Of a stretch of 40,701 bases of DNA, positions 1 through 40,701 are shown piece after piece. Below the pieces are notes generated by a model that saw only the letters and a program-made list of their open reading frames with translations, was not told the DNA's origin and did no database searches. The stretch is from Bacillus nitratireducens (GTDB taxonomy: Bacteria > Bacillota > Bacilli > Bacillales > Bacillaceae_G): positions 1-40,701 of the forward strand of contig NZ_MAOC01000018.1 in NCBI RefSeq assembly GCF_001884135.1, in the 5' to 3' direction. A program made the translations under genes and the position numbers. Position 1 is the stretch's first letter, and each line of letters opens with the position of its first letter.

Positions 1-548
1 GCGCCGGTAGCGCCAGTAACGCCACGAAGTCCTTGAGGTCCAGTAGCACCGGTAGCACCAGTAGCACCGGTAGCGCCAGTAGCGCCTCCACCAAGGCAAC
101 CAGAGCCATATTTAACTAAAATGGTTTGGATTTCTATAATCAGCTTAATAAGTTTGTCTATAGTACAGCAATTAACTTTAAATAACTTAGCGATATACAG
201 TAAAAAATTAAGCAGGCTTTGTAGTTCAACGTATAATGCTCCGCACGAGAAAGGTTTTGTTTTTAGAATAGTTAATAGGTGAGTAATAATAGAAGTTCCG
301 ATTTTTTCTTGTGCAGGTGATAAGTCTAAACATTTGAGGAATTTTTGTAGATTATCTAGGGTAGCTATAAGTTTATCAATATTACTTTGGGAAGGATTTT
401 GGAATATATCTTTAATATTTTGTCCAAGAGCTTGAAGGATTTTAATAAATTCTTTAAGTTCAGATTTAGAGATGTTAATAAAACTACAAGCACGGACTTC
501 GCAACAATCGTTACCGAAGAATACTTTCCCTCTATTTTTATTGTTCAT
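1..548 (-). CDS. Collagen-like repeat surface protein, N-terminal part (truncated by window edge)
   Basis: The gene reads leftward from ATG at 548 and runs off the window, so only about 182 codons are visible. A ribosome site (AAAGGAATG) lies just before the start. The first ~145 residues are a helical, Cys-containing leader that begins MNNKNRGKVFFGNDCCEV. A Gly-rich hinge (CLGGG) follows, and then Gly-X-Y triplets, mainly Gly-Ala-Thr with one Gly-Pro-Gln. In the B. cereus group this layout is typical of collagen-like proteins on the exosporium or cell surface, such as the BclA family, whose Thr residues are glycosylated. The N-terminus is not the short BclA exosporium-leader motif. It resembles the preface domain that NCBI names on other collagen-like B. 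cereus proteins (recalled, not checked). The C-terminal trimerisation domain is outside the window, so the exact paralogue cannot be named. GC content rises sharply in the repeat, as expected for Gly/Ala/Thr codons. Confidence 0.85.
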   Translation of the reverse strand, partial: MNNKNRGKVFFGNDCCEVRACSFINISKSELKEFIKILQALGQNIKDIFQNPSQSNIDKLIATLDNLQKFLKCLDLSPAQEKIGTSIITHLLTILKTKPFSCGALYVELQSLLNFLLYIAKLFKVNCCTIDKLIKLIIEIQTILVKYGSGCLGGGATGATGATGATGATGPQGLRGVTGATG

Positions 549-703
549 CTTTTCATTCCTTTCTTTTATAGAATAAATAGTCTCAATATAATAAAATGAA
601 AATAAAACTAAATTCGTGATGGACAAACTACTATTTCAAAAAAAATAAGGGTTTTACCTACTTAGTAAGGGGAATTAAAGAGATTGAAGGATTTCTATCT
701 AGC

Positions 704-770
704 AAAAGGCTGATTAGTTAGGGTTAATCAGCAGTAGGAGATGCAAAAAACGCTGATTAAAGTTTCATTT
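704..770 (-). repeat. Degenerate fragment of the bcr1-like repeat
   Basis: Read on the minus strand, this begins with ATGAAACTTTAATCAG. It continues with a small hairpin and ends near AATCAGCCTTTT. That order matches the first ~70 nt of the two full repeats at 24869 and 26050 (GTGAAACTTTAATCAGTGGG, hairpin, CCAATCGGGC). The second half of the element and its right end are missing. It is therefore a decayed or partial copy. Confidence 0.5.
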
Positions 771-800
771 TGTATAGTTTTTTAGGAAAATGATGAGTTA

Positions 801-847
801 AACAAAAACAGTGGGGGCAGTTTTTAACTGCCCCCACTGTTTTTGTT
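801..847. terminator. Bidirectional intrinsic terminator
   Basis: A perfect 20-bp inverted repeat occupies 801-820 and 828-847 around a 7-nt loop, with a GTGGGGGCAG core flanked by A-rich and T-rich arms. It lies 10 nt beyond the stop of the minus-strand kinase gene and most likely ends that transcript. The symmetric A/T flanks would allow function in both directions. Confidence 0.88.
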
Positions 848-857
848 TATCGACACT

Positions 858-2108
858 TTAATTATCTCTTTTGGGCAACGAGGGGATAGATATTGTAAAA
901 GTTGTCCCACTGTGATCACTAGAAACTTTTAATGTACCGTTATGATTTTGAATAATTTTCTTCGTTACTGATAATCCCAGTCCCGTTCCTGAGTCTTTTG
1001 TAGAGAAAAACGGATCAAATATATATTCTTGAATAGCTGGAGGAATGCCGGTTCCATTATCTTTGAAAGTAATACGAACAAAATTATCTAAGCGATAACT
1101 AGTAATTTGAATAGAAAGAGGTTCTTCACCTTGAGCATCGACAGCATTTTGAAATAAATTTAAAAAAACTTGCACGAGTTCATGGCGATCAATATTGACG
1201 AGTACGCCATCTAATTCCGTAGAAAAATCATAGTCAATAGAAATGTTGTGCAAAAAAACTTCACTAGCAAGTAGTTGTTGAATATATTCGCGTAAAAACG
1301 TATTGATCCGAAAAGGTTCTCTAGTAAATTCACGCGTTTTTGAAATGGCTAAAAATTTTGTGATAATACTATTTGCACGATCTAGTTCAGGAATGAGTAG
1401 ACTTTTAAACAATTCTTTATTGGATGGAGAAACGCTATCTTGTAGAAATTGCAAGTACCCACGTACCGTTGTAAGGGGATTTCGTACTTCATGAGCAATC
1501 CCAGCTGCGATTCGTCCTGCTAATGAAAATTTTTCTGCATCACGTTCTGTGTTTAAATAATGGAAGACACTAATAACTCTAAAAATCTCTCCGTTATAAT
1601 CCCGAATAATTCGATTGTTTAAAATACCATAGTTTTTGTCTAACACTTCTTCATTATATATTTCTGTTCCTGTTCTTAATGTTTCAATCGCTTTAATTTG
1701 TTCTTCTGGCAAGTTTAGTAATTGTTGAATTGGCTTTCCAATTATATCATTTCGTACTACACCAAAATCATCTGCTGCAGCTTGATTACATAAAGTTATA
1801 TTTCCTTTACTATCAACAAAGGTGACATGATGTGAAAAAGCATCAAAAATATGAACAAAGTATGTTTCAAGTTGTTCAAATAAAAATAATGAATCGCAAG
1901 TAAGTTGAAAATCAGCCTTTTTATTCTCTTTTTGTATGTTTTGAATAGAATGAGTCGTTCTCGTTTTCTTTATTTGTAAACCAATATGTGGATTTTTGTA
2001 TGTGAAATGATGTGGTAATTGATTCACAAGCTCTTCATATAACCGCACTTTATTTTCTAGTTCTTCTATTCGTTTTTCATAAGATACAATACCATCGTTT
2101 GGAAGCAT
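858..2108 (-). CDS. PAS-domain sensor histidine kinase, sporulation phosphorelay type
   Basis: This is a 416-aa cytoplasmic kinase with no membrane segment. Residues ~12-30 form a short coiled coil and ~85-190 a PAS domain (VTFVDSKGNITLCNQAA). The dimerisation/phosphoacceptor box is AAGIAHEVRNPLTTVRGY with His206. The ATPase domain shows an N box (QVFLNLFQNAVDA), DNGTGIP, FDPFFSTK and GTGLGLS. The H-box wording is characteristic of KinA/KinB/KinE-type kinases that feed Spo0F in the sporulation phosphorelay. The absence of a neighbouring response regulator fits that role, but the link to Spo0F is inference. I chose ATG at 2108. The TTG 18 nt upstream lies inside the AGGGG ribosome site. The gene ends at the palindromic terminator at 801-847 and is divergent from yunF. 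Confidence 0.85.
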   Translation of the reverse strand: MLPNDGIVSYEKRIEELENKVRLYEELVNQLPHHFTYKNPHIGLQIKKTRTTHSIQNIQKENKKADFQLTCDSLFLFEQLETYFVHIFDAFSHHVTFVDSKGNITLCNQAAADDFGVVRNDIIGKPIQQLLNLPEEQIKAIETLRTGTEIYNEEVLDKNYGILNNRIIRDYNGEIFRVISVFHYLNTERDAEKFSLAGRIAAGIAHEVRNPLTTVRGYLQFLQDSVSPSNKELFKSLLIPELDRANSIITKFLAISKTREFTREPFRINTFLREYIQQLLASEVFLHNISIDYDFSTELDGVLVNIDRHELVQVFLNLFQNAVDAQGEEPLSIQITSYRLDNFVRITFKDNGTGIPPAIQEYIFDPFFSTKDSGTGLGLSVTKKIIQNHNGTLKVSSDHSGTTFTISIPSLPKRDN

Positions 2109-2269
2109 AAATAAATAACCCCTCAATTTAAAAATTCTTCCATTTAGTATATCATATTTTTATACGGATACTCTTAAAGAAAGAGCTACTTTGTGAAATT
2201 GGTCGGATGGTATTTTTGTGAAGTAATATAGAATGAGTGTAGGCTGAAGTTGAGAAGGGAGGAATTCGT

Positions 2270-3115
2270 TTGCTTTTTATTGGAGTAACGGGATGGGGAG
2301 ATCATGATTCTTTATATATAAATCCCTATGAAAATAGAAATAAATTGCGAACTTATAGTGAACATTTTCCCATTGTGGAAGTAGATAGTTCATTTTATGC
2401 GATGCAACCTGCGCGGAATTATACAAAATGGGCGATGGAAACGCCGAAAGATTTTTCTTTTATAGTAAAAGCCTATCAAGGAATGACAGGACATATGAAA
2501 GGGGAAATCCCTTTTTCTACGTTCGATGAGATGTTTGATGTGTATAAACAATCCATTCTTCCTTTAATAGAAGCGAATAAATTAAAAATGATTTTATTTC
2601 AATATCCACCATGGTTTGATTGTAAAGTGAAGAATGTAGATTTACTTCGATACACGAAAGAAAAAATGGAAGATTTACCGTGTGCAATAGAATTTCGAAA
2701 TCAAACATGGTTTTATCCAGAAATGAGAGATAAGACGTTACAGTTTTTAGAAAAAGAAAAATGGATTCATACAATTTGCGATGAGCCTCAGGCAGGAATA
2801 GGATCAGTACCACTTGTATTAGAGGCAACAAACTCGGACATGGCGTTATTACGTTTTCATGGCCGAAATGTTCATGGTTGGCTGGATAAAGGGGAAAATT
2901 GGAGAGCGGTTCGCTGTTTATATCGCTACAACAATAAAGAACTAGAAGAATGGGTAGAGAGACTAGAGCAATTAAAAAAGAAGACAAAGGGCATATATGT
3001 ACTATTTAACAATAATTCGGGCGGAGATGCAGCGGATAATGCGAAACAGCTTATGAAATTGATGAACATTACATATGGTGAGCCGAAGCCTGAGCAATTA
3101 AATTTGTTTGAATGA
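2270..3115 (+). CDS. yunF: DUF72 family protein YunF
   Basis: This 281-aa protein of the DUF72/YecE family is a TIM-barrel-like fold of unknown activity, about the same length as B. subtilis YunF. Family hallmarks are visible: FIGVTGWGDHDSLYI at the N-terminus, YSEHFPIVEVDSSFYAMQP, FSFIVKAYQGMTGH, the FQYPPWF strand, AIEFRNQTWF, and a C-terminal LRFHGRN / YVLFNNNSGGDAADNA block. The start is a TTG preceded by AAGGGAGG at good spacing; no in-frame ATG gives a full N-terminus. The next feature is a hairpin at 3127-3165, which probably ends this transcript and also the RNA coming from the opposite side. Function remains unknown in the family. Confidence 0.9.
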   Translation: MLFIGVTGWGDHDSLYINPYENRNKLRTYSEHFPIVEVDSSFYAMQPARNYTKWAMETPKDFSFIVKAYQGMTGHMKGEIPFSTFDEMFDVYKQSILPLIEANKLKMILFQYPPWFDCKVKNVDLLRYTKEKMEDLPCAIEFRNQTWFYPEMRDKTLQFLEKEKWIHTICDEPQAGIGSVPLVLEATNSDMALLRFHGRNVHGWLDKGENWRAVRCLYRYNNKELEEWVERLEQLKKKTKGIYVLFNNNSGGDAADNAKQLMKLMNITYGEPKPEQLNLFE

Positions 3116-3119
3116 TGAT

Positions 3120-3230
3120 AAACAAGAAAGGCACTGTACAAACAGGGGGAATGTACAGTGCCTTTCTATATGAAAAAGAGGGGTAACAATGTTACTGAGC
3201 GTTTGGTTGATTCATCAATTGTTGGCTTCG
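3120..3230 (-). ncRNA. Candidate Fur-regulated small RNA (FsrA-like)
   Basis: A strong leftward promoter with an embedded Fur box (3237-3265) has no protein gene in front of it. Transcription would start near 3230 and run into the hairpin at 3127-3165, giving an RNA of about 110 nt. The RNA contains a small stem (GTAAC-ATT-GTTAC), an unpaired CCCCTCTTTTT patch, and a terminator hairpin whose loop contains CCCCC. Such C-rich single-stranded patches are the pairing elements by which B. subtilis FsrA blocks ribosome binding sites of iron-using enzymes. The longest ORF inside (about 7 codons) lacks a ribosome site. The promoter, Fur box and terminator are seen in the sequence. Identity with FsrA is inferred from design, not from alignment. 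Confidence 0.65.
3127..3165. terminator. Terminator shared by yunF and the candidate sRNA
   Basis: A perfect 14-bp stem (AAAGGCACTGTACA / TGTACAGTGCCTTT) has an 11-nt loop. On the minus strand it is followed by CTTGTTTATC, a moderate T-tract. On the plus strand the trailing run is weaker. It lies 12 nt after the yunF stop. Confidence 0.8.
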
Positions 3231-3236
3231 TAATAA

Positions 3237-3265
3237 ATGATAATGGTTATCATTATCATTGTCAA
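3237..3265 (-). promoter_or_regulatory. Sigma-A promoter with embedded Fur box
   Basis: Reading leftward there is a perfect -35 (TTGACA, 3260-3265), a 17-nt spacer and a -10 of TATCAT (3237-3242). The spacer and -10 coincide with GATAATGGTTATCATTATC (3239-3257), which matches the classical 19-bp Fur box at 17 of 19 positions. Fur bound here would block RNA polymerase when iron is sufficient. Confidence 0.8.
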
Positions 3266-3294
3266 TGGTTTTTCGGAAAATAAGTAAAAAACTT

Positions 3295-3396
3295 TTTATC
3301 CTGCTATTTGTGGGCAGTAAAACTCCTACCTCAAAATTCGGCTGGAGCAAAGAAGTTAGGTGGGAGCCCCGCTGCCCGTAAACGCCTTCACTTTAT
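3295..3396 (-). repeat. bcr1-like repeat, internally deleted copy
   Basis: This 102-bp element is bounded by TTTAT at both ends (3295-3299, 3392-3396) and is in reverse orientation relative to the copies at 24869 and 26050. It keeps the TTTACGGGCAG ... GCCCAC pairing ends and the CACCTAACTTCTTTGC centre. It lacks the ~55-nt first stem-loop (ACTTTAATCAGTGGG ... CCAATCGGGC) found in the full copies. Confidence 0.75.
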
Positions 3397-3414
3397 ATTT
3401 TAAATAGTAATAAA

Positions 3415-3443
3415 AAAAGAACAGCAATTACTGCTGTTCTTTT
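3415..3443 (-). terminator. Intrinsic terminator of the small RHH-like gene
   Basis: A 12-bp stem (AAAAGAACAGCA / TGCTGTTCTTTT) with a 5-nt loop overlaps the stop codon of the gene at 3428-3622. In the minus direction it is followed by a T-run. Confidence 0.75.
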
Positions 3444-3622
3444 CCATTGATGATTTGTTGTAAATCAAAAGGAGTTATCGCTTGGATAAATTCCTTTGAG
3501 ATAAGTGTTTGAACGAGAGTGCTTTCAGAAATAGTAGCACCCGTTTTCTTTTGATAAGCTTTCTTTAATAAATCAAGTTTTTCAGCCGTTTCTTTCGGTA
3601 ATTCAATTGTTAATGTGTTCAT
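3428..3622 (-). CDS. Small ribbon-helix-helix-like protein
   Basis: This 64-aa protein begins MNTLTIELPKETAEKLDLLK. An N-terminal beta-strand with an alternating pattern is followed by two helices (the second around ISESTLVQTLISKEF), the layout of the MetJ/Arc/CopG DNA-binding fold. The start ATG at 3622 has a strong AGGGGGAG ribosome site. It lies downstream of the recombinase gene on the same strand but is separated from it by a terminator, so it probably has its own promoter in 3623-3688. No toxin-like gene adjoins it, so an antitoxin role is not supported. Function is unknown; DNA binding is inferred from the fold pattern only. Confidence 0.65.
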   Translation of the reverse strand: MNTLTIELPKETAEKLDLLKKAYQKKTGATISESTLVQTLISKEFIQAITPFDLQQIINGKEQQ

Positions 3623-3688
3623 AATTTCTCCCCCTTACTATTAGAGTACCACTACAGTATAGGAGAGACAAGAAAAGAGAATATGAAA

Positions 3689-3732
3689 CATAAAAAAGGT
3701 TACCAGATTTATAAATGGTAACCTTTTTTATG
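3689..3732 (-). terminator. Intrinsic terminator downstream of the recombinase gene
   Basis: A perfect 17-bp palindrome occupies 3689-3705 and 3716-3732 (core AAAAAAGGTTACCA) with a 10-nt loop and flanking A/T runs. It lies 11 nt past the recombinase stop. Confidence 0.85.
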
Positions 3733-3743
3733 TATAAGAGTTA

Positions 3744-4274
3744 TTAAGCAATACCGATATACTTTAAAGTTTTTGATGGAGTACTGTGGTCAAAGAAGTG
3801 TTGTAAAAATGCGATATCAACACCTGATTTGTATGCACAATAGCCCCAAGTTTTTCGAAGTGTATGTGAGCTAATCCCTTCTAATCCAACTTCTTTTGCA
3901 GCTTTGTTTAAAATGTACCATGCATGCTGTCTCGTAATAGACTTTGTCCCTTTTTGAGACTTTAATAATGGCTCATTACGTTTCCAAGTTTTACGTTCTT
4001 TCATGTAGTCTTCGATTGCGTGCTGTAAGTCTTCATTTACAGCAAACCATTTATGTTTCTTTACTTTTTCATTGTAAAATAAAATGGAATGGCGAACATT
4101 TTCGTCTTCATCAATTACATCACTAACTTTTAATTGTAAGATTTCACTTACTTTCAAGCCAGAATTTACAGCTAATACGAATAATAAGCCATCACGTTTC
4201 GAAGATTGTAAAAGTATATTTTTGATAGTTTCTAATTGTTTTTCGTTTTGAATTGGTTGTCCTGCTTGTTTCAT
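3744..4274 (-). CDS. Minimal tyrosine recombinase / phage-integrase family protein
   Basis: This protein is 176 aa from ATG 4274, which follows AGGAGAG; the upstream GTG at 4283 lies closer to that site. It consists almost entirely of the catalytic domain. Visible are the box-I region (NSGLKVSEILQL), the HTLRKTWG box with His-x-x-Arg, FDHSTPSKTLKYIGI with the second His, and the nucleophile Tyr four residues from the C-terminus. The N-terminal core-binding domain of normal integrases (about 100 aa) is missing. The first catalytic Arg is replaced by Lys (about residue 41), so strand-exchange activity is doubtful. No attachment sites or mobile-element genes lie nearby. It may be a domesticated remnant or a DNA-binding regulator. 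It ends at a strong terminator. Confidence 0.8.
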   Translation of the reverse strand: MKQAGQPIQNEKQLETIKNILLQSSKRDGLLFVLAVNSGLKVSEILQLKVSDVIDEDENVRHSILFYNEKVKKHKWFAVNEDLQHAIEDYMKERKTWKRNEPLLKSQKGTKSITRQHAWYILNKAAKEVGLEGISSHTLRKTWGYCAYKSGVDIAFLQHFFDHSTPSKTLKYIGIA

Positions 4275-4381
4275 TTCACGCACTCTCCTCTTTTGTATGT
4301 GTAAAGGAAAGGATTAACTTGTTTCTAACTATAAAGGGAGAGTGTGAATTTCATGTGAACTCCTAGTGAAATTAAGACAAA

Positions 4382-6199
4382 TTATTTGACTTCTTTTACT
4401 TTTTGTAAATTAAAATAAAATACAACACTATTAGTTGTATTATACACACCGTATTCAGCGCGGTGTAAGTCTAAAATGTTTTTTACAATAGATAACCCAA
4501 GGCCGGTACCTCCAGTATGACGGCTACGAGAAGCATCTAAACGGTAGAAGCGATCCCAAATTTTTTCAAGACTTTCTTCTGGAATAGGATTGCCTGTGTT
4601 TTCAATTTCGATTTTCACTGTATCTTCCGTTTCTACAACAGAGACGTGTATTCTTTCACCATCTGGAGTATATCGAATTGCATTGCTAAGCAAGTTCACA
4701 ACTACTTGCTCAATACGGCTACGATTTGCTTTAACAAATAGAGAAGAGTCAGCGTGGATGTCCACTTGTAAATGTTTTTCCTCCATGCTAAATAATAATT
4801 TTGTATAGACTTGTTGAATTAATTCACCGATTGAGAATGTCGACATTTCTAGTTTGTACGTACCAGATTCAAGTTTTGCTAATTCTAACATTTCAACAAT
4901 AAGCCTGTTCATATTTTCTGTTTCTTCTAAAATAACATTTGTATAATATGTCGTATCTTTACTTACGCCATCTTGTATACCTTCAGCGAAGCTACGAATA
5001 ACACTAAGCGGTGTTTTTAATTCATGAGATACACCAGAAATGAATTCTTTTCTCGTTTTTTCCAATTGACGTTCACGTTCAATATCTTGTTGTAATTTTG
5101 TATTGGCAACATTTAATCGGTCGATTCGATCTTTTAAATTTACAGAGAGTGTATTAATACTACCTGATAATCCACCAATTTCATCATCTGCTGCAACAGG
5201 TAACTTCTCGCTAAAATCAAAGTTGGCCATTTTTTTTGTAACGCGATTTATCTTAATTAATGGTTTAACGATGATTTTTGAGTAGTAGAAGGATAACAAA
5301 ATAATAACGAGAAACACGATAATTAAGGCATAGACATAATAATCTTTTAAAACGAGCATCGCTTCATTAACAGGTTGTAAAGATGCTATCGCAAAAGCGT
5401 ATTCCTTAATTTCTCCGTTTTTCATAATAGGCTTTACAAAGACACTGTTTTTTATATTTTCCCCACTATCTAAAATATACGTGTTTAATTGATTTGAATT
5501 AGAAGTACCTTGCCTAATAGTTCTTGCAAAATATTGAACAGCTTGTAATGTTTCAAAATCCTTTGCAAGACGAATCTCAGTCTTGGAAGGAAGCTGTAAT
5601 TTAGATATTATCCCAGTGAACTCGATTGGAGAACCCGTATTATCATATCGATTTTTAAGTTTATTTTTAGATGGATTACCACTAATGGATTGAAAATCTG
5701 AATTGAATTGTTCATTTATCCATCTAGTATTATTAGTTATTAATTCTTGAGGTGTTATTATATCATTCGGTCGGAGTAGTCCGTCTACATAAATTATTCC
5801 ATCTTTTTTTAATCCTAAGTTTACGAATTTATTATATTCTTCAGGTGTTAAAAGGTTGTTAAGGGGGATGGAATAGGTTTTATTATTTTTAGGGTTAATC
5901 ACATCAATGGAAAAACTGTAATCACTTTTAATAATCCCGTTAGAATCTAAAAATTGGATTTCAGCATTTGTTTTATCATGAAATTCTTGTTTTAATTTTC
6001 TAGTGTCCTCAAAGTCTTGGGCGCTTTTTTCGTAATTATCTACGAATTTTTCAAAAGCCGTTTGAACGGTTTTTACTTTCTTATTAATATAAAACTTCTC
6101 TAAAAATAGAGATTGTCCAAGGAAAAAAAGGAGAAATATAATTGTAAATAAAGTTGACGTTAATAAAAATAGTTTAAAGACGATGCTTCTGTTCTTCAC
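4382..6199 (-). CDS. Membrane sensor histidine kinase with HAMP domain, orphan
   Basis: This is a 605-aa kinase. TM1 is at about residues 8-32, a long extracytoplasmic sensor region at ~33-285, and TM2 at ~288-307. A HAMP linker follows (KPLIKINRVTKKMANFDF), then a phosphoacceptor box FISGVSHELKTPLSVIRSF with His392. The ATPase domain shows VVNLLSNAIRYT, ENTGNPIP, WDRFYR and GGTGLGLSIVKNIL. The sensor domain is not one I recognise. Kinases of this class normally sit directly downstream of their OmpR-type response regulator. Here the upstream neighbour is deoD, behind a terminator, so no partner is encoded in the window. The start ATG at 6199 follows an extended AT-rich leader (6200-6362). The last codons precede a short gap and the recombinase gene. 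Confidence 0.85.
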   Translation of the reverse strand: MKNRSIVFKLFLLTSTLFTIIFLLFFLGQSLFLEKFYINKKVKTVQTAFEKFVDNYEKSAQDFEDTRKLKQEFHDKTNAEIQFLDSNGIIKSDYSFSIDVINPKNNKTYSIPLNNLLTPEEYNKFVNLGLKKDGIIYVDGLLRPNDIITPQELITNNTRWINEQFNSDFQSISGNPSKNKLKNRYDNTGSPIEFTGIISKLQLPSKTEIRLAKDFETLQAVQYFARTIRQGTSNSNQLNTYILDSGENIKNSVFVKPIMKNGEIKEYAFAIASLQPVNEAMLVLKDYYVYALIIVFLVIILLSFYYSKIIVKPLIKINRVTKKMANFDFSEKLPVAADDEIGGLSGSINTLSVNLKDRIDRLNVANTKLQQDIERERQLEKTRKEFISGVSHELKTPLSVIRSFAEGIQDGVSKDTTYYTNVILEETENMNRLIVEMLELAKLESGTYKLEMSTFSIGELIQQVYTKLLFSMEEKHLQVDIHADSSLFVKANRSRIEQVVVNLLSNAIRYTPDGERIHVSVVETEDTVKIEIENTGNPIPEESLEKIWDRFYRLDASRSRHTGGTGLGLSIVKNILDLHRAEYGVYNTTNSVVFYFNLQKVKEVK

Positions 6200-6362
6200 T
6201 GTTTCACCTCGTATGAAAAATACTGTAATTTAAATGATTTCTTAATTATAACAAAGGTTACAAAAAAGTAGAGGGGAGAAATCTGTCTCTCTCTAAAGTA
6301 GTTTTTTATAGAAAGTCACATAAAGAGAAGGTGCGGTGACTGTCGAAGTATTGTAGCATAAA

Positions 6363-6394
6363 AAAGAACTCGCCAGACGTATGACGAGTTCTTT
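6363..6394 (-). terminator. Terminator of deoD
   Basis: A 10-bp stem AAAGAACTCG / CGAGTTCTTT occupies 6363-6372 and 6385-6394, immediately downstream of the deoD stop on the minus strand, and is followed by T-rich sequence. Confidence 0.75.
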
Positions 6395-6400
6395 AGTGTA

Positions 6401-7108
6401 CTATTGCTGAATTGCTGCATCTAAAGCGATTTCAATCATTTCGTTAAATGTAGTTTGACGCTCTTCAGATGTTGTTTCTTCACCAGTGAAGATATGGTCG
6501 CTTACCGTTAATACAGATAATGCATTTACACCGTATTTAGCTGCTAATGTGTAAAGAGCAGTTGTTTCCATTTCTACTGCTAGTACACCGTAATCTCCAA
6601 GTTTTTTAACCATGTCCATGCTTTCACGGTAAAATACATCTGCTGTTAAAACGTTACCAACACGAACGTGTAAGCCTTTTTCAGTCCCAGCATCGTAAGC
6701 TTTCTTTAAAAGGTCAAAGTTTGCAGCTGGTGCAAAATCAAAACCAGGGAATGTTAAACGGTTCATATTAGAATCCGTACAAGCCGTCATCGCAATAATA
6801 ACGTCACGTACTTTTACGTCTTTTTGAATGGCACCGCAAGTTCCAACGCGAATTAAATTTTTAACTCCGTAGCTTTGGATTAATTCGTTTACATAAATAG
6901 AAATAGAAGGAACACCCATACCTGTACCTTGAACAGATACGCGTTTTCCTTTATAAGTTCCAGTGAAACCTAACATACCACGCACGTTATTATAGCAAGT
7001 AACGTCCTCTAAAAATGTTTCAGCAATATATTTTGCACGTAATGGATCACCAGGTAATAGAATAGATTCAGCGATTTCGCCTTGTTTTGCTTCAATATGT
7101 ACACTCAT
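6401..7108 (-). CDS. deoD: Purine nucleoside phosphorylase DeoD
   Basis: This 235-aa protein is the normal length for the hexameric DeoD class. It cleaves purine (deoxy)ribonucleosides with phosphate in purine salvage. Seen are the phosphate-binding [13 protein letters not shown] near the start, [17 protein letters not shown], and the base/ribose site EMETTALY followed by [11 protein letters not shown] with the catalytic Asp. The start ATG at 7108 has a near-perfect AAGGAGG site. It is a single-gene transcript flanked by terminators, divergent from the gene at 7299. A -10-like TATAAT lies in the shared upstream region (about 7150-7165). Confidence 0.95.
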
Positions 7109-7225
7109 GAAAAGTCCTCCTTATTATGTATTGATAGAAATCAATATCATTTGCATTATACACTACGAATCCTGTCAATCAAAACCTTTTTAATATTTGT
7201 AATGTGTACAAAATAGGAGGATTTC

Positions 7226-7294
7226 ATGAATCATCATCTAGAATATATACTTAAGAGGTTTTGCATGGATAGAGACAATAAAAATGGTAGGTGA
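7226..7294 (+). CDS. Possible 22-codon leader peptide coupled to the next gene
   Basis: ATG at 7226 follows a strong AGGAGG site (7215-7220). The reading frame encodes 22 residues beginning MNHHLEYILKRFCMDRD and stops with TGA at 7292-7294, four nucleotides before the probable TTG start of the downstream gene. The position suggests translational coupling. There is no homology I recognise, and the ORF may simply be a regulatory leader. The peptide is basic and lacks a membrane segment. Confidence 0.45.
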   Translation: MNHHLEYILKRFCMDRDNKNGR

Positions 7295-7298
7295 TATT

Positions 7299-8078
7299 TT
7301 GAAAAATCTTGTCATTGGGCTTATTGCACTAGTACTTATTGTGGCAGGAGGATTTTACATAAAAAAATATCAAGAAACTGTAGAAACGACCGGAGATGTT
7401 CAAGAAGTGAAATGGGATGTGAAAAATAAAAAGGGAAATGAAAAAGCCGATATTTCGTTTCAATTGCTAAATAAAATGAATAATGAAGTTCGTGGTGTGA
7501 ACGATCAAATTCGAGCAGTGATAGTAGATGGGAATTTGAAAAACATACAACAAACGAAGCCTATATTTGCTGGAAATGGATCGTATAAGCTTTCTTCAGA
7601 TGTAGCGAAAGGTGAAGAGTACACGATATTTTTGTATGAAGATGAAAACAAGTCCGTAGAATCATTTTCTGAGAAAAATTTTGGTGAAGAAAAAAAGGAG
7701 AAAAACAAGGACAAGAATAAAAAGAAACTACCTGTTGATACTGTACTTACAAAAAATATAGGAGAGCATCAAGTGTCTCTTTTATTTGGTGCATTACACC
7801 CGAATGAGGCAACAACATTAACATTTCAGTTTCAAGCGAAAAAGGGAGAAAAGCTGAAATTAAATTCAGGGAGAGGTGAAGTCAACGCTCTTTATATCGT
7901 TGAGGAGACGAGGGAGCATTTTTTATACGCCATTCCTGTTGATACGGATGAACAATTACAATATAGAATTACATTTCCTGAAGAAGGAACATATAAAATA
8001 TGGGGAGATTTCTATATAAATGGTAAGAAGTATACAAAAGAGTTTAGTATACAAGTGCAAAAAAGAAAAAACAGCTAA
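7299..8078 (+). CDS. Membrane-anchored extracytoplasmic protein of unknown function
   Basis: The protein is 259 aa from TTG 7299, which has an AGGTGAT site at close spacing; an in-frame ATG at 7284 has no good ribosome site. A single N-terminal membrane anchor (LVIGLIALVLIVAGGFY) is followed by a ~230-residue exported part. The exported part is rich in beta-type sequence, with a very Lys-rich linker at about residues 125-150. The C-terminal ~90 residues (TFQFQAKKGEKL ... GTYKIWGDFYINGKKY) look like an Ig-type beta-sandwich similar in style to YtkA/FixH-like domains. That comparison is tentative. No catalytic motif is visible. It ends within the shared terminator at 8066-8095, convergent with mprF. 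Confidence 0.75.
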   Translation: MKNLVIGLIALVLIVAGGFYIKKYQETVETTGDVQEVKWDVKNKKGNEKADISFQLLNKMNNEVRGVNDQIRAVIVDGNLKNIQQTKPIFAGNGSYKLSSDVAKGEEYTIFLYEDENKSVESFSEKNFGEEKKEKNKDKNKKKLPVDTVLTKNIGEHQVSLLFGALHPNEATTLTFQFQAKKGEKLKLNSGRGEVNALYIVEETREHFLYAIPVDTDEQLQYRITFPEEGTYKIWGDFYINGKKYTKEFSIQVQKRKNS

Positions 8079-8095
8079 GTACTTAGCTGTTTTTT
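8066..8095. terminator. Bidirectional terminator between convergent genes
   Basis: A palindrome AAAAAACAGCTAAGT / ACTTAGCTGTTTTTT sits at the junction of the plus-strand gene ending at 8078 and mprF ending at 8083. It overlaps both 3' ends. Confidence 0.85.
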
Positions 8096-10668
8096 CTTTT
8101 TCCTATTAACTTTGTTACAGAGAGCATTGTAATTGGTAAAGAATGATTCTTTCGAAATGCTAAATATTTTCCACTCCATGCAGGTTTGTATTTTTCTTTG
8201 AAATGTCGTAAACCGCTGAAGCTATATGTGTAACGAACGTTATTAAATATTGCAGCGGCAACTCGTTCAGACCAGAACGATTGCGTTGATAAACCGACAT
8301 TTGAGAGTGGTGCCATACCAATATTAAAGGAATGGTATTCATTTTCTTTTGCCCAGTGGAACAGGTGGATAAAAATTGCATCCATGATGCCGCTAGGAGC
8401 GTCTGGATAATAACGCATTAAATCAACAGATAATATGCCATTTTGATATACTGGCATAAAGGTTGTAAAGGCAATTATTTTACCTTCTGCATCAGATAAA
8501 GTAGCGATAGGGGCACGGCTAATATACTCACGATCGAAGTACCCAAGTGAAAATCCTTTTTCTTTTTTTCCGCCAAGCCAAGCATCAGACACTTTCTTTA
8601 ATTCCTCGTATAATTCGTCTGAGAATGGTGGCTCATGAATAGAGAATGTATAACCTTCTCGTTCAAAACGGTTGAAAGTAGCTCGCATACCAGCACGTTT
8701 TTTCCCTGTTATTGTAAACGTATTTAAATCAACGACAGCCTCTTCGCCAAGTTTAAAGAAGTTATAGCCGAAATCGTGGTATAAGCTCATCCATTTACTT
8801 TCAATTTGATAAAATACGCAAATATACCCAAATCGATCAGCTTCAGCTAAAAATTCTTGTAACACAGTACGGTAGGAGGATGGATCACCAATTGGATCAC
8901 CAAGTACAACAAGACGTTTCCCAGTAATTGAAAAGAGAAGAAGTGCTTTTCCATCACTACTAAAGAAGAACTGTTTATCTCCTAAAAAACCTAAATGACT
9001 AAGTACATTCCCGCCATGTTCCTCTAAGAAGTTTTCTAACCTTTTATCATTAGCTGGTTGCCCGGGAAATTCACTACGATAACGATTGGCAATTAGTGAA
9101 CCGATAAGTAAAAAAGTGGGAACGAAAAAGGCGGCTGCTAATGCACTTCGTTTAACCTGTGTAATATTTCGAACGACAAAATCGGGTTGGAATGCTTCTT
9201 TTGCGCCTGCAAATAAAATGCCTAAGTTTTTATATAAATATAACGTAAGCAATAAGAAGATAAATACTTTTACGATATCAGAAAGAGAGACTTCCATTTT
9301 CTCGCGCACAAATCTTTTACGAAGCATATACAACACAGCAAGTACGATTAATAAAATAAAGGTTTCTTCAATATCAATTCCTTTTAGGGTATTAAAGATT
9401 GCTGCTCCAATTAAAGAAACAATCGTCATATAGTAAGAACGCTTTGTTCCGTAATATATTCCTCGCGAAAGAATCAGGAGGAGAATACCGAATGTTAATG
9501 ATAAGCTAAAAGAAAATTGAATAAGGTGCTTGGGAGCTAAAATATGTAAGGCGTGAGCTCGGTTAATACTAGTTGGTAATATTGTTGATAGAATAACCAT
9601 CAAGCCAGCGAAGACTGTTAAAGCGGCGGATGCCCATGAACCTAATTTCCCTAGAAAATCACGTTGTAAAGTCCAAATTACACCAGTTGTTTCTAATGCA
9701 GGTGCAATAAATGGTTTATCTTCAATTTTTTTAATGGCTGCTCCTGTCATTTCAAAGGCTGCAAAAATGAGACCAAGGCAGAATGGTAAGATGTAATAGA
9801 CAAGGCGATATAATAACATAGCAGGTAGTAATACACCTGTATCAATGCCGTATTGTCCGAGTCCAGTTATGAAAACAAGATCAAATGAACCAAGGCCACC
9901 AGGGACAAGACTTACGACACCGGCTAAGGCTGCAATTACATAAACACCTAAAAACTTTTGAAATTCAATATCAATTCCAAACAATATTAAAATGACGTAC
10001 ATAACGATACCAGCAGATACCCACTCAACTAATGAAACTAATGAATATAAAACAGTTGGATTTTTCTCTTCTTCTTCATCCTCTTGTCCGTCTAGCTGTT
10101 TTGTTTTTCTATTTTTAATTTTAGAAAATCCAATATATATAGGAACGAAAAGAGCAAAGAAGATAAGAACAGGCCATAACCACGGTTTTTCATGCAGAAT
10201 AAAACTAGTGTCTAATATTCCAATAAGGCCGAGGAACGAAAGAATGGCTAATCCGTTAATAAAAGCGGTTGTCATCCAAGCAATGCTTTTAATAAGTTTT
10301 CCATTATCTTTTATATGCGGACGATATAACATTGTACGTACACCAGCACCAACAAGACCACCAAAACCGATAAATCCATTTAAAGTGTTTGCAATCCATG
10401 AGATGCGGAAAATCTTTTGTACAGGTATATCGGCTTTTAAGTAACGAAGCATAACAAAGTCATAAAAGAACATTGTTGAAACGGCAAATGCACCGAGTGT
10501 AATCGCTAAAAATACTCCACCAGTTGGAATGTTTTTAATTGTTTCAATCGCTTCTAAAAAAGAAATGCCTGCTAATTCTTTTTTGGCCTGAAAGAAAACA
10601 ATTGTTAAGACAACAAATGGGAAGAGTATTTTCCCGATTTGTAAGAAACGTTTCCATGAAAACGACAT
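8083..10668 (-). CDS. mprF: Phosphatidylglycerol lysyltransferase MprF
   Basis: This 861-aa integral membrane enzyme transfers lysine (or another amino acid) from aminoacyl-tRNA to phosphatidylglycerol and flips the product. The result is less negative membrane charge and resistance to cationic peptides and daptomycin. The N-terminal ~320 residues are the flippase region (GFIGFGGLVGAGVRTMLYR, LVPGGLGSFDLVFITGL). A second membrane block follows to ~530. The cytoplasmic C-terminal ~330 residues are the DUF2156 synthase domain (LGDPIGD, RFEREGYTF, GIMDAIFIHLFHWAKENEY, FNIGMAPLSNVG, FKEKYKPAWSGKYLAF). The start is ATG 10668 behind AAGGAGAG; the 20 codons further upstream are not part of the gene. 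Length and domain order match full MprF. It is monocistronic by position. Confidence 0.95.
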   Translation of the reverse strand: MSFSWKRFLQIGKILFPFVVLTIVFFQAKKELAGISFLEAIETIKNIPTGGVFLAITLGAFAVSTMFFYDFVMLRYLKADIPVQKIFRISWIANTLNGFIGFGGLVGAGVRTMLYRPHIKDNGKLIKSIAWMTTAFINGLAILSFLGLIGILDTSFILHEKPWLWPVLIFFALFVPIYIGFSKIKNRKTKQLDGQEDEEEEKNPTVLYSLVSLVEWVSAGIVMYVILILFGIDIEFQKFLGVYVIAALAGVVSLVPGGLGSFDLVFITGLGQYGIDTGVLLPAMLLYRLVYYILPFCLGLIFAAFEMTGAAIKKIEDKPFIAPALETTGVIWTLQRDFLGKLGSWASAALTVFAGLMVILSTILPTSINRAHALHILAPKHLIQFSFSLSLTFGILLLILSRGIYYGTKRSYYMTIVSLIGAAIFNTLKGIDIEETFILLIVLAVLYMLRKRFVREKMEVSLSDIVKVFIFLLLTLYLYKNLGILFAGAKEAFQPDFVVRNITQVKRSALAAAFFVPTFLLIGSLIANRYRSEFPGQPANDKRLENFLEEHGGNVLSHLGFLGDKQFFFSSDGKALLLFSITGKRLVVLGDPIGDPSSYRTVLQEFLAEADRFGYICVFYQIESKWMSLYHDFGYNFFKLGEEAVVDLNTFTITGKKRAGMRATFNRFEREGYTFSIHEPPFSDELYEELKKVSDAWLGGKKEKGFSLGYFDREYISRAPIATLSDAEGKIIAFTTFMPVYQNGILSVDLMRYYPDAPSGIMDAIFIHLFHWAKENEYHSFNIGMAPLSNVGLSTQSFWSERVAAAIFNNVRYTYSFSGLRHFKEKYKPAWSGKYLAFRKNHSLPITMLSVTKLIGKRKNS

Positions 10669-10854
10669 AAATACAACTCTCCTTGTGTAAGAAAACTGAG
10701 ACAATAATATTATTATGACAAACTTCAAGAAAAATAAAAAGGTAAATTCCTGTATAGGGAAGCTATTTTTTATATAGGTTATACTTAAAAGAATATTTCG
10801 TTTATCAGAAAATTAGGTTAAAATAAGGTGGAAGAAGGAAGAGAGGGGAAGTTG

Positions 10855-11244
10855 ATGATTATAATAGGTTATGCAGGATATGAGTTAGAAAAAGCAAAAC
10901 CGAATACATCAGAAGATTTTTTTAATAGATCTGAAGTGACATATGTATTAAATAATCAAGAGAAAACCTTTTCTGTCTTATATGTTAGATATTTTGAAGA
11001 AATATTACAAGAAATTACCCCTTTTGAAGGAAATCCAGTTTATAAAGTAGAAGAACAAGACGTATATTTACGAGATATTGTAGCAATCGCTTGTTTAGTG
11101 AACAATAAAGAGCTACGCGCGCAGAAGCGCTTGTATCTCAATGAAGTAACAGACTTTCAACGATACTTTGACGAAGGAACAGTGGTGAAAGTACAAGAAA
11201 TATTAGCTGAATTACATAAAAATAAAAGAGTAGAAATAGCGTAA
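10855..11244 (+). CDS. Uncharacterised protein, first gene of ypuI unit
   Basis: This 129-aa protein begins MIIIGYAGYELEKAKPNTSE from ATG 10855, preceded by a GAGAGGGG site. It is soluble, acidic and predicted alpha/beta, with no signal peptide or membrane segment, and I recognise no domain. It lies 22 nt upstream of ypuI with no terminator between, so the two are probably cotranscribed. A -10-like TATACT is at 10780-10785, and a CodY-box-like stretch (TTTATCAGAAAATT) lies at about 10801-10815, with three mismatches to the published consensus. In B. subtilis ypuI has no such upstream partner at this spot as far as I recall. Confidence 0.7.
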   Translation: MIIIGYAGYELEKAKPNTSEDFFNRSEVTYVLNNQEKTFSVLYVRYFEEILQEITPFEGNPVYKVEEQDVYLRDIVAIACLVNNKELRAQKRLYLNEVTDFQRYFDEGTVVKVQEILAELHKNKRVEIA

Positions 11245-11266
11245 AACGGCAAAGGAGAGAGAAGCC

Positions 11267-11758
11267 ATGTCTAATTTGATGGTTGAAAATCAAACAGAAC
11301 AAGTTTCTATATTTTTAGAAGATGTTATTTCCTTAATAACTAATTATGTAAATTATCATACGTTACCTTCTTTATTGGAGGAAACACCAACAGGAAACGA
11401 GCGATATTATAAAGGGATATTAGGGTCAATAAGAAGACTTCTTGTTTTTTGTGAAGAAGGACTTGATGCATGTTTTGTTTTGCTGAATAGCCAGCCATTT
11501 CGAAAGACAGCAGCTGAAAAAGTTTTATATAAGATTTATCATCAAGTAATTGCAGAGTTTTTTTCGCCAAAGAATGATCATTGGTATGAAAATAGTCGTT
11601 CCGCTTATACAGGGAAAAATTCTATTGTTTTTCAGCAAACACCACCTGGATCTATAGAACGAATGATGAAGGATTTAGAAGGGAAATTTCAATTGATGCG
11701 TGAAGAACTAGAATATTATGAGACAGATTATCAAACAAAAATGCTGCACAAATATTAA
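11267..11758 (+). CDS. ypuI: YpuI family protein (DUF3907)
   Basis: This 163-aa, mainly helical soluble protein matches B. subtilis YpuI in length and position. In B. subtilis ypuI also precedes dacB-spmA-spmB-rluB-res. Recognisable stretches are FLEDVISLITNYVNYHTLPSLL, YYKGILGSIRRLLVFCEEGLDAC, FRKTAAEKVLYKIYHQVIAEFF, and an aromatic-rich segment with WYENSRSAYTGKNSIVF. The molecular role is unknown. The start ATG 11267 follows AAAGGAGAG. It ends at a strong terminator. Confidence 0.85.
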   Translation: MSNLMVENQTEQVSIFLEDVISLITNYVNYHTLPSLLEETPTGNERYYKGILGSIRRLLVFCEEGLDACFVLLNSQPFRKTAAEKVLYKIYHQVIAEFFSPKNDHWYENSRSAYTGKNSIVFQQTPPGSIERMMKDLEGKFQLMREELEYYETDYQTKMLHKY

Positions 11759-11760
11759 TT

Positions 11761-11798
11761 AAGGAAAAGAAGCTAAGGACACTTAGCTTCTTTTCCTT
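11761..11798 (+). terminator. Intrinsic terminator after ypuI
   Basis: A perfect 17-bp stem (AAGGAAAAGAAGCTAAG and its complement) with a 4-nt GACA loop is followed by TTTTG, directly after the ypuI stop. Confidence 0.9.
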
Positions 11799-11864
11799 TT
11801 GTCCAGTTATATAAGGGATTTTAATTGAATATAGTTAAAGTGAATAGCATCAAGGAGGTGTGAC

Positions 11865-12779
11865 ATGAGTCAGCAAGGTGTATTTACAGATTACTTTCAT
11901 GAAGTAGAAAGCTGGTGTGAAAGTGTTCTTCAAGTATTAGATAGCCGTGCAATGGAAGTGTATGATGTCCATATGCTTGCTTATAAAATTCAAACGTTAT
12001 TAGAGCGTATGAAAGAGCATGAATACGACACAGATGCCGAGTTTATGTATGAAATAAGTGATGATGTAGAACATATTCAACACCATTTACAGGAAGTATT
12101 TGTGCAAGAAGGAGAGGAATATGAACTATGTGAAAGAGGGGATAGCGAACGAGCTGTTCCGATTGGGGGGCATACACTCCCGCCATTACCTTATCCATAT
12201 AATGCGTTAGAACCGTACATTTCACGAGAAATTATGATGTTACACCATGATAAACATCATCGTAGTTACGTGGAAGGATTAAATAAAGCAGAGAAGATGA
12301 TGGAAGAAGCGAGAAAAACAAATCAATTTGATTTAATTAAGCATTGGGAAAGAGAAGCAGCTTTTCATGGATCAGGTCATTACTTACACACGATATTTTG
12401 GAATAACATGAAAAAAGATGGTGGTGGAAGTCCGAGAGGGGCTTTTTCACAACAAATTGAGCAAGATTTCGGAAGTTTTTTACGTTTTCAAAAGCATTTT
12501 ACGGAAGCCGCTTCTAAAGTGGAAGGTTCAGGATGGGCGATTCTTGTATGGGTACCCCGTTCAGGAAGGTTAGAAATTTTGCAAAGCACGCTTCATCAAT
12601 TGTTTACACAGTGGGATACGATACCACTCCTTGTACTTGATGTATGGGAACATGCGTATTATTTACAATATCAAAATCGAAAAGATGAATATATTAAAAA
12701 TTGGTGGAATGTTGTAAATTGGCCTGATGTAGAAAAGAGATTTGGAAGTGCAAAGCAAATTGAATGGACGCCGTATTAG
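11865..12779 (+). CDS. sodF: Fe/Mn superoxide dismutase, SodF type with N-terminal extension
   Basis: This 304-aa protein has the SOD fold in residues ~100-295 (HTLPPLPYPYNALEPYISREI at the fold start). All four metal ligands are visible: His in MMLHHDKHHRSYV, His in SGHYLHTIFWNNM, and Asp/His in LDVWEHAYYLQY. It removes superoxide. The first ~95 residues form an acidic, helical, His-rich extension absent from the ~203-aa SodA proteins. B. subtilis SodF and the fourth B. anthracis SOD have a similar extended layout. The metal (Fe or Mn) cannot be decided here. The start ATG 11865 has an AAGGAGGTG site. It sits between ypuI and dacB, an insertion relative to B. subtilis, and has its own terminator at 12779-12803. 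Confidence 0.9.
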   Translation: MSQQGVFTDYFHEVESWCESVLQVLDSRAMEVYDVHMLAYKIQTLLERMKEHEYDTDAEFMYEISDDVEHIQHHLQEVFVQEGEEYELCERGDSERAVPIGGHTLPPLPYPYNALEPYISREIMMLHHDKHHRSYVEGLNKAEKMMEEARKTNQFDLIKHWEREAAFHGSGHYLHTIFWNNMKKDGGGSPRGAFSQQIEQDFGSFLRFQKHFTEAASKVEGSGWAILVWVPRSGRLEILQSTLHQLFTQWDTIPLLVLDVWEHAYYLQYQNRKDEYIKNWWNVVNWPDVEKRFGSAKQIEWTPY

Positions 12780-12803
12780 ACGCATATCCCATGCGTCTTT
12801 TTT
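12779..12803 (+). terminator. Intrinsic terminator after sodF-like gene
   Basis: A short stem GACGCAT / ATGCGTC with a 5-nt loop starts at the last base of the stop codon and is followed by six T residues. Confidence 0.85.
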
Positions 12804-12830
12804 ATTGGAGGTGGAAGGAAGATTTCGTTC

Positions 12831-12856
12831 ATATTTTAAAAGGCCAAGCATACACT
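12831..12856 (+). promoter_or_regulatory. Sigma-E-type promoter of dacB-spmA-spmB
   Basis: A -10 element CATACACT (12849-12856) matches the sigma-E consensus CATAnnnT/CATACANT. A -35 ATATT (12831-12835) lies 13 nt upstream. The site is ~36 nt before the dacB start. In B. subtilis dacB is transcribed by mother-cell sigma-E, so function and sequence agree. Confidence 0.7.
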
Positions 12857-12891
12857 TGTACAAAAAGTGCCAAAAGGACGTGGGGGGAAAT

Positions 12892-14016
12892 ATGAGACGA
12901 ATTTGTATAATAATTACGCTAATTATAATGTACGCAAGTGTTATGCCGATTCCTACATATGCAAAATTGAACGGTGGTGTCAGTGCTCGTAACGCAGTTT
13001 TAATGGAACAGCAATCTGGTCGTGTACTTTATGGGAAATTAGAACATGAGCCACAAAAAATTGCTAGTATAACAAAAATTATGACAGCATTGTTAGCTGC
13101 TGAATCAGGAAAAATGAAAGAACTAGTATCGGTTAGTAATGAAGCAGTACGAGTAGAAGGATCAGCAATTTATTTAAAACCTGGACAAAAAGTGAAGTTA
13201 GAAGATTTAGTCTACGGGTTAATGCTTAGATCAGGTAATGATGCAGCACAAGTAATTGCTGAAAATGTGGGAGGGAGTATAGAAGGGTTCGTATATTTAA
13301 TGAATGAAAAAGCGAAAGAAATCGGAATGAAAGATACGCACTTCTCAAACCCGCATGGCTTGGATGGGGATGGATCGCATTATTCGTCGGCTTATGATAT
13401 GGCATTATTAACGAAATATGCAATGGGGAACGAGACCTTTAAGAAAATTTTTGGAACAAAAACGTATAAATCAGATTCTTGGGATTATCCATGGAAAAAT
13501 AAACATAAGCTTGTGACATCTTATTATGAATTTGCAACAGGAGGAAAGACAGGTTTTACGAAGAAAGCAGGACGGACACTTGTTACAACAGCTTCAAAAG
13601 ATGGACTAGATTTAATTGTCGTAACTTTGAGTGCTTCTAGTGATTGGGATGATCATATGAATTTGTTTGACAAAGGTTTTGAACATTTCAAGCAAACTAC
13701 AGTTTTAGGACAAGGAGCGTTAGCTGAAATAAATGAAAAGAAATACGCCAATCATGTTTATACGAAAAATAGTTTTTCTGTTCCTTTAACTGAAGAGGAA
13801 AGAAAAAGCGTGTTATTAAAAGTTGAGCTCGATAAAAGTGCAAAACTTACGGATGGGGTAAAGATTGGAAAGACCGAAATTTATGTAGGAAATGAGAAAG
13901 TTGGAGAACGTAATTTGTTTTACAGTAAACGAAAGTTAGTAGCTACAACGGGAATGTATTGGAATAACGTAAAAGAAATCTTTTCTTATATGATAGGTGT
14001 TGGGATAGATGGTTAA
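12892..14016 (+). CDS. dacB: D-alanyl-D-alanine carboxypeptidase DacB (sporulation PBP5*)
   Basis: This 374-aa secreted serine DD-carboxypeptidase trims cortex peptidoglycan during sporulation. A signal peptide spans residues 1-24 (CIIITLIIMYASVMP, cleavage after TYA). The S11 catalytic motifs are Ser59-x-x-Lys62 in ASITKIM, RSGNDAA (SxN motif) and GGKTGFTK (KTG motif). The C-terminal ~90 residues are the PBP5-C beta domain. I start it at ATG 12892 behind a GGGGGG site; an upstream extension to 12742 would overlap sodF and remove the signal peptide from the N-terminus. The 3' end overlaps spmA by 8 nt, so dacB-spmA-spmB form one operon behind the sigma-E-like promoter. Confidence 0.95.
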   Translation: MRRICIIITLIIMYASVMPIPTYAKLNGGVSARNAVLMEQQSGRVLYGKLEHEPQKIASITKIMTALLAAESGKMKELVSVSNEAVRVEGSAIYLKPGQKVKLEDLVYGLMLRSGNDAAQVIAENVGGSIEGFVYLMNEKAKEIGMKDTHFSNPHGLDGDGSHYSSAYDMALLTKYAMGNETFKKIFGTKTYKSDSWDYPWKNKHKLVTSYYEFATGGKTGFTKKAGRTLVTTASKDGLDLIVVTLSASSDWDDHMNLFDKGFEHFKQTTVLGQGALAEINEKKYANHVYTKNSFSVPLTEEERKSVLLKVELDKSAKLTDGVKIGKTEIYVGNEKVGERNLFYSKRKLVATTGMYWNNVKEIFSYMIGVGIDG

Positions 14017-14605
14017 TCTCGTCTGGGCAGCGATGGCGGTCATAGGGATTGTGTATGCCATGATAAACGGAACGATGGAAGAAGTAACTAAAGCTGTATT
14101 TGAAGGGTCAAAAGATGCGGTAACGATTTGTATTGGACTTATTAGCGTTTTAGTATTTTGGCTTGGCTTAATGAAAATTGCAGAGGAAGCAGGGTTGTTA
14201 AAAAAGTTAGTTACACTTTTTATGCCGATAGTAAAAAGATTGTTTCCAGAAATACCGAAGGATCATCCGTCAATGGGATTTATTCTATCAAATATGATGG
14301 CGAACTTTTTTGGACTTGGTAATGCAGCAACCCCTCTTGGTATTAAAGCGATGGAACAACTGAAAGAGTTAAATGGAGGGAAGGATTCGGCCAGTCGCTC
14401 TATGGTGACGTTTCTAGCATTAAATACATCAGCTATTACTTTAATCCCTACTACAGTCATTTCGATTCGAATGACCTATGAATCAGCAAATCCTACTGAA
14501 ATTGTTGGCGTAACATTTATAGCACAAGTGTTATCGATGATCGGAGCAATTTGGATTGACCGCTATTTTTACCGAAGAAGGAGTAGAAAGGGGCGGAAAA
14601 AATGA
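14009..14605 (+). CDS. spmA: Spore maturation protein SpmA
   Basis: This 198-aa polytopic membrane protein is needed with SpmB for spore core dehydration; loss gives less heat-resistant spores. It contains the gate-type nucleoside-recognition fold, with TM segments around 1-17, 40-60, 85-105, 135-155 and 165-185. FFGLGNAATPLGIKAM is a family hallmark. It overlaps dacB by 8 nt at the 5' end and spmB by 4 nt (ATGA) at the 3' end, so translation is coupled. The basic tail (RRRSRKGRKK) is cytoplasmic. Confidence 0.95.
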   Translation: MVNLVWAAMAVIGIVYAMINGTMEEVTKAVFEGSKDAVTICIGLISVLVFWLGLMKIAEEAGLLKKLVTLFMPIVKRLFPEIPKDHPSMGFILSNMMANFFGLGNAATPLGIKAMEQLKELNGGKDSASRSMVTFLALNTSAITLIPTTVISIRMTYESANPTEIVGVTFIAQVLSMIGAIWIDRYFYRRRSRKGRKK

Positions 14606-15132
14606 GTATTGTAAATACAATTTCATTATGGGTAATCCCTTGTGTAATTGGTTTTATCCTTTTATATGGCACGATAAAGAAAGTTCCGACGTATGAATCG
14701 TTCGTAGAGGGCGGAAAAGAAGGAATTCAAATTGCAGTTTCCATTTTGCCGTTTATGGTAGGAATGCTTGTATCTATTTCTATTTTCCGGGCATCGGGTG
14801 CTCTAGATGCGATGATATCGGTAATGAAGCCGATGTTAGATTTAATTCATGTACCAGCCGAAATTGTCCCACTTGCACTTATTCGTCCGATTTCTGGCTC
14901 TGCTGGTTTAAGTATTACGACTGATTTAATCGCTACATATGGGCCAGATTCGTTTATTGGAAGATTAGCTTCAACGATGCAAGGTAGCACAGATACGACC
15001 TTTTATATTTTAACAGTATACTTTGGGGCTGTTGGTATTAGAAAAATGGGAGACGCATTAAAGGTAGGACTTTTTGCAGATTTAATCGGAATTATTTGCT
15101 CGATTGTGTTTGTTTCTCTATTGTTTCAGTAA
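14602..15132 (+). CDS. spmB: Spore maturation protein SpmB
   Basis: This 176-aa polytopic membrane partner of SpmA has the same gate fold. Conserved stretches are GKEGIQIAVSILPFMVGML, ALIRPISGSAGLSI and MQGSTDTTFYILTVYFGAVGIRK. It starts within the spmA stop codon (ATGA overlap). It is the last gene of the dacB operon and is followed by a terminator at 15176. Confidence 0.95.
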   Translation: MSIVNTISLWVIPCVIGFILLYGTIKKVPTYESFVEGGKEGIQIAVSILPFMVGMLVSISIFRASGALDAMISVMKPMLDLIHVPAEIVPLALIRPISGSAGLSITTDLIATYGPDSFIGRLASTMQGSTDTTFYILTVYFGAVGIRKMGDALKVGLFADLIGIICSIVFVSLLFQ

Positions 15133-15175
15133 TGCTATTCATTTTTTGCGCTATTTCGCTTATAATACGTATACG

Positions 15176-15211
15176 ACCACTATTAACGTGTAGTTTAATA
15201 GTGGTTTTTTT
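15176..15211 (+). terminator. Terminator of the dacB-spmAB operon
   Basis: An 11-bp stem ACCACTATTAA / TTAATAGTGGT is followed by a seven-residue T-run interrupted only at its end. Confidence 0.9.
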
Positions 15212-15421
15212 ATGCGGTATTTTTGACAAAATGATGAACTTTTATTGTGAGAAATATGAAAAATATGGACAATAATAAAGGGTAAAAACATGATTTGCCC
15301 TTTATATGTTTATTATCATCGCTATGTTGTTTAAGTGAGAAGGAGCGAATAGCCGTAAAGCGTATGCGGTTGCCAAGTCTTTCTAATGTAAGGTAAGATA
15401 AATTCGAGGTGAAAAAAAGAA

Positions 15422-16150
15422 ATGGAACGATTACAAAAAGTGATTGCGCAAGCAGGTATTGCATCGAGAAGAAAGGCTGAGGAATTAATTCAGCAAGGAA
15501 AAGTGAAAGTTAATGGGAAAATAGTGAAGGAGTTAGGAACAAAAGTAACTCCTCAAGATAAAGTAGAAGTAAATAACATCCCTCTTGAAAAAGAAGAACC
15601 TATTTATTTTTTACTATATAAACCAACTGGTGTAATTTCGAGTGTATCAGATGATAAAGGAAGAAGTGTTGTAACAGACTTTTTCCCTGAAATCAGACAA
15701 CGTTTATTCCCAATCGGGCGTTTAGATTATGATACGTCTGGCGTATTATTGATGACAAACGATGGAGATTTCGCCAATGTATTAATGCACCCGAGATATA
15801 AAGTTGAAAAAACATATGTTGCAAAAATTAAAGGGCCATTAACAGGTGAGAAAATTCGCATGTTAGAGCGAGGTGTTATGTTAGAAGACGGGAAAACAGC
15901 ACCAGCAAATGTGAAAATTACTTCTTGGGACAAGCGTAAAGAGACGGCAATTGTACAATTAACGATTCATGAAGGACGTAACCGTCAAGTACGTCGTATG
16001 TTTGAAGCGTTAGACTGTAAAGTAGTAAAATTAAAGCGTGAACGTTATGCTTTCTTAGAAGTAGGAAGTCTGCGACCTGGTGATGCGAGAGAATTGACAC
16101 CTCATGAGGTGAAACAATTACGCGCACTTGCTTCTACAAAGCCAAGATAA
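15422..16150 (+). CDS. rluB: 23S rRNA pseudouridine synthase RluB
   Basis: This 242-aa protein of the RsuA/RluB family has an N-terminal S4 RNA-binding domain (residues 1-60: LQKVIAQAGIASRRKAEELI). The catalytic domain carries the invariant Asp in FPIGRLDYDTSGVLLMTNDG, the LMHPRYKVEKTYVAK strand and the HEGRNRQVRRMFE loop. It isomerises a uridine in domain V of 23S rRNA. The start is ATG 15422 with a GAGGTGA site. The 290-nt gap upstream contains an 8-bp hairpin (ATAAAGGG ... CCCTTTAT, about 15274-15306) that could be a leader structure. Its place before resA is the same as in B. subtilis. Confidence 0.95.
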   Translation: MERLQKVIAQAGIASRRKAEELIQQGKVKVNGKIVKELGTKVTPQDKVEVNNIPLEKEEPIYFLLYKPTGVISSVSDDKGRSVVTDFFPEIRQRLFPIGRLDYDTSGVLLMTNDGDFANVLMHPRYKVEKTYVAKIKGPLTGEKIRMLERGVMLEDGKTAPANVKITSWDKRKETAIVQLTIHEGRNRQVRRMFEALDCKVVKLKRERYAFLEVGSLRPGDARELTPHEVKQLRALASTKPR

Positions 16151-16256
16151 GTTATAGAGTTAAAATTTCACCAGTGGAGTACTCTGCTGGTGATTTATTC
16201 AATACAACATTTACAGAAGAGAATACATATCATTTACCGAGGAGAGGAGAGGTAAT

Positions 16257-16778
16257 ATGAAAAAAAATCGCTTATTATTTCGCGTTATTATTCTGCTCAT
16301 TTTAAGCGGTGCTGTAGGATTTACACTTTATCAAGGATTCTTTGCTGATAAAGAGAAAATGCAAATTGGAAAAGAAGCACCCAACTTTGTTGTGACAGAT
16401 TTAGAAGGAAAGAAAATTGAATTAAAAGATTTAAAGGGAAAAGGTGTATTTTTAAACTTTTGGGGCACTTGGTGTAAACCTTGTGAGAAAGAAATGCCTT
16501 ATATGAATGAACTATATCCAAAGTATAAAGAAAAAGGCGTTGAAATTATTGCGTTAGATGCAGATGAAACGGATATTGCTGTTAAGAACTTTGTGAAACA
16601 ATATGATTTGAAATTCCCAGTTGCTATTGATAAAGGAACAAAAATCATAGGCACATATGGGGTAGGACCATTACCGACAAGCTTTTTGATTGATAAAGAT
16701 GGAATAGTAGTCGAACAAATTATAGGTGAACAAACGAAAGAACAGTTAGAAGGATATTTAAAGAAGATTACTCCGTAA
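16257..16778 (+). CDS. resA: Thiol-disulfide oxidoreductase ResA
   Basis: This 173-aa membrane-tethered thioredoxin-like protein reduces the CXXCH cysteines of apocytochrome c on the outer face of the membrane, so that heme can be attached by ResBC. The N-terminal anchor is residues 7-27. The active site is Cys73-Lys-Pro-Cys76 in [16 protein letters not shown]. The cis-Pro region is [13 protein letters not shown]. The start is ATG 16257 behind GAGGAGAGG. It is first in the resABC order; the 124-nt gap to resB contains only a weak hairpin (about 16800-16825). Confidence 0.95.
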
Positions 16779-16902
16779 TAAAGAAAGCCTTTACATAAGA
16801 GGTGCTTACCTATAGCGCCTTCGGTTTAAAAATTCTGAGTATTGCGGTAACTCGAGGTTAGAATATACAATAGTACATATAGATACAGGGGCGGTGAGAG
16901 TG

Positions 16903-18525
16903 TTGAAAGAAATTAAGTGTGAATGTGGACATGTTAATCCAATAGGAACTGTTTTTTGTGAAGCTTGTGGGAAACCATTTGAAAGCAATGAAAATATAAA
17001 ACTATTGGATATGCGCTATGAGGGGAGTGCTCGGAGATCTCTCACGCAAACAAAAACGATAGTTGATAAAATTTGGAGCTTTTTCTCTTCTGTAAAAGTG
17101 GGTGTATGGCTCATTGTAATTACTTTAGCTGCATCGGCGATTGGAACTATTTTTCCGCAAGAAATGTACATAACTCCAGGGATTGCACCAGCTGAATATT
17201 ATAAACAAGAATACGGATTTTTAGGGCAATTGTACTATCAATTAGGATTTAATAATTTATACGGTTCATGGTGGTATATGATTTTAATTGCTTCAATTGG
17301 TATTTCACTTGTGATATGTAGTTTAGATCGTGTCATTCCCCTTTATAAAGCTTTAAAGAAGCAAGGGGTGAAAAGACACCCTAGCTTTTTAAAGAGGCAG
17401 AGATTATACGGCACTGGTACACCGCAAGATGGTGATTTGGAAAGAGTCCAAATGAATTTAAAGAAAACGAACTATAATGTGAAAGTGGAAGACGGAAACA
17501 TTTTAGCTGAAAAGGGACGGTTTTCACGCTGGGGTCCATATGTGAATCATATAGGTCTCATTATCTTTTTATTCGGTGCAATGCTCCGTTTTTTACCGAG
17601 TATGTACGTAGACGAAGCACTTTGGTTACGTGATGGCGAAACGAAAGAAATACCGGGAACGCATGGTCAATACTATTTAAAAAACGAGAAATTTATAAAG
17701 GAAGTTTACGATAAAAGTAAGGACAAGGAAGTTTTTGATGAAGCAATTGACCGTGTAGGTGATAAAATGATTGCGAAAAATTTCCAAACAAATGCTGTAT
17801 TGTATAAAGCAGTCGGCGAGAATATAGCAGGACAAAAACCGAAACTGGAAAAAGTAAAAGAAGCGGAAATTCGAGTGAATGAACCACTGAAATTTGATCA
17901 ATTTGCTGTTTATCAGGTGGATTACAAAGAAAGTGAATTTAAAAGCATGTCCTTCCATTTGCAAAACAAAGATAATAATCAAAAGTGGGGACCAATTAAA
18001 GTGAATTTAGCAGACCCTACAGAAAAATACGATTTAGGAAATGGGTATTCTCTAGAATTATTAAGCTATTTCCCAGATTTTTATTTTGATGAGAATGGAA
18101 GACCAAATACAAAAACGAAATTACCAAACAATCCTGCATTTGTGTTTAAAATGTTTACGCCAGAAACACCAGATGGTGAAGTGAGTTTTGTTGGAATTCA
18201 GCAAAATATAGAACCTGATGGAAATAATAAGTATAAAATGTCCTTTGCAGGTGTGGAAATGCAAAATGCAACAGCGCTTACTGTAAGGAAAGATTTAACA
18301 CTTTGGATTCTTGGTATAGGTGGATTTATATTTATGGTTGGTGTGATTCAAGGTATGTATTGGAATCATCGCCGTATTTGGATACAACGTGTTAATGATG
18401 AATGGTGGATTGCAGGCCATACGAATAAAAATTGGTTCAGTTTAAAGAAAGATATTGAAAGAGTACTAGAAGGAACAGCGATTCCACAACCAAACGATAA
18501 AATGAATGATAAAAAAATTAGTTAA
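16903..18525 (+). CDS. resB: Cytochrome c biogenesis protein ResB
   Basis: The protein is 540 aa from TTG 16903; a GTG nine bases upstream (16894) is also possible. TTG was preferred because the resulting N-terminus, [22 protein letters not shown], resembles that recalled for B. subtilis ResB. That N-terminus is a four-Cys zinc-ribbon. It is followed by TM segments at about 65-85, 125-145, 195-215 and 470-490, with a large exported loop (about 220-465) between the last two. ResB and ResC form the system-II heme handling and ligation complex that attaches heme to apocytochromes c. The gap to resC is 14 nt, indicating cotranscription. Confidence 0.92.
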
Positions 18526-18539
18526 GGTGGGGAAACGAT

Positions 18540-19697
18540 ATGGTGCAAATAAGTAGTAATTTTCTGTTCGCTGCGTTCATCTTATATTTAATTGCAACTT
18601 TATTTTTTGGAGGAGCAATTAAAGAAAAGGGTAATAAATGGGCAAATATAGGAATAACGATTACAATTTTAGGGTTTATTGCACAAACAGTATATTTTGT
18701 TACAAGATGGATTGCATCAGGGCATGCGCCAGTTAGTAACTTTTTTGAATTCGGTACATTTTTCGGCATGATGCTTGTCGGAGCATTTATTGTCATGTAT
18801 TTTATGTACCGTGTAAGTATAATCGGATTATTTGCATTACCAGTTGCTCTTTTATTAATTGCTTATGCGAGTATGTTTCCAAGGGAAATATCTCCGCTTA
18901 TTCCATCTTTAAAAAGTAATTGGTTACATATTCACGTGACGACGGCGGCAGCAGGACAAGCGATTTTAGCAATTAGTTTTATTACGGGCGTAATGTACTT
19001 ACTGAAGAATGTAGATCAATCGACAAGAAGTAAGCGAACTTTTTGGTTAGAGACAGTAGTATATACGCTTGTTTGTACAGTTGGATTTATTGCAATCACA
19101 ACGGTATTCTCTAGTATGAAATATGAAGCGAATTTTCAATGGATTGATAAAAATGAACAACAAGTGGAGATGAAGTACAATCTTCCGGCTTTAGTTGGAC
19201 CGCATGAAGGGAAATTAATGACAGAAAATAAATTAGAGCCAACAGTTGAAGTCCCTGCAATTGTAAATGCGAAAAAATTAAATACTGTTATTTGGTCAGT
19301 GTTAGTCGGAACACTACTTTATATTGTATTAAGACTTGTTTTGCGTAAGCGAGTATCAGCGGCACTTCAGCCGTTAGTAAAGAATACGAATAGTGATTTA
19401 CTAGATGAAATCGGATATCGTTCTATTGCGATAGGGTTCCCAGTGTTTACGTTAGGAGCGTTAATCTTTGCAATGATCTGGGCTCAAATTGCTTGGACGC
19501 GCTTTTGGGGTTGGGATCCCAAAGAAGTTTGGGCACTTATTACATGGCTCTTTTATGCTGCGGTATTACATTTACGTTTATCTAAAGGATGGCATGGAGA
19601 AAAGTCTGCTTGGCTTGCAGTAATTGGTTTTGCAATCATTATGTTTAACTTTATTGTAGTAAACTTAATTATTGCGGGTTTACATTCATATGCATAG
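18540..19697 (+). CDS. resC: Cytochrome c biogenesis protein ResC (CcsA family)
   Basis: This 385-aa polytopic heme handling protein is the partner of ResB. The hallmark heme-binding WWD-type signature is present as [18 protein letters not shown] near residue 320. Conserved His residues occur in [14 protein letters not shown] and [15 protein letters not shown] 18540 is used; the next codon, GTG, could also start, with an AAGGTGGGG site serving either. A strong terminator follows, so resDE are set off from resABC, although read-through from the resA promoter is known in B. subtilis. Confidence 0.94.
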
Positions 19698-19998
19698 AGA
19701 AATAAAATAGGAGAGTGTATGTCACTTTCCTATTTTATTTTTGTCAACTTTTCTTCTTTTTTGAGAAAAACATGACAAAGTAGCGGTCGATTTTGTAAAA
19801 TGATGTCGAGGACCAAATAGACTGTTCAAAAAAAATACATAGTTTTGGAAAAAAAATGAACAAACTTTATTATTCTTGTGAAGCATAATATGGAAAGTGA
19901 AACGTTCAAAAAATATTTTGTTAAATGAGAATAAGTGCAACATTATATTGTAGAAGGGTAGGTGTGAACCGTTGCGCTAAAATGCGTAGCGGGTAGAA
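19698..19998. other. resC-resD intergenic region
   Basis: This 301-nt region contains the resC terminator (19701-19745) and an AT-rich stretch with two GTTCAAAAAA repeats (about 19816 and 19904). A TTGTGAAG sequence (19876-19883) resembles the loosely defined ResD-binding motif. A promoter for resDE is expected here but no element set is convincing. The resD ribosome site is weak. Confidence 0.4.
19701..19745 (+). terminator. Terminator after resC
   Basis: A long stem AATAAAATAGGA plus GAGTG pairs with CACTTTCCTATTTTATT around a 5-nt loop, with one G-T pair and trailing T residues. Confidence 0.88.
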
Positions 19999-20715
19999 AT
20001 GGAAAATGAATCAAGAATATTAATTGTAGACGATGAGGATCGTATTCGTCGCTTATTGAAAATGTATTTAGAAAGAGAGCAATACACAATTGAAGAAGCA
20101 GATAATGGTGATACAGCTTTAGAAATGGCCTTACAAAATGATTATGATTTAATCTTGTTAGATCTTATGATGCCTGGTAAAGATGGTATCGAAGTGTGCA
20201 AAGGGGTTCGTGAGAAGAAAGCGACACCAATTATTATGCTGACAGCAAAAGGTGAAGAAGTGAATCGGGTACAAGGGTTTGAGGTAGGAACTGATGATTA
20301 TATCGTGAAACCATTTAGCCCTCGTGAAGTAGTGCTTCGTGTGAAAGCAGTATTACGCCGTGCTGTACCAACAACATTCTTTACACAAGATACAACGACA
20401 AAAGATGTTACTGTGTTCCCTCATTTAACAATTGATAATGATGCACACCGTGTTACAGCAGATGGTAATGAAGTGAATTTAACACCGAAAGAGTATGAAT
20501 TACTATTATTTTTAGCGAAAGCTCCAGATAAAGTGTTTGACCGTGAGCAATTGTTAAAAGAAGTATGGCAATACGAATTCTTCGGAGATTTACGTACAGT
20601 TGATACGCATGTAAAGCGTTTACGTGAGAAGTTAAGTAAAAAATCACCAGATGCTGCGAAGATGATTGTTACCGTTTGGGGCGTTGGTTACAAGTTTGAG
20701 GTTGTGAACGACTGA
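19999..20715 (+). CDS. resD: Redox response regulator ResD
   Basis: This 238-aa OmpR-family regulator activates genes for aerobic and anaerobic respiration, and in the B. cereus group also enterotoxin control. The receiver domain (1-~120) has the acidic pair Asp11/Asp12, phospho-acceptor Asp55 (LILLDLMMPGKDG), Thr in MLTAKG and Lys in YIVKPFSP. The winged-helix domain (~140-235) contains LTPKEYELLLFLAK and RTVDTHVKRLREKL. The start ATG 19999 has only a poor ribosome site. resE starts on the last base of its stop codon, so the pair is coupled. Confidence 0.96.
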   Translation: MENESRILIVDDEDRIRRLLKMYLEREQYTIEEADNGDTALEMALQNDYDLILLDLMMPGKDGIEVCKGVREKKATPIIMLTAKGEEVNRVQGFEVGTDDYIVKPFSPREVVLRVKAVLRRAVPTTFFTQDTTTKDVTVFPHLTIDNDAHRVTADGNEVNLTPKEYELLLFLAKAPDKVFDREQLLKEVWQYEFFGDLRTVDTHVKRLREKLSKKSPDAAKMIVTVWGVGYKFEVVND

Positions 20716-22490
20716 TGCTTTGGAGAAGTGTAGTAGGGAAGTTATGGATGACCATATTACTTCTCGTTTCGTTTGTTCTTGGATTTGTTGCGATTTTACT
20801 TTCGCAGTTTTTTAGAACATATTATGTTGATATGAGTGAAGCTAGGCTTCAAAAAGTTGCAACTAGTGTTTCAGAGCTAATTGAAGAAGGTGCCGATGTA
20901 AAAACGATTGAGAATATCGCGTACAAATTCTCTGATCCACTTTCAAGAATCATTATTGTAGAAGATGGTAAGGAGATTTCCTCTTCTCCGAAACAAGAAG
21001 GGTTAGTTACTCTAACAATAGATGATTTAAAAGAAGATAAAGAATTAGCTGCTGTATTTAAAGACAAAAAAGAAATTAAAAATAACATTAGAAAAGCTTC
21101 TAATAGCAGGAAGAATAAAAATACTGAAAATGATATTATGATCGTCGGAAAACCGGTGCAATCAAAAAATCAAAGTGCAGTGTTCGTATATGAATCATTA
21201 CAAGTGCCGATACAAGGTATGGAGAGAACGACTGATTTTATTTTCTTATCGGCTGGGATTGCGATTATATTAACAACCTTCTTTGCGTTCTTCTTATCTA
21301 CTCGAATTACAGCACCGCTTCGTAAAATGCGTGAGGTTGCTTTTGAGGTGGCACGTGGGAAGTTTGATGCAAAGGCTCCTATGGTTTCTCAGGATGAAAT
21401 TGGTGAGCTTGCAACGGCCTTAAATCAAATGGGGAAACAGTTGAAGTTTAATATGAATGCTTTGCAGCAAGAAAAAGAACAGTTAGCTAGTATTTTGAGT
21501 AGTATGGCAGATGGGGTTATTACGTTAAATCAAGAAGGGGCAGTCGTAGTTATTAATCCACCGGCCGAACATTTCTTACAAGTGTGGCAAGAAGAAAAAG
21601 AGATAGAGCTAAGTAAAAAACTACCTTCTGAACTTGTTGAGTTATTCCATCTTGTTGTAGAAAGTGAGCAACAACAAGTTGTTGAAATTAATTTGCAAAA
21701 AGGTAACTACGTAGTTCTTATGACGCCGCTTTACAATCAAACGAAAATTCGTGGGGCTGTAGCAGTGTTGCGTGATATGACGGAAGAACGTCGTCTTGAG
21801 AAGATGCGTCAAGACTTTATCGCGAATGTATCACATGAACTTCGTACACCGATGGTCATGCTTCAAGGGTATAGTGAAGCGATTTTAGATGATATTGTGC
21901 AAACGAAAGAGGAAATTAATGAGTTTGTTCAAATCATTTATGATGAATCCGTTCGTTTAGGTAAGCTTGTAAATGAATTATTAGATTTAGCTCGTATGGA
22001 AAGTGGTCACGTAGAGTTACATATTGGTGAAGTAGATATTCATCCATTTGTCGAAAAAATTGGCCGTAAATTCCAAGGGATTGCAAAGGATAAAGAAGTT
22101 CAATTAACAGTTGATTTCCAAAGCCCAATTGAACAATATCCGTTTGATGCAGATCGTATGGAGCAGGTATTGACGAATTTAATTGATAATGCAATCCGTC
22201 ATACAAATGCGGGTGGACATGTTACACTTGTAATTAATACAGAAAATAGTGGCCTTACTTTTGAAGTGCAGGATTCAGGTGCGGGTATTCCAGAAGAAGA
22301 TATTCCGTTCTTGTTCGATCGGTTCTATAAAGCTGACAAAGCGAGAACGCGTGGGAAAAAGGTTGGAACTGGACTCGGACTTGCGATTGCTAAAAATATT
22401 GTTCAAGGTCATGATGGAAAGATTTCTGTATCGAGTGTCGTTGGAGAAGGAACTACATTCTCTGTATATTTACCAAATCGTATAATTTAG
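20715..22490 (+). CDS. resE: Redox sensor histidine kinase ResE
   Basis: This 591-aa membrane kinase is the partner of ResD. TM1 is at ~10-32, the extracytoplasmic region ~33-173, TM2 ~175-197, HAMP ~198-250 (TRITAPLRKMREVAFEVARG) and PAS ~255-360 (ILSSMADGVITLNQEGAVVV). The phosphoacceptor box NVSHELRTPMVMLQGYSEAI has His374. The ATPase domain shows LTNLIDNAIRHT, DSGAGIPEEDIP, FDRFYKADKAR and GTGLGLAIAKNIV. All catalytic elements are intact. The 5' end overlaps resD by one base. In B. subtilis sigX follows resE; here it is replaced by a cobalamin adenosyltransferase gene. Confidence 0.96.
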   Translation: MLWRSVVGKLWMTILLLVSFVLGFVAILLSQFFRTYYVDMSEARLQKVATSVSELIEEGADVKTIENIAYKFSDPLSRIIIVEDGKEISSSPKQEGLVTLTIDDLKEDKELAAVFKDKKEIKNNIRKASNSRKNKNTENDIMIVGKPVQSKNQSAVFVYESLQVPIQGMERTTDFIFLSAGIAIILTTFFAFFLSTRITAPLRKMREVAFEVARGKFDAKAPMVSQDEIGELATALNQMGKQLKFNMNALQQEKEQLASILSSMADGVITLNQEGAVVVINPPAEHFLQVWQEEKEIELSKKLPSELVELFHLVVESEQQQVVEINLQKGNYVVLMTPLYNQTKIRGAVAVLRDMTEERRLEKMRQDFIANVSHELRTPMVMLQGYSEAILDDIVQTKEEINEFVQIIYDESVRLGKLVNELLDLARMESGHVELHIGEVDIHPFVEKIGRKFQGIAKDKEVQLTVDFQSPIEQYPFDADRMEQVLTNLIDNAIRHTNAGGHVTLVINTENSGLTFEVQDSGAGIPEEDIPFLFDRFYKADKARTRGKKVGTGLGLAIAKNIVQGHDGKISVSSVVGEGTTFSVYLPNRII

Positions 22491-22521
22491 ATATATATGT
22501 TTTTTAAAAGTGATAATGAAT

Positions 22522-22585
22522 AAAAGCTCTACTGTTTTTTATTTTTTTGTAAGTTCAATTAAATAAAGAATGGTAGAGTTTTTTT
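22522..22585 (+). terminator. Probable terminator after resE
   Basis: A stem of about 10 bp (AAAAGCTCTACT / TGGTAGAGTTTTTTT) has a long AT-rich loop (~37 nt) and ends in a T-run. The loop length makes it less certain than the others. Confidence 0.55.
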
Positions 22586-22625
22586 CTTTAATAATCAGTA
22601 TGAAAAAGAGAGGTGTCATAATGAA

Positions 22626-23207
22626 ATGAAACTTTATACAAAAACAGGAGATAAAGGGGAAACGAGTGTAATAGGTGGCCGAGTGGATAAAGATCATATA
22701 CGTGTAGAAGCTTATGGCACAATTGATGAGGCGAATTCTCATATCGGATACGCGCTGTCAAAATTGCAAGAGGAATGTTTTCGTGACATTTATAACGAGC
22801 TTGAAAATATTCAACATGAACTATTTGATTGTGGAGGAGATTTAGCAATAGTAGAGAAGAAAATCCCCTATAAAGTAACGATAGAGATGGTCGAGTATTT
22901 AGAGAGAAGAATTGATTCTTATACAGAAGAAGCGCCGCCATTAGAACGTTTTATTTTACCAGGTGGTAGCGAGGGATCAGCTGCAATACACATTGCACGT
23001 ACAGTTATAAGAAGAGCAGAACGTTGTATAGTGTCATTGCAAAAAGAAGGAGAAACCAATGACATTGTTCTAAAGTATGTAAATAGGTTATCTGATTATT
23101 TGTTTGCGGTAGCTAGAGTAATAAATGCGCGTTTACAAGTGAAAGATGTGGAATATAACCGCAGTGCACTTGTTTTTCGCAATAAAAAAGAGAAGGAAGT
23201 GGAGTAA
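22626..23207 (+). CDS. yvqK: ATP:cob(I)alamin adenosyltransferase, PduO type (YvqK)
   Basis: This 193-aa enzyme makes adenosylcobalamin from cob(I)alamin and ATP. Hallmarks are the N-terminal ATP loop LYTKTGDKGETSVIGG, the VEAYGTIDEANSHIG block, and the C-terminal RTVIRRAERCIVSL and YVNRLSDYLFAVAR motifs carrying the conserved Arg and Asp residues. ATG 22626 is used. The AGAGAGGTG site is 10 nt upstream, and a five-base-earlier ATG opens a two-codon frame (ATG AAA TGA) that overlaps the true start. No cobalamin riboswitch is visible upstream. Confidence 0.93.
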   Translation: MKLYTKTGDKGETSVIGGRVDKDHIRVEAYGTIDEANSHIGYALSKLQEECFRDIYNELENIQHELFDCGGDLAIVEKKIPYKVTIEMVEYLERRIDSYTEEAPPLERFILPGGSEGSAAIHIARTVIRRAERCIVSLQKEGETNDIVLKYVNRLSDYLFAVARVINARLQVKDVEYNRSALVFRNKKEKEVE

Positions 23208-23291
23208 TTCACTTCCTTTTTTTGTATACTTTCTTCTGTAATATCCCACAATAGAGAAGGTATGACGGTTATTAGAAAACGGAGGATGTAT

Positions 23292-23906
23292 ATGAAAGCG
23301 TTAAAATGTGGCGTGGTGATATTGAGTATATTATTTTCATCTCAATTACATGTTTACGCTGAAGAGAATCAGTGGATATGGCCTGTTGATGGGCAGGTAA
23401 GTGATTATTTTGGGACAAGACATGGGAAACACTATGGTATTGATATAGCTGCGTCCATTGGAACGCCTGTTGCAGCTATTCAAAATGGTAAGGTGACAAA
23501 GTCTTATTTTTCAAGTAGTTATGGAAATGTTGTGTTTATTAAACATGGAGAATATGAGGCTGTTTATGCGCATTTAAATAAGAGATATGTAGTTCAAGGG
23601 GATAATATTTCAAAAGGAGAGCGAATTGGAGAGGTAGGGAATACAGGAGAATCGCGAGGAGCGCATTTGCATTTAGAAGTGCATCAAGGAAGATGGACGA
23701 TGGAGAAAAGGAATGCGATGAATCCGTTGCTTGTTTTAAATGAACAAAGAAATCAAGTCGTGTCATCATCATTATATGTTGTACAAAAAGGTGATACTTT
23801 AGTTAGTATTGCTCGGAGATTTAGTATGACAGTTGAGGAAATCAAAGTGAAAAATGGATTACAACAAGAGCGAATCTATCCGAACCAACAACTATACGTT
23901 AAGTAA
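23292..23906 (+). CDS. Secreted M23 metallopeptidase with C-terminal LysM
   Basis: This 204-aa peptidoglycan endopeptidase has a signal peptide of residues 1-24 (cleavage after VYA). The M23 domain is ~30-150: HYGIDIAA with the zinc His and Asp, VYAHLNKRY, and the HLHLEV motif with zinc His. The LysM domain is ~155-204 (YVVQKGDTLVSIARRFSMTVEEIKVKNGL). ATG 23292 is chosen because a GGAGG site lies seven bases before it and the signal peptide starts there; the frame is open upstream to 23262. M23-LysM proteins of this size act on cell wall or cortex. Which phase of growth is not evident from the sequence. Confidence 0.9.
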   Translation: MKALKCGVVILSILFSSQLHVYAEENQWIWPVDGQVSDYFGTRHGKHYGIDIAASIGTPVAAIQNGKVTKSYFSSSYGNVVFIKHGEYEAVYAHLNKRYVVQGDNISKGERIGEVGNTGESRGAHLHLEVHQGRWTMEKRNAMNPLLVLNEQRNQVVSSSLYVVQKGDTLVSIARRFSMTVEEIKVKNGLQQERIYPNQQLYVK

Positions 23907-24041
23907 AGGAAACTTCCCGAAGTATAACTTTTGAATAGATTTTTAAGAATATGATAGTAAATGAATTTATATCGACGTTTCGACAAGAAATGTTGACTTA
24001 GCAATAACATACGAAGATAAGAGTAACCTATTCCTAATGAA

Positions 24042-24073
24042 AAACCGTCCCAAAAAATCTTTTGGGACGGTTT
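24042..24073. terminator. Bidirectional terminator between convergent genes
   Basis: A 14-bp perfect stem AAACCGTCCCAAAA / TTTTGGGACGGTTT with a 4-nt loop is flanked by A and T runs. It serves the M23 gene (plus) and the membrane-protein gene (minus). Confidence 0.9.
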
Positions 24074-24076
24074 CTT

Positions 24077-24763
24077 TTACCAAAAAATAAAGACACATAT
24101 AAATCCAGAAATAGCTAAGTAGCTATATAAGTAAAAGACTTTTGTTCTTGTTTTCTCTTTTGTCCGAAATAGTACGATACTTGGTTCGATTAGACCAATT
24201 GTAAGACAAAGTAAACCAAGAAGCATAAAGCCAATTGAAAGAGAATACAGGGCGATTTGTGGTGCTTGAAATGGAATCATCCATTTTAATAAAAATGCAA
24301 TAAGTGCAGTGTAACAAATGCTACCGATGTATTTATTCAATGGTGTATTAGAACGGAAACCAGGAAGTTTCTTGGAAAAAGGACGGGAAACAACTTCAAT
24401 TTGTAAAGATGTATGTTCTTCAATTATTTTTTGAGCTTCTTTTCCTTTTTGGAAAAGGGATAAAATCCAGTTTCGCTCACCTTGGAAAATAAATTGAGAA
24501 GTTGTTAAATAGTGATCAACTTTTACCTTATTCCAACTCTTCCATGGATGACGCTCACACAATTTTAATTTACTTTCTGTTTTTTTATCGTACTGATAAA
24601 TACTTATGCCATCTTGGTCAAAAGTAGCGTAGTATGTCTCTCTTGAGAATGTGCCTAGATCAATTGGACAGTAGAAAAGTAATTCTTTTTTCAAATAAAA
24701 GTATTCTTTTCTTAAGTTCTTTTTCATTGCTTCTCGAATAGAGTGTCTTTTATCTTTCTTCAT
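24077..24763 (-). CDS. Uncharacterised membrane protein
   Basis: This 228-aa protein has a very basic N-terminus (KKDKRHSIREAMKKNLRK). A ~100-residue soluble part rich in beta strands and aromatic residues (YYATFDQDGISIYQYD, HPWKSWNKVKVDHYLTTSQF) is reminiscent of bacterial PH-like domains but not confidently one. Three hydrophobic segments follow in the C-terminal 85 residues. ATG 24763 has a GGAGG site. It is a single-gene unit and I recognise no homologue with known function. Confidence 0.75.
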   Translation of the reverse strand: MKKDKRHSIREAMKKNLRKEYFYLKKELLFYCPIDLGTFSRETYYATFDQDGISIYQYDKKTESKLKLCERHPWKSWNKVKVDHYLTTSQFIFQGERNWILSLFQKGKEAQKIIEEHTSLQIEVVSRPFSKKLPGFRSNTPLNKYIGSICYTALIAFLLKWMIPFQAPQIALYSLSIGFMLLGLLCLTIGLIEPSIVLFRTKEKTRTKVFYLYSYLAISGFICVFIFW

Positions 24764-24868
24764 GACATTTCCTCCATAACTCAGAAAATGTTCTTATCTT
24801 AACAATTCAACATCTTATCACTTTTAACGATATATGACTAGGGGGATTCATAAGAGAAATACCGAATT

Positions 24869-25025
24869 ATAAAGTGAAACTTTAATCAGTGGGGGTTTTT
24901 TCCATCCCCCACTGATTATTAGTTGAACCAATCGGGCTTTTACGGGCAGCCCGACTCCTGCCTAACTTCCTCGCATTCGCCGAATTTCGAGGTGGGAGTC
25001 TTACTGCCCGTTAATGCGGGATAAA
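24869..25025 (+). repeat. bcr1-like repeat, full copy A
   Basis: This 157-bp element has ATAAA at each boundary (24869-24873 and 25021-25025). Its interior contains GTGAAACTTTAATCAGTGGG, a hairpin of CCCCCACTGATT pairing, then CCAATCGGGC, TTACGGGCAG, CACGAGG-type centre and ACTGCCCGTTAA ending GCGGG. It is the same orientation as copy B at 26050. Size, boundary repeats and group restriction fit bcr1 of the B. cereus group, as I recall that element. Confidence 0.78.
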
Positions 25026-25081
25026 AAATATGGGTTATATTGTAAAATATATTGATTGTATTTTTTGTTATATAAAGTTAA

Positions 25082-25102
25082 TAACTTATTTTTAATAAGT
25101 TA
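25082..25102. promoter_or_regulatory. Palindrome just upstream of the ribU promoter
   Basis: A perfect 9-bp inverted repeat TAACTTATT / AATAAGTTA with a TTT spacer ends 11 bp before the -35 element. It may be an operator, a UP-type AT-rich element or chance in AT-rich DNA. Confidence 0.4.
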
Positions 25103-25113
25103 CACTTTTTTTG

Positions 25114-25142
25114 TTCACAATACGATCATGTTGTTGTATAAT
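25114..25142 (+). promoter_or_regulatory. Sigma-A promoter of ribU
   Basis: The -35 is TTCACA (25114-25119), the spacer 17 nt and the -10 TATAAT (25137-25142). Transcription would start near 25149, about 20 nt before the riboswitch. Confidence 0.85.
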
Positions 25143-25167
25143 GAAGTGGAAAATAGAATATCGGTCT

Positions 25168-25299
25168 ATCTTCGGGGCAGGGTGAAAATCCCGACCGGCG
25201 GTGATGAACAGTTAATAATTTCGTTCTAAGCCCGCGAGCCGTTAAGGCAGGATTTGGTGTGATTCCAAAGCCGACAGTATAGTCTGGATGGGAGAAGAT
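25168..25299 (+). ncRNA. FMN riboswitch (RFN element)
   Basis: The classic RFN core is readable: GGGGCAGGGTGAAAATCCCG, CCGGCGGTGATG, a variable arm, AAGCCCGCGAGC, GGCAGGATTTGGTGTGATTCC, AAAGCCGACAGT and AGTCTGGATGGGAGAAGATG. The P1 helix is closed by ATCTTC (25169-25174) with GAAGAT near the 3' end. FMN binding allows the downstream terminator to form and shuts off ribU when flavin is plentiful. Confidence 0.97.
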
Positions 25300-25362
25300 G
25301 GAGGTTCAAGCGTTCAAAAAAGATAAGTATTTGAACGTCTGTTTGATGTGCCTTAAAACTCT

Positions 25363-25392
25363 CCCTTTGTGTAAATCGCAAAGGGGTTTTTT
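25363..25392 (+). terminator. Riboswitch-controlled terminator
   Basis: A 9-bp stem CCCTTTGTG / CGCAAAGGG followed by TTTTTT lies 64 nt after the aptamer and 76 nt before ribU. Between aptamer and terminator a second hairpin (GTTCAAA / TTTGAAC, about 25312-25338) may act as part of the anti-terminator switching. Confidence 0.9.
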
Positions 25393-25467
25393 CGTTCTAT
25401 GAAAAAATAGGCATAGCAGAACCTTTCCACTTTCCATGAGAAGATCGATGGAAAAGGAGAGAGAAAG

Positions 25468-26046
25468 ATGAAACAAAAAAACAGTGTAGTGCAGATGGTG
25501 AGTGTAGCGATGCTAAGTAGTATTGCGTATTTACTAATGATGTTGGATTTTCCATTCCCAGGGCTTCCGCCATTTTTAAAAATTGATTTTAGTGATGTGC
25601 CAGCTTTAATTGCGGCGATTATTTTTGGACCGATTGCAGGAGTAATTGTAGAAGCGATAAAAAATATTTTACATTACGGGATTCAAGGAAGCTTAACGGG
25701 AGTGCCAGTTGGAGAAATTGCAAACTTTATTGCAGGATGTTTATTTATTGGACCAGCAGCTTTCTTATTTAGAAAGTATCGTACTGTAAAGAGTTTAACT
25801 ACAGGATTAATGCTAGGGACAATTACAATGGCGTTAATCATGAGTGTATTAAACTACATCATCATATTCCCAGCTTACACTTGGTTTTTAAATTCACCAG
25901 CTATGTCTAGTGATGCTATAAAAACAACTGTTGTAACGGCAATCTTACCATTTAATTTGATTAAAGGAATTGTAGTGACAATTGTATTTGTAGCGTTGTT
26001 CTCACGCCTGAAAGTATGGGTGTTTGCAAAAATGAATAATGCATAA
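25468..26046 (+). CDS. ribU: Riboflavin ECF transporter S component RibU
   Basis: This 192-aa, six-TM substrate-binding subunit of the energy-coupling-factor transporter for riboflavin works with EcfT and EcfAA' encoded elsewhere. Family features are the N-terminal MVSVAMLSSIAYLLMML, the LPPFLKIDFSDVPALIAAI segment with the conserved Asp pair, GVIVEAIKNILHYGI, and the C-terminal FNLIKGIVVTIVF. ATG 25468 has an AAAAGGAGAG site. Regulation by the FMN riboswitch upstream supports the riboflavin assignment directly. Two bcr1-like repeats flank the whole transcription unit. Confidence 0.96.
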   Translation: MKQKNSVVQMVSVAMLSSIAYLLMMLDFPFPGLPPFLKIDFSDVPALIAAIIFGPIAGVIVEAIKNILHYGIQGSLTGVPVGEIANFIAGCLFIGPAAFLFRKYRTVKSLTTGLMLGTITMALIMSVLNYIIIFPAYTWFLNSPAMSSDAIKTTVVTAILPFNLIKGIVVTIVFVALFSRLKVWVFAKMNNA

Positions 26047-26049
26047 AAT

Positions 26050-26208
26050 ATAAAGTGAAACTTTAATCAGTGGGGGCTTTGTTCATCTCCCACTGATTAT
26101 TAGCCTTCACCAATCGGGCATTTACGGGCAGCCCGCCCCTCACCTAACTTCTTTGCTTTCGTTGAATTTTGAGGTAGGGGTCTTACTGCCCGCAAATAGC
26201 GGGATAAA
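26050..26208 (+). repeat. bcr1-like repeat, full copy B
   Basis: This 159-bp element begins three bases after the ribU stop. ATAAA boundaries lie at 26050-26054 and 26204-26208. It is roughly 80 percent identical by eye to copy A and in the same orientation, with the changes often compensatory in the stem regions. It forms the 3' untranslated region of ribU. Confidence 0.78.
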
Positions 26209-26244
26209 AAAACCATTAGTAGTATGGACTACTAATGGTTTTTT
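26207..26244 (+). terminator. Intrinsic terminator downstream of ribU and repeat B
   Basis: A perfect 17-bp stem (AAAAAACCATTAGTAGT and complement) with an ATGG loop, directly abutting the end of repeat copy B. Confidence 0.88.
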
Positions 26245-26271
26245 ATTAAATAGAATGAAAATAGAAAACAA

Positions 26272-26305
26272 AAAATACCCCTCATCCATATGAGGGGCAT
26301 TTTTT
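26272..26305. terminator. Terminator of the ferredoxin gene
   Basis: A stem of 14 positions with one mismatch (AAAATACCCCTCAT / ATGAGGGGCATTTT) ends 15 nt from the fer stop codon on the minus strand, with flanking A/T runs on both sides. Confidence 0.85.
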
Positions 26306-26320
26306 GAAGTTAATAAAAGA

Positions 26321-26581
<261 letters not shown>

Positions 26582-26666
26582 CTAATAATATGTATGTGAA
26601 AAGTTCGTCAAAAAATTATAACCTTATTGTAAAACGGTTTTTAAAACTTTTCAACATAAAATTATA

Positions 26667-26695
26667 ATGATAATGCTTATCAATTAGGGTGTCAA
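26667..26695 (-). promoter_or_regulatory. Sigma-A promoter with Fur box upstream of fer
   Basis: On the minus strand a -35 TTGACA (26690-26695), a 17-nt spacer and a -10 TATCAT (26667-26672). The inverted repeat TGATAATGCTTATCA (26668-26682) matches the 7-1-7 Fur motif (TGATAAT-n-ATTATCA) with one mismatch and covers the -10 and spacer. The predicted start is ~90 nt before the fer ATG. Confidence 0.72.
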
Positions 26696-26850
26696 CTTGT
26701 TTTTGAATAATTTCATAAGATTTTCAAAATACTTAAATGTTATTTCGTTTGATACAATAGAATATATACAAGCATGTAGTGTGAATATGATAAGTTAAAT
26801 GCGATCGTATTGAAAAAGGAATGAAGTTAGACTGAAAGGTGGAAGCGGTA

Positions 26851-27912
26851 ATGCAGCTACAATATACTTTATTATATTGTTTAAAACAATTGAATGGTGA
26901 AAGAACCGTTTCTTCGATTTATTATTTGTTAAAAGGAAAGAGATCGTCGCAAACATTACAAGATGGGAATATGTTTCAAATTTCTTTTTTGTTTGGGATT
27001 TATAAATCATTAAATAGAGCTGATTATGATCAAGAAGTTGCCAAGTTGTTACAGACGGATTTAGTTCAATCTATAGATGATAATACATACGTGTTAACGA
27101 CTGCGGGTATCATGCAATTAAACAAATGGGAAGATGAATTTGCCTTTCCGACGTATTTACATGGTTTACACTATGGTGAAATAGGTGAAACGTTTTGGAA
27201 GAGATTATCATTAATCGTTCAAACCATTTCGAATATACAACAGGCGAATGCGAAATTTATTCCAATTCAACAGGATACAGAAATAATGATGTGGGTAAAA
27301 CGTTTTCTCACGGGAATACCATATACGAGAAATGAATTGGCTAAAAGATTGTGGAAGGAGATGGATACTCTTTTACAAAAAAATAATTCAGTAGAAGCGA
27401 CAATCATAACATATCGGTTAACTGGCTATGAACGTATCGGGTGTACTTTACAACAATTAGCGGAGATTACGAAACAAGATGTATTTCGAGTGTACTTTTT
27501 ATTTTGGGGTACAATTCATTTCCTTATTCAAGAAGTTCGCAATAAAGAAAATGAATTTCCATTATTAGTTGAAATTATTTCTTATCCAAATGAGAAAGCT
27601 GATTTATTTAGCTTATCAACGAAAAAAACATATAATTTTTGGAGACAAGGACGCTCTTTAGAAGAAATAGCGACAATTCGGAATTTAAAGGTTGCCACGA
27701 TAGAAGATCATTTTGTGGAGATTGCTTTACGAGAAAAAGAATTTTCTATTGAGATGTTTATGGAAAAAGAAAAAATAGAAAAAGTATCAAAAGTAATTGA
27801 AGCATTACAAACACGTAAATTGCGTGTGTTGAAGCAAGCGGTTGGAGAGGGGATCTCTTATTTTGAAGTCCGTCTTGTATTGGCACGGATGGAGGGTATT
27901 AATGAAGCTTGA
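26851..27912 (+). CDS. ypbB: YpbB, helicase-associated helix-turn-helix protein
   Basis: The protein is 353 aa from ATG 26851, which follows AAAGGTGG by eight bases; the upstream GTG at 26839 lies within that site. It is soluble and mostly helical. The C-terminal ~90 residues (YNFWRQGRSLEEIATIRNLKVATIEDHFVEIAL) form the helix-turn-helix that is also fused to some RecQ helicases (HTH_40 type). It overlaps recQ by 11 nt, so it very likely works with that helicase. Order fer-ypbB-recQ-ypbD-ypbE is as in B. subtilis. The biochemical role is unproven. Confidence 0.9.
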   Translation: MQLQYTLLYCLKQLNGERTVSSIYYLLKGKRSSQTLQDGNMFQISFLFGIYKSLNRADYDQEVAKLLQTDLVQSIDDNTYVLTTAGIMQLNKWEDEFAFPTYLHGLHYGEIGETFWKRLSLIVQTISNIQQANAKFIPIQQDTEIMMWVKRFLTGIPYTRNELAKRLWKEMDTLLQKNNSVEATIITYRLTGYERIGCTLQQLAEITKQDVFRVYFLFWGTIHFLIQEVRNKENEFPLLVEIISYPNEKADLFSLSTKKTYNFWRQGRSLEEIATIRNLKVATIEDHFVEIALREKEFSIEMFMEKEKIEKVSKVIEALQTRKLRVLKQAVGEGISYFEVRLVLARMEGINEA

Positions 27913-29431
27913 GGAATATTTATATAAGTGGTTTGGATATTCTGAATTTCGTCCGGGGCAAAAAGGAGTTATTACGGACTTATTGGAAGGAAAAGATGTT
28001 GTAGCAATGCTTCCGACTGGAAGGGGAAAGTCAATGTGTTATCAACTTCCAGGGCTTCTGCAAGAGGGGACGGTGCTTGTTGTATCACCATTATTATCTT
28101 TAATGGAAGACCAAGTTACGCAATTAAAGTATGTCGTGAAAAATCGAGTTATTGCATTTAATAGTTTTCGGACGTTAAGTGAAAAAAGAGAAGCGATGAA
28201 AAAGCTATCTTTTTATAAATTTGTTTTCGTATCACCAGAGATGTTGCAGTCGGAACTTCTAATAAGAGAATTGAAAAAAATACATATTTCATTATTTGTC
28301 GTAGATGAAGCGCATTGTATTTCACAATGGGGATATGATTTCCGGCCAGATTATAAAAAATTAGATAAAGTAATTGAGAGTATCGGATCTCCAAATGTAC
28401 TAGCATTAACAGCAACTGCTACAAAGGATGTACTGCGAGATATAGCGGAAAGTTTAAATCTAAAAAATATCGCTGAGCATGTGTATTCAATTGATCGTCC
28501 AAATATTGCGATGGAAGTGCAATTTGTGGAAACGATAGAAGAAAAAAAAGAGGCGCTTTTTGAGCATATAATGTATTTGCAAGGGCCTGGTATTGTTTAT
28601 TGCTCAAGTAGGGCCTGGACAGAGCGTTTAACCGAGTATTTAAGAGGAAAAGGAATTACAGGTGTAGCTTTTTATCATGGTGGTATGGAACATGAAGAGC
28701 GTATGTTAATTCAACAACAGTTTATGAATGACCAGTTGCAAATTGTAATATGTACAAGTGCTTTTGGGATGGGGGTCAATAAGGCGAATACAAGATATAT
28801 TATTCATTTTCAATATCCGACAAATGTAGCCTCCTATTTACAAGAAATTGGAAGAGCGGGGAGGGATGGTGAACCGAGTATAGCTATTTTGTTATGTAGT
28901 CCATTGGATCATGATTTACCAATTTCAATCATTGAAGATGAATTGCCAAGTAAATCACAAATACAATTTTTATTTTCGTTACTACAAGAAAGAATGTTTC
29001 AAACGAAAGTATTACCAATAGAAGATGTAGAAGAAATTTGTTATAATGCAGCAAGATTTAATGAACAATATTGGCGTTTTATCCGTTATCATCTCGAACA
29101 TCTTGGAATCATACAACAGCGAAATCTTCTGCTAGAGAGCTTGTCAGATGAAATAATGCACAGATTAATAGCGGAAGTGGAAGTAAGACTGCGTAATAAA
29201 TATAGTGAGCTAGAAAATATGAAGTCATGGATACAAGTTCAAGGATGTAGGCGTGAATATTTATTACAACAGTTCGGTTATAGAAAGGAAAAAGAGATAG
29301 AAAACTGTTGTGATTACTGTGGTATTACAAAAATAGATTATAAAAAAAGACGAGCGCAACAGTCAGTTTTCGACTATAATTGGGAAACAGAGTTACAAAA
29401 GCTTTTCGGCCTAGGGAAGATGGAGGAATGA
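27902..29431 (+). CDS. recS: RecQ-family ATP-dependent DNA helicase (RecS)
   Basis: This 509-aa SF2 helicase unwinds DNA 3' to 5' in recombination and repair. Motif 0 is FRPGQ; Walker A is LPTGRGKSMCYQLP; the DEAH box is VVDEAHCISQWGYDF with the RecQ aromatic loop. LTATAT, IVYCSSR, VAFYHGG, GMGVNKANTRYIIHF and QEIGRAGRDG are all readable. A zinc-type cluster of four Cys lies at the C-terminus (CRREYLLQQFG ... CCDYC). It lacks the HRDC domain of longer RecQ proteins, like B. subtilis RecS (RecQ paralogue). ATG 27902 is used: it overlaps ypbB and has a GGAGGG site. Confidence 0.93.
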   Translation: MKLEEYLYKWFGYSEFRPGQKGVITDLLEGKDVVAMLPTGRGKSMCYQLPGLLQEGTVLVVSPLLSLMEDQVTQLKYVVKNRVIAFNSFRTLSEKREAMKKLSFYKFVFVSPEMLQSELLIRELKKIHISLFVVDEAHCISQWGYDFRPDYKKLDKVIESIGSPNVLALTATATKDVLRDIAESLNLKNIAEHVYSIDRPNIAMEVQFVETIEEKKEALFEHIMYLQGPGIVYCSSRAWTERLTEYLRGKGITGVAFYHGGMEHEERMLIQQQFMNDQLQIVICTSAFGMGVNKANTRYIIHFQYPTNVASYLQEIGRAGRDGEPSIAILLCSPLDHDLPISIIEDELPSKSQIQFLFSLLQERMFQTKVLPIEDVEEICYNAARFNEQYWRFIRYHLEHLGIIQQRNLLLESLSDEIMHRLIAEVEVRLRNKYSELENMKSWIQVQGCRREYLLQQFGYRKEKEIENCCDYCGITKIDYKKRRAQQSVFDYNWETELQKLFGLGKMEE

Positions 29432-29994
29432 TGAACATTCAAAGGCAAAATGTTGAAGATATGAGTCCGAGGGAAATAAGACTGAATCTATACATAACAC
29501 AACTAATTATTATTGGTATCGGTTGTTTATTAGCATACATATTATTTCAAGATAAAAGAGAAGTTTATAGTTTGTGGAAATGGGAACCGATTTCTATACT
29601 TGTACTAGGTGGCTTATTAGCGATATGTATTGTGTTATTAGATTATGTTGCAATGCGAGTGTTTCCAGAATCTTGGTTTGATGATGGTGGCATTAACGAT
29701 AGAATGTTTCAAGGAATCTCTGTCATGCATTTACTCGTTATCACGTTTATTATTGGCTTTGCGGAAGAGTTTTTATTTAGAGGTGTAGTGCAGACTCATT
29801 TTGGAATTGTAATAGCGAGTTTAATTTTTGCCGTGTTACATATTCGGTATATAACGAAGCCTTTTTTGTTTTGTTTCGTCTGCTTTATTAGCTTTGTTTT
29901 TGGTTATGTATTCGAGTGGACAGGAAATTTGTTTATTACAATCTTTGCACACTTTCTTGTTGATTTTATAATGGGACTCCAATTAAGAAAATAA
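29431..29994 (+). CDS. ypbD: CPBP family intramembrane glutamic endopeptidase YpbD
   Basis: This 187-aa polytopic protein is of the CAAX protease / bacteriocin-processing (CPBP, ABI) family. The two catalytic motifs are intact: FAEEFLFRGVVQTHFG (EExxxR) and the His-containing FAVLHIRY, plus the second His block IFAHFLVDF. ATG 29431 shares its first base with the recQ stop; an ATG three bases earlier is equally in frame. A substrate is unknown. It is the third gene of the ypbB operon. Confidence 0.9.
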   Translation: MNIQRQNVEDMSPREIRLNLYITQLIIIGIGCLLAYILFQDKREVYSLWKWEPISILVLGGLLAICIVLLDYVAMRVFPESWFDDGGINDRMFQGISVMHLLVITFIIGFAEEFLFRGVVQTHFGIVIASLIFAVLHIRYITKPFLFCFVCFISFVFGYVFEWTGNLFITIFAHFLVDFIMGLQLRK

Positions 29995-30016
29995 ATGGAA
30001 GGTGGTGGTGAACAAC

Positions 30017-30487
30017 ATGAGAAAACGAATTCCTGATTTTGAAGAGGAGTTAGAAGTTGAGCGAGTGGAAGAAGATGAAGGTTTACCGCCGCGTAGTGAA
30101 ATTCGTAGAAATAAAGAGAAAAAACCAAAATTTAAAATGAATCATATTTTCGTCCGAGTTTTAACATTTTTATTCATATTGTTACCTATTAGTATTCTAT
30201 GGTATACAGATAAATATACACAGGTGAAAAGTGATAGTAATAATGCTGGGAAAAGTGCGTTTGAAGTAATTTTCTTTGATTCAGCTAAGACTGAATCTCA
30301 AAAGCAGTCTGAGAAAGTAGCAACTCATATTGTGAAAGATGGAGAAAGTTTAGAAAGTATAGCGAAGCAATATTTCTCAGATGAAAACGGGATGGAAGTA
30401 ATTAAAAAATATAATGATTTACAAGAAGACGAAGTGAGAGTAGGACAAGAATTAAAAATTCCTATAAAAGATAAGTCTGCGAAGTAA
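30017..30487 (+). CDS. ypbE: LysM-domain membrane protein YpbE
   Basis: This 156-aa single-pass protein has an acidic cytoplasmic N-terminus (residues 1-45, many Glu). The membrane segment is ~48-67 (VLTFLFILLPISILW). An extracytoplasmic linker is followed by a C-terminal LysM (HIVKDGESLESIAKQYFSDENG ... VRVGQELKIPI) for peptidoglycan binding. ATG 30017 was chosen since GGTGGTG precedes it at eight bases. It follows ypbD by 22 nt. No terminator is obvious before ypbG. Confidence 0.9.
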   Translation: MRKRIPDFEEELEVERVEEDEGLPPRSEIRRNKEKKPKFKMNHIFVRVLTFLFILLPISILWYTDKYTQVKSDSNNAGKSAFEVIFFDSAKTESQKQSEKVATHIVKDGESLESIAKQYFSDENGMEVIKKYNDLQEDEVRVGQELKIPIKDKSAK

Positions 30488-30570
30488 GAGAGCTAGTTAA
30501 ATGAGTGATATATAATAGCTGCATATAAAATGAAGGACTATACTTTACGAGGAGGGAGAGTAAAAAATAT

Positions 30571-31347
30571 ATGACATGGATTATATTATTATGTACTCTC
30601 ATATGCATTGGTTTTGTATGTCTTCTTGGAATGTATAAAGAAGCGATGCGTAATACTGTGCTGGAACATACATTAGTATTCGAAGAATTTCCGGAAAGTT
30701 TTCAAAAAGTTAATATTTTTTTTATTTCGGATATTCATAGAAGGTTCATTTCTAGCTCGCTAATTGAACGAGTAAAAGGGAAAGCAGATATCGTAATTAT
30801 TGGCGGTGATTTAGCTGAAAAAGGAGTACCTTTATCGCAAATCTCTTTAAATATTCAAAAATTAAGAGAAGTAGCCCCTGTATATTTTGTATGGGGAAAT
30901 AATGATTATGAAATTGAATATCACGAATTAGATGCTTTATTGTTAGAGAATAATGTGAAGGTATTAGATAATACAAGAGTTGTATTTGAGTCTGAAGTGG
31001 GTGAGAAAATTTGCTTGCTCGGTATCGATGATGTTGGATTAGAACGAGATCGTTTAGATTTAGCATTGGCTGATTGTAAAGAAGAAGGTTTTCGCATTTT
31101 AATTAGTCACAACCCTGATATAATAAAGAAAATGTCCGGTAAAGAACAAATTTCGCTTGTGTTAAGTGGACATACACATGGAGGACAAATTCGGTTGTTT
31201 CCATCTGAAAAACATTTAAAGGGTGGTATATATAAGCATTTTAATATGACACTCTTTGTTAGTAATGGGTATGGAACAACATTGTTTCCTCTTCGTTTTC
31301 GGGCACCTTCTCAAACACATATCATTACGTTGTGTGGAGGGAAATAA
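30571..31347 (+). CDS. ypbG: Metallophosphoesterase YpbG
   Basis: This 258-aa calcineurin-like phosphoesterase has an N-terminal membrane anchor (residues 2-20). Metal-binding motifs are in order: ISDIHRRF (DxH), IIGGDLAEKG (GD), WGNNDYEIEY (GNH/ND variant), ISHNPDI and SGHTHGGQIRLF. The GNHD motif is GNND here, which is known in some family members. Substrate is unknown; relatives hydrolyse UDP-sugar lipids or phosphodiesters. ATG 30571 with GGAGGGAGAG at a longer than usual distance. It overlaps the next gene by one base. Confidence 0.9.
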   Translation: MTWIILLCTLICIGFVCLLGMYKEAMRNTVLEHTLVFEEFPESFQKVNIFFISDIHRRFISSSLIERVKGKADIVIIGGDLAEKGVPLSQISLNIQKLREVAPVYFVWGNNDYEIEYHELDALLLENNVKVLDNTRVVFESEVGEKICLLGIDDVGLERDRLDLALADCKEEGFRILISHNPDIIKKMSGKEQISLVLSGHTHGGQIRLFPSEKHLKGGIYKHFNMTLFVSNGYGTTLFPLRFRAPSQTHIITLCGGK

Positions 31348-32222
31348 TGCCAACTTCAAATGGAAACTATAATATAAAAGCTGTTTCGAATATACTCGGA
31401 ATTCAACCGAGTACACTCCGCGCATGGGAAAGACGTTATCATATTATTGCCCCAAAGAGAAATCATGCGGGGCATCGTTTGTATACAGAAGAGCATATTC
31501 ATATTTTGAAATGGTTAATGAACAAAGTTTCTGGGGGGATGATGATTGGACAAGCCGTTCAGTTATTAGAAGAGAATCGGTTGCAGAACAACATTCAAAT
31601 AGAAAAAATTACTGATAAAGAAGTTGTTTTAGTGGACGATATACTACAAGCTTTGTTAGAATTTGATGAAATTACAACTTCTGTATTATTAAACGAGGTT
31701 TTTAGTATATATTCAACGGAAAAGGTTGTTATAAGTATCATTCTTCAAGTGGCAAACAAGTTGTTAATTTTAAAAAATAATAATGAGATTACAATGTCAC
31801 AATTCAAATATGTTGTATCATTCTTACAAACACGTCTAGGAATGATTTATCATAATGCATCAGTGTATTCTTCCGTTAACAAAGTTTTCGTTTTAGAAAA
31901 TAATATATTAAAAGGATTTATTTTCGCGACGTATTTACGAATAAAAGGATATCAAGCAATGTATATGGGGACAAGTTTAGATGAAGAAGGTATTTTACAA
32001 GCTATTGAACAATTGCAACCTAAGTATTTGTTTATATCTTTTGATGATGAGCGAGAACTTGAAGAGGCAGTAAGATTTATTGATTTGTTGCAAGCAAAAA
32101 ATAAAAATCTCTTTGTTGGTTTTATAGGAAGAAAAAGCATTGGGGATCAATTAAATCTTCAAAATATCCTTATTGGTAACACGAAAGAAGAATGGGATGG
32201 ATGGTTAAGAATGTCAGAATAG
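31347..32222 (+). CDS. MerR-family regulator with cobalamin-binding-like domain
   Basis: This 291-aa protein has an N-terminal MerR winged helix (residues 8-75: YNIKAVSNILGIQPSTLRAWERRYHIIAP). The middle is helical and the C-terminal domain Rossmann-like, in the order of CarH/MlrA/LitR regulators that bind B12. The helical cap and linker are present (KGFIFATYLRIKGYQAMYMGTSLDEEG). The expected DxHxxG base-off motif reads ENNILKG, so the lower-ligand His is missing and B12 binding is doubtful. It starts on the stop codon of ypbG with a GGAGGGA site and is inserted between ypbG and mecB relative to B. subtilis. The target is unknown. Confidence 0.82.
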   Translation: MPTSNGNYNIKAVSNILGIQPSTLRAWERRYHIIAPKRNHAGHRLYTEEHIHILKWLMNKVSGGMMIGQAVQLLEENRLQNNIQIEKITDKEVVLVDDILQALLEFDEITTSVLLNEVFSIYSTEKVVISIILQVANKLLILKNNNEITMSQFKYVVSFLQTRLGMIYHNASVYSSVNKVFVLENNILKGFIFATYLRIKGYQAMYMGTSLDEEGILQAIEQLQPKYLFISFDDERELEEAVRFIDLLQAKNKNLFVGFIGRKSIGDQLNLQNILIGNTKEEWDGWLRMSE

Positions 32223-32299
32223 TTGTTCGAAAAGAACCATCTATTTTCTATTTCATATAATAAAAATTAGATGCAATGGTTACGTAGGGAGGGTATGAG

Positions 32300-32908
32300 A
32301 TGAGACTGGAACGTTTAAATTACAATAAGATCAAAATTTTCCTAACATTTGATGATTTATCAGAACGAGGATTAACGAAAGAAGATTTGTGGAGAAATGC
32401 ACCGAAAGTACAGCAACTATTCCGTGATATGATGCAAGAAGCAAATAAAGAATTAGGGTTTGAAGCGGATGGTCCGATTGCTGTGGAAGTATTTTCTCTA
32501 CAAGCTCAAGGTATGGTTGTAATTGTAACGAAAGAAAATCAAGAAGTGGACACAGAAGATGAGTTCCGTGACGAGTTTATTGAAATGCAAGTGACTCTTG
32601 ATGAAAGTGAACATATACTTTACGAGTTTGCTACATTAGATGATGTAATTAATTTGTCAAATCGCTTATATAACCTTGGTGTAACTGATGGGAAGTTGTA
32701 TACATGGGATAATCGTTTTTATCTTTGGATAGAAGAAGAAGAGCAATTTCAATTATTAAAGGCAGATTTTATAGCTATTTTAGCGGAATACGGTAATCCG
32801 TCAACAGCAACAATTTACCGCATAATGGAATATGGTAAAGAATTAATGGATTCTCAAGCAATTGAACAAATATACAATTACTTTGTGAAAAAGCAAAACC
32901 TCAGCTAA
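32300..32908 (+). CDS. mecB: Adaptor protein MecB (YpbH), MecA paralogue
   Basis: This 202-aa adaptor delivers substrates to the ClpCP protease and influences competence and sporulation. The N-terminal substrate-binding domain is MRLERLNYNKIKIFLTFDDL with SERGLTKEDLWRN. An acidic linker follows (about residues 75-95), then a C-terminal ClpC-binding domain (FATLDDVINLSNRLYNLGV ... EYGNPSTATIYRIMEYGKEL). It is shorter than MecA (about 225 aa) and its position before gudB matches B. subtilis YpbH rather than MecA. ATG 32300 has a GGGAGGG site. It has its own terminator. Confidence 0.92.
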   Translation: MRLERLNYNKIKIFLTFDDLSERGLTKEDLWRNAPKVQQLFRDMMQEANKELGFEADGPIAVEVFSLQAQGMVVIVTKENQEVDTEDEFRDEFIEMQVTLDESEHILYEFATLDDVINLSNRLYNLGVTDGKLYTWDNRFYLWIEEEEQFQLLKADFIAILAEYGNPSTATIYRIMEYGKELMDSQAIEQIYNYFVKKQNLS

Positions 32909-32930
32909 TGTAACTTAGCTTGAGGTTTTA
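32895..32930 (+). terminator. Intrinsic terminator after mecB
   Basis: A stem AAAACCTCAGCTAA / TTAGCTTGAGGTTTT with one bulged A, overlapping the mecB stop and followed by ATTTTTATT. Confidence 0.83.
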
Positions 32931-33233
32931 TTTTTATTCAGCTGAAGATTGGAAAATCTAAAATCTATAAAGCGAAGTTTAGGCAACAAGACTAGCCGAC
33001 CTGTATTTGAAGATTGGATCAGTATTTTTTGATGAAAATAAAAAATATTTAAATATTTAAGTATTTTACTTTTCTAAAAGCAATAAAAGGACTATAATAA
33101 TAGTGAAAACGCTTGCAACACAAAATAGTTTGTATATATTTGTTAGCGTTTTCTATTGCATTCCAAATTTAACGGTGTATACTAGGCAATGAAGGTTTAC
33201 TAAACAAGTGAAATTACAGGGGGTTTACTTACT
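32931..33233 (+). promoter_or_regulatory. gudB control region with two cre-like sites and promoter
   Basis: TGAAAACGCTTGCA (33104-33117) matches the cre core TGnAAnCGnWWnCA completely. TGTTAGCGTTTTCT (33141-33154), read on the minus strand, matches it with one mismatch; the two are in inverted orientation. A likely promoter lies just after the second: -35 TTGCAT (33156-33161), 16-nt spacer, -10 TATACT (33178-33183). Another -10-like TATAAT is at 33093. Placement upstream of or over promoters suggests CcpA control by carbon source. Confidence 0.6.
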
Positions 33234-34520
33234 ATGGTAGCCGAAAAGGGAACTCAAACGAAAACACAACAACAAGGGGAACAACATTTTGAATTGTTAA
33301 ATTCAACACAAATTGTAATTAATGAAGCATTAGAAAAATTGGGTTATCCAAACGAAGTATATGAATTATTGAAAGAACCAATTCGTATGATGACAGTGAA
33401 AATTCCAGTTCGTATGGATGACGGGACTGTTAAAATATTTACAGGATATCGTGCACAACATAATGATGCTGTTGGTCCAACGAAAGGTGGAATTCGCTTC
33501 CATCCAAACGTAACAGAAAATGAAGTGAAAGCACTTTCTATTTGGATGAGTTTAAAATGTGGTATTGTTGATTTACCATATGGTGGAGGTAAAGGTGGAA
33601 TCATTTGTGACCCACGTGAAATGTCTTTCCGTGAATTAGAAAGATTAAGCCGCGGTTATGTACGAGCAATTAGCCAAATTGTTGGTCCGACAAAAGATAT
33701 TCCGGCTCCAGATGTATTTACAAACTCACAAATTATGGCATGGATGATGGATGAGTATAGCCGTATCGATGAATTTAATTCACCAGGATTTATTACAGGT
33801 AAACCACTTGTATTAGGTGGATCACACGGACGTGAAACAGCGACTGCAAAAGGTGTAACAATTTGTATTCGTGAAGCTGCGAAAAAACGTGACATTGATA
33901 TTAAAGGTGCACGCGTTGTTGTTCAAGGATTCGGTAACGCAGGTAGCTTCTTAGCTAAATTTATGCATGATGCAGGCGCGAAAGTAATTGCAATTTCAGA
34001 TGCTTACGGTGCACTACATGATCCAAATGGATTAGATATTGACTATTTACTAGATCGTCGCGATAGCTTCGGTACTGTAACAAAACTATTTAATAATACA
34101 ATTTCAAATACAGAACTGTTAGAACTTGATTGTGACATTTTAGTTCCTGCTGCAATTGAGAACCAAATTACAGAAGAAAATGCTGATAAGATTAAAGCGA
34201 AGATTGTGGTTGAAGCTGCAAATGGCCCAACTACATTAGAAGCAACAAAAATCTTAACAGATCGTGGTATTTTACTTGTTCCAGACGTATTAGCAAGTGC
34301 TGGTGGCGTTACAGTATCTTACTTTGAGTGGGTACAAAATAACCAAGGTTACTACTGGACTGAGGAAGAAGTAGAACAACGTTTAGAAAAAGTAATGGTA
34401 AAATCATTCGATTCAATCTATGAAACATCACAAGTTCGTAAAGTGAACATGCGCTTAGCTGCATACATGATTGGTGTTCGTAAAATGGCTGAGGCTAGTC
34501 GCTTCAGAGGTTGGGTATAA
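33234..34520 (+). CDS. gudB: NAD-specific glutamate dehydrogenase GudB
   Basis: This 428-aa hexameric enzyme converts glutamate to 2-oxoglutarate and ammonium, linking nitrogen and carbon catabolism. Signature residues are GPTKGGIRFHPNV, the catalytic Lys in PYGGGKGGI, PAPDVFTNSQIMAWMMDEYS, and the Rossmann motif VVQGFGNAGSF. The region corresponding to the 9-bp duplication that inactivates gudB in laboratory B. subtilis is single here (TENEVKALSIW), so the enzyme should be active. Next to mecB and ypdA, it is GudB rather than RocG by synteny. ATG 33234 with an upstream AGGGGG at a rather long distance. Confidence 0.94.
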   Translation: MVAEKGTQTKTQQQGEQHFELLNSTQIVINEALEKLGYPNEVYELLKEPIRMMTVKIPVRMDDGTVKIFTGYRAQHNDAVGPTKGGIRFHPNVTENEVKALSIWMSLKCGIVDLPYGGGKGGIICDPREMSFRELERLSRGYVRAISQIVGPTKDIPAPDVFTNSQIMAWMMDEYSRIDEFNSPGFITGKPLVLGGSHGRETATAKGVTICIREAAKKRDIDIKGARVVVQGFGNAGSFLAKFMHDAGAKVIAISDAYGALHDPNGLDIDYLLDRRDSFGTVTKLFNNTISNTELLELDCDILVPAAIENQITEENADKIKAKIVVEAANGPTTLEATKILTDRGILLVPDVLASAGGVTVSYFEWVQNNQGYYWTEEEVEQRLEKVMVKSFDSIYETSQVRKVNMRLAAYMIGVRKMAEASRFRGWV

Positions 34521-34540
34521 TATATAATGTTTTGAGAAAG

Positions 34541-34573
34541 CGTGATTTCCTTTCGAGGGAATCGCGTTTTTTT
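34541..34573 (+). terminator. Intrinsic terminator after gudB
   Basis: A stem CGTGATTTCC / GGGAATCGCG with a TTTCGA loop and two non-Watson-Crick positions is followed by seven T residues. Confidence 0.8.
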
Positions 34574-34600
34574 GTTGAAGTATTAAATGAGGTGTTGTAT

Positions 34601-34809
34601 ATGGGGAATGAAATGATGGAACGGGTAGACCAATTAGAAGAAAAGGTTAAGGTGTTAGAGGGTGAACTTGCAAGAGTTAAGAGAGCCCGAAAGACAAGTA
34701 TCGTTCGGGTGTTCGGCGAAGGATTATTGTTTTAATATTTGGTGCATTTGTAGTTGGACCAATTATCGCGTTTATATTCACAATTATTACTTGGCTTGTT
34801 GAAAAATAG
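34601..34809 (+). pseudogene. Frameshifted coiled-coil / membrane protein gene
   Basis: ATG 34601 has a GAGGTG site at seven bases. The frame encodes a 44-aa coiled-coil protein (MERVDQLEEKVKVLEGELAR) that stops at 34735. From about 34720 a different frame, -1 relative to the first, continues without interruption to TAG 34809. It encodes one membrane span (IIVLIFGAFVVGPIIAFIFT) and the tail TWLVEK. Joined, the product would be ~70 aa: coiled coil, basic loop, TM helix, in the style of phage XhlA-like hemolysin/holin-associated proteins. A single-base change near 34710-34722 would restore the frame. It could be a true mutation, a sequencing error or frameshifting; no slippery heptamer was seen. 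Function unknown. Confidence 0.6.
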
Positions 34810-34826
34810 AATAAAAAATAAAAAAA

Positions 34827-34861
34827 GAACGCTTGTTCTACACGAACAAACGTGCTATACT
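34827..34861 (+). promoter_or_regulatory. Promoter with LexA (SOS) boxes
   Basis: The -35 is TTGTTC (34833-34838), spacer 17 nt, -10 TATACT (34856-34861). GAACGCTTGTTC (34827-34838) is a perfect palindromic LexA core (GAAC-N4-GTTC) overlapping the -35. CGAACAAACGTG (34843-34854) is a second, imperfect box within the spacer, 17 bp away centre to centre. LexA bound at either would block transcription until DNA damage. Confidence 0.7.
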
Positions 34862-34904
34862 TTCCTTAGATAAGCAAAACGGAAATGATTTTAAGGAGAG
34901 ATAA

Positions 34905-35141
34905 ATGATGAAAATGACAGTAGACCAAAGATTTATGATGCCAGCAGATGTTGTAGAACGAGTGGAAGTATTACGAAAAAAACAAAGTAAGCGTGGCACA
35001 TTATTACAATCGGTAAATAAATTTTTCGGTTTAGATACGAAAGAAGATTGTGTTTGGTTTTACGGTTTTTATGGAGTGGCTGTAAGTATTTTATTATTTA
35101 TGGTATTCACATCAAATATTTTCGATTTTATCTTCGCATAA
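34905..35141 (+). CDS. Small membrane protein under probable SOS control
   Basis: This 78-aa protein has a charged N-terminal half (VDQRFMMPADVVERVEVLRKK) and a C-terminal hydrophobic segment at about residues 51-77 (FYGVAVSILLFMVFTSN) that ends the protein. ATG 34905 (or 34908) follows AAGGAGAG. The promoter upstream carries LexA boxes. I do not recognise the family. Size, single TM and SOS control recall division inhibitors such as YneA and SidA, or a holin-like protein. It is followed by an amidase gene after 77 nt with no terminator, so the two may be cotranscribed. Confidence 0.7.
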   Translation: MMKMTVDQRFMMPADVVERVEVLRKKQSKRGTLLQSVNKFFGLDTKEDCVWFYGFYGVAVSILLFMVFTSNIFDFIFA

Positions 35142-35218
35142 GAAATATGCTATAAGGACATTGCTACCGAATACATATAAGGAAGTAAGGTAATTTTCTA
35201 CAGCGGGAGTTGGTAGTA

Positions 35219-35749
35219 ATGGCGATGTTTCCTATAGAGCGTAACTATATTGGATATGGAAGTTCACGACCGGGAATTCCTCTTTCTAAAGTAAGGTTTA
35301 TTGTAAGTCATGATACGGGGAATCCTGGTAGCAATGCGATAGGGAATCGAGATTACTTTAATGAAATACAACCGAAAGCTTCGGCGCATACATTTATAGA
35401 TGACAAAACGATATTGGAAATTGTTCCTATAAATGAAGTTGCGTATCATGTTAGATATGGTGTGCCGACGGATAATGACTTATATGGTTATGATGCGAAT
35501 AAGGCTGCCATTGGGGTAGAACTTTGTTATGGCGGTGAGGTTAACTTTTGGGAAGCATATACTCGTTTTACGTGGTATCATGCGTATTTATGCCAAAACT
35601 TCGGTTTGAATCCGAAAAAAGATATCGTATCACATAAAACACTTGATCCAGCTAGAAAGATTGATCCTGAGAATGTATTAGGGAAACAAGGCATTAAATT
35701 TCAGCAGTTTTTAGCAGATGTCTATCGGATGTATGTTTCGTTTAGATGA
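35219..35749 (+). CDS. N-acetylmuramoyl-L-alanine amidase, phage-lysin type
   Basis: This 176-aa protein consists of one Ami_2 / PGRP-like domain. Zinc ligands are His31 (VSHDTGNP), His139 (VSHKTLDPARKIDP) and probably Asp149. HTFIDDKTILEIVP and AAIGVELCYGG are also typical of the XlyA/CwlA/PlyL group. It cleaves the bond between MurNAc and the stem peptide. There is no signal peptide and no cell-wall-binding domain, so release would need lysis or a holin-like partner. ATG 35219 has a GGGAG site; the frame is open a little upstream. It has its own terminator and is absent from this position in B. subtilis. Confidence 0.88.
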   Translation: MAMFPIERNYIGYGSSRPGIPLSKVRFIVSHDTGNPGSNAIGNRDYFNEIQPKASAHTFIDDKTILEIVPINEVAYHVRYGVPTDNDLYGYDANKAAIGVELCYGGEVNFWEAYTRFTWYHAYLCQNFGLNPKKDIVSHKTLDPARKIDPENVLGKQGIKFQQFLADVYRMYVSFR

Positions 35750-35785
35750 CAAATATATGAAAAATGAATACAATAAAGATAGGTG

Positions 35786-35809
35786 CCTACTGCTGTAAGT
35801 AGGTTTTTT
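35786..35809 (+). terminator. Intrinsic terminator after the amidase gene
   Basis: A short stem CCTACT / AGTAGG with a 6-nt loop and six T residues. Confidence 0.8.
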
Positions 35810-35858
35810 CTTGTTTTTATAAATAGTGTATTGGTAGAAGACTAGGAGTGAGCTGAGT

Positions 35859-36839
35859 ATGCAGAAAGAAACAGCTATCATAATTGGAGGCGGTCCGTGC
35901 GGATTAGCAGCAGCAATTTCGTTGCAAAAAGTAGGGATAAATCCGTTAGTAATTGAAAAAGGAAACATTGTAAATGCAATTTATAATTATCCAACTCATC
36001 AAACATTTTTCTCATCTAGTGAAAAATTAGAAATTGGTGAAGTTGCATTTATTACAGAAAATCGTAAGCCATTTCGTAACCAAGCGCTCGCGTATTATCG
36101 TGAAGTAGTAAAGCGTAAATCTGTACGTGTAAATGCATTTGAACGAGTGGAGAAAGTTCAAAAAGATGGAGAAGTTTTTCGGGTTGAGACGACAAAGCGT
36201 GACGGAAGTAAAGAAATATATATCGCGAAATATATTGTTATAGCAACTGGATATTATGACAATCCAAATTATATGAATGTTCCAGGTGAGAAACTTGAGA
36301 AAGTAGCGCACTATTTTAAAGAGGGACATCCTTATTTTGATCGAGACGTGGTAGTTATAGGTGGGAAAAACTCGAGTGTAGATGCCGCGTTAGAACTTGT
36401 TAAAGCAGGTGCGCGTGTAACGGTACTATATCGCGGAAGTGAGTATTCATCAAGCATAAAGCCATGGATTCTGCCGGAGTTTGAGGCATTAGTACGAAAC
36501 GGCACAATTCAAATGCATTTCCAGTCTCATGTGAAAGAAATTACTGAACATACATTAACGTATACAGTTGATGATGAGGCATATACAATCCAAAATGATT
36601 TTGTATTTGCGATGACTGGTTACCATCCTGATCATAGCTTCTTAACGAAGATGGGTGTTCGGATTGATGAAGAAACAGGGCGTCCGATTTATACAGAGGA
36701 TACAATGGAAACAAACGCTGAAAATATTTTCATTGCAGGTGTAATTGCTGCTGGGAATAATGCAAATGAAATATTTATCGAGAACGGTAGATTTCATGGG
36801 GATGCGATTGCGCAAACCATTGCATCAAGGGAAATATAA
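35859..36839 (+). CDS. ypdA: NADPH-dependent bacillithiol disulfide reductase YpdA (Bdr)
   Basis: This 326-aa FAD/NADPH flavoprotein of the thioredoxin-reductase-like family regenerates bacillithiol from its disulfide in low-GC Gram-positives. The FAD motif is AIIIGGGPCGLAAAISL with Cys14, the Cys reported to be needed in S. aureus YpdA. The NADPH motif is VVIGGKNSSVDAALEL and the C-terminal FAD motif FIAGVIAAGNN. The CxxC of thioredoxin reductases is absent, as expected. ATG 35859 with an AGGAGTGAG site. It follows the inserted SOS/amidase block; in B. subtilis it is directly after gudB. Confidence 0.94.
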   Translation: MQKETAIIIGGGPCGLAAAISLQKVGINPLVIEKGNIVNAIYNYPTHQTFFSSSEKLEIGEVAFITENRKPFRNQALAYYREVVKRKSVRVNAFERVEKVQKDGEVFRVETTKRDGSKEIYIAKYIVIATGYYDNPNYMNVPGEKLEKVAHYFKEGHPYFDRDVVVIGGKNSSVDAALELVKAGARVTVLYRGSEYSSSIKPWILPEFEALVRNGTIQMHFQSHVKEITEHTLTYTVDDEAYTIQNDFVFAMTGYHPDHSFLTKMGVRIDEETGRPIYTEDTMETNAENIFIAGVIAAGNNANEIFIENGRFHGDAIAQTIASREI

Positions 36840-36877
36840 AAAGAAGCTGTCGAAATAAACTTCGACAGCTTCTTTTT
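36838..36877. terminator. Bidirectional terminator between ypdA and asparaginase gene
   Basis: A perfect 17-bp stem (AAAAAGAAGCTGTCGAA and complement) with a 6-nt loop overlaps the stop codons of both convergent genes. Confidence 0.9.
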
Positions 36878-37850
36878 AATTGTGCATAAACATATTTTGG
36901 ATTGTTTCATGAGAATTTGTATTCTCTAATGCAACTAATAATTTAATACGTGCTTTTTGAGCATTTAAACCGTATGTGAATACAATACCCATATCTTTTA
37001 ATTGTTTGCCCCCGCCTTCATACGAATATACATCTTGCACGATGCCGTTGAAACAGCGAGACACTAATACAACAGGAATTCCTTTGTTGATTAATCGTTC
37101 TAGACTAGGAAGTGTTCTTGGAGGTAAATTACCTTGTCCAAGTGCTTCAATAACAATCCCGTCTACTGGAAGGTTTTCAATTGCTGCTAACAATGTATCG
37201 TCCATACCAGCGTATGCTTTTAGAACAACTACGTTTTTAGAAACCTTATTTACTGAATATGTTTCATGATGTACTAAAGCGTGATGGAATACAACGCCGC
37301 GCTTTGTTACCATACCAATTGGTCCATACTGTGGACTCTGGAATGTTGCCACGTTACTTGTATGTGTTTTCGTTACATTTGTAGCGCAATGGATTTCGTC
37401 GTTTAATACGACTAAAACACCTTTTTCAGCAGCTTCACTACAGCTAGCTACTTTTACAGCCGATAAGAAGTTATATAGACCATCAGCACCTAATTCATTA
37501 CTAGAACGCATTGCGCCTGTTACAACGATTGGAATAGTTGCTTGCACTGTTAAATCTAAGAAATAGGCTGTTTCTTCTAATGTATCCGTACCATGCGTAA
37601 TGACTACGCCATGAATGTTGTCTTGTTTTACTCTTTCATCAATGATGACTTGTAATTGTAACATTTCGCTCGGTGTCATATGAGGAGATGGTAGATGGAA
37701 GACATCTTCAACGATTAAATCAACATCGCCTTCTAAATCAGGAATGAATTTTAAAAGAGGATTTTTTTCACCTGGTTGTACGACCCCAGTTTCTTTATCT
37801 TCCTCCATTGCAATTGTTCCGCCTGTGTGTAAAACTAGGATTCTTTTCAA
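36876..37850 (-). CDS. ansA: Type I L-asparaginase (AnsA-like)
   Basis: This 324-aa cytoplasmic enzyme hydrolyses asparagine to aspartate and ammonium. The two catalytic threonines are in LHTGGTIAMEED (near residue 12) and HGTDTLEETAYFLD, with VVVTGAMR and VVLNDEIHCA blocks typical of the family. No signal peptide, so cytoplasmic type I. The start is TTG at 37850, preceded by AAAGGGG at nine bases; no ATG fits. It is not next to an ansB/aspartase gene and lies on the minus strand between ypdA and ypfB. Confidence 0.92.
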   Translation of the reverse strand: MKRILVLHTGGTIAMEEDKETGVVQPGEKNPLLKFIPDLEGDVDLIVEDVFHLPSPHMTPSEMLQLQVIIDERVKQDNIHGVVITHGTDTLEETAYFLDLTVQATIPIVVTGAMRSSNELGADGLYNFLSAVKVASCSEAAEKGVLVVLNDEIHCATNVTKTHTSNVATFQSPQYGPIGMVTKRGVVFHHALVHHETYSVNKVSKNVVVLKAYAGMDDTLLAAIENLPVDGIVIEALGQGNLPPRTLPSLERLINKGIPVVLVSRCFNGIVQDVYSYEGGGKQLKDMGIVFTYGLNAQKARIKLLVALENTNSHETIQNMFMHN

Positions 37851-38030
37851 TGCTTATACCCCTTTCAAGTTGAAAAATACATTTAGAACATAACATGTTT
37901 TGAGTAAATTCGACAATGGAAATGTATAAAAGTATGCCTCGAAAATGACAATAAAGTTAGCTACTATATGTACGATGCATAAAATCACGAAACGAAATGT
38001 GTAAATATAGGATAGGAGGTAGCAATTACG

Positions 38031-38204
38031 TTGAAAAAGATGGAGAAAATTTTTATTCGTATATTAGTAATACAATTCATTTGTCTTTGTGTTGTGCAAT
38101 TGTTATTTATACATAAATCATCAGTGAAATATTTATCGAAAATTGTTTATTACGAAGGTGTCGTCACGAAAAATAGGGCGGAAATCTTACAGGTGAATAA
38201 GTAG
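38031..38204 (+). CDS. ypfB: YpfB, small single-pass membrane protein (DUF5359)
   Basis: This 57-aa protein starts at TTG 38031 behind AGGAGGT. An N-terminal membrane helix (residues 8-27: FIRILVIQFICLCVVQLLFI) is followed by a short conserved tail (YLSKIVYYEGVV). Size, topology and position immediately before cmk match B. subtilis ypfB. The ypfA and sleB-ypeB genes next to it in B. subtilis are absent here. Function is unknown. Confidence 0.8.
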   Translation: MKKMEKIFIRILVIQFICLCVVQLLFIHKSSVKYLSKIVYYEGVVTKNRAEILQVNK

Positions 38205-38275
38205 TTTTCATTTTCTTCTATGGTGGATTATGCTACAATAATTGAGGATTTAATGACGTGAAGCAAATGGGAAGA

Positions 38276-38305
38276 AGCAGGGGGAGAATACCTGCTTTTC
38301 GTTTT
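38276..38305 (+). terminator. Likely terminator between ypfB and cmk
   Basis: A 7-bp stem AAGCAGG / CCTGCTT with an 8-nt loop is followed by TTCGTTTTGTTTT, 30 nt before cmk. It may also be a leader attenuator for cmk. Confidence 0.55.
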
Positions 38306-38334
38306 GTTTTATAAGTGAAAAATGAGGTGTTACA

Positions 38335-39012
38335 ATGGATAAACGAATTTCGATTGCTATAGATGGTCCAGCAGCTGCTGGGAAAAGTACAGTTGCAAAA
38401 GTTGTTGCAAAAAAACTTTCATATGTTTACATTGATACAGGCGCAATGTACCGTGCTATTACATATGCAGCCCTTGAACAAAAAGTGGATATTGAAAATG
38501 AAGAAAAGTTAATGGAAGTTGTAAAAAATGTGAATATTGAATTTCAACAAGGGGAAAATACACAACTTGTATTTTTAAATGGACAAGATGTTTCTGAAGT
38601 GATTCGTACACCTGATGTGACGAATCGCGTATCTATTGTAGCAAAGCATCGTCTTGTTCGTGAAGAAATGGTACGTCGTCAACAAGAATTAGCTGAAAAG
38701 GGCGGCGTAGTAATGGATGGTCGTGATATTGGTACACATGTACTACCAGATGCTGAAGTGAAAATCTTTATGCTTGCTTCTGTAGAAGAAAGAGCAGAAA
38801 GAAGACATTTAGAAAATATGAATAAAGGTTTCGATTCTAATTTAGAGCAGTTAAAAGAAGAAATTGCTAGGCGTGATAAATTAGATTCAGAACGTGAAGT
38901 TTCTCCTTTGAAAAAAGCTGATGATGCATTGGAATTAGATACAACTTCTTTATCAATTGAAGAAGTTGTCCAAAAAATTATGGGTATTGTTTCAGGAGTA
39001 TTTGCGAAATAA
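38335..39012 (+). CDS. cmk: Cytidylate kinase
   Basis: This 225-aa kinase phosphorylates CMP and dCMP in nucleotide supply. P-loop [18 protein letters not shown], substrate-side [32 protein letters not shown] (family signature), lid Arg residues in RAERRHLEN and [18 protein letters not shown]. Full length. ATG 38335 with a GAGGTG site. Order cmk-ypfD-fni is as in B. subtilis. A terminator follows. Confidence 0.96.
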
Positions 39013-39045
39013 AGAAAGAGGACTATCCTCTTTCTTTATTTTTTT
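39011..39045 (+). terminator. Intrinsic terminator after cmk
   Basis: A perfect 12-bp stem AAAGAAAGAGGA / TCCTCTTTCTTT with a 3-nt loop and a following T-run; it includes the last base pairs of the cmk stop. Confidence 0.9.
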
Positions 39046-39342
39046 TGAAATGTAAAGGATACGTGAATTATAAGTCTCTTTTCTTGACAAATGGGCTAAT
39101 TTGTAAGAAGTTAGTTACAGAGGAAAAAAACTGTCAGAATATATTCGCTATTATATTTCAAATCATACTTTCTTCAAGATGATTTTGCTGTATACTATTT
39201 ATATAGATTTAATATAGTTTCTTGTGAACTGTATTGAAACAGAATATGTGATGATAAATTCTTAAACATGCAAATGAAAACATTTGTTTTCATTTCGTAT
39301 ATACATAAAAATGCTTTGTCAATTCTGTAGGGAGGTATTTCC
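39046..39342 (+). promoter_or_regulatory. Leader region of the S1-like gene with hairpin
   Basis: A -10-like TATACT lies at 39191-39196 (the -35 is poor), giving a 5' untranslated region of about 140 nt. Inside it AAATGAAAAC / GTTTTCATTT (39272-39281, 39286-39295) forms a perfect 10-bp hairpin with a 4-nt loop, about 48 nt before the start codon. No T-tract follows, so it is not a terminator. It could be an autoregulatory structure. Confidence 0.5.
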
Positions 39343-40491
39343 ATGGTAGAGAAAATGAATGAAGAAGTTATGAATTCAAAAGAATTACAAGTTGGTGACG
39401 TTGTTACAGGTTCTGTAACGAAAGTTGAAGAGAAACAAGTTCTTGTAAATGTTGGATACAAAACAGATGGCGTAATTCCAATTAGTGAATTAGCTAACGT
39501 TCATATTGAAAAAGCAAGCGATGTTGTAGAATTAGATCAAACACTTGAATTAAAAATTATTAAATTAGAAGAAGATGATCTTGTTTTATCTAAACGTGCT
39601 GTTGACGCAGAAAAAGCGTGGGTAGAATTACAAGAGAAATTTAATTCTGGTTATGTATTTGATGTTACTGTAAAAGATATCGTGAATGGTGGATTAGTTG
39701 TGGACCTTGGTGTTCGTGGTTTTATCCCAGCTTCACTTGTAGAAGTACATTATGTAGAAGACTTTGCTGACTATAAAGGGAAAACATTAGCGGTGAAAAT
39801 TGTTGAATTAGACCGTGAAAAAAATCGTGTAATCCTTTCGCATAAAGCCGTAGTAGAACTAGAACTAGATTCTAAGAAAAAAGAAGCCATCTCTTCGTTA
39901 AAAGAAGGAGATGTTGTTGAAGGGACAGTACAACGATTAACGGATTTTGGTGCTTTCGTTAACGTTGGTGGTGTGGATGGTTTAGTTCACATTTCACAAA
40001 TTTCACATGAACGTGTAGAACAACCTTCTGAGGTATTAGAGCAAGGTCAAAAGGTAAAAGTAAAGGTGCTATCTGTTGATGCCGATACACAACGTATTTC
40101 TTTATCAATTAAAGCAGCTCAGCCAGGACCTTGGGAAAATGTTGCTGGCGAAATAAAAGCTGGAGATATTCGTGAGGGAGTAGTAAAACGCCTTGTTACA
40201 TTCGGTGCGTTTGTTGAAATTTTACCTGGTGTTGAAGGGCTTGTACATGTATCTCAAATTGCAAATCGTCACGTGAAAAATCCAAATGAAGTATTGGAAA
40301 TGGGACAAGAAGTAAAAGTGAAAGTGCTTGAAGTCCATGTAGCAGAAAAACGTATTTCTTTAAGCATAAAAGAAACGCTTGAAGAAAATAATGTAACAGA
40401 AGATTATAGCCAATATGAGCCAAATGCTGATTCGGCTACTTTCCAGTTAAGTGATATTATTGGTGAACAACTGAAAAAATTAAAGAAATAA
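39343..40491 (+). CDS. ypfD: 30S ribosomal protein S1 homologue YpfD
   Basis: This 382-aa protein has four S1 RNA-binding domains at about residues 14-85, 102-168, 188-257 and 274-343. Each has the FGAFV / VNVGG-type strand and the VHISQ / VHVSQI motif in the last two. Gram-positive S1 homologues have four domains, not the six of E. coli S1, and act in translation or RNA binding. ATG 39343 follows a GGAGG site. The first domain is the most divergent ([19 protein letters not shown]). The gap to fni is 12 nt with no terminator in the gap. Confidence 0.95.

Positions 40492-40701
<210 letters not shown>

What the first reader, a model, noticed from the sequence alone, without database searches (positions are those of the whole stretch)
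34601..35809. Possible domesticated SOS-inducible lysis-like cassette between gudB and ypdA
Three small genes fill the gap between gudB and ypdA, which are adjacent in B. subtilis. First is a coiled-coil plus TM protein (frameshifted), then a 78-aa TM protein behind a promoter with a perfect LexA core (GAAC-N4-GTTC), then an Ami_2 amidase lacking signal peptide and wall-binding domain. The order and types recall xhlA-xhlB-xlyA of PBSX-type prophages, but no other phage genes are present. If true, DNA damage would switch on a holin-like protein plus a lysin outside any prophage.
Basis: partly seen in the sequence, partly recalled or inferred. Interest (0 to 1): 0.8.

Follow-up and report, generated by a model that had tools for sequence, protein, structure and literature searches.

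The report
SOS-controlled membrane protein and amidase operon
Between two housekeeping genes of a Bacillus-type bacterium lie a small membrane protein gene behind a conserved DNA-damage (LexA) switch and a phage-type cell-wall-cutting enzyme gene, so DNA damage probably turns both on, but the idea that they are a leftover phage lysis cassette is only partly supported.

Summary
The anatomy is real. The 78-aa protein is a DUF3961 single-pass membrane protein; the enzyme is an XlyA-type Amidase_2 without signal peptide or wall-binding domain. This 12-mer is the most conserved block of the aligned region, coding DNA included.

The phage-cassette reading is weaker. The broken coiled-coil gene is absent from four of four relatives. 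DUF3961 does occur in prophages, but apart from their endolysin, beside a divergent Cro/C1-type repressor in 15 of 18 loci. Two relatives keep the amidase behind gudB without DUF3961 or a perfect LexA core; one of them retains a conserved element 5' of the amidase, hinting at a second promoter.

Best reading: a LexA-repressed membrane effector set in front of an older chromosomal lysin-type amidase. SOS control is likely (about 0.85); a lysis outcome is plausible but unproven (about 0.4).

The parts
34601..34735 (+). coiled-coil piece of a broken small ORF (44 aa); the TM piece is in another frame and ends at 34809; not conserved in relatives, probably not part of the system
   Evidence: pieces examined apart
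34826..34839 (.). LexA (SOS) box, core GAACGCTTGTTC at 34827-34838, overlapping the -35 region
   Evidence: core conserved in 5 of 5 DUF3961 loci
34833..34861 (+). promoter: TTGTTC (weak -35), 17-nt spacer, extended -10 TGCTATACT; spacer 17 nt in three relatives, 18 nt in Bacillus sp. 165
   Evidence: sequence; the consensus scan did not list it (-35 matches only 3 of 6)
34843..34856 (.). second, imperfect LexA-like site CGAACAAACGTGCT, not seen in the four relatives; with the first box it forms a hairpin that reads as a minus-strand terminator
34905..35141 (+). DUF3961 (PF13106) single-pass membrane protein, 78 aa; predicted TM helix about 46-77
35148..35179 (+). conserved element 5' of the amidase (TGCTA-N16-GAATACATATA); possible second promoter or leader
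35219..35749 (+). Amidase_2 of XlyA type, 176 aa, catalytic domain only, no signal peptide
35785..35809 (+). terminator-like hairpin with T-run closing the unit before ypdA

Best explanation
A LexA-repressed two-gene unit. In undamaged cells LexA sits on the -35 region of the promoter at 34833-34861. When DNA damage cleaves LexA, the cell makes a DUF3961 membrane protein and, by read-through, more of a cytosolic endolysin-type amidase. I infer that DUF3961 is a toxic or growth-halting membrane effector kept under tight repression, by LexA here and probably by a Cro/C1-type repressor in prophages. I further infer that in heavily damaged cells its action on the membrane lets the amidase reach the wall, so that some cells lyse or leak vesicles. 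Shown by sequence: gene content, conserved LexA box and promoter, no terminator found between the genes, intact putative active-site residues, no secretion signal or wall-binding domain. Inferred: LexA binding, co-transcription, toxicity, membrane breach, lysis.
For: LexA core and -10 region are the most invariant 12-column blocks of the 455-column alignment (11 and 10 of 12). recA, lexA and uvrB of these four genomes carry one-mismatch boxes of the same kind; a lexA box was seen in 19 of 19 family genomes. B. thuringiensis LexA was shown to bind canonical and poor boxes in pairs (PMC4551915, PMC6182141, passages). No terminator between DUF3961 and amidase in 4 of 4 loci checked with a simple stem finder; one after the amidase in 3 of 4. 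H31, E101, H139 and D149 of the amidase are invariant in 13 of 13 sequences (roles recalled), with XlyA its nearest solved structure by sequence and fold. A Cro/C1-type HTH gene is divergent from DUF3961 in 15 of 18 viral loci (two of them checked by Pfam). In B. subtilis, expressing PBSX xhlA, xhlB and xlyA together causes vesicles and lysis (PMC5589764, passages and section 9).
Against: No expression or binding data. The window's own box is at chance frequency on its own, scores below the relatives' boxes, and fails the narrow matrix. DUF3961 matches no holin model and is one TM helix. In PBSX all three genes, two of them membrane proteins, were needed for vesicles (PMC5589764 section 9); here only one intact membrane protein is present. 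Prophages carrying DUF3961 have lysis genes elsewhere. G004 and G019 keep the amidase without DUF3961 and without a perfect LexA core, so the two proteins are separable. The linkage of the two genes looks like one inherited arrangement, not several independent ones. D149 is not invariant once two distant Fusibacter sequences are added.
Confidence: 0.43

Rival explanations
1. Division checkpoint: DUF3961 is an SOS-induced small membrane protein that stops septation, doing the job of YneA, which this family seems to lack; the amidase is a bystander.
For: YneA is a single-TM SOS division inhibitor that binds FtsW through its TM domain (PMC13396833, outline and abstract). 0 of 19 family genomes have a YneA match over the family cut-off, which 1 of 14 control genomes meets. 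No YneA-like ORF of 65 aa or more was seen, by eye, divergent from lexA in 19 of 19 loci. DUF3961 is single-TM and LexA-controlled.
Against: 15 of 19 family genomes lack DUF3961 as well, so the vacancy need not be filled by it. Matches below the YneA cut-off exist in 19 of 19 genomes, mostly in longer reading frames, and a diverged YneA elsewhere is not excluded. DUF3961 has almost nothing outside the membrane, whereas YneA needs its LysM domain. No FtsW test was made.
Confidence: 0.27
2. Only DUF3961 is the SOS target; the amidase is an older gene with its own promoter, used elsewhere (for example mother-cell lysis or muropeptide turnover).
For: G004 has gudB-amidase-ypdA with no DUF3961 and no LexA core but keeps TTCTA-N16-GAATACATATATAGGG before the amidase; G019, which branches outside the other cassette genomes on the YpdA tree, also has the amidase right after gudB. 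The 12-mer GGAATACATATA occurs once or twice per genome, and in 4 of 6 genomes one copy is here.
Against: I recognised no sigma motif in the element; the sigma-70 scan lists none there, only a 9-of-12 match ending at 35134 inside DUF3961, and it finds fewer sites than shuffles do (3 against 6.7). The reversed control 12-mer is as frequent genome-wide. No terminator isolates the amidase from the SOS promoter. G019 has a one-mismatch LexA-like site 45 bp before its amidase.
Confidence: 0.22
3. A domesticated xhlA-xhlB-xlyA lysis cassette of a PBSX-type prophage.
For: Amidase is of XlyA type and has relatives in 139 phage records, the best at 51.7% identity in a Brevibacillus phage; DUF3961 has phage relatives; gene types and order look similar; LexA box.
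Against: First gene absent from relatives and without an XhlA match; second gene is DUF3961, not a holin family; the phages examined carry DUF3961 away from the lysis genes; no phage DNA match.
Confidence: 0.05

Closest known systems
PBSX xhlA-xhlB-xlyA of B. subtilis
   Same: DNA-damage control; membrane protein gene before an Amidase_2 gene of the same fold
   Different: outside any prophage; no XhlA or holin homologue; amidase has no wall-binding domain; direct LexA box instead of a phage regulator (PBSX regulation and XlyA architecture recalled)
SOS division inhibitors YneA, SosA, SidA, ChiZ (the last three from recall and listings)
   Same: LexA-controlled small membrane proteins; ChiZ (Rv2719c) is also titled a cell-wall hydrolase
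   Different: no LysM or sizeable extracellular domain; different sequence family; amidase is a separate cytosolic protein
HTH-DUF3961 pair of prophages (loci L053-L067)
   Same: same DUF3961 core, kept beside a repressor-like gene
   Different: about 40 aa instead of 78; phage HTH protein instead of LexA; no amidase beside it
Explosive cell lysis of Pseudomonas aeruginosa (Lys endolysin)
   Same: lysin-driven lysis of some cells releasing vesicles and DNA
   Different: there in a pyocin (phage-tail) cluster; unrelated genes; comparison from recall and abstract start (PMC4834629)

Membership tests
LexA regulon | LexA box overlapping the promoter, conserved across genera | tested here: met
   5 of 5 DUF3961 loci
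LexA regulon | box matches the lineage's own recA/lexA/uvrB boxes | tested here: inconclusive
   narrow matrix: poor; broader matrix: rank 3-4 of 40,688 for the window, E. antri-type box expected 0.025-0.05 times per window
LexA regulon | LexA binding and RecA-dependent induction | not testable with these tools
   needs bench work
DUF3961 (PF13106) | profile match over the curated cut-off | tested here: met
   78.8 bits against 25
Amidase_2, XlyA type | profile match, fold and conserved putative catalytic residues | tested here: met
   residue roles recalled from XlyA/PlyL/AmpD; D149 not invariant in the more distant set
Phage endolysin | place in a phage lysis module | tested here: not met
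   no phage family among 14 neighbouring proteins scanned; the rest of the window was not scanned
Phage endolysin | wall-binding domain (usual, not universal) | tested here: not met
   no second Pfam domain
Holin | match to a holin family | tested here: not met
   no holin hit in Pfam or PHROGs; one TM helix
Holin | membrane permeabilisation that releases a lysin | not testable with these tools
   needs bench work
PBSX-type xhlA-xhlB-xlyA cassette | XhlA-like first gene conserved with the other two | tested here: not met
YneA | TM plus LysM domain, beside lexA | tested here: not met
   no LysM hit in DUF3961 protein; different locus
AmpD recycling amidase | equivalog model over cut-off | tested here: not met
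   33.9 bits against 143; fold match weaker than to XlyA

The most novel reading that the evidence does not exclude
DUF3961 is a so far unnamed class of tightly repressed small membrane effector shared between prophages (beside a Cro/C1-type repressor) and chromosomes (under LexA). Captured in front of a resident lysin-type amidase, it gives a prophage-free, DNA-damage-triggered lysis or envelope checkpoint in a lineage that seems to have no YneA.
Probability: 0.3. Interest if true: 0.75.

Novelty: new variant of a known kind. Interest (0 to 1): 0.47.

Why it matters
If true, a chromosomal gene pair outside any prophage would link DNA damage to membrane attack and wall cutting, a route to lysis, vesicles and DNA release that prophage curing would not remove. 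It would also give a first functional lead for DUF3961, a family for which the full-text search of the held library found no paper, and might show what stops division during SOS in Bacillus relatives without a recognisable YneA.

Tried and rejected
Rejected: xhlA likeness of the 34601 ORF (only coiled-coil or TM matches below cut-off; no phage match; one 20-residue chance hit, E 4.4, outside the gap). Rejected: close plasmid or phage origin of the DNA block (no match). Rejected: DUF3961 as the phages' own holin. Rejected: an Rfam RNA in 34000-36500 (none). Tested and not supported as an exact swap: DUF3961 replacing YneA, because YneA is missing in genomes with and without DUF3961. Not solved: what reads the GAATACATATA element (one search shows it is not a widespread exact motif). 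The first LexA matrix went against the site and is reported; the second used nine distinct boxes, unweighted. Searches with the 78-aa protein alone in viral contigs, phages and plasmids found nothing; its last 48 residues found one phage and the alignment query 18 viral loci. The amidase found one distant viral contig (30% identity). The last lines, fractions of invariant columns by stretch, mixed two numberings and were not used. The defence-family library gave nothing for DUF3961 or the amidase. Literature: no paper holds DUF3961; searches listed nothing that I recognised as this cassette, judged from titles and abstract starts of the papers listed (one search listed 20 of 104). Papers: PMC4551915, PMC6182141 and PMC3998124, passages; PMC5589764, passages and section 9; PMC13396833, outline and abstract; PMC6851548 and PMC4834629, listing only; SidA recalled. 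The host of the window is not known from any call; a B. cereus-group origin is my guess from recall.

Full report
What is there. The gap between the glutamate dehydrogenase gene (33234-34520) and the YpdA-type reductase gene (35859-36839) holds a broken small ORF (34601-34809), a 78-codon ORF (34905-35141) and a 176-codon ORF (35219-35749). The 78-aa protein is DUF3961 (PF13106, E 2.4e-22). The 176-aa protein is Amidase_2 (E 6.4e-20) with only the catalytic domain. I scanned 14 neighbouring proteins with Pfam, not the whole window: they include MecA, a MerR-type regulator, cytidylate kinase, an S1-domain protein, a RecQ-type helicase and an asparaginase, one had no match, and none is a phage family (5, 9).

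Is the LexA box real? In the window alone it is not remarkable: one perfect core, 0.52 expected. The test is conservation. A scan of genome contigs with the amidase gave ten loci. In all five copies the core reads GAACNCTTGTTC, followed by TGCTATA, with 17 nt between TTGTTC and the -10 hexamer in four and 18 in Bacillus sp. 165. In the five-row alignment of 455 columns the most invariant 12-column block is the LexA core (11 of 12), then the -10 region (10 of 12), ahead of any coding block (9 of 12). GTTC is also part of the -35 hexamer, so the telling half is GAAC, kept in 5 of 5. Perfect cores are rare in these four genomes: 30-51 per 3.5-5.4 Mb, fewer than the reversed control pattern.

Calibration. 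The same four genomes carry one-mismatch boxes at lexA, recA and uvrB. A matrix from those 12 sites scores the window box poorly because its outer bases are A and T (5.4, about 27 equal or better per random window). A lexA box was seen in 19 of 19 family genomes (18, the last), and 11 of the 18 carry T at one outer position. With the lexA variants included the window box ranks 3rd or 4th of 40,688 positions, and a second site 17 bp downstream ranks 4th or 3rd; sites at 21738 and 32216 score higher. About 1-2 sites as good as the window box are expected by chance, but only 0.025-0.05 as good as the E. antri box. I take LexA control as likely, about 0.85. B. thuringiensis LexA was shown to bind a canonical box and a poor neighbouring one (PMC4551915, PMC6182141, passages).

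The transcription unit. A simple stem finder saw no terminator between DUF3961 and the amidase in 4 of 4 loci examined, and one after the amidase in 3 of 4; the pattern scan agrees for the window. Read-through is expected. However, a two-block element (TTCTA-N16-GAATACATATATA) lies 5' of the amidase in three relatives, with a slightly changed copy in the window and a more changed one in Bacillus sp. 165. It is also present in G004, which has gudB-amidase-ypdA with no DUF3961 and no LexA core. It may be a second promoter; I could not assign a sigma factor, and the sigma-70 scan lists nothing there. Its exact 12-mer is no commoner in the genomes than the reversed control.

History. Of 19 genomes in the family group, 6 have the amidase (E 1e-30 or better) and 4 of these have DUF3961. 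G019 has the amidase right behind gudB, no DUF3961, and only a one-mismatch LexA-like site 45 bp before the amidase. In 12 of the 13 genomes without the amidase the end of gudB lies directly upstream of ypdA; in the 13th (G009) the gudB signature was not found. On the YpdA tree G019 branches outside the other six cassette genomes (97/94), with G004 unresolved among them; the smaller GudB tree agrees weakly. So the amidase probably came first, and the LexA-DUF3961 unit was added in front of it, with a possible loss in G004. The pairing is then one inherited event.

What DUF3961 is. In 397 genomes of the order it passes the cut-off in only 4. All 5 cassette proteins match two PHROGs families of unknown function. 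In viral contigs an alignment query found 18 loci; 16 of them code for short proteins of about 40 aa, equal to the DUF3961 core. Geobacillus phage GR1 has one too. In 15 of the 18 an HTH gene related to that of L056 stands immediately upstream on the other strand; the two examined match Cro/C1-type HTH. An endolysin related to that of L056 lies upstream on the same strand in 14 of 18. L056 itself has an SPP1-type holin and an Amidase_2-SH3 endolysin; GR1 has annotated holins and an amidase about 5 kb away on the other strand. Within 300 nt upstream of DUF3961, 0 of 18 viral loci have a perfect LexA core and 1 of 18 (L070) a one-mismatch core. So DUF3961 looks like a prophage accessory protein rather than their holin. 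Being held by two unrelated repressors suggests it is harmful when made; that is inference. The predicted model is a helical N-terminal part and one long C-terminal helix, 46-77 (pLDDT 78, pTM 0.44).

What the amidase is. Nearest solved structures are XlyA by sequence (E 8.7e-9) and by fold (Foldseek 1.8e-11, then PlyL and AmiA). His31, Glu101, His139 and Asp149, which I equate from recall with zinc and catalytic residues of this fold, are invariant in 13 of 13 sequences; Asp149 is not invariant in a set of 10 with two distant Fusibacter proteins. By protein search it has relatives in 139 phage records, all under 60% identity, best 51.7% in a Brevibacillus phage, and in 10 plasmid records, so a phage origin at some time is likely. 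Relatives outside the cassette in Anoxybacillus, B. timonensis and Fredinandcohnia are longer proteins (311-421 aa), so the short form has probably lost a C-terminal part. With no signal peptide it should stay in the cytosol until the membrane is breached.

How it most likely works. SOS induction raises DUF3961 and the amidase together; DUF3961 disturbs the membrane; in cells past rescue the amidase reaches the wall. PBSX shows that membrane proteins plus such an amidase cause vesicles and lysis in B. subtilis, but there all three genes were required (PMC5589764, passages and section 9), and here only one intact membrane protein is present. The main rival is a division checkpoint: 0 of 19 family genomes have YneA over its cut-off and none was seen beside lexA, but 15 of the 19 lack DUF3961 too.

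Verdict. Real, conserved and probably SOS-controlled; not a domesticated xhlA-xhlB-xlyA cassette as such; lysis plausible and testable. No host genome was held for the window, so its own lexA and recA boxes could not be checked.

Noticed in passing
L036-L039 and L107-L121 (lexA loci): No YneA-like ORF (SOS division inhibitor) was seen beside lexA in 19 of 19 family genomes, while a resolvase gene remains divergent from lexA, often with a small gene that I take from recall for ynzC.
   Followed up: partly
L056:5461-7137 and L062:5615-6979: Two prophage DUF3961 genes lie near candidate anti-phage genes: a SIR2-domain protein matching PADLOC PDC-S25 (E 3.5e-179) and an AbiGii-like protein (E 4.7e-11).
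   Followed up: partly
window 35148-35179: Conserved two-block element before the amidase, kept in a relative that lacks DUF3961 and the LexA core; unknown regulator.
   Followed up: partly
window 32216-32229 and 21738-21751: Two LexA-like sites score higher than the box under study in the broader matrix; the first, AGAATAGTTGTTCG, lies about 70 bp before a MecA-family gene.
   Followed up: no
window 34829-34853: The two LexA-like sites form a hairpin followed by T's on the minus strand, a terminator-like signal with no obvious minus-strand gene; not kept in the relatives' alignment.
   Followed up: no
window 34601-34809: Small coiled-coil plus TM ORF with its two pieces in different frames, not found in the six related loci checked.
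   Followed up: partly
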